From: Anaerolineales bacterium
GTDB taxonomy: Bacteria > Chloroflexota > Anaerolineae > Anaerolineales > Villigracilaceae
Direction of reading: 5' to 3'
DNA: 32,023 bases
NCBI GenBank assembly: GCA_016932715.1
Contig: JAFGCG010000048.1
Coordinates: forward strand, 1-32,023
Within the stretch, counting starts at the first letter, position 1. Every line of letters starts with the position of its first letter. Under the pieces are notes generated by a model. The model was not told the DNA's origin. It did not search any database and saw only the letters and a program-made list of their open reading frames with translations. Of the stretch, positions 1-32,023 are shown piece after piece. The translations under genes and the position numbers were made by a program.

Positions 1-93
1 TGGCGGGCGAGGCACATTGACATGATCTTCACGATCTCCTTGTTTGTCCACCGACCCACCTTAAGAAAAAAGAGCATGCCGCCCAACTACGTC

Positions 94-156
94 TTAAGCG
101 AAGTAGGTTCGCATACGATCCCATTTTGGGGTATTATACGAAGTAACTTCGCTTAA
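94..156. repeat. 63-bp imperfect palindrome upstream of intI
   Basis: The outer arms TTAAGCGAAGT (94-104) and ACTTCGCTTAA (146-156) are perfect 11-bp complements. An inner imperfect stem continues from 109-123 to 127-141, closing on a TTT loop. The right arm runs into GCTTAAC (151-157), which matches RYYYAAC. The whole could fold into one long cruciform or single-strand hairpin. It might be a recombination site or a regulatory element; it lacks the box order of a normal attC. Confidence 0.6.
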
Positions 157-176
157 CAGCCTTTATCTTACAAAGA

Positions 177-193
177 ACAAACTGCGAGTTTGT
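177..193. repeat. 7-bp hairpin upstream of intI
   Basis: ACAAACT (177-183) and AGTTTGT (187-193) form a perfect 7-bp stem with a GCG loop. Its role is unknown; it lies 107 bases before the intI start. Confidence 0.5.
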
Positions 194-236
194 CATACAA
201 TTGCTGCAGGTGGAACCTCGAAGTACGTTTCTAAGA

Positions 237-254
237 CTATACTGTCAAGTATAG
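237..254. repeat. 7-bp hairpin upstream of intI
   Basis: CTATACT (237-243) and AGTATAG (248-254) form a perfect 7-bp stem with a GTCA loop. It lies 45 bases before the intI start, a position where it could act as an operator or leader hairpin. The function is not known. Confidence 0.5.
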
Positions 255-299
255 AGATGTAACCTTCAAAAATCAATAGCCAGGGGGCACGAAATCGAC

Positions 300-1328
300 A
301 TGCCAAATATCCACAATCCATCAGCACCTCCCTCCGTTCCACCGGCTGGACAGGGGAAAAAACTGCTCGATCAATACCGTGAGGCACTCCGGAGCCGGCA
401 TTATTCTTTCCGTACCGAAACAGCCTACGTTTCCTGGGTGCGGCAATATATTCTCTATCACCATAAACGACACCCTCGTGAAATGGGTCTTCCAGAGATC
501 AACGCTTTCATTACCTACCTTGCCGCTCAGAAGAGGATTTCCGCCTCCACGCAAAACCAGGCGATCAGCGCCATTCTTTTCCTGTATCGCTACGTCCTCT
601 CTATCCAGCTGGAGGAAAGAGCGCTCCTTCCCATCCGTCCGAAGCGACCCCACCATGTCCCTGCCGTTCTTTCCAGGGAAGAGGCGAAGAGAGTGATTGC
701 GAAGATGGATGGGATCTATAAAGTGATGGCACAGATCATGTATGGCAGTGGTCTGCGCCTGACGGAAGTCCTGCGCCTGCGTGTCAGAGACTTGGATTTT
801 GCGAATCGCCAGATCGTGGTCCGCGATGGCAAGGGGGAGAACGATCGTATTACGATGTTTCCGGATGTCTTGCTCGAGCCTCTGCGCCTCCGCCTTAAAC
901 ACGTGAAAGCGCAGCATGACCTTGACCTTGCCATGGGCTATGGCACAGTTTACCTGCCCTATGCCCTGGAACGAAAATACCCGAATGCCAATCGCGAGTT
1001 TGCCTGGCAATATGTCTTTCCGGCACCCATTCTCTCCAGCGACCCTGTAAGTGGCATCAAACAGCGACATCACTTGAACGAAGCGAACCTGCAGAGAGCT
1101 GTCAAGCAAGCCGCTCGCCTTGCGAAAGTAGACAAACCCGTTACCCCGCATACGTTTCGCCATAGTTTCGCGACCCACCTCCTTGAGAACGGCTATGACA
1201 TCCGCACGGTCCAGGAACTGCTCGGACACAAGGACGTAAAGACGACGATGATCTACACTCATGTGCTCCAGCGGGGTGGATTGGCCGTGAAGAGTCCCCT
1301 GGATGGTACGGATGTCATGAGAAAATGA
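300..1328 (+). CDS. intI: Integron integrase (IntI-type tyrosine recombinase)
   Basis: This 342-residue tyrosine recombinase would catalyse attI x attC exchange of gene cassettes. An N-terminal SAM-like DNA-binding domain (about residues 20-105) precedes the catalytic domain. Visible catalytic residues are R153 (SGLRLTE), K178, H284 and R287 (HTFRHSF), H310 (LGHKD) and nucleophile Y319 (IYTHV). The integron-specific insertion before the HxxR box is present at about residues 211-257 (GYGTVYLP to the FAWQYVFPA region); ordinary Xer or phage integrases lack it. Length equals the IntI family norm and all catalytic residues are intact, so the protein looks functional. The ATG at 300 follows AGGGGG at a rather long spacing. 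No cassette or clear attC is seen in the window. It sits beside tRNA-Ser, but IntI enzymes do not normally use tRNA genes as targets. Confidence 0.93.
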
Positions 1329-1384
1329 CTCTTTTCTGGTCTGGACTGATTGACGATAATCGAAAGAGGTGATAAAGTAGCGCC

Positions 1385-1426
1385 AATTAAAAAGGAATGT
1401 GCCCTTTCTGACAAAAGGGCACATTC
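1385..1426 (-). terminator. Rho-independent terminator of tRNA-Ser
   Basis: A perfect 13-bp stem (1395-1407 with 1414-1426, loop CTGACA) is followed on the minus strand by CCTTTTTAATT. It lies 39 bases beyond the tRNA 3' end in the tRNA direction. It could also slow plus-strand transcription leaving intI, although no T-run follows on that strand. Confidence 0.8.
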
Positions 1427-1465
1427 ATAGACAAAATCCCATGGCTTGAGAATGTTGTCTAGTAG

Positions 1466-1552
1466 CGGAGAGGGCGGGATTTGAACCCGCGTTGCCTTTC
1501 GGCAAACACGCTCTCCAGGCGTGCGCGCTAAACCGGACTACGCGACCTCTCC
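1466..1552 (-). tRNA. tRNA-Ser (anticodon GGA)
   Basis: On the minus strand, acceptor arm GGAGAGG (1552-1546) pairs with CCTCTCC (1473-1467), leaving G as discriminator base at 1466. The anticodon arm is CACGC-CTGGAGA-GCGTG, giving anticodon GGA (Ser, UCC/UCU codons). A long class II variable arm (TTGCCGAAAGGCAA) and the T-loop GGTTCAAATCC confirm serine. The length is 87 nt and the 3' CCA is not encoded. A T-rich terminator follows at 1385-1426. Confidence 0.95.
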
Positions 1553-1599
1553 CTGATTAGAGCGACGGGATTATACCAGAAATATAACATGGCCCTAAG

Positions 1600-1638
1600 A
1601 AAAAACCTTGCGAAGGTTTCAAACCTTTGCAAGGTTTT
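1600..1638 (-). terminator. Rho-independent terminator of the cytochrome gene
   Basis: A 17-bp stem with one G-T wobble (1602-1618 with 1622-1638) is followed on the minus strand by six T residues (1605-1600 and adjoining bases). It lies just past the cytochrome stop at 1643 and ends the minus-strand transcript. Confidence 0.8.
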
Positions 1639-1642
1639 GATA

Positions 1643-2146
1643 TTAGTTTTCCAGTGCACCCTGGTTGATCCAGTCTGTGATCAACTGGACCTGGGGCGGT
1701 GTGAGTTTGGGTCCGCGCTTGGGCATTTTCTGGTTCACGATCAGCTCGACCAGCAAACTGTTCGCCGCGTCCCCCGGGGTAACAACGGGACCGTTCTCTG
1801 AGCCAGCCATAAGACTGGCATGGGTTTTCAGGTCCAAGCCTTCCTGCGTGCGATCCCCGCCGTGACAGTTCACACAGCGGCTCTCGATGATGGGCAGGAC
1901 GTCATTTGCAAAACTGACGGTCGCGCCTTCCGCGGCGGGTTGAGTGGCTGGCGCTTCCGTTGCCTGCGCGGGCTCGGTCGGCGCGGCGGTGTCGGTAGCC
2001 GGCAGCGGATCGGTCGGCACGCTGGTCGCGGGAGCCTGGGCTGTCTCGGTCGGTCCGGAAACAGGGATGGCAGCCGGCTGAGTCCCGCAGGCCGACAACA
2101 ATCCAACGATCAAAACAAATAATGCGAGCTTGTACACTGACTTCAT
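1643..2146 (-). CDS. c-type cytochrome lipoprotein
   Basis: This 167-residue exported lipoprotein carries one haem c. A lipoprotein signal peptide ends in LLSAC, with Cys20 as the lipidation site. A Pro/Thr/Ala-rich tether of about 55 residues follows, then a small cytochrome domain with C91-V-N-C94-H95 and a likely distal ligand Met141 in KMPKRGP. The motif style (CVNCHGG, a LDLKTHASLMAGS-like stretch, then KMP and a C-terminal INQGA) resembles the planctomycete-type cytochrome c domain. It would sit on the outer face of the membrane; its electron partner is unknown. The upstream DUF2231 gene ends 12 bases before it, and its stop codon overlaps the AGGAG ribosome site of this gene, so the two are co-transcribed. 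Confidence 0.85.
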   Translation of the reverse strand: MKSVYKLALFVLIVGLLSACGTQPAAIPVSGPTETAQAPATSVPTDPLPATDTAAPTEPAQATEAPATQPAAEGATVSFANDVLPIIESRCVNCHGGDRTQEGLDLKTHASLMAGSENGPVVTPGDAANSLLVELIVNQKMPKRGPKLTPPQVQLITDWINQGALEN

Positions 2147-2158
2147 TTTTATCTACTC

Positions 2159-2596
2159 CTAAAAACCGTATAGAATGACGCCGCCCAGAAATGCCAGGAC
2201 AAGCGCGATGCCAAAACTGACACCATACGATGCAATATACAGGAAACGATTGCCCTTCCAAAACAGTTCCGGGTTGCGGTAACGAACGATGCTAATTCCC
2301 GCAGTGAGAACAAGTAAGAGCGTCGCCAGAATGATCTTTGTCATTGCATTGGGTGCGGCGCCGTCGTAGTTTTCCACGTTATCCATCACGCCGCTGAGAC
2401 CTGCCGCGAGGGTGCCCAGCGAAGCCAGCACAATATTTGCAAAAGCAGCCTGCTCGAGGGAGGTGCTTTTTCTCCAGGATGCCAGCAGGATGAAAAGGAA
2501 CGCGGCGCCGGTCAGGGCAATGGGGAAATGGACCAGCATGGGATGCGTGGGGTGCACTTCCGTCAAAGCAGTGATCACGCGATTAATGAATTCCAT
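2159..2596 (-). CDS. DUF2231-type integral membrane protein
   Basis: This 145-residue protein has four hydrophobic segments (about residues 22-40, 50-68, 82-103 and 118-143). The N-terminal HPTHPMLVHFPIAL stretch is the hallmark of DUF2231 membrane proteins, whose histidines may bind haem or metal. The start at 2596 follows GAGGAGA at good spacing. It is translationally close to the cytochrome lipoprotein at 1643-2146, which suggests a shared electron-transfer role at the membrane. That role is an inference from pairing; the biochemical function of DUF2231 is not established. Confidence 0.8.
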   Translation of the reverse strand: MEFINRVITALTEVHPTHPMLVHFPIALTGAAFLFILLASWRKSTSLEQAAFANIVLASLGTLAAGLSGVMDNVENYDGAAPNAMTKIILATLLLVLTAGISIVRYRNPELFWKGNRFLYIASYGVSFGIALVLAFLGGVILYGF

Positions 2597-2623
2597 CTTC
2601 TCTCCTCTTGATTTTTTACAAGA

Positions 2624-2641
2624 CCCTGGTCACTGCCAGGG
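2624..2641. repeat. Short hairpin upstream of the DUF2231 gene
   Basis: CCCTGG (2624-2629) and CCAGGG (2636-2641) form a 6-bp stem, followed on the plus strand by a T-rich stretch. It lies in the 235-base gap between the histidine kinase and the DUF2231 gene. It may be a weak terminator or part of a leader; the remainder of the gap shows no gene. Confidence 0.3.
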
Positions 2642-2831
2642 CCTTCTTCTTAATATACGTTCATAGTTTGCAAATTGGATGTAATAAAAGCGCCGATTAT
2701 TACCGTAACCTTTCCTAAGAACTTACTCATTTTCCGGTTTGAAGAACTGCTCCCGGCGGGTTGCCCTTCAGGACGCTGCGCAGCAAGCCTGCCTTACAGG
2801 AACGCTTCCGCTTTTGACCCCCGCTATTTGT

Positions 2832-4187
2832 TCACGATCGCTTTGGCAGCCTCAGGATGACCTTCAAGCCGTTGCCCGCTTCGCTCTCCGCCGACAATTG
2901 TCCGCCGTGCGCCTGGACGATGGACTTGGCGATTGCCAAGCCCAGCCCTGAGCCGCCGTCCTCGTCACGCTGGCGGGCTGCGTCTGTCCGGTAGAAGCGC
3001 TCGAAGATGCGCTCCAGGTCATCCGCTTGCAGGCCGGGTCCGCTGTCCTGCACCGCGAATTCAACCTGATCTTCTGCATCTCGCCCGGAAAGGAGGATCC
3101 TGCCGCCCTCAGGCGTATGGTGCAGGGCGTTGTCCAAAATGTTCGTAAGGACCTGGGTCATTCGCCCGGGATCCACCTCGATGGGCGAAAGCGACGCGGC
3201 GATTTCCAGATCCAGCGTGATGTTCTTGCGCCGAGTCTGATATTGATACAGCGAGGCAACCTCCTGAAGGAGCCGCTCCGGTTCGATGATCTGCAGGCTC
3301 ATGGTCAATTCACCTGCGTCTGCCAGGGAGAGGATACGCAGGTCGTTTACCAGGTGCTCGAGCCGTGTCGCTTCCTCGCGAATGATCTCGAAATTCTCGG
3401 GCGTCGGCGGCAGGACGCCGTCATGGACCGCCTCGGCATGCCCGAGGATCAAGCTTAGCGGTGTGCGTAATTCATGGGCAATGTCGGCGGTCATTTGCCG
3501 GCGCGCATTGACCGAGCGCGAAAGCTCGGCGCTCATCCTGTTGAAGGCTTTACCGAGTTCGCCCAGTTCGTCGTTCGAACGGATGGGAACCTGCTGCGAG
3601 AGGTCGCCCTGTGAAACGGCATGGGTGGCTTGTGTAAGCTCGCGAATGGGTGATGTCAGGCTGCGCGAGAGCAAAACGCCCAGGAGGAGCGCAACAGCCA
3701 TCGCAGCCAGCGCGCTGTAGATCAGAAATGTAGTCGTGCGATTGAGAAAAACTCGTTCGGGGGAATTCTCGTCGAATGGCGGCGGCGAGAAGATCAAATA
3801 ACCTACGGTCTTGCCCTCCACTTGAATAGGAGCGCCACGCTCGACCTGCTCCTTCGGAAGAGCATCGCCTAATTTAACTTTGGATCCTGCCCGGATCACT
3901 TTTCCGGATCGATCGGTGACAGTTAGTGGACTGTACAGTTTCGGGGGAGGATTATCACTGGGCGCAGGATAACGCATGAAAAGCTCAGCCTGCTCGATAC
4001 CATCCCAGGAGCCGCGTGTCATGTAGTAATCCTGAAGCGTTCCCATGAGAGTGGAACGGTTATTGTCTTCCGTGAATTGTCTGAATTCCCGGTTCGTGTT
4101 GTAACGGGCGAAGAGGACGATCAACAGAACGCTGATCAGGCTGATGCCAAGAAAGGACAGGCTGAGCTTGAGTGTGATAGAACGCAT
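2832..4187 (-). CDS. Two-component sensor histidine kinase (HAMP, BaeS/PhoR-like)
   Basis: This 451-residue membrane sensor kinase pairs with the regulator encoded just upstream. TM1 spans about residues 8-27, followed by an extracytoplasmic sensor region of about 120 residues, then TM2 at about 152-173 and HAMP at about 175-227. The HisKA box DIAHELRTPL carries the phospho-accepting His238. The ATPase domain shows N box NILDNALHH, G1 DSGPGL and G2 GGSGLGLAIAK. The frame is open upstream to 4217, but the ATG at 4187 is preferred: it lies 4 bases after the regulator stop, has GAGAG before it, and starts directly ahead of TM1. The signal sensed is unknown; the context suggests envelope stress or substrates of the efflux system. 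Confidence 0.93.
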   Translation of the reverse strand: MRSITLKLSLSFLGISLISVLLIVLFARYNTNREFRQFTEDNNRSTLMGTLQDYYMTRGSWDGIEQAELFMRYPAPSDNPPPKLYSPLTVTDRSGKVIRAGSKVKLGDALPKEQVERGAPIQVEGKTVGYLIFSPPPFDENSPERVFLNRTTTFLIYSALAAMAVALLLGVLLSRSLTSPIRELTQATHAVSQGDLSQQVPIRSNDELGELGKAFNRMSAELSRSVNARRQMTADIAHELRTPLSLILGHAEAVHDGVLPPTPENFEIIREEATRLEHLVNDLRILSLADAGELTMSLQIIEPERLLQEVASLYQYQTRRKNITLDLEIAASLSPIEVDPGRMTQVLTNILDNALHHTPEGGRILLSGRDAEDQVEFAVQDSGPGLQADDLERIFERFYRTDAARQRDEDGGSGLGLAIAKSIVQAHGGQLSAESEAGNGLKVILRLPKRS

Positions 4188-4191
4188 GGGG

Positions 4192-4875
4192 TCACTCTCT
4201 CTTGAAGCGATAGCCAACGCCGTAGACGGTTTCGATGTATTGAGGCGCGCGCGGTTCGGGTTCTATCTTGCCGCGCAGATTTTTGATGTGCGTGTCAATG
4301 GTACGCTCATAGCCTTCGTAGCGTACTCCCTGAATGATGTCCAGCAGGTCCAGGCGTGAATAGACCCGTCCGGGCGAAGTCATCAGTGCGGTCAGGATGT
4401 CGAATTCGGAGGGCGTGAGGTCGACGAATTGCCCGGCAACCCTGACGGTACGGGTGTCACGGTCCAGGACGATATCGGCGGCTTTCAGGATTTTCGCGGC
4501 GGGCTGCACATCTCCCGCGCGCCGCAGGACGGCGCGCACGCGCGCCACCAGTTCACGCGGGCGGAATGGTTTCGTCATGTAATCGTCCGCGCCGACCTCC
4601 AGGCCGATCACTTTTTCCTCGTCGTCCACGCGCGCGGTCAGCAGGATGATCGGCGTATTGTTCTCGGCGCGATGTTTGCGCATGAACTCGTAGCCATCCA
4701 TCTCAGGCATCATCACGTCGAGGACGATCAGGTCGGGTTTTTCACGGCGCGCGACAGCCAGCGCGTCCCTGCCATTGTGTGCGGTCACCACGCGGTAGCC
4801 TTCCTGTGTGAGATAACTTTCGACCAGCGAGACCAGCCGCTTTTCGTCGTCTACCACCATGATTGTCTTCGACAT
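4192..4875 (-). CDS. OmpR-family response regulator
   Basis: This 227-residue DNA-binding regulator has an N-terminal receiver domain with acidic pair D9/D10, phosphorylated Asp53 (LIVLDVMMP), Thr80 and Lys102 (TKPF). A C-terminal winged-helix domain follows (about residues 130-227, ending ETVYGVGYRF). It is the partner of the kinase encoded 4 bases downstream. The cluster order (adaptors, ABC transporter, lipoprotein, regulator, kinase on one strand) suggests it controls the efflux block. The tandem 11-bp repeats at 13822-13843 are a plausible operator. A palindromic repeat (4919-4972) lies just upstream, so it may share the efflux transcript or have its own start. Confidence 0.95.
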   Translation of the reverse strand: MSKTIMVVDDEKRLVSLVESYLTQEGYRVVTAHNGRDALAVARREKPDLIVLDVMMPEMDGYEFMRKHRAENNTPIILLTARVDDEEKVIGLEVGADDYMTKPFRPRELVARVRAVLRRAGDVQPAAKILKAADIVLDRDTRTVRVAGQFVDLTPSEFDILTALMTSPGRVYSRLDLLDIIQGVRYEGYERTIDTHIKNLRGKIEPEPRAPQYIETVYGVGYRFKRE

Positions 4876-4918
4876 AGTTCACCTTGCCAAACTCAGTATA
4901 CCAATATCAGTAATTCTT

Positions 4919-4972
4919 CGTAGCGGCGACTTCAGTCGCTGTCCAGCTGAACGACTGAAGTCGTTACTACCT
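4919..4972. repeat. Palindromic intergenic repeat, family A copy 1
   Basis: GTAGCGGCGACTTCAGTCG is followed by an imperfect complement ending CGACTGAAGTCGTTACTAC (about 19-bp stem with three changes). The same motif style recurs at 6950-7004 and, less closely, at 31831-31913. It fills the gap between the lipoprotein stop and the regulator start. It is a REP-like dispersed element, with no coding potential seen. Confidence 0.7.
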
Positions 4973-4973
4973 T

Positions 4974-5633
4974 TTACGAACCTGCTTTTTCCTGCAGGTA
5001 TTCGATCACTGCGTTGATCAGCATCGGCGGGACGACGTTCTCGCTGTTCTGGCGGGCGGCTTGCGCGGTGGCGATCTGATCCTGGCTTAAATTCTGGCTC
5101 TCGCCGCCAAAGCCTCCGGGTGGCATGCCGCCGCCAGCCGGCATGCGCATCTCGTCGGGAGGCCCACCGCCGCCGGGACCGAAGCCTCCGCCGCTGTTTC
5201 TGGAGGAATTTCCACTCCGTGTATTGCTGCTTTGTGAATTGCCCATCGCCATGCCCTGTTCCTGCATGATGCTGGCCATATCTTCACGCGTCAGGTTCAT
5301 GGCGGTGATGGCTTGCATCTGCTCGGCTGTCATCGTCTCCTGGATCTGTGCGATCAATGCTTCCTTTTCCTGATCGGCGGCGGTGTCGCTGTCGGATAGC
5401 GCTTGCAGGGTCTGCCAGAGGGGCAGGAGTTCGGCGGCCTGTTCTGCGGTCACTGTCTGGGCGGTGCCTTCGAGTTTGAGCGTGCCAATGATGAGTTGAG
5501 TGGTGGCAGGCAGCGCACCAGCGGAGGGTCCGCCCTGAGGAGCGGAAGCAGGATCAGCCTCGTTCGAGGCGCCGCCGCAGGCGGTCAAAGTCAGGATGAA
5601 GATGGTAAACAGAATGAGAGGTAGTTTTTTCAT
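4974..5633 (-). CDS. Gly-rich lipoprotein of the efflux cluster (unknown function)
   Basis: This 219-residue secreted lipoprotein has signal MKKLPLILFTIFILTLTACG with lipidated Cys19. A helical region (about residues 45-125) contains short TAEQ/MTAEQMQAI/LTREDM motifs that faintly recall the LTxxQ repeats of Spy/CpxP envelope-stress proteins. A Ser/Asn then Gly/Pro-rich segment (about 130-180) and a C-terminal helix follow. The frame is open upstream to 5843, but the ATG at 5633 has AAAGGAG before it and starts the signal peptide, so it is chosen. It lies between the MacB-type permease and the two-component pair. The Spy/CpxP resemblance is only an inference. Confidence 0.8.
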   Translation of the reverse strand: MKKLPLILFTIFILTLTACGGASNEADPASAPQGGPSAGALPATTQLIIGTLKLEGTAQTVTAEQAAELLPLWQTLQALSDSDTAADQEKEALIAQIQETMTAEQMQAITAMNLTREDMASIMQEQGMAMGNSQSSNTRSGNSSRNSGGGFGPGGGGPPDEMRMPAGGGMPPGGFGGESQNLSQDQIATAQAARQNSENVVPPMLINAVIEYLQEKAGS

Positions 5634-5645
5634 GAGGTCTCCTTT

Positions 5646-5696
5646 TGGAGTCAGCCAGCTTGCTTCTGCGATACGCCAGCAAGCTGGTTGACTCCA
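5646..5696. repeat. Palindromic intergenic repeat, family B copy 1
   Basis: TGGAGTCAGCCAGCTTGCT (5646-5664) and its complement at 5678-5696 form a 19-bp stem with one mismatch, loop 5665-5677. Nine T residues follow on the plus strand, but no plus-strand gene ends here. Reading the reverse complement, the first 34 or so bases match the element between V-ATPase subunits A and B (20987-21050), so the two are copies of one family. It sits between the ABC permease stop and the lipoprotein start. Confidence 0.75.
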
Positions 5697-5703
5697 TTTT
5701 TTT

Positions 5704-6936
5704 TTATTCATATCGCAGCGCTTCGATCGGGTCGAGCTGCGCGGCTTTGTTAGCCGGGTAAAAGCCGAAGAACGCGCCGACGATGGCCGCTGATCCGAAT
5801 GCCAGCAGAATCGAACCGGGGACAATGACGGTACGCATGTCACTCAGGAAGCCGTACAGGATCGCGCCGCCCATGCCCGCCCCCATGCCGATCAACCCGC
5901 CGACGATACTCAGCAGCAAGGCTTCCGCAAGGAACTGCATGCGGATGTCATCGGGCGTGGCGCCGATCGCCTGGCGGATGCCGATCTCGCGGGTCCGTTC
6001 GGTGACGCTGACCAGCATGATGTTCATGATGCCGATGCCGCCGACGATGAGCGAGACGCCGGCAACCCAGGCGAGCAGGGAACGGAACGCGGCGGTGGTC
6101 GATTCCTGCGTGCTGATGATATCCTGCTGACTGGTGACGGAGAAATCAAGTGAGTCGAGGCTGACGTCGTGACGTTTGGCGAGCAGGAGTTCGATCTGGG
6201 TTGTGACCTCTTCCAGATTGGCGTCATCTTCCATTTCCACGTACAACAAACGGACGCTGTCACCCATGATGCGGGCGAACATGGAAGGCGTGAACTTTTG
6301 AAAGACAACCTGGATGGGAACATAAAGGCGCGAGTCGTAATCCACATCCCCGACCGTCCCTTTTTCTGCCATGACACCGATCACGGTCAGTTTGGTTGTC
6401 TCGGCGGTGATGACCTGCCCGATCGGGTTTGCGTCCCCGAATAACTCCGTGGCGAGAGTCGAACCCAGCACCGCGACTTTTTGCTTGCGTTCATTTTCGG
6501 TCTCGTTGAAATAACGTCCCTGCGCCACATCCATATCGCGGACAGAGGGAAATTCGGTCGTGCTGCCAAGGACGGTGATGTTCTCGAGGGTTACGCTTCC
6601 GGCTTTGATCGTTGCGGTTGCCTGCTGTTCGACGATCACTGCTTTGACCCCGGAGACCCCCTCCTGGATGGCGGCTGCATCGTCGTAGACGAGCCCACCC
6701 GAGCTTCTGCCCATACCGGGAGGTCCCGCGCGTGAAAAGCTCGATTGGACAAAGAGCAGGTTCGAGCCAAGGCTGGTAATTTGTTCCGAAATCGTGGCTT
6801 CCGTCCCGGCGCTGATGGCGACCATGATGATGACCGCCGCTACGCCGATGATGATCCCCAGCGTTGTCAGGAACGAGCGGACTTTGTTTTTGAGGATCGC
6901 TTCCCAGGCGATCCGAATGACTTCGGTAAGTTTCAT
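5704..6936 (-). CDS. MacB/FtsX-type ABC transporter permease
   Basis: This 410-residue permease has the MacB fold: TM1 at about residues 20-41 (FLTTLGIIIGVAAVIIMVAI), a large extracytoplasmic MacB periplasmic-core domain (about 45-280), then three C-terminal TM segments with the FtsX motif around TREIGIRQAIGAT. It ends DPIEALRYE, typical of the family. Type VII ABC systems of this sort use ATP-driven mechanotransmission to push substrates outward through an adaptor. The ATPase gene lies just upstream (7000-7710), separated by a family A repeat. Substrates could be antibiotics, peptides or lipids; the sequence does not decide. Confidence 0.93.
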   Translation of the reverse strand: MKLTEVIRIAWEAILKNKVRSFLTTLGIIIGVAAVIIMVAISAGTEATISEQITSLGSNLLFVQSSFSRAGPPGMGRSSGGLVYDDAAAIQEGVSGVKAVIVEQQATATIKAGSVTLENITVLGSTTEFPSVRDMDVAQGRYFNETENERKQKVAVLGSTLATELFGDANPIGQVITAETTKLTVIGVMAEKGTVGDVDYDSRLYVPIQVVFQKFTPSMFARIMGDSVRLLYVEMEDDANLEEVTTQIELLLAKRHDVSLDSLDFSVTSQQDIISTQESTTAAFRSLLAWVAGVSLIVGGIGIMNIMLVSVTERTREIGIRQAIGATPDDIRMQFLAEALLLSIVGGLIGMGAGMGGAILYGFLSDMRTVIVPGSILLAFGSAAIVGAFFGFYPANKAAQLDPIEALRYE

Positions 6937-6949
6937 AATGTTCTCTTTT

Positions 6950-7004
6950 CCGTAGTAACGGCTTCAGCCGTTGATGACCATGGACGACTAAAGTCGTCAC
7001 TACA
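6950..7004. repeat. Palindromic intergenic repeat, family A copy 2
   Basis: GTAGTAACGGCTTCAGCCGT and ACGACTAAAGTCGTCACTAC form an imperfect palindrome of the same design as 4919-4972. It fills the gap between the ABC ATPase stop (7000) and the permease start (6936), and its end overlaps the last codons of the ATPase gene. Confidence 0.65.
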
Positions 7005-7710
7005 GTTTATGTCCGTTGTGCTTGATGCTGTCGACCTTCCCGTCGGCAAGATGGATCACCCGCTGGGTGTACTCGGCGGTGATCGGATCGTGTGTGACCA
7101 TTACGATCGTCACACCCTTTTGGTGCAGGCTCCGCAACAGGTCCAGGATCTCGTGCCCGGAGTGACTGTCGAGGTTGCCGGTGGGCTCATCTGCGATGAT
7201 GAGGACCGGATCATTGATCAGCGCCCGCGCGATTGCCACACGCTGCTGCTGCCCGCCGGAGAGTTCCTGCGGCTGGTGATGAGTACGGTCTGCCAGACCG
7301 ACCAGTTCGAGCATGTTGAGCGCTTTTTGTTCGCCCACCTCATCGCTGATATGATGGTTGTGGTCATACAGCAATGGCATCATCACATTCCGTAACGCGG
7401 TGGTTCGCGGCAGCAGGTTGTAGGCTTGAAAGATAAATCCCAGTTTTTGGTTGCGGATGAGCGCCAGTTCTTTTTTGCTCAGGTTACTGATGTCCTGCCC
7501 GTCCAGAATGTATTGTCCTGACGTAGGGCGCGAGAGGCAGCCCAGGATGTGCATGAGGGTGCTTTTGCCTGAGCCTGATGGCCCCATGATGGCAAGAAAT
7601 TCACCGGCTTTGACTTCGATGCTGACGCCGTCGAGGGCCGCCACGCTGGCGTCGCCCATCCCATAGACTTTGGTCAGGTCAATTGTTTCGATGATCGTTT
7701 TGTCGTTCAT
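7000..7710 (-). CDS. ABC transporter ATP-binding protein (MacB/LolD type)
   Basis: This 236-residue ATPase drives the permease at 5704-6936. Motifs are Walker [10 protein letters not shown] (residues 43-51), Q-loop Gln95, signature LSGGQQQR (150-157), Walker [14 protein letters not shown] with Glu175, and H-loop His207 (VTHD). GNLDS and the LolD-like layout place it in the macrolide/lipoprotein export class. Its ATG overlaps the stop of adaptor 4 as ATGA (7707-7710), which shows tight translational coupling. The family normally works as a dimer with two permeases and a hexamer of adaptors. Confidence 0.95.
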
Positions 7711-9173
7711 TGTTGGGTCTCCACAATGCCGGTTGTCACGACCTCTCCGGCCTCGACGCCCGATTTGATCTCGGCATAGGTAATGTCCAGCAGGCCCACT
7801 TCCACGACGCGCAGCCTGGGCGTATTGTTTTCCATGACAAAGACCGTGTATTTCCCAGTGCCGATGTCATGCAGCGCTTCGACCGGGATCAGCACTGCAT
7901 TTTCCGCCCTGCCGCCGATCACATCCACGGCAACAGACGTGCCGGAAGGCAGGTTGGCAGCGATCGTGTCATTCAGTTTGATAATTGCGTGGACCAGCGA
8001 TGAACCCGACGAGGTGTCCAGCACCGGGTAAACCATCGTGACCGTGCCGGTAAAAATGTCGTCGGGCAGAAGGTCGAAAACGATCTCGGCTTCATATCCA
8101 GCCTGCACTTTCGTCCAATCTTCCGCGTCGAAGTAGGTGTCGATGGTGTAGGGCTGGTTCAAATCGGCAACGGTGATGACGGAGTCGGTGCCGACGTAAT
8201 CGCCCAGGCTGGCGGTCAGGTCGGTGACTGTCCCACGGATGGGGGAGATCAGCTGAGTGTTTTTCAGGTTTTCTTCCGCGGTTTGCAGAGCCGTTTGTGC
8301 TTCGACCAGGGAAGTCAGGCTGCTGCCGGGGACATTTTCCGGCAACGCTTCGCCATTGAGCATATCGAGGTACGCCTGAGCTTCCTTGTGCGTTTCGATG
8401 GCAAGTTCATAGGTGGCGCGGGCAGCCGCGATCTCTGCGGCGGAGGGCGCTACCACCAATTCGTATGTTTCCTCGGTATTATGATCGTTATCAGCATCTT
8501 CCGTATCGGTGACGGTGTACGTGAATGTGGCAGGGACATATTCATTGATATAGCGCAGCTGCGCAGCCTGGAGATTGGTCTGGGCGCGATGGAGAGCCTT
8601 GGTCGCATCGTCGATCTTCTGTTTCTGTTCGGCGGTCGGGCTGGACCCTCCTTCTGTCTGCGCGGCTTCGAGCGTTTCCTCCGCTGAGGCGACCTGCAGT
8701 TCCCAGTAATAGACATCCGAACTGATCAAATATTCCAGATCCTGTTTGGCATTGTAAATATCAACTTCTGCATCGGCAACCGCCTGTTTGGCTGCTGCGA
8801 TGGACGCGGGCGTCGTCAGGTCGTCGAGGGTGCGTTGTGCCTGCTTGTACGCCGCCAGCGCGTCGGCGTTATCGATCTGCCCGATGACCTGACCCGCTTC
8901 CACCTGATCGCCGATCCTGACATTCAATTCGGTGACCTGCCCGCTGACACCAAAGCCGAAACTGACTTCATTAGCAGGCGCAAGTGTGCCGGTGCCATTG
9001 GCATACAGCACGATATTTCCGCGGAAGGCAGCAGCAGTCTGGACCGGAGTCTCTTCCGCCGTTGTGCTGGCTTTTGTGGAACTGGTGTAGTAAAAGGCTG
9101 CGCCTCCGGCGATTGCCAGAAGGACAACCCCCACCAGAAGCCAGCGGATTTTTCCAGAAAAAATTTTCTTCAT
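7707..9173 (-). CDS. Membrane-fusion (HlyD/RND-type) adaptor 4
   Basis: This is a 488-residue periplasmic-adaptor-type protein. It has an N-terminal membrane anchor (residues 11-29), lipoyl half 1 (about 52-101, with VRIGDQVEAGQVIGQID), a long helical hairpin (about 102-310), lipoyl half 2 (ISPIRGTVT), and beta-barrel and membrane-proximal domains to the end. The hairpin carries a conserved break (YLISSDV, 148-154) and a strand-like tip insertion (about 209-243) rich in Thr, Asp and Glu. It is closest to adaptor 3 at the C-terminus (shared VIGGRAENAVL). Length exceeds the usual 350-400 residues. It is coupled to the ATPase gene by a 4-base overlap, so this copy may be the transporter's direct partner. 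AAAGG precedes the start. Confidence 0.9.
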   Translation of the reverse strand: MKKIFSGKIRWLLVGVVLLAIAGGAAFYYTSSTKASTTAEETPVQTAAAFRGNIVLYANGTGTLAPANEVSFGFGVSGQVTELNVRIGDQVEAGQVIGQIDNADALAAYKQAQRTLDDLTTPASIAAAKQAVADAEVDIYNAKQDLEYLISSDVYYWELQVASAEETLEAAQTEGGSSPTAEQKQKIDDATKALHRAQTNLQAAQLRYINEYVPATFTYTVTDTEDADNDHNTEETYELVVAPSAAEIAAARATYELAIETHKEAQAYLDMLNGEALPENVPGSSLTSLVEAQTALQTAEENLKNTQLISPIRGTVTDLTASLGDYVGTDSVITVADLNQPYTIDTYFDAEDWTKVQAGYEAEIVFDLLPDDIFTGTVTMVYPVLDTSSGSSLVHAIIKLNDTIAANLPSGTSVAVDVIGGRAENAVLIPVEALHDIGTGKYTVFVMENNTPRLRVVEVGLLDITYAEIKSGVEAGEVVTTGIVETQQ

Positions 9174-9219
9174 AGCATGAACCCTTTCAATGCTTTCATG
9201 TGTTTTATTTCACTCTGCG

Positions 9220-9289
9220 GGACGCTGATTCACGCTGACAACGCAGATCGTTATTTTTGAATCAGCGAAATCAGCGTTCGTCTGCGTCC
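9220..9289. repeat. Intergenic repeat, family E (GGACGC...GCGTCC)
   Basis: The element opens GGACGCTGATTCACGCTGA and closes AATCAGCG...CTGCGTCC, with inverted GGACGC/GCGTCC ends and an imperfect internal stem. It fills the gap between adaptors 3 and 4. Its right part overlaps the last codons and the TGA stop of adaptor 3 (from 9271). From memory, similar AATCAGCG/CTGCGT repeats are common in Chloroflexota and other environmental genomes; this was not searched. Confidence 0.65.
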
Positions 9290-10815
9290 AAAGACTTCGT
9301 CTTGACTACACCGGTCGTCACAACATCACCGGCATCCAACCCGGAAAGTATTTCTGCTTTCGTCAGGTCCTGCAGCCCGACCTCGACCACGTGTAATCGT
9401 AATTTCCCATTTTCCATCACGAACAAGGTGTACTTGTCCTCGCCGATTTGATGCAGCGCTTCAACGGGTACAAGCACGGCGTTCTCCGCCCGCCCGCCGA
9501 TCACATCCACGGCGGCGGAGGAACCCGCGGGAAGCTCGTAAGGAATGGTCTCATTCAAACGGGCAGTGATGTGCACGAGGGTGGACGTGAACGAAGACGT
9601 GTCCAGCGCGGGATAACCCCCGGTCACTGTTCCGGTGAAGGTCTGCCCGGGGATGATGTCGAAGCTCACTTCCACTTCATATCCAACTCTGACCTGTCCC
9701 CAATCTTCTGCGTCGAGATAGGCATCCAGGGAATAGGGCTGGTCAAAGTCCGAGATCGTGACTGCTGAACTCTCGTCCGCAAAGTCGCCAACGCTGATAT
9801 CCAGCGCGGTGACTGTTCCGCTGATCGGCGCGCTGAGCCTAGTGGCGTTCAGGTTGTATTCGGCCGTTTTCAGGGTATGTTCCGTTTCGATGTACGTGAC
9901 CAGGCTTGCGCCGGTGGCGCCTTCGGGAATCTCTGCGCCGTTCAATACATCGAGATAGGTCTGTGCTTCCACGATCGAAGCCTTTGCCAGTTCGTAGTCT
10001 GCACGTGCCATGCCGATCTCACCTTCCGTGGGGGGATAGACCAGATTACTTATTTCACCGGTTTCCTCATCCTCGACTTTGATCACCTCAGTCCTTGTGC
10101 CGCCGCGCCCTCTCCTCGTTTGATACTGTGTAAACGTCGAGATCACATACGTCTCGTCATAGACCTTCTGGAAATACTTCAGTTCAGCCTGCGCATATTC
10201 CAGCGAGGTCTCGGCCTCGGTCACTTTTTGTCTGGCAGCCTCTGAGGGTTCGGTTTGAGCAGCGGCCTGCGCATCGGCAAGGGTTTGCTCCCGCTCGGCA
10301 ACTTTTTCCTCCCAATACAAAACTTCCGGGCTGATCAGATATGCGAGCGTTTCTTTGGCGGCATCAAAATCGGATTGAGCCTCTGCGAGCGCCTGCTTTG
10401 CGGTGGCAAGCGCGGCGGCAGAGGTCAATTGGTCCAGCGCTGCCTGCGCCTCTGCCAGCTGGATCTGCGCCTCGGTGTCATCCAGTTGCGCCAGGATCTG
10501 ACCCGCCTCCACCTGGTCGCCGACCCGGACGTAAATCTCGCTGACTTGTCCGCGGGTGCCAAAGCCAGGGCTGGCTTCGGCCGCAGGTACGATCGTCCCG
10601 GTGCCGTCGGCAAAGAGGACCAGGTCGCCACGGGTTGCCTTGGCGGTTTGAAGCGAAGTTTTATCCGCCGTGCTGGTTGAATTTTGCGACGTGATGCGTG
10701 AGGTCGCGAAGTAGCCCGCGCTGATCAACCCTGCCAGCAGGACGATAGCCGCTATCACCTTGATGGCTTTACTGTGTAAAAAATTGGATTTCTGGATTGT
10801 CGTCATAAATGCCAT
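9271..10815 (-). CDS. Membrane-fusion (HlyD/RND-type) adaptor 3
   Basis: This 514-residue adaptor is the longest of the four. An anchor at about residues 17-36 is followed by the lipoyl/hairpin/lipoyl/barrel layout (VRVGDQVEAGQILAQLDD; ISGTVTALDISVGD). The hairpin has the break motif YLISPEVLYWEE and a tip insertion containing TFTQYQTRRGRGG and an acidic EDEETGEI stretch. The start could be 10815 or the in-frame ATG at 10806, which has GGATGG 5 bases before it. The stop of adaptor 2 lies 3 bases upstream. The last residues (about LDADER) and the TGA are encoded inside a dispersed repeat (9220-9289), so the C-terminus was probably altered by repeat insertion; adaptor 4 ends at the equivalent point. 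Confidence 0.9.
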   Translation of the reverse strand: MAFMTTIQKSNFLHSKAIKVIAAIVLLAGLISAGYFATSRITSQNSTSTADKTSLQTAKATRGDLVLFADGTGTIVPAAEASPGFGTRGQVSEIYVRVGDQVEAGQILAQLDDTEAQIQLAEAQAALDQLTSAAALATAKQALAEAQSDFDAAKETLAYLISPEVLYWEEKVAEREQTLADAQAAAQTEPSEAARQKVTEAETSLEYAQAELKYFQKVYDETYVISTFTQYQTRRGRGGTRTEVIKVEDEETGEISNLVYPPTEGEIGMARADYELAKASIVEAQTYLDVLNGAEIPEGATGASLVTYIETEHTLKTAEYNLNATRLSAPISGTVTALDISVGDFADESSAVTISDFDQPYSLDAYLDAEDWGQVRVGYEVEVSFDIIPGQTFTGTVTGGYPALDTSSFTSTLVHITARLNETIPYELPAGSSAAVDVIGGRAENAVLVPVEALHQIGEDKYTLFVMENGKLRLHVVEVGLQDLTKAEILSGLDAGDVVTTGVVKTKSLDADER

Positions 10816-10818
10816 CCG

Positions 10819-12276
10819 TTACTGGTCCATCGTCGTCGCATCGGTGAGCAGGACATCGCCGGCTTTCAAGCCTGATTTCACTTCCGCGTAAAGAATATCC
10901 TGCAGGCCGAGCTGGACTTCCTGTTCCACAGGTTCGCCATTCTCCATGATGTAAACGATGTATTTTCCTGGCTCCACTTCCTTCAACGCCGAGATCGGCA
11001 CAAGGACGGCCCCCAGCGCTTCGCCGCCGGTTACGTCTACGCCGGCCGTTGAGCCTGCGGGTATATCCAGGCTGATGGAATGATCTAACTGCACCAGGAC
11101 GTGGATCATGGAGATACCCGATGAATCATCCAGCGCAGGATAGACCTGGATCACCGTCCCGGTGTAGGTTTTATCGGGGAGCAGGTCGAAGGTCACGCTG
11201 GCAGCGTAGCCGACTTTGGCTGTATCCCAATCGGTTTCATCGAGAGAGACATCGATCATATAAGGTTGATTTATATTCGTGATGGTGATGACCGCCGCTG
11301 CCCCGATATTTTCGCCGGCGCTCAGGCTGAGGGAGGTCACGGTCCCGCTGATCGGGGCGATCAGCTCTGTGGCGGCGAGTTCCGCCGCGGCTGAGTCCAG
11401 AGCGATCTTCGCTTCCGTGATGGCTGTTACGCTGCTGGGTGGTACTTCATCCAAAGTTTTCTTGCCCAGCAATACATCCAGATAATTTTGTGCGTCTTCC
11501 AGGTTTGCTTTAGCAAGTTCATAGGCAGCGTGCCCGGCAAGCAGTTCTGCTTCGGTGGGGGGCTTATACTCCCGGCGTATCGTAACCCCCTTGTCGTTGC
11601 GGACCGGATAGGTGAACGTCCGTAGGCTGTAGCTGTTGGAATAGTTGTAGTATGCATAATCCAGGGTTTCCTGAGCTTTTGCCAGCGCCGCTTCGGCCTC
11701 GGAGATTTTTTGCTGATTTGCATCCGATGGGTCATTCTCTGCTGCCGCAGTGGCTGCTTTCAGTGCCGCCTGCGCCTGTGCGACGGCTTCCTCTCCAACC
11801 AGCATCTCCGGACCGATTAAATATCCCAGATCATCCCTGGCGGTATCGAAACTCTGCCGGGCATCCGCCACAGCCTGTTTCGCTGCGGCAATTTCAGAAG
11901 CGGAGGACAAGGCTGCGTAATTGGCTTTGGCTTGCTTGTATTTCAATTCGAGCCACTGGCTTTCCAGCCGCGCCAGCACCTGGCCCGCTTCCACCTGGTC
12001 ACCCAGGCTGACGAGCACTTCACTGACCTTCCCCGTGTTCCTGAACCCAAACGAGACTTCCTCGTTCGCAAGCGTGCCAAGTCCCGTTGCATACAGGACG
12101 ATGTCTCCGGTGCCGATGGTGGATGTTTCCAGGGCGGTCTCTGCCTTGCCCTTCTGCATTTTGATATAGGTATAAATCGTTCCACTCAGAAGGATCGCCA
12201 AAGCGATCAGGAACAGGATCATCCATTTATTTGTGTTGCGTTTTGACGTTTTTCTTTTCACAAGTGGCCTCTTCAC
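10819..12276 (-). CDS. Membrane-fusion (HlyD/RND-type) adaptor 2
   Basis: This 485-residue adaptor has an anchor at about residues 18-38, lipoyl half 1 (VSLGDQVEAGQVLARLES), a long helical hairpin with break motif YLIGPEML, a tip insertion with SLRTFTYPVRNDKG, then lipoyl half 2 (ISGTVTSLSLSAGE) and barrel. It groups with adaptor 1 by its C-terminal style (YAEVKSGLKAGDV). The start codon is GTG, overlapping the TGA of adaptor 1 as GTGA (12273-12276). No clear ribosome site precedes it, so translation probably depends on coupling to adaptor 1. Confidence 0.9.
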   Translation of the reverse strand: MKRPLVKRKTSKRNTNKWMILFLIALAILLSGTIYTYIKMQKGKAETALETSTIGTGDIVLYATGLGTLANEEVSFGFRNTGKVSEVLVSLGDQVEAGQVLARLESQWLELKYKQAKANYAALSSASEIAAAKQAVADARQSFDTARDDLGYLIGPEMLVGEEAVAQAQAALKAATAAAENDPSDANQQKISEAEAALAKAQETLDYAYYNYSNSYSLRTFTYPVRNDKGVTIRREYKPPTEAELLAGHAAYELAKANLEDAQNYLDVLLGKKTLDEVPPSSVTAITEAKIALDSAAAELAATELIAPISGTVTSLSLSAGENIGAAAVITITNINQPYMIDVSLDETDWDTAKVGYAASVTFDLLPDKTYTGTVIQVYPALDDSSGISMIHVLVQLDHSISLDIPAGSTAGVDVTGGEALGAVLVPISALKEVEPGKYIVYIMENGEPVEQEVQLGLQDILYAEVKSGLKAGDVLLTDATTMDQ

Positions 12277-13754
12277 TGTGTCACCACGACTTCGCGCGCT
12301 TCGAGGCCGGATTTGACTTCAGCATACGTATCGTTTTGCAAACCGATCTCGACTTCCCGTTCCACTTGCTGCCCATTTTGGATGACTGTGACGATGTACC
12401 CGCCAGCCTCCGTTTTGTGGAGCGCGTCCACAGGGACCAGCACCACACCCTTTGCCTCGCCTCCGATGACCTCCGCGTCTGTTCCCGTACCCGCGGGCAG
12501 ATCCTGGCTGATGCGCTGATCCAGCTGCACAGTGAGGTGAACCAGCGAAGACTCCCAGGATTCACTCAACTCCGGGTAGACCAGTGTCACGGTGCCCGGG
12601 AACGTCTGCTCATCGAGCAGGTCAAATGTGACGTTCACTTTATTGCCTGCCTGTGCCATGTTCCAATCGGCTTCATCGAGATAGATATCCAGTGTATACG
12701 GCTGGCTCAATTGTGAAATGGTGATGATAGACGAATTGTCTTTATCTACCTGCTCGCCGATACTGAGGTCGAGCGCTGTGACTGTCCCACTGATCGGCGC
12801 GATCAATTGTTTGTCTGACAGCGCGTCTCGCGCCTGCTCAACGGCAAGCTGGGCTTCGTAAAGAGTCGTCAGCCTTTCGCCGGTCGCCTCCTCGGGAATA
12901 ACGCCTGTCTCCAGCACTTCCAGATAAATCTCATTTTCCCTGATCGTCTCGCGGGCTTGCGCGAGATTGTTCCGTGCGATTGCAATATCAGCAATGGAGG
13001 GTTCATCGATCGCCGGTACTTCTTCACCGGTAATGGGATCAGTCTCGGTTACAAGAACTTGTTTTGCATTCCGCCCTCTGCCAACAGTTTCATACTGCGC
13101 AAAATTCTCGAAGAGATATTCATTCTCGTAGTATGCCCGGGCTTGAGCCAGTTTTTCCTCGAGGAACGTGACAGCCTGCTGCCTTTCCTTCACTGTTTGA
13201 CCCGCGGCAGCGGAGGGGTTGGCTTCAGCTTCTGCCTGGGCTTCGGCAAGTTTCTCCTCGGCTGTGGCGAGATTTTCTTCCGCTTCCAATACTTCGGGGC
13301 TGATCAGATATTCAAGCCATTCATACGCGTAGTATTCCGTGTCCTGTGCCGTCCCGATTTCCTGTCGAACTGCCGCGCTGGAGGCTGGCGAGTACAGTTC
13401 CCGCAGCGCCTGCTCCGCCTCCTCATATTCCATTTGAGCGAGCGTGTCGTCGAGCTGAGCCAGGACCTGACCCACCTCGACCTGATCGCCGACTTTTACG
13501 TAAATATCCGTGACCCGTCCACTGGTCTCGAAGCCAAAGTTTGCGTCCGTCTGGGCGACCAGCGTGCCGCTCCCGCTGGCAGACACAACCAGGTCTCCGC
13601 GGCGGATTATGGTTGTCTTCAGATTTGAATTGTCTGTCTTTTGGGCAGCCAGAGAGACGTTGGAATAATATGTATATCCGCCTGCGGTTGCCAGGAGGAG
13701 GACAAACGCAGCGGTCCAGATGATTTTCCGGTTTGTTCTTGGTTTGGGTGTCAA
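12273..13754 (-). CDS. Membrane-fusion (HlyD/RND-type) adaptor 1
   Basis: This is the first gene of the efflux block, 493 residues. An anchor at about residues 10-29 precedes lipoyl half 1 (VKVGDQVEVGQVLAQLDD), a long hairpin with break motif YLISPEVLEAEE, a tip insertion containing FAQYETVGRGRN and TETDPITGEE, lipoyl half 2 (ISGTVTALDLSIGE) and barrel domains. The start appears to be TTG at 13754; no ATG or GTG lies between it and the anchor, and GGAAAGG lies about 10 bases before. A TTG start may keep expression low. The promoter at 13805-13834 with tandem 11-bp repeats lies directly upstream. Confidence 0.88.
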   Translation of the reverse strand: MTPKPRTNRKIIWTAAFVLLLATAGGYTYYSNVSLAAQKTDNSNLKTTIIRRGDLVVSASGSGTLVAQTDANFGFETSGRVTDIYVKVGDQVEVGQVLAQLDDTLAQMEYEEAEQALRELYSPASSAAVRQEIGTAQDTEYYAYEWLEYLISPEVLEAEENLATAEEKLAEAQAEAEANPSAAAGQTVKERQQAVTFLEEKLAQARAYYENEYLFENFAQYETVGRGRNAKQVLVTETDPITGEEVPAIDEPSIADIAIARNNLAQARETIRENEIYLEVLETGVIPEEATGERLTTLYEAQLAVEQARDALSDKQLIAPISGTVTALDLSIGEQVDKDNSSIITISQLSQPYTLDIYLDEADWNMAQAGNKVNVTFDLLDEQTFPGTVTLVYPELSESWESSLVHLTVQLDQRISQDLPAGTGTDAEVIGGEAKGVVLVPVDALHKTEAGGYIVTVIQNGQQVEREVEIGLQNDTYAEVKSGLEAREVVVTQ

Positions 13755-13804
13755 GGAAGGGGAACCTTTCCATCAATGGTTTTGCACCCAAAGTATATGA
13801 AATG

Positions 13805-13834
13805 AGTATAGGGTTACGGTTGAGGAACTGTGAA
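13805..13834 (-). promoter_or_regulatory. Sigma70-like promoter of the efflux operon
   Basis: On the minus strand, TTCACA (13834-13829) and TATACT (13810-13805) are separated by 18 bases. The predicted start is about 45 bases before the TTG of adaptor 1. A second TATACT lies at 13797-13792 without a good -35. The -35 overlaps the tandem 11-bp repeats, the layout expected of an activator-dependent promoter. Confidence 0.5.
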
Positions 13835-13843
13835 GAAATTGTG
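13822..13843 (-). promoter_or_regulatory. Tandem 11-bp half-sites, candidate OmpR-family operator
   Basis: Two abutting 11-mers read CACAATTTCTT and CACAGTTCCTC on the minus strand, identical at 8 of 11 positions, with only transitions elsewhere. An 11-bp period and a position over the -35 are typical of OmpR/PhoB-family sites. The regulator encoded at 4192-4875 is the obvious candidate. The link is inferred. Confidence 0.45.
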
Positions 13844-13849
13844 GGGGTT

Positions 13850-13879
13850 GTAGTTGGGTAGTTCAGTAGTTGGATAGTC
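13850..13879. repeat. TAGTT octamer repeat, family C copy 1
   Basis: About three degenerate 8-base units of the RRTAGTTS type, the same unit as the larger array at 15543-15606. Confidence 0.5.
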
Positions 13880-13932
13880 TCGTGGTTTCGCAGGACCTCT
13901 CTGCCGAACGGAGCAGGTTTGATTCTGCTCTT

Positions 13933-13998
13933 GCCGCGAATTCACGCGCATCACGCGAATCGGTTAAAAGATTCGTGCTACTTCGCGAAATCCGTGGC
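13933..13998. repeat. Imperfect palindromic intergenic repeat, family G
   Basis: GCCGCGAATTCACGCG at the left and TTCGCGAAATCCGTGGC at the right are imperfect complements; an inner GCGAATC/GATTCGTG pair flanks GGTTAAAA. It looks like another dispersed repeat and no coding potential is seen. Confidence 0.5.
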
Positions 13999-14088
13999 TG
14001 AAAAATATAAGAAGATCCGGAAAAGAACCAAGAATCGGTCGACTTCCGCCGAATTTTATGCTGTAACCTATTGAATTCTATTTAGACC

Positions 14089-14117
14089 TTGATTATCAGG
14101 AATTTTTATCTTACAAT
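14089..14117 (+). promoter_or_regulatory. Sigma70-like promoter of the V-ATPase operon
   Basis: TTGATT (14089-14094), a 17-base spacer and TACAAT (14112-14117) lie 48 bases before the first gene. This is the best promoter match in the intergenic gap. Confidence 0.65.
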
Positions 14118-14124
14118 AGCGCCT

Positions 14125-14148
14125 AATTGGACCGGGAAGAGACCAATT
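14125..14148 (+). repeat. Leader hairpin before the V-ATPase operon
   Basis: AATTGG (14125-14130) and CCAATT (14143-14148) form a 6-bp stem in the predicted 5' leader, ending just before the GAGGAG ribosome site. It could modulate translation; this is not shown. Confidence 0.35.
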
Positions 14149-14165
14149 GGTGAGGAGAGATAGCC

Positions 14166-14477
14166 GTGAACGAGAATCGTATCAGGCAGGTACTTGATAT
14201 TGAGAAGAAGGCTCAGGAAAACTATGAAGCCGCGCTCAATGAAGCCCAAAAACTCCCCGCGCTCGCAGAACAGGAAGCCCAGGAAATCATAAATAAAGCC
14301 CGCAGGGAGGCGCAGGAAGAGGCGCGCCAGATCGTTGCGCGGGCAAAGGCGGCGGGGGAGGTGGACCGCATCCTGGTGGAGGCGGAGGAGAAGAACCGCC
14401 AGCTCGAAGCCCTGGCGATGAGCAACTTCGACCGGGCAGTCAATTACATCCTCGACCGCGTCACCGGCAGAGAGTAA
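14166..14477 (+). CDS. V-type ATPase peripheral-stalk subunit G/H
   Basis: This 103-residue, almost wholly helical, charged protein is rich in Ala, Glu, Gln and Arg (for example AQEIINKARREAQEEARQI). That composition is typical of the stalk subunit called G in Thermus and F in the Enterococcus ntp operon. It forms the peripheral stalk as a right-handed coiled coil with subunit E. The start is GTG at 14166 behind GAGGAGA. It is the first gene of the operon, 5 bases ahead of subunit C. Sequence alone is low in complexity; the operon position makes the call firm. Confidence 0.88.
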   Translation: MNENRIRQVLDIEKKAQENYEAALNEAQKLPALAEQEAQEIINKARREAQEEARQIVARAKAAGEVDRILVEAEEKNRQLEALAMSNFDRAVNYILDRVTGRE

Positions 14478-14482
14478 TCCTC

Positions 14483-15544
14483 ATGGCAAAGAGCGGTGTC
14501 TCCGGGTACGCTGCCATCAGCGCCAGAGTACGGGCAATGTATTCATCCCTGCTCAGCCCGCAGGATTTTGCCCGCCTGAGCGACGCCCCCGACTTTCCCA
14601 CGCTCATCACGCAACTCAAACAGACCGCTTACAGTCCTTACCTTGAAAACCTGAAGGATAAGGATATGACGCCGCAAAAGGTGGACCTGGCGATCAAAGG
14701 GCGGCTGGCGGATTCCTATTACAGCGTCATTCACATGGCGCCCGAGCATGCCCGGTCGCTTCTTAAACAACTCTATCGTTATTTCGAAGTGCAAAACTTG
14801 AAAGCCGTGCTGCGCGCCATCATCACGGATCCTTCCTGGGAGCGGGTGCAGGATGTGCTCTTCCCGATGAGCTCCATGACGGTCCTGCCGGCACAAGCCA
14901 TGCTGGAAGCGGGCAGTGTCGCCGCGGCGGTGGAACTCCTGCAGGGGACGCCATACTACGAAACGCTCTCGTTTGCGATGAAGCGCTACAGCGCCGAACA
15001 GAGCCTGTTCCCGCTCGAAGTGGCATTGGATCTGTACTACTGGCGGCAGCTCTGGCAGGAAGCGAAAAAGCTGCAGGGTCAGGATCGCGGGCAGGCGTCA
15101 CGAATTATCGGATCGCTCATGGACGTGAATAACCTCATGTGGGTGATCCGCTACAGGATCTATCACCAGCTTTCCGAAGAGGAAGTGATCAACTACACCC
15201 TGCCGTTCGGGTACCACGTCCGGGATGAGGATGTGCGCGCCATCGCCGCGGGCGCGGACCTTGCGTCGGTGGTGGGACGCGTTTTTCCGGGCATCCCTGA
15301 CCTGAACGCGCTGCTCGACGACCCGCGCGCGGGGCTCCCGAAGCTGGAGATCGAGCTAAAGCGGCGTCTCATGCAGCAATGCCTGGCTGCGTTTACCGGC
15401 AACCCGTTTCATATCGGTGTGCCGCTCGCCTTTCTGATCCTGAGCGATCTTGAGATCCAGGATTTGACTGTCCTCATCGAAGCCAAGTCATCGCAAATGG
15501 AAGACGAGGAATTTATGCCTTACATGCTGAGACAGGTAGTTTGA
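14483..15544 (+). CDS. ntpC: V-type ATPase subunit C (rotor-cap, d-like)
   Basis: This 353-residue subunit belongs to the AtpC/V0-d family that links the central shaft (D/F) to the membrane rotor ring. Family traits include GYAAISARVRAMYSSLL near the N-terminus, repeated helical bundles with LKAVLRAI, and DVNNLMWVIRYRIY in the middle. Length is normal. The ATG at 14483 lies 5 bases after subunit G/H. The stop TGA (15542-15544) merges with the octamer repeat array, which starts at 15543. Confidence 0.92.
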   Translation: MAKSGVSGYAAISARVRAMYSSLLSPQDFARLSDAPDFPTLITQLKQTAYSPYLENLKDKDMTPQKVDLAIKGRLADSYYSVIHMAPEHARSLLKQLYRYFEVQNLKAVLRAIITDPSWERVQDVLFPMSSMTVLPAQAMLEAGSVAAAVELLQGTPYYETLSFAMKRYSAEQSLFPLEVALDLYYWRQLWQEAKKLQGQDRGQASRIIGSLMDVNNLMWVIRYRIYHQLSEEEVINYTLPFGYHVRDEDVRAIAAGADLASVVGRVFPGIPDLNALLDDPRAGLPKLEIELKRRLMQQCLAAFTGNPFHIGVPLAFLILSDLEIQDLTVLIEAKSSQMEDEEFMPYMLRQVV

Positions 15545-15606
15545 TAGTTCAATAGTTGAGTAGTTGAGTAGTTCAGTAGTTCGATAGTTCGATAGCTGGA
15601 TAGTTA
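15543..15606 (+). repeat. Eight tandem 8-bp units (RRTAGTTS), family C copy 2
   Basis: Eight consecutive octamers such as GATAGTTC, AATAGTTG and AGTAGTTC run without a gap from 15543 to 15606, with one AGCT variant in unit seven. An inverted, looser version (CTACCAAACCACCAAACTAC type) follows at about 15639-15672, so the whole gap between subunits C and I could fold back on itself. The array starts inside the stop codon of subunit C. Confidence 0.75.
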
Positions 15607-15691
15607 GATGGATTTGCAAACGAGGAACTGCAAAACCAGGAAACTACCAAACCACCAAACTACTGAACCAACTTTAGAGACTGGAGTTTCC

Positions 15692-17662
15692 ATGTTCTTC
15701 CCGAGAGAGATGAGCGAGATCGAGTTGATCGTTCCCTCGAAAGATCTTCTGGCTGTGACAAAGGTCTTGAGTGGGTATGGGGTTTTTCATCAGACAGATA
15801 GCAATTATCCAGGGGTGGCTTCCGGCTCTGCCAATACCTGGCAGGAAACCGCCGCACAATATGCCGCGTTGGAACGCCGCGTCCAGACCGTGATGCAGGC
15901 GCTGGGCATCGAGGAGGGACAGCCTCCATCGTCAGACTTCGAGGCGATGGTCGAGACCGAATCCATCCGTCCAATGGTCGATCAGATCGAAGAAGAAGTC
16001 CGGACTACAAGCGACGAACTCTCCAATCAACGCAAACATCTGGAACAGCTGGAAAGCATTCTCCATCAGCTGGAACCTGTGGGGGATATCGACATCGACA
16101 TCAGTTCCCTGCGCGAATCGCGTTACATGTTCTCCATGCTGGGACTCATGCCCTCTGCGAACCTGGATCGCTTGCAGACCAGCCTGGCGCGCGTTCCGCA
16201 TGTCTTCCTGACCCTGCGTTCGGACCCGGCCCGGCCGGTCGTCTGGCTGGCGGGGACAAAAGCCAACGCGGACGTTTTACAGCGCGCCGCCCGCAGCGCT
16301 TATCTGGATCCCTTGCACCTGCCCGGCGATTATCAGGGCACACCGGGGAAGATCATTGAGTCGCTGCGCAACACGATCGAGAGCACACAGCGCAAGATCG
16401 CAGAGTTGCAGGAAACATTGAAGCGTCTGGGTGATGAGCGCAAAGAACAGTTGCGCGACCTGCTCTGGCAGGCGCACACCAGCCGCGTCCTGTCGGACGC
16501 GATCGTGCGCTTCGGTCAATTGCGCCACACCTACGTGGTTACGGGCTGGGTCCCGACCGATGATCTGGAGGAACTTACCCGCCGGCTCAAGGCGGCATCC
16601 CGTGAAATTCTGATCGAAGTATTGCCCACCAGCCGCTTTGGACCAAATCAAAATGTCCCTGTGTCGTTGCAGCCCTCCAGGCTCTTACAACCATTTCAGA
16701 TGCTGGTCAACACGTATGCGCGTCCGCGTTACGGTGAGCTGGACCCGACGCTGCTGATCGCCATTACCTTTCCGATCCTGTTCGGCGCCATGTTCGGCGA
16801 CATCGGTCAGGGACTGGTGCTGGCGCTGCTCGGTTGGCTGATGAGCACCGGAAGGTTTCTTAAAAGTATGTCCAGCCTGGGCGGGTTGATCATTGCCTGC
16901 GGCTTATCGGCTGCCTTCTTTGGCGTGCTCTATGGAAGCATCTTTGGCTTCGAGGAGGATGTCCATCTCTTTGGCATCGAGTTGCGCCCGCTGTGGATGA
17001 GTCCAATCCATCACATCCTGGATATCCTGATCGTTGCCGTTGGCGCGGGAGTGGTCCTGCTGATCCTGGGCTTCCTGATCGGCATTTTTAACTACGCCCG
17101 CTCTCGAAACATGGGGCATCTGCTTTTCGGTCACAATGGGATCGCGGGGCTGACGCTGTATGTTTCCCTGTTGGGGCTGGGCGCCTCGGCCTTCGGGTTG
17201 CTCCCCGTAGCGACGATCGTGTTCGTGGTGCCGGCAGTTCTGGCAGCCATTGCCCTGATGTTCGCGGAAGTATTTATCCACCTGGTGGAAGGACACCGTC
17301 CCTTATACGAAGGCGGCTTCTTCACGTACCTGATCCAGGCGGGTGTCGAATTGTTCGAGGTGGTGATCAGTCTGTTGAGCAATACACTTTCGTATGTCCG
17401 TGTGGGCGCGTTTGCCGTGGCGCATGGAGGATTGAGCGCGGCGATCTTCATCCTTGCCGAGTTGTTCTCAGGTCTTCTTGGACCTATTGGATACTGGCTT
17501 GTGGTCATCCTGGGGAACCTGTTCATCATCGGTTTTGAAGGCTTGATCGTAGGCATTCAAACCATGCGTCTTTCCTACTATGAGTTTTTCGGCAAGTTCT
17601 TTACAGGCGGTGGGATGAGGTTCGAACCGCTTGTGTTGACCCCGGTAAAGAATGAAGAGTAA
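15692..17662 (+). CDS. ntpI: V-type ATPase subunit I (a-type stator membrane subunit)
   Basis: This 656-residue subunit has a large cytoplasmic N-terminal half (about 1-345, with coiled-coil stretches near 95-140 and 240-285) that contacts the stalks. A C-terminal half with about seven or eight membrane segments forms the ion half-channels. The essential arginine is R570 in SYVRVGAFAVAHGG. The frame is open upstream to 15608, but that extension is encoded in the octamer repeat region; the ATG at 15692 has GGAG before it and starts the family-like MSEIELIVPSKD region. It partners with the K ring. Confidence 0.92.
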   Translation: MFFPREMSEIELIVPSKDLLAVTKVLSGYGVFHQTDSNYPGVASGSANTWQETAAQYAALERRVQTVMQALGIEEGQPPSSDFEAMVETESIRPMVDQIEEEVRTTSDELSNQRKHLEQLESILHQLEPVGDIDIDISSLRESRYMFSMLGLMPSANLDRLQTSLARVPHVFLTLRSDPARPVVWLAGTKANADVLQRAARSAYLDPLHLPGDYQGTPGKIIESLRNTIESTQRKIAELQETLKRLGDERKEQLRDLLWQAHTSRVLSDAIVRFGQLRHTYVVTGWVPTDDLEELTRRLKAASREILIEVLPTSRFGPNQNVPVSLQPSRLLQPFQMLVNTYARPRYGELDPTLLIAITFPILFGAMFGDIGQGLVLALLGWLMSTGRFLKSMSSLGGLIIACGLSAAFFGVLYGSIFGFEEDVHLFGIELRPLWMSPIHHILDILIVAVGAGVVLLILGFLIGIFNYARSRNMGHLLFGHNGIAGLTLYVSLLGLGASAFGLLPVATIVFVVPAVLAAIALMFAEVFIHLVEGHRPLYEGGFFTYLIQAGVELFEVVISLLSNTLSYVRVGAFAVAHGGLSAAIFILAELFSGLLGPIGYWLVVILGNLFIIGFEGLIVGIQTMRLSYYEFFGKFFTGGGMRFEPLVLTPVKNEE

Positions 17663-17704
17663 GGGTTTGGCTCAATCGAAATTATTTATCAAGGAGAAAA
17701 AAAG

Positions 17705-18142
17705 ATGATTCTGATTCTTGCAGTGCTGGTGGGTCTAATTCCGGTTATTCCTGCTGTGATTATTTTCCTGCGCGAGCGCGATAAAGTCCCGACGAAGGCC
17801 ACGCGCAATCTTATCTTTGGCTTGAATGGTTTCAACGCGGTCCTTGGACTGATGGCTTCCGGGATCGCCATCGTCTGGCTGTTCTCGCCTCCGGCGGCCC
17901 TGGCAGCAGGCGGGTATCAGGAGGGCGGGACGGTCGATCAATATGCCACCCTTGCCGCTGCGATCTCCACAGGTCTGGCCTGTGTGGGCGCCGGGATCGC
18001 GGTTGCCAGCTCGGGCGCCGCGGCAGTCGGCGCCATTGCCGAGAAACCAGAATCATTCGGTCGTTCCCTGATCTTCGTCGGCCTCTCGGAAGGCATCGCG
18101 ATCTACGGCCTCATCATCTCCTTCCTGATTCTGTTCCGCTAA
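17705..18142 (+). CDS. ntpK: V-type ATPase subunit K (proteolipid rotor ring)
   Basis: This 145-residue proteolipid has four predicted membrane helices, the duplicated 16-kDa design. The C-terminal hairpin is a normal c-type hairpin: a Gly/Ala-rich helix (about 81-112), a polar EKPE loop, and a final helix with carrier Glu129 in GLSEGIAIYG. The N-terminal hairpin (about 2-60) has RERDKVPTKATR as its loop, and its second helix (RNLIFGLNGFNAV) resembles RSLIFVGLSEGIA but has Asn where the Glu would be. There is thus one carboxylate per monomer. Gly follows Glu129, and no Gln or Ser/Thr ligands typical of Na+-binding rings are evident, so protons are the likelier ion. AAGGAG lies upstream. Confidence 0.9.
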   Translation: MILILAVLVGLIPVIPAVIIFLRERDKVPTKATRNLIFGLNGFNAVLGLMASGIAIVWLFSPPAALAAGGYQEGGTVDQYATLAAAISTGLACVGAGIAVASSGAAAVGAIAEKPESFGRSLIFVGLSEGIAIYGLIISFLILFR

Positions 18143-18151
18143 AAGGAATGT

Positions 18152-18457
18152 ATGAAAGTCCTGGTAATCGGACATCCGAAAGCGGTGCTGGGCTTCTCCC
18201 TGGCTGGCGTGAACGGCCGGGCGGTGTCCACCGCGGAAGAGGCTGACAAGGCCCTGAATGAAGCACTTGCCTCGAAGGATATTGGGATCATCCTGGTCAC
18301 ACAGGATGTGGCTCAAATGCTCCAGGAACGCGTCGAAGACCTGAAGTTGCACAGCACCATTCCTCTGGTTGTGGAGATCCCCTCTCCGGCCGGCGTCCCT
18401 GAAGATCAACCGTCACTGAGCGAGGTAGTGTTGAAGGCGATTGGGATTAAGTTGTAG
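18152..18457 (+). CDS. ntpG: V-type ATPase subunit F (central shaft)
   Basis: This 101-residue small Rossmann-like protein has family features MKVLVIGHPKAVLGFSLAGV at the N-terminus, IGIILVTQDVA in the middle and IPLVVEIPSP near the C-terminus. It binds subunit D in the central shaft. The start lies 9 bases after subunit K. It ends AAG TTG TAG; the following gap is filled by a repeat element. The ancestral junction with subunit E was probably an overlap of the AAGTTATGAG type. Confidence 0.9.
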   Translation: MKVLVIGHPKAVLGFSLAGVNGRAVSTAEEADKALNEALASKDIGIILVTQDVAQMLQERVEDLKLHSTIPLVVEIPSPAGVPEDQPSLSEVVLKAIGIKL

Positions 18458-18460
18458 CTA

Positions 18461-18588
18461 TGTCGTTGCGAGGAGCCGCCAAGTTTTGTAGGGGCGCAAC
18501 ACGTTGCGCCCGGCGGCGACGAAGCAATCTTGTTTATTGTTTTTAAAAGTATTTCGTGCGAGATTGCTTTGCTGCGCTCGTAATGACA
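18461..18588. repeat. Palindromic repeat, family D copy 1 (between subunits F and E)
   Basis: The ends TGTCGTTGCGAG (18461-18472) and CTCGTAATGACA (18577-18588) are complements with two wobble positions. Inner GAAGCAATCT/AGATTGCTTT arms match copy 2 at 29430-29544. A separate 9-bp hairpin, GGGCGCAAC/GTTGCGCCC (18492-18511), sits inside and is absent from copy 2, which suggests a repeat nested in a repeat. TAAGTT flanks the element on both sides (18448-18453 and 18596-18601). Confidence 0.75.
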
Positions 18589-18601
18589 GATAAGGTAAGT
18601 T

Positions 18602-19215
18602 ATGAGACCTGAAGAAGAAATCGAAGTCCTGTCACGTGCCATCTTGAAGGAAGCAGAAGCGGATGCCGCGCAGATCCGGGAAGAGGCAAAGGAAAAGGCG
18701 GATGCTATTCGTCAACGCGCCCGCGCAGAGGCGGATCAGGAACGCCAGCAGATCCTCGATCAGGCGCGAGGGGAGGCGGAGCGCCTGCGCAGCCAGGTGG
18801 TGGCGAATGCCCAGTTGAAAGCCCGCACCCTCGAACTGGCGCATCGTGAAAAACTCCTGGAGCGCGTCTTCGAGGCTGCAAAGCAGAAACTGCCGGCCGT
18901 CCAAAAGCGCGCCGATTACAACAAGCTCGTCGCGCAATTGCTGCGGGAAGCGGTTGTCCAATTGAAAGCGAACAAAGCTCGTATCCGGGCGGATGGCGTC
19001 ACGCAAAAGATTTTAAGTAACGGCACACTTGACGAATTATCCAAAGAATTGAACGCGGAATTAACAATGGGTGAGGCGCTGGAGGAAGGCTCCGGAGTTG
19101 TGGTGGATGCTTCCGATGGACATTTGCATTTTGACAACACGCTCGAGACGCGCTTGCACCGGCTGCAAAGCTCCCTCCGCTCTGCGGTGTATCACGTCCT
19201 GATGGGAGAGAAGTT

Positions 19216-19219
<4 letters not shown>
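18602..19219 (+). CDS. ntpE: V-type ATPase peripheral-stalk subunit E
   Basis: This 205-residue subunit has an N-terminal charged coiled coil (about 1-100), for pairing with G/H, and a C-terminal globular domain (about 105-205) with the family's GSGVVVDASDGHLHFDNTLE region. The ATG directly follows the TAAGTT flank of the family D repeat. Its TGA overlaps the ATG of subunit A as ATGA (19216-19219), intact coupling of the kind apparently lost at the F/E and A/B junctions. Confidence 0.92.
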
Positions 19220-20980
<1,761 letters not shown>

Positions 20981-20982
<2 letters not shown>

Positions 20983-21066
20983 TTTGTGGAGTCAGCCAGC
21001 TTGCTGGCGTATTGCAGGAGCACACCCCTAAAGGGGCGTCCTGCACTCCAAAATCGTATTTATTGA
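20981..21066. mobile_element. 86-bp palindromic insertion, family B copy 2
   Basis: The insert carries a core with inverted ends TGGAGT (20987-20992) and ACTCCA (21045-21050). Inside are hairpin CCAGC-TT-GCTGG (20996-21007) and a compound hairpin GCAGGA...TCCTGC (21014-21044) closed by CCCCT/AGGGG. Its left 34 or so bases match the reverse complement of 5646-5696. It is bracketed by an exact 21-bp duplication of the A-subunit end. It encodes no protein, so it would need to be mobilised in trans or arise by slippage. Confidence 0.75.
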
Positions 21067-21087
21067 AATTAGATTCGGAGTACAGAT
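21067..21087 (+). repeat. 21-bp direct repeat, right copy
   Basis: It is identical to 20960-20980 and runs into the ATG of subunit B (21086-21088). Read in the frame of subunit A it continues to TGA, so the uninterrupted ancestor would have had an ATGA stop/start overlap. Confidence 0.95.
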
Positions 21088-22513
21088 GAGCAGTGTGATC
21101 GTACAAAGTGGACAGGAAGTTCTCGGTGTCAGGAGTATCGCCGGTCCGATCATGATCGTGGAGGGTGCCGCCAACGTCAGTTATGACGAGGTGGTGGAGA
21201 TCCGCGATGCCCAGGGCCGCATGCGCCTGGGACGTGTGCTGGAAGTCGGCGAGAAAGTTTGCGTGGTCCAGGTGTTTGCCGGGTCCACGGGACTCTCGAT
21301 CGATGGAACGAGCGTCCGATTTTTGGGAGATACCTTGCGCATTCCCGTTGCGGAGGAAATGCTCGGACGCGTCTTCGGCGGCTTGGGCAACCCCGTCGAC
21401 GGCGGACCGCAGCCTTTAACTGACACGTACGCGGACGTCAACGGGGCGCCGATCAACCCGACGGCGCGCGTCTATCCGCGCGATTACATTCAGACGGGCA
21501 TCTCCGCCATCGATGGCTTGAACACGCTCCTGCGCGGGCAGAAGCTGCCGATCTTCTCGGGCGCGGGCATGCCGCACGACCAGCTCGCGGCGCAGATCGT
21601 ACGCCAGGCAACCCTGGGCGCCGAGGTGGGCAAGCAGGGGACGCAGTCGGAGCAGTTCGCGGTGGTGTTCGCCGCGATGGGCGTGAAGCATGATGTGGCG
21701 GACTTCTTCCGCCGTTCCTTCACCGAAAGCGGTGCCCTGACGCGCGTTGCCATGTTCCTCAACCTGGCGGATGATCCCCCGGTCGAGCGTCTGGTCACCC
21801 CGCGCGCCGCCCTGACGCTGGCGGAATATCTTGCCTACGAGTGCCAGATGCACGTGCTGGTCATCCTGACCGATATGACCAACTATTGCGAGGCGCTGCG
21901 TCAGATCTCGAACATCCGCGGCGAAGTGCCAAGCCGCAAAGGTTATCCCGGTTACTTGTACAGCGACCTGGCGGCGATGTACGAACGCACGGGCCGCATC
22001 AGCACGAGCGAAGGCTCGATCACCCAGATCCCCATCCTGACCATGCCCAGTGACGACATCACACATCCCGTCCCTGACCTGACCGGCTACATCACCGAAG
22101 GTCAGATCACCCTGGGGCGTGACCTTGATCAAAAGGGCATTTACCCGCCGATCGCTGTTCTCCCGAGTCTTTCGCGTTTGATGAAGGATGGCATCGGCAA
22201 GGGCCGGACGCGCGAGGATCATTCACATTGGGGCGCGCAGCTCTATGCCGCGTACGCTCACATGCAGGACGTGCGCGCACTGGCATCCGTCATTGGCGAG
22301 GAAGAATTGGGCGAGGTGGACCAGAAGTACCTGCAGTTCGGGCGCGCCTTCGAGCGGGAGTTCGTCAACCAGGCGCTGACGGAGAACCGCACCATCGAGC
22401 AAACCCTGGACATTGGCTGGCGGCTGCTATCCATGCTGCCGAAGGAAGAGCTGACGCGCGTCACCCTGGACGAGATCAAGCGTTACCATAAAGGTGAAGA
22501 TGGCAGTTCTTAA
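21086..22513 (+). CDS. ntpB: V-type ATPase regulatory subunit B
   Basis: This 475-residue non-catalytic nucleotide-binding-fold subunit alternates with A in the hexamer. Features are the N-terminal barrel, [14 protein letters not shown], a degenerate P-loop region [15 protein letters not shown] in place of Gxxxx[17 protein letters not shown] and [14 protein letters not shown]. Length is normal. The start lies inside the right copy of the 21-bp repeat, with CGGAG about 10 bases before it. That ribosome site is itself part of the duplicated sequence, so duplication supplied the gene with its own site. It overlaps subunit D by 14 bases. Confidence 0.96.
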
Positions 22514-23129
22514 CGTCGCTCCCACCCGGTCGAACCTGATCCGCATCAAAAAGGAATTGCAGTTCGCGCGCGAAGGCTATGAGATCCTCGACCGCAAGCG
22601 TGAGGTGCTGACGACGGAACTGGTCCGCGTGGCGCATGAAGCGGATGTCCTGCAAAAGGAAGTCTGGAAGATTTTCGAAACCGCCTACCGCGCCCTCGAA
22701 AAGGCGCAGCTTACCCTGGGCAGCGACCACGTCGAGTGGGCGGCGCTGGCTGCCAACAAAACCGTGGACGTGCACCTCAAGCTGCGCGGGATCATGGGCG
22801 TTGCCATTCCCGTGATCGAGGCGCGCGGCGAGCCGGAAAAGATGCTCTACAGCCTGAGCGGGACGAACGCCGCCCTCGACGAAGCCAGCGCGGCATTCCG
22901 CGAGGTGCTGATCAGGACGCCGCAGTTGTCCATGCTGGTGACGGCGGTCTGGCGCCTGGCGGGTGAACTGCGCAAGACCCAGCGGCGGGTCAATGCGCTG
23001 CAGCATATCTTCATCCCGGCCTATGAAGAGACAGTTACATTTATAATTAGTTCACTGGAGGAACGGGAGCGCGAAGAGACATTCCGTTTGAAGTGGTTGA
23101 AGACCAGGATGGCTAATCAACAAGGATGA
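22500..23129 (+). CDS. ntpD: V-type ATPase subunit D (central shaft)
   Basis: This 209-residue subunit forms long N- and C-terminal helices that make the rotating coiled coil in the A/B hexamer. Family signatures are [15 protein letters not shown] at the start and [21 protein letters not shown] near the end. A GTG at 22494 is also in frame, but the ATG at 22500 gives the canonical start, overlapping the end of subunit B. The last codons GGA TGA (23124-23129) lie inside a GGATGA-type repeat, so the natural C-terminus may have been trimmed or extended slightly. It closes a complete nine-subunit operon. Confidence 0.94.
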
Positions 23130-23198
23130 AGGATGAATTGTGAAGGATGAAAGTCTGCCGGCTTTCCTTTATCCTTCATCCTTCTGCCTTCATCCTTT
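23122..23198. repeat. GGATGA-type fold-back repeat, family F
   Basis: AAGGATGAAGGATGAA at the left and TTCATCCTTCTGCCTTCATCCTT at the right are imperfect complements around a CTGCCGG centre. The left end covers the stop codon of V-ATPase subunit D. It may act as a terminator-like stem, but no T-run follows. Confidence 0.65.
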
Positions 23199-23213
23199 CG
23201 AGAAGGAGTTCAT

Positions 23214-23864
23214 ATGCAAATAGGCGTATTGGGTTCGGGAGTGACCGGGCAAACCATTGGTTCCAGGTTGCTCGAACTTGGACATGAAGTCATGATGGGG
23301 TCGCGCGATGAAGCCAATCCCCCGGCTGTTGCCTGGGCCAAGGAGGAAGGGCAGCATGCTTTGTATGGGACTTTTATGAACGCTGCCGCATTCGGCGAAA
23401 TCATTTTTAATTGCACACTGGGTTCATCCTCCCTGGAGGCGCTCCAACAGGCGGGCGCGGCGAATCTCAAAGGCAAGATTTTGATCGACACCTCGAACCC
23501 GCTCGACCGTTCCACAGACATGTGGACGCTGACGATCTGCAATGACGACTCTCTGGGAGAGCAGATCCAGCGGGCATTCCCGGAGACGAAAGTGGTCAAG
23601 ACGCTCAACACGGTCAATGCGAACGTGATGGTGGACCCTGCCAAGCTGCTCGAACGGACGCATGTGTTCGTCAGCGGCGATGACATCGAAGCCAAGGCGA
23701 CGGTTGTCCGCATCCTGCGCGATTGGTTTGGCTGGCGGGAAATCATCGATTTGGGCGGCATCGAAACTTCACGCGGTGTGGAGATGTATGTGCTGCTCTG
23801 GCATAATCTAAGGAATGCCATCTCCTCACAACGGTTCAATATTAAAATTGTGACTTCGGGATAA
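23214..23864 (+). CDS. NADP/F420-type oxidoreductase (Rossmann protein)
   Basis: This 216-residue protein has an N-terminal dinucleotide-binding motif GVLGSGVTGQTIG (Gly7, Gly9, Gly12), then LIDTSNPLD, and a KVVKTLNTVNANVM stretch typical of the NADPH:F420 oxidoreductase / NADP-oxidoreductase coenzyme F420-dependent family. Members use NADP(H), sometimes with F420; which cofactor this one uses cannot be told. AAGGAG lies 7 bases before the ATG. It follows the V-ATPase operon across a repeat and is probably a separate function. A stem at 23884-23920 ends its transcript. Confidence 0.85.
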   Translation: MQIGVLGSGVTGQTIGSRLLELGHEVMMGSRDEANPPAVAWAKEEGQHALYGTFMNAAAFGEIIFNCTLGSSSLEALQQAGAANLKGKILIDTSNPLDRSTDMWTLTICNDDSLGEQIQRAFPETKVVKTLNTVNANVMVDPAKLLERTHVFVSGDDIEAKATVVRILRDWFGWREIIDLGGIETSRGVEMYVLLWHNLRNAISSQRFNIKIVTSG

Positions 23865-23883
23865 AAAACGGCTTGGGTATCAC

Positions 23884-23920
23884 AAACACAGAGGCTGCTG
23901 CTTTGAGCGCCTCTGTGTTT
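23884..23920. terminator. Bidirectional terminator between convergent genes
   Basis: A perfect 12-bp stem (23884-23895 with 23909-23920) separates the oxidoreductase (plus) from the ATP-grasp gene (minus). T-rich sequence flanks it on the plus side. Confidence 0.7.
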
Positions 23921-23940
23921 ATGTTTTCTGTGATCTATCC

Positions 23941-25077
23941 TTATCTGCTTTTTCTGTGATTTTCGAGCCGGATGTCCCGGGGTTCCACCATGCCCCAGCG
24001 TGAGGCTCCCAAATAAAGAATCTCCAGGATGAGATCCTCGTAGCGAATCCCCTGCGCCGCGCTCTGCAGGCAAAGATCGCTGTAATCGGGCGTTAGTCCG
24101 GGAAGTGTGTTGATCTCCATCACACGCGGGTTGCCATTTTTGTCGAGGCGTATGTCTGTGCGAGAGACGTCCAGTGCGTTCAGAAGAAGATGCGCGCGTA
24201 CTGCCAGATGCTTGAGTTTCTTCTCAAGTTCAGGCTCGATCTTTGCCGGGCAGAAATACCCGGGCGCGCCTTCTTCTCCCACATCTTTGGATTTTGCCTC
24301 CTGGCTGTACACCATGGGCGTGACGGAGTGTGCCATATCCAGTTCGAGGATGGGGAAGCGGTGAAAGCCATCCTTTTCATACCATTCAGGATGACGTGAA
24401 TATAATTTTGCATCTGAGCGCCCAAGCAGGCCAACCGTAAATTCACGACCTGGTAAAAACGTTTCAACAAGTGCAGGCTGATGGTAAGTATTGACGATAT
24501 AGTGGGCGCGCTCACGCACTTCCTTTTCATTATGGACGATTGCTTTCATATCCACGCCCATGCCTGTCCCTTCCCGGGCCGGTTTGACGAAGAGTGGGAA
24601 TTCCAGATCTGTACGAAGAGGTTCATCGCCAGTGTTGAATTCCTGGAAGGGAGCCACAGGCAGGCTCCGGTCACGCCAGATTCGTTTGGTCAGGGTTTTG
24701 TCGAGGGAAATGGCGTTGGCAAGGACGCGCGAGCCAGTATAGGGAATCTGCAGCAGTTCCAGCAATGCCGGGACTTGCGCTTCGCGCGCGTCGCCGCCCA
24801 GCCCCTCGGCGATGTTTAAGCAGATATCCGGTTTTTCGTCTCGCAGCGCGTACGGGAGGTCTGCATCAGCATGGATAAAAACGGTTTGATGACCATCCGC
24901 TTCGAGCGCGGCTCGGATCGCGTCGATCGTCTCGATATGGTCAAAATCAGCAAAAGCATCCGGTGGAACTCCATCGGGTTTGGGCATAGAATCGTCCTTG
25001 ATGTTGGCAAGGACGGCAACTTTCCAGTACCTTTTGAGGCGACGACTGGGGGGCTTATCTTCTGCATGAGAAAGCAT
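23941..25077 (-). CDS. ATP-grasp ligase, D-Ala-D-Ala ligase-like
   Basis: This 378-residue protein has an N-terminal preATP-grasp domain with NIAEGLGGDAREAQVPALLELL and IPYTGS, as in Ddl enzymes. The ATP-grasp core shows FPLFVKPAREGTGMGV, and the metal site includes RTDIRLDKNGNPRVMEINTLPGLTP. D-Ala-D-Ala ligase activity for peptidoglycan is the simplest reading, but the protein diverges from standard Ddl and could join another amino-acid pair. The frame is open to 25218; the ATG at 25077 is preferred because GAGGAG lies just before it and a promoter (25100-25127) fits. The segment DISRTD is at about residue 310. Confidence 0.85.
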   Translation of the reverse strand: MLSHAEDKPPSRRLKRYWKVAVLANIKDDSMPKPDGVPPDAFADFDHIETIDAIRAALEADGHQTVFIHADADLPYALRDEKPDICLNIAEGLGGDAREAQVPALLELLQIPYTGSRVLANAISLDKTLTKRIWRDRSLPVAPFQEFNTGDEPLRTDLEFPLFVKPAREGTGMGVDMKAIVHNEKEVRERAHYIVNTYHQPALVETFLPGREFTVGLLGRSDAKLYSRHPEWYEKDGFHRFPILELDMAHSVTPMVYSQEAKSKDVGEEGAPGYFCPAKIEPELEKKLKHLAVRAHLLLNALDVSRTDIRLDKNGNPRVMEINTLPGLTPDYSDLCLQSAAQGIRYEDLILEILYLGASRWGMVEPRDIRLENHRKSR

Positions 25078-25099
25078 GTTTCTCCTCAAGTAAGTGGCT

Positions 25100-25127
25100 A
25101 GTATAGTCCAAGCTGTCCTGTTGACAA
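25100..25127 (-). promoter_or_regulatory. Sigma70-like promoter of the ATP-grasp gene
   Basis: On the minus strand, TTGTCA (25127-25122) and TATACT (25105-25100) are 16 bases apart, each one mismatch from consensus. The predicted start is close to the ribosome site of the gene at 25077. Confidence 0.65.
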
Positions 25128-25297
25128 GGTTATCAGGTCTTAAAATATCAATAACCAGTCCTTTATAACCCTGGCGAAGGCTGAGACAAGCGGGGGACCC
25201 ATTCAAGTAATGTCGCACGGCACACCGCGGCGCCTTTGCCAGGCTTAAAACATTTATAACTAGACAATGAAGGTTCTTTCAGGTATCATTGACCCGA

Positions 25298-25315
25298 TTG
25301 TGCGGCTCCTCACGA
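25298..25315 (+). promoter_or_regulatory. Possible Rex operator upstream of F1-ATPase
   Basis: TTGTG-N8-CACGA matches the outer bases of the Rex site TTGTG-N8-CACAA at 9 of 10 positions. The inner bases do not match the classic TTGTGAAC half-site. Rex is encoded 5.8 kb away in this window. A chance match is quite possible. Confidence 0.3.
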
Positions 25316-25380
25316 AGGCATTGCGCGGCGCTTCCGCGTCACGTGTTGCCAGGCGAGCCGAATGGAAAATAACCTGGCCG

Positions 25381-25403
25381 CCCGGATAAAGACCTTATCC
25401 GGG
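25381..25403. repeat. 9-bp hairpin upstream of F1 alpha
   Basis: CCCGGATAA (25381-25389) and TTATCCGGG (25395-25403) form a perfect stem with a 5-base loop. It lies 38 bases before the alpha start, possibly a leader structure or an upstream terminator. Confidence 0.5.
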
Positions 25404-25440
25404 CTCTTGTACGTAGCACGAATTCTCGCGTGGAGGAATG

Positions 25441-27108
25441 ATGACAGACTTGATCAAGCAAATCACAGACGATTTGCAGAAGCAGATCGAGGGATTTGAG
25501 CCTGAACTTAGCGTTAGCGACATTGGAACGGTGATGGAAGCAGGTGACGGTATTGCTCGTGTACACGGATTGGCGAATGTAAGAGCACAGGAACTGGTCC
25601 AGTTTTCCAATGGGGTGATGGGGACAGCCTTTAACCTCGAACAAGACAGCGTGGGCGTGATCATCATGGGCGACTATGGGGCCATCATCGAAGGTATGTC
25701 GGTGCGCGGCACCGGCCGCATCGCTTCGGTGCCGGTTGGCGATGCAATGATCGGGCGCGTGGTGAACGCATTGGGCGAGCCGATCGACGGCAAGGGTCCC
25801 ATCGCCACCACAGGCTTTCGACCGATTGAGCGCATTGCGCCCGGTGTGGTGCAGCGCCAGGATGTGGACACGCCCGTCCAAACGGGGATCAAATCCATCG
25901 ATGCCATGATCCCGGTCGGGCGGGGTCAGCGTGAATTGATCATTGGCGATCGCCAGACAGGGAAAACAGCTATTGCCATCGATACGATCATCAATCAAAA
26001 GGGCCAGGACCTTATTTGTATCTATGTTGCCATCGGTCAGAAAAAGGCTGCCATCGCCCGGACGGTGGGTGTTCTCGAGCGCAATGGCGCCATGGAACAT
26101 ACGATTGTCGTGGTGGCGGCTGCCGATGAATCGGCGGCTTTGCAATATATCGTACCTTATTCCGGCTGTGCCATTGGTGAAGAATTCCTGGAAACGGGCC
26201 GCGATGCCCTGATCATTTACGATGATCTTTCCAAACATGCCTGGGCGTATCGCCAGGTCTCTTTGCTGCTGCGCCGTCCGCCTGGACGTGAAGCTTATCC
26301 CGGCGATGTGTTCTACCTGCATTCGCGCCTGCTTGAGCGCGCGGTACGCCTCGCAAATAAGTATGTGATCGTAAAGAAGGATTTCAATGGAGCAATTGCT
26401 TCTGAAAAGGATGCTGTCAACGGAGAAATCTATGGCGGACCCATCGCGAAAGATGAAGCTGAAAAAGCCCACAAGGAGATGAGCAGCCCCGAGGATCATA
26501 AGATCGTCAAAGTGCGAGGCACGGGTGGTTCGCTCACGGCGCTGCCGATCATCGAAACATTGCTTGGTGATGTGTCCGCTTACATTCCCACGAACGTGAT
26601 TTCCATTACAGACGGCCAGATCTATCTTGAGTCCAATCTTTTCAATGCGGGTATCCGCCCGGCCGTGAACGTCGGGATCTCGGTTTCGCGGGTCGGTGGT
26701 GATGCGCAGACCAAAGCGATGAAACAGGTGGCAGGTCGCTTGCGCCTCGATATGGCTTCCTATCGTGAGCTGGCGGCGTTTGCCCTGATGGCTTCGGATC
26801 TCGATAAAGCGACCCAGCAGCAACTGGGTCGTGGACAGCGCATGCAGGAGATCCTCAAGCAGCCGCAGTATTCTCCCATGTCGCTTTCAGAGCAGGTGAT
26901 CGTGCTGTTTGCGGGGACCAACGGCTATGCTGATCAGGTGCCCGTGGCGAGCATGGCGCAGTGGCAAGCCGATTTGCTTAAATTCATGGAAGCGTCCCAT
27001 CCTGAAATTGGGCGGGACATTGCCGAAAAGAAGATGATCACGGATAGCAGCCGTACAAATATGATAAAAGCCCTCGACGCTTTCCGTCACTCCTGGCAGG
27101 CGGCATAA
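25441..27108 (+). CDS. atpA: F1-ATPase subunit alpha
   Basis: This 555-residue non-catalytic subunit of F1 has a normal N-terminal barrel, P-loop GDRQTGKT (residues 169-176), [12 protein letters not shown], and the arginine-finger region VSRVGG. An extra segment of about 50 residues (about 307-358, charged, with [18 protein letters not shown]) lies between [12 protein letters not shown] and [14 protein letters not shown], where most alpha subunits have only a few residues. This explains a length above the usual 500-510. Two ATGs are in tandem at 25438 and 25441; the second gives better spacing from GGAGG. It heads an alpha-gamma-beta-epsilon cluster; no delta gene precedes it. Confidence 0.96.
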
Positions 27109-27111
27109 GCG

Positions 27112-29423
<2,312 letters not shown>

Positions 29424-29429
29424 ATTTTA

Positions 29430-29544
29430 TGTCGTTGCGAGTGGCGCTGTTGATCGAGACGTTCCGTCGAGACCAAACGCCACGAAGCAATCTCCAAATC
29501 AGGAGGAGATTGCTTCGTCGCCCGCTGGGCTCCTCGCAACGACA
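29430..29544. repeat. Palindromic repeat, family D copy 2 (between beta and epsilon)
   Basis: Perfect 12-bp inverted ends TGTCGTTGCGAG (29430-29441) and CTCGCAACGACA (29533-29544) enclose a 14-bp perfect hairpin (29482-29495 with 29505-29518). The flanks GTAAATTTTATG and GTAAACTATGA look like a degenerate duplication of the beta/epsilon junction. The stem could reduce epsilon expression relative to beta. Confidence 0.8.
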
Positions 29545-29556
29545 TGGATGTAAACT

Positions 29557-30003
29557 ATGACCATTCGTTGTGAAATCGTTTCGCAGGATCGAACCGTGTT
29601 CCAGGGCGATGTGGATATCGTCATTTTGCCGGGCGCGGCTGGTGAAATGGGTATTCTGCCTCATCACGCTCCGGTACTTACCAGCCTCAAGTATGGAGTG
29701 ATCAAGATCCGCCACGGTGACAAGGAGGAGTTGTTCACGGTTGCAGGCGGGATGGCGGAGGTCCAGCCTGACATTGTGACGATCCTGGCTGATGCGGCAG
29801 AGAATATCAAGGAAATTGATGTCACCCGCGCCCAGGCCGCCAAAAAGCGTGCGGAGGATGCACTTGCCGGGCTCAAACCCGAAGACCACGATGCCTACCT
29901 CAGAATGGAAGCCGCATTGCGGCGTTCCACCCTGCGGCTGGATGTGGTCCGGCGTTATCATCAGGTCAGGGATGGGTTTACTGAGCACGACGCTTCGATG
30001 TAG
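29557..30003 (+). CDS. atpC: F1-ATPase subunit epsilon
   Basis: This 148-residue subunit has the N-terminal beta-sandwich (about 1-85) with MGILPHHAPVLTSL, and a C-terminal two-helix arm (about 88-148), which in the family can inhibit ATP hydrolysis. It couples gamma to the c-ring in complete enzymes. No good ribosome site is seen just before the ATG, as expected if the repeat displaced the original coupling to beta. Confidence 0.93.
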   Translation: MTIRCEIVSQDRTVFQGDVDIVILPGAAGEMGILPHHAPVLTSLKYGVIKIRHGDKEELFTVAGGMAEVQPDIVTILADAAENIKEIDVTRAQAAKKRAEDALAGLKPEDHDAYLRMEAALRRSTLRLDVVRRYHQVRDGFTEHDASM

Positions 30004-30057
30004 TTAATAACGTTCCATCAAGAGAGATTCTTTCTCAGAATTGTAGGCACTGTGGCA

Positions 30058-31059
30058 ATGTTCTCGAAAGACCTGGGGATCGACCTGGGCACCATGTTCA
30101 CTCGTCTCGCTGACAGCACGCAAGTGCTTTCGGAGGAGCCGACCATTGTAGCAATCGAAGTTGCCGATCAAAAGATGGTGGCAGTGGGACGAGAGGCGCT
30201 CGACATGTATGGCCGTGTCCCTGAAAGCATTGAAGTGGCGCGCCCGCTCAAGAATGGGGTGATCGCCGACTATGAGATTACGGAGACCCTGCTCTCCTAT
30301 CTGCTTCAGCGCGTCAGCGGATCCATGCGTATCTTCCGGCCCCGGGTCATGATTACGGTTCCTTACGGCGTCACCAGCGTGGAGCGCCGCGCGGTCTATG
30401 AGGCTGTGCTGGAGGCGGGGAGCCGCGAGGCTTATCTGATCCAGCAGCCGCTCGCCGCTGCCCTGGGCGTCGACTTGCCGATCAACTCGCCCTCCGGCAA
30501 CATGGTCATTTGCCTGGGCGGCGGTTGTACCGAAGCGGCGGTGATGGCGATGTATGGAATCGTCTCCGCAGAAACATTGCGTGCCGGCGGACTCGATCTC
30601 GATGAAGCCATCGTCAATTATGTTCGGAGAAAATATGGGATTGTGATCGGCCAGGTGACGGCCGAGCATCTCAAGATCCGGATTGGAGCTGCGGTCCCCC
30701 AGGATACGGAAAACAGCCTGGAGGTGCAGGGCCAGGATCAGGTCACCGGCCTGCCGCGCCCAGTCACATTGACTACAGGCGAGATCGTCGAAGCCTTGCA
30801 GGACCCGCTGAAGGCAATCGTGGAAACGGGCCGGCGTGTGCTGGAAAAAACGCCGCCTGAACTGGTGGCGGATATTATCGATCGCGGTGTCGCCTTGTGT
30901 GGAAGCGGCGCCTTGCTGCGCGGCGTTGATAAACTCCTTACCAAATCGCTGGGAATTCCCGCCTATTTGGTGGATAACCCGGCGACCTGTGTTGTGGAAG
31001 GGGCGGTCAAAGCCATCCCCATGTACAATATCCTGCGGCGCAGCCTGCCGCAGGTGTAA
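30058..31059 (+). CDS. MreB-like actin-family protein with altered active site
   Basis: This 333-residue protein aligns end to end with MreB: start MFSKDLGIDLGT, then VPYGVTSVERRAV, a Gly-rich phosphate loop and LCGSGALLRGVDKLL. Asp9 of phosphate motif 1 is kept, but DLGTANT has become DLGTMFT. The LIEEP motif reads LIQQP (both Glu replaced by Gln129/Gln130). The phosphate-2 motif DIGGGTTE reads CLGGGCTE (Cys152 for Asp). These are the residues that position water and metal for hydrolysis in MreB, so the protein may bind nucleotide but hydrolyse it poorly. A GTG at 30052 is in frame, but the ATG at 30058 matches the family start. It lies 54 bases after epsilon and may be co-transcribed. Confidence 0.88.
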   Translation: MFSKDLGIDLGTMFTRLADSTQVLSEEPTIVAIEVADQKMVAVGREALDMYGRVPESIEVARPLKNGVIADYEITETLLSYLLQRVSGSMRIFRPRVMITVPYGVTSVERRAVYEAVLEAGSREAYLIQQPLAAALGVDLPINSPSGNMVICLGGGCTEAAVMAMYGIVSAETLRAGGLDLDEAIVNYVRRKYGIVIGQVTAEHLKIRIGAAVPQDTENSLEVQGQDQVTGLPRPVTLTTGEIVEALQDPLKAIVETGRRVLEKTPPELVADIIDRGVALCGSGALLRGVDKLLTKSLGIPAYLVDNPATCVVEGAVKAIPMYNILRRSLPQV

Positions 31060-31095
31060 ACGAAGAGGCGTCCGCTTGCGGACGCCTCTTCGTTT
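31058..31095. terminator. Bidirectional terminator between the MreB-like gene and rex
   Basis: An 18-bp perfect stem (31058-31075 with 31078-31095) with a two-base TT loop lies exactly between the stop codons of the two convergent genes, beginning within the TAA of one and ending one base before the other. Confidence 0.85.
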
Positions 31096-31716
31096 CTAGT
31101 CCAGGTAATATGTCATGCGTTGCAGGTGGGTGGCTGGATCGATATACTGGACCCGCACATTGCCGGGTACATTCAGGCTGGTCGGCGCGTAGTTCAGGAT
31201 CGCCTTGATGCCAGCCCTGACAAGCTGATCCGCTATTTCCTGTGCGGAGGCGGCGGGGACGGTCAGCATGGCAATCTTGATTCTGTTCTGCTTTACTTTT
31301 TCAGCCAGTTTTGCTGTATCCAGAACCTCATATTCTCCCACCTTTTCGCCGATCTTTTGTGGGTCATTATCGAATACCATACTGATGCGGAAACCACGAT
31401 TGGTAAACCCGTTATAACGGGCGAGGGCATGGCCGATGTCGCCCATACCGACGATGACCACCTCCCAAACCCGGTCCACTTTCAGGATGTCGCGCAATCG
31501 TTCGATCAAAAAGGGAACAGAATAACCAGTCCCCTGCTTGCCGAACTCACCGAATTGCGAGATATCCTTGCGGATCTGTGCTGCGGAGATACCAATAATC
31601 TCACCCAGCTCCTGCGAGGAGGTGGTGAGGATCCCTTTTTCGGATAGCTGCTGGAGCGCACGTAAATAAACTGGCAGCCGGCCGATGATAATATCGGGAA
31701 TTCTGTTTGTATTCAT
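31096..31716 (-). CDS. rex: Redox-sensing transcriptional repressor Rex
   Basis: This 206-residue repressor has an N-terminal winged helix (about 1-78, with TTSSQELGEIIGISAAQIRKDIS and FGEFGKQGTGY) that binds operators when NAD+ is high. A Rossmann domain (about 84-206, VVIVGMGDIGHALARY with Gly90/Gly92/Gly95) senses the NADH/NAD+ ratio. NYAPTSLNVP is typical of the family. Length is normal. Rex usually controls fermentation and respiratory genes; here it sits beside ATPase genes. A palindrome at 31777-31794 suggests autoregulation. GAGGG precedes the ATG. Confidence 0.97.
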   Translation of the reverse strand: MNTNRIPDIIIGRLPVYLRALQQLSEKGILTTSSQELGEIIGISAAQIRKDISQFGEFGKQGTGYSVPFLIERLRDILKVDRVWEVVIVGMGDIGHALARYNGFTNRGFRISMVFDNDPQKIGEKVGEYEVLDTAKLAEKVKQNRIKIAMLTVPAASAQEIADQLVRAGIKAILNYAPTSLNVPGNVRVQYIDPATHLQRMTYYLD

Positions 31717-31776
31717 GGGATTCGCCCTCGTTGACTTTTAAATAAATTTGTATTAACTCTACCATAAAAGGAAATT

Positions 31777-31794
31777 TTGTACAAAGAGGCACAA
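31777..31794 (-). promoter_or_regulatory. Candidate Rex operator upstream of rex
   Basis: On the minus strand it reads TTGTGCCTCTTTGTACAA, which matches TTGTG-N8-CACAA at 9 of 10 outer positions in the known 18-bp operator frame. It lies 61-78 bases before the rex start, a normal position for autoregulation. The inner bases differ from the classic site. Confidence 0.45.
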
Positions 31795-31830
31795 GTCGTG
31801 GGTGCGCTAAAAAGTTGTTAGGGAATTTTG

Positions 31831-31913
31831 ACCGCCGGGGCTAAAGCCGCCCTGGCGCAAAGAGTCGGGTAAAACCCGACTTCCACGAACTGAGGCGGGA
31901 CTTTAGTCCGCCG
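31831..31913. repeat. Multi-hairpin intergenic repeat, family A-like copy 3
   Basis: It contains GTCGGGT-AAA-ACCCGAC (31864-31880, perfect) and GGCGGGACT-TT-AGTCCGCC (31894-31912). An outer GGCTAAAGCC motif lies near 31839-31848. The GACTTTAGTC core recalls the family A repeats at 4919 and 6950. Confidence 0.65.
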
Positions 31914-32005
31914 AAAAAAGGGTAACTTACACCTTTTGATGCTGTTGGCGAATTGCGAAGTGAGAGATAATTGGGCAATCCCACGTTCTTCCAGGAGTAG
32001 CAGAA

Positions 32006-32023
32006 ATGAGTCTCAATCCGCAA
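32006..32023 (+). CDS. Start of a gene cut by the window edge
   Basis: ATG at 32006 follows AGGAG (31993-31997) at 8 bases and encodes MSLNPQ before the window ends. It is divergent from rex. Too little is present to name the product. Confidence 0.5.

Follow-up and report, generated by a model that had tools for sequence, protein, structure and literature searches.

In the window, the whole stretch of 32,023 bases that was analysed (contig C92 of a genome of 4.94 Mb in 195 contigs, 94.67% complete), the genes for the V-type ATPase subunits A and B are separated by an 86-bp insert (20981-21066), which is flanked by an exact 21-bp direct repeat. The 21 identical bases bracketing an 86-base insert, which an initial annotation of this DNA had described, are thus exact at 20960-20980 and 21067-21087. 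In the whole window, this pair is the sole exact direct repeat of at least 16 bp at a start-to-start distance of 20-400 bp. The features at the junction and a second element of the same family are as follows:

5647-5695, no strand: second REPIN of the same family; folds as one long hairpin (z = -8.97); without a flanking direct repeat
19216-20982, + strand: V-type ATPase subunit A (Pfam; NCBIfam NF003220, 901.1 bits, cut-off 470)
20960-20980, + strand: 21-bp direct repeat copy 1, last codons of subunit A; carries the ancestral GGAG (20970-20973); single copy at the junction in 44 relatives
20980-20982, + strand: TAG stop of subunit A (ORF 19216-20982), spanning the insertion edge
20981-20984, no strand: AGTT, 4 nt of the insert beyond the conserved element edge (TNT/GGAG)
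20985-21052, no strand: REPIN (REP doublet), TGT-GGAGTC-hairpin (CAGCCAGCTTGCTGGC) ... variant hairpin (GCAGGAGCACACCCCTAAAGGGGCGTCCTGC)-ACTCC-AAA; GGAG...CTCC = 20988-21049
21053-21066, no strand: 14 nt (ATCGTATTTATTGA) of the insert beyond the conserved element edge; final 13 nt without another exact match in the assembled genome
21067-21087, + strand: 21-bp direct repeat copy 2; source of the GGAG at 21077-21080 and of the AT of the subunit B ATG
21086-22513, + strand: V-type ATPase subunit B (Pfam; NCBIfam NF003235, 732.5 bits, cut-off 349)

The reading frames of subunit A and subunit B are both intact despite the insert. As had been proposed, the insertion edge supplies the TAG in place, and subunit A is kept. 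In copy 2 of the repeat, GGAG lies 5 nt 5' of the subunit B ATG; this fits the earlier suggestion that the duplication gave subunit B a ribosome site of its own, though one copied from the end of subunit A. The V-type ATPase gene cluster (14166-23129) and an F-type ATPase gene cluster (25438-30003) lie close together on the one contig, some subunits being assigned by position only. Tandem repeats of short period are found at 15536-15663 between two genes of the V-type cluster.

The palindromic part of the insert is smaller than the whole 86 bases to which it had been ascribed: it extends over 20988-21049, where two adjacent hairpins are enclosed by a 5-bp outer stem with three weak pairs further out, and the remaining outer bases of the insert lie beyond the element. 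The hairpin pair is a REPIN, two REP hairpins head to head with the structure GGAGT-stem-AGCTTGCT-stem ... ACTCC. It has the tetranucleotide head GGAG(T) in front of an imperfect palindrome and consists of two inverted REPs with a short spacer, as REPINs do. Its right half is a variant in which AGCACACCCCTAAAGGGGCGT replaces the standard loop, and this variant recurs with changes at four other loci (L008, L048, L098 and L102). The single-strand DNA fold of the insert has a z of -2.17, equalled by 6 of 200 shuffles, and is therefore above most shuffles without being extreme. A search of 20800-21300 against Rfam gave no match at E values up to 1. The 13-nt tail of the insert has no other exact copy in the assembled genome (four places match with one mismatch). 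Because a second exact copy of these outer bases is lacking there, no donor with these flanks was found.

A first DNA search for the junction flanks covered 40 relatives and gave two-sided matches in genomes of the same genus and family. The flank matches adjoin and overlap across the repeat, as they should in a genome that lacks the insert and one of the copies. A wider search covered 152 genomes of the family, the window's own included, and the 41 with both flanks adjacent were scored; all 41 junctions are empty, 39 of them exactly, with offsets of -3 in G070 and +12 in G068. Together with G003, G021 and G067 (read from sequence), this gives 44 relatives with a readable A/B junction, a set that leaves out one-sided matches, two-sided matches far from the junction (G066) and matches at REP copies only. 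The insert and one 21-bp copy are absent in 44 of 44, and the insertion therefore arose in the window's own lineage. The nearest relative is just about 80% identical at this locus.

In three relatives (G006, G007 and G024) the single repeat copy runs directly into ATGAGC, and TCATGAG or TAATGAG forms are found in others. The overlap of the A stop with the B start, which the initial annotation had expected to reappear as ATGA upon removal of the insert and one copy, is thus seen directly in relatives as ATGA or as the variants TAATG and TCATGA. Conservation of the insert in distant relatives, which the same annotation had held against a recent insertion, was found in none of the 44. At the empty junctions read as sequence, GGAG is present within the end of A with one or two neighbouring-base variants, G021 with GGAA being the exception. 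Because it is already there, the ribosome site of B was copied and not newly made, and the kept GGAG would fit a role as the B ribosome site within the end of A. An assembly artefact of the draft genome is scarcely credible as an explanation for the junction: the contig is one of 195, but both frames are intact, the insert contains a complete member of the family whose variant type is found again, with changes, at the four loci named above, and in our judgement chimeras rarely look so.

In the window's own genome, 18 bases of the left half of the insert match 23 places with at most two mismatches, itself included, and the reversed pattern matches none. The half-site GGAGTN{2,7}AGCTTGCT occurs 38 times, always with 5-base spacing (GGAGTN5AGCTTGCT), against one hit for the reversed control. 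The loop is strand-asymmetric, the opposite loop AGCAAGCT occurring once compared with the 38 exact half-sites. In 113 distinct half-sites, pairing at the three inner columns of the stem reaches 94-96% and involves several pair types (shuffle means 0.43-0.71), whereas the values for the two outer columns are 52% and 59% (0.34 and 0.38 in shuffles); inner pairing also exceeds slid controls. The REP stems covary, and the structure is conserved through compensatory changes. The conserved edge reaches three bases past the head: among 194 ends, 99% have T at position -1 and 93% have it at position -3. A search requiring a tail 38-100 nt behind the head returned 97 distinct inverted doublets from the own genome, relatives and other Chloroflexota genomes, 24 of them from own-genome loci. 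A further 37 half-site hits, a number in which the same place can recur, were passed over because a tail was missing from this range or the end of the locus was too near. Under a stricter doublet rule, 39 inverted doublets and 31 leftover half-sites were obtained, several of the latter visibly doublets. The second family copy that had been proposed near 5646-5696 is real, at 5647-5695.

The exact half-site is present in 8 of 18 genomes of the genus: the window's genome has 38 copies, G004 has 21, and the remaining six have 2-4 each. An exact 21-mer of the REP, GGAGTCAGCCAGCTTGCTGGC, is found in at least 60 stretches of the GTDB collection. Among the matches listed, 57 are titled Chloroflexi, Chloroflexota, Anaerolineae, Anaerolineales or Anaerolineaceae, two Brevefilum fermentans, which taxonomy places as Candidatus Brevefilum in Anaerolineales, and one Streptomyces. 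The REP family is thus, among the matches listed, almost only found in Chloroflexota.

In three of the at least 60 GTDB stretches listed, a RAYT gene directly adjoins the REP of the window. In L262 (titled Anaerolineales) the gene has REPs of the window type on both sides, in L235 (titled Chloroflexi) the exact REP is located downstream and a REP of the same type upstream, and in L273 (titled Anaerolineaceae) the RAYT is broken into two frames, its downstream REP being exact and its upstream REP having two mismatches. The RAYT proteins of L262 and L235 share an N-H-Y-H motif and the stretch YEKSYLARLRY, which we take to be catalytic. Both exceed the NCBIfam cut-off of 80 for NF047646 (89.2 and 93.6 bits). 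In the window's genome (94.67% complete, 195 contigs), a match to this cognate type of RAYT was not found; thus, the mover has been lost, is unassembled, or was another RAYT.

The search for transposase genes covered Y1 and RAYT genes. In the own genome, six matches to Y1 transposase genes were considered as movers and rejected, none having a GGAGT REP within the 1.8-3.4 kb around it. One tested own-genome RAYT above the NCBIfam cut-off adjoins a GTAG-tagged hairpin, not a GGAGT REP. An IS200-like gene of the own genome (L024) is bounded by CCCCGCAGCTTGCTGCG-type hairpins with the loop of the REP, AGCTTGCT; as a mover it was dismissed, since despite the same loop it has a CCCC-type foot and an internal stop. 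Genes of the Y1 type are present in 9 of the 9 genus genomes asked, and relatives of one RAYT in 13 of 18. A RAYT of G007 (NF047646, 114.3 bits) is flanked on either side by GGAGT-headed hairpins whose loop differs, and GGAGC- or GGAGT-headed hairpins lie near RAYT-like genes of G008, G013 and G017. In G015 (L178), a RAYT-like gene adjoins a tandem array whose unit, about 123 bp long, contains a GTAG-headed hairpin.

The initial annotation had proposed that a short, non-coding mobile repeat had inserted here recently and had left a long target duplication. The first part of this reading is supported by the insertion in the window's own lineage, the empty relatives and the other copies of the element. 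The second part, the duplication as a product of transposition, is not supported; among the doublets compared, a long duplication is no trait of the family. The window copy has a flank score of 21, and the other 96 of the 97 distinct doublets score 5-10 (three at 10, one at 9, the rest 5-8); a long flanking repeat is therefore present in 1 of 97, and the flanks of about 20 bp anticipated around other copies are absent from 96. Copies without flanking duplications, which had been named as evidence against the reading, are thus the rule. In 34 doublets each half has an exact head, an exact loop and a perfect inner stem, which is a rough indication that they are young, and these likewise score 5-10; a looser rule gave 45 exact-loop doublets. 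An earlier set of 53 doublets gave the same picture, with no long flanking repeats as a family trait. In a control of 9302 mispaired flanks, 1.1% reach a score of 10, six reach 13 or more, and the largest is 19.

It might be argued that transposition of this family normally makes duplications of about 20 bp, which have mostly been erased by mutation, and that the window copy is the youngest. The clean insertion with an exact 21-bp copy of the ancestral segment agrees with this view, as do the weak flanking matches with a score of 10 at L261, L262 and L266, the one at L266 being 13 nt long with one mismatch; mispaired flanks would give about one such score per 96 by chance. Nevertheless, it is quite unlikely, as 96 of the 97 doublets, including the 34 that appear young, score no more than 10, and as members of the IS200/IS605 family are described without larger target duplications in passages of PMC2817692. 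The mean flank score of the other doublets is 6.57, compared with 6.29 for mispaired flanks. A weak tendency to short flanking repeats would be compatible with these data, a regular 20-bp duplication would not, and we lean against a regular long target duplication as the explanation. No REPIN insertion with a long target duplication was found in the passages of open-licence PubMed Central papers.

The terminal inverted repeats GGAGT/ACTCC together with the duplication are MITE-like at first sight. An origin as a MITE of a DDE transposase making long duplications, or as an unrelated repair insertion that copied a REPIN, is nonetheless highly improbable: a hairpin doublet with an oriented loop and a conserved tetranucleotide head agrees with a REPIN, as do the RAYT genes that adjoin the REP, and the 97 distinct doublets contain no target duplication of fixed length.

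Elements of this family are often located close behind stop codons. Of 189 ends with sufficient upstream sequence, 39 are preceded by the stop of a frame of at least 100 codons at a distance of 3-7 nt from GGAG, compared with 9 at 8-12 nt and 2 at 13-17 nt; among the 97 doublets, 38 have one end with such a stop. In the window copy, TAG lies 5 nt before GGAG and 2 nt before the element edge. For GTAG repeats, passages of PMC3733652 describe termini that in many cases provide the adjacent frame with a TAG stop.

This position would be accounted for by a two-step history, in which a 39-bp change (the 21-bp duplication plus 18 nt of filler) separated A and B, and a REPIN subsequently entered behind the new TAG, at a distance of 2 nt (edge) to 5 nt (GGAG), without making a duplication. 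Such a history would also explain why the REPIN has no duplication of its own and why 18 nt lie outside its conserved edges. It requires two rare events at one spot, however, and an intermediate with the duplication but without the REPIN is not present among the 44 relatives; as a distinct explanation, it is tenable but tentative.

The reading preferred here, with a probability of roughly 0.6, is that a REPIN was inserted at the A/B junction, that the duplication and the 18 extra bases arose outside the normal reaction, either by repair or slippage or by an earlier duplication, and that the result was kept by selection. A RAYT, a single-strand HUH enzyme, would be expected to move REPINs of the GGAG-tagged family in trans, and membership of the window REPIN in this family suggests that a RAYT joined the copy into the A/B junction in the window's lineage. 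Gap repair or template slippage at a single insertion may have produced the 21-bp duplication together with the 18 extra bases. By another route, a slightly earlier duplication may have opened a gap between stop and ribosome site, which the REPIN then entered a few bases behind the stop, as many copies do. The odds are similar for the two-step route and for one insertion that was abnormally repaired. Selection would have kept the insertion because the duplication preserved the last codons of A as well as GGAG and ATG of B, while a plain insertion in the overlap would damage one of the two operon partners. As a consequence, B would be started from a copied ribosome site of its own, with a hairpin spacer in front of it, and would no longer be coupled to the stop of A. 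A more general proposal, that RAYT insertion close behind a stop codon can duplicate at least 20 bp of target via staggered nicks or copy-back priming, that only such events survive at overlapping junctions, and that REPINs could thereby uncouple genes without loss of protein, is unlikely.

The window element is a further REPIN, a kind of bacterial repeat that is already known, and its scar is unusual. According to passages on REPINs or BIMEs mobilised by RAYT (TnpA-REP), namely the doublets of Pseudomonas fluorescens SBW25 (PMC3116915) and the REPtrons of E. coli and Stenotrophomonas (PMC8266576, PMC2817692), these systems share with it the inverted pair of REP hairpins, the conserved head, compensatory stem changes, a RAYT gene beside the same REP (here in other genomes) and a position close behind stop codons (there of rayt genes). 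The REP heads nearest the RAYT of L235 point the same way, and two inverted REPs are described in the passages of PMC2817692. In contrast to those systems as described there, the head is TNT-GGAGT instead of GTAG or GT(A/G)G, the loop is AGCTTGCT, the copy number is modest (38 half-sites), the cognate RAYT was not found in the own genome, and one copy carries a 21-bp duplication. The GTAG- and CGTC-tagged palindromic repeats, of which GTAG repeats are reported in Chloroflexi, are likewise short tagged palindromes with dimers, TAG-supplying termini and some copies in reading frames, but the tag differs, and the passages of PMC3733652 contain no word beginning with GGAG. The single-strand transposition of IS200/IS605 involves a related enzyme family and hairpin-bounded DNA (passages of PMC6006769); a larger target duplication is not expected there according to the passages of PMC2817692, in contrast to the 21 bp at the window copy. 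For this insertion, the empty site can be read in 44 relatives, and related genomes have a RAYT next to the same REP; its anomalous scar has to be accounted for by any model of insertion. It may also serve as a natural experiment on whether balanced output of A and B of the V-type ATPase needs overlapping, coupled genes.

In the own genome, 8 of 20 listed elements lie within mechanically called frames of at least 90 aa, and three of these (L006, L011 and L019) were looked at further. REPINs in frame within a putative recJ and a glycerate-kinase-like gene were observed at L006 and L019, together with L223, L214, L217 and L219. The site of the recJ copy was aligned with two relatives, one with a decayed palindrome, and that of the glycerate-kinase-like copy with nine, about three of which have GGAGTC-like palindromic remnants. 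Since the palindromes at the corresponding sites of some relatives are decayed or rewritten, both look like old coding insertions. Alignment of four loci for empty sites of other copies left out the histidine-kinase copy (L011); the RR/HK locus had no aligned relative, and at L061, between a stop and a ribosome site, the gaps in relatives do not align.

Elsewhere in the window, an integron integrase gene (300-1328, + strand; TIGR02249, 435.5 bits, cut-off 265) lies near the contig end. A long palindromic repeat (TGTCGTTGCGAG ... CTCGCAACGACA) is located at 29430-29546 between the stop of the F-type ATPase beta gene and the next start, a few bases behind TAA. A similar TGTCATTGCGAG element, resembling this repeat, lies behind a stop in G004 (L209).
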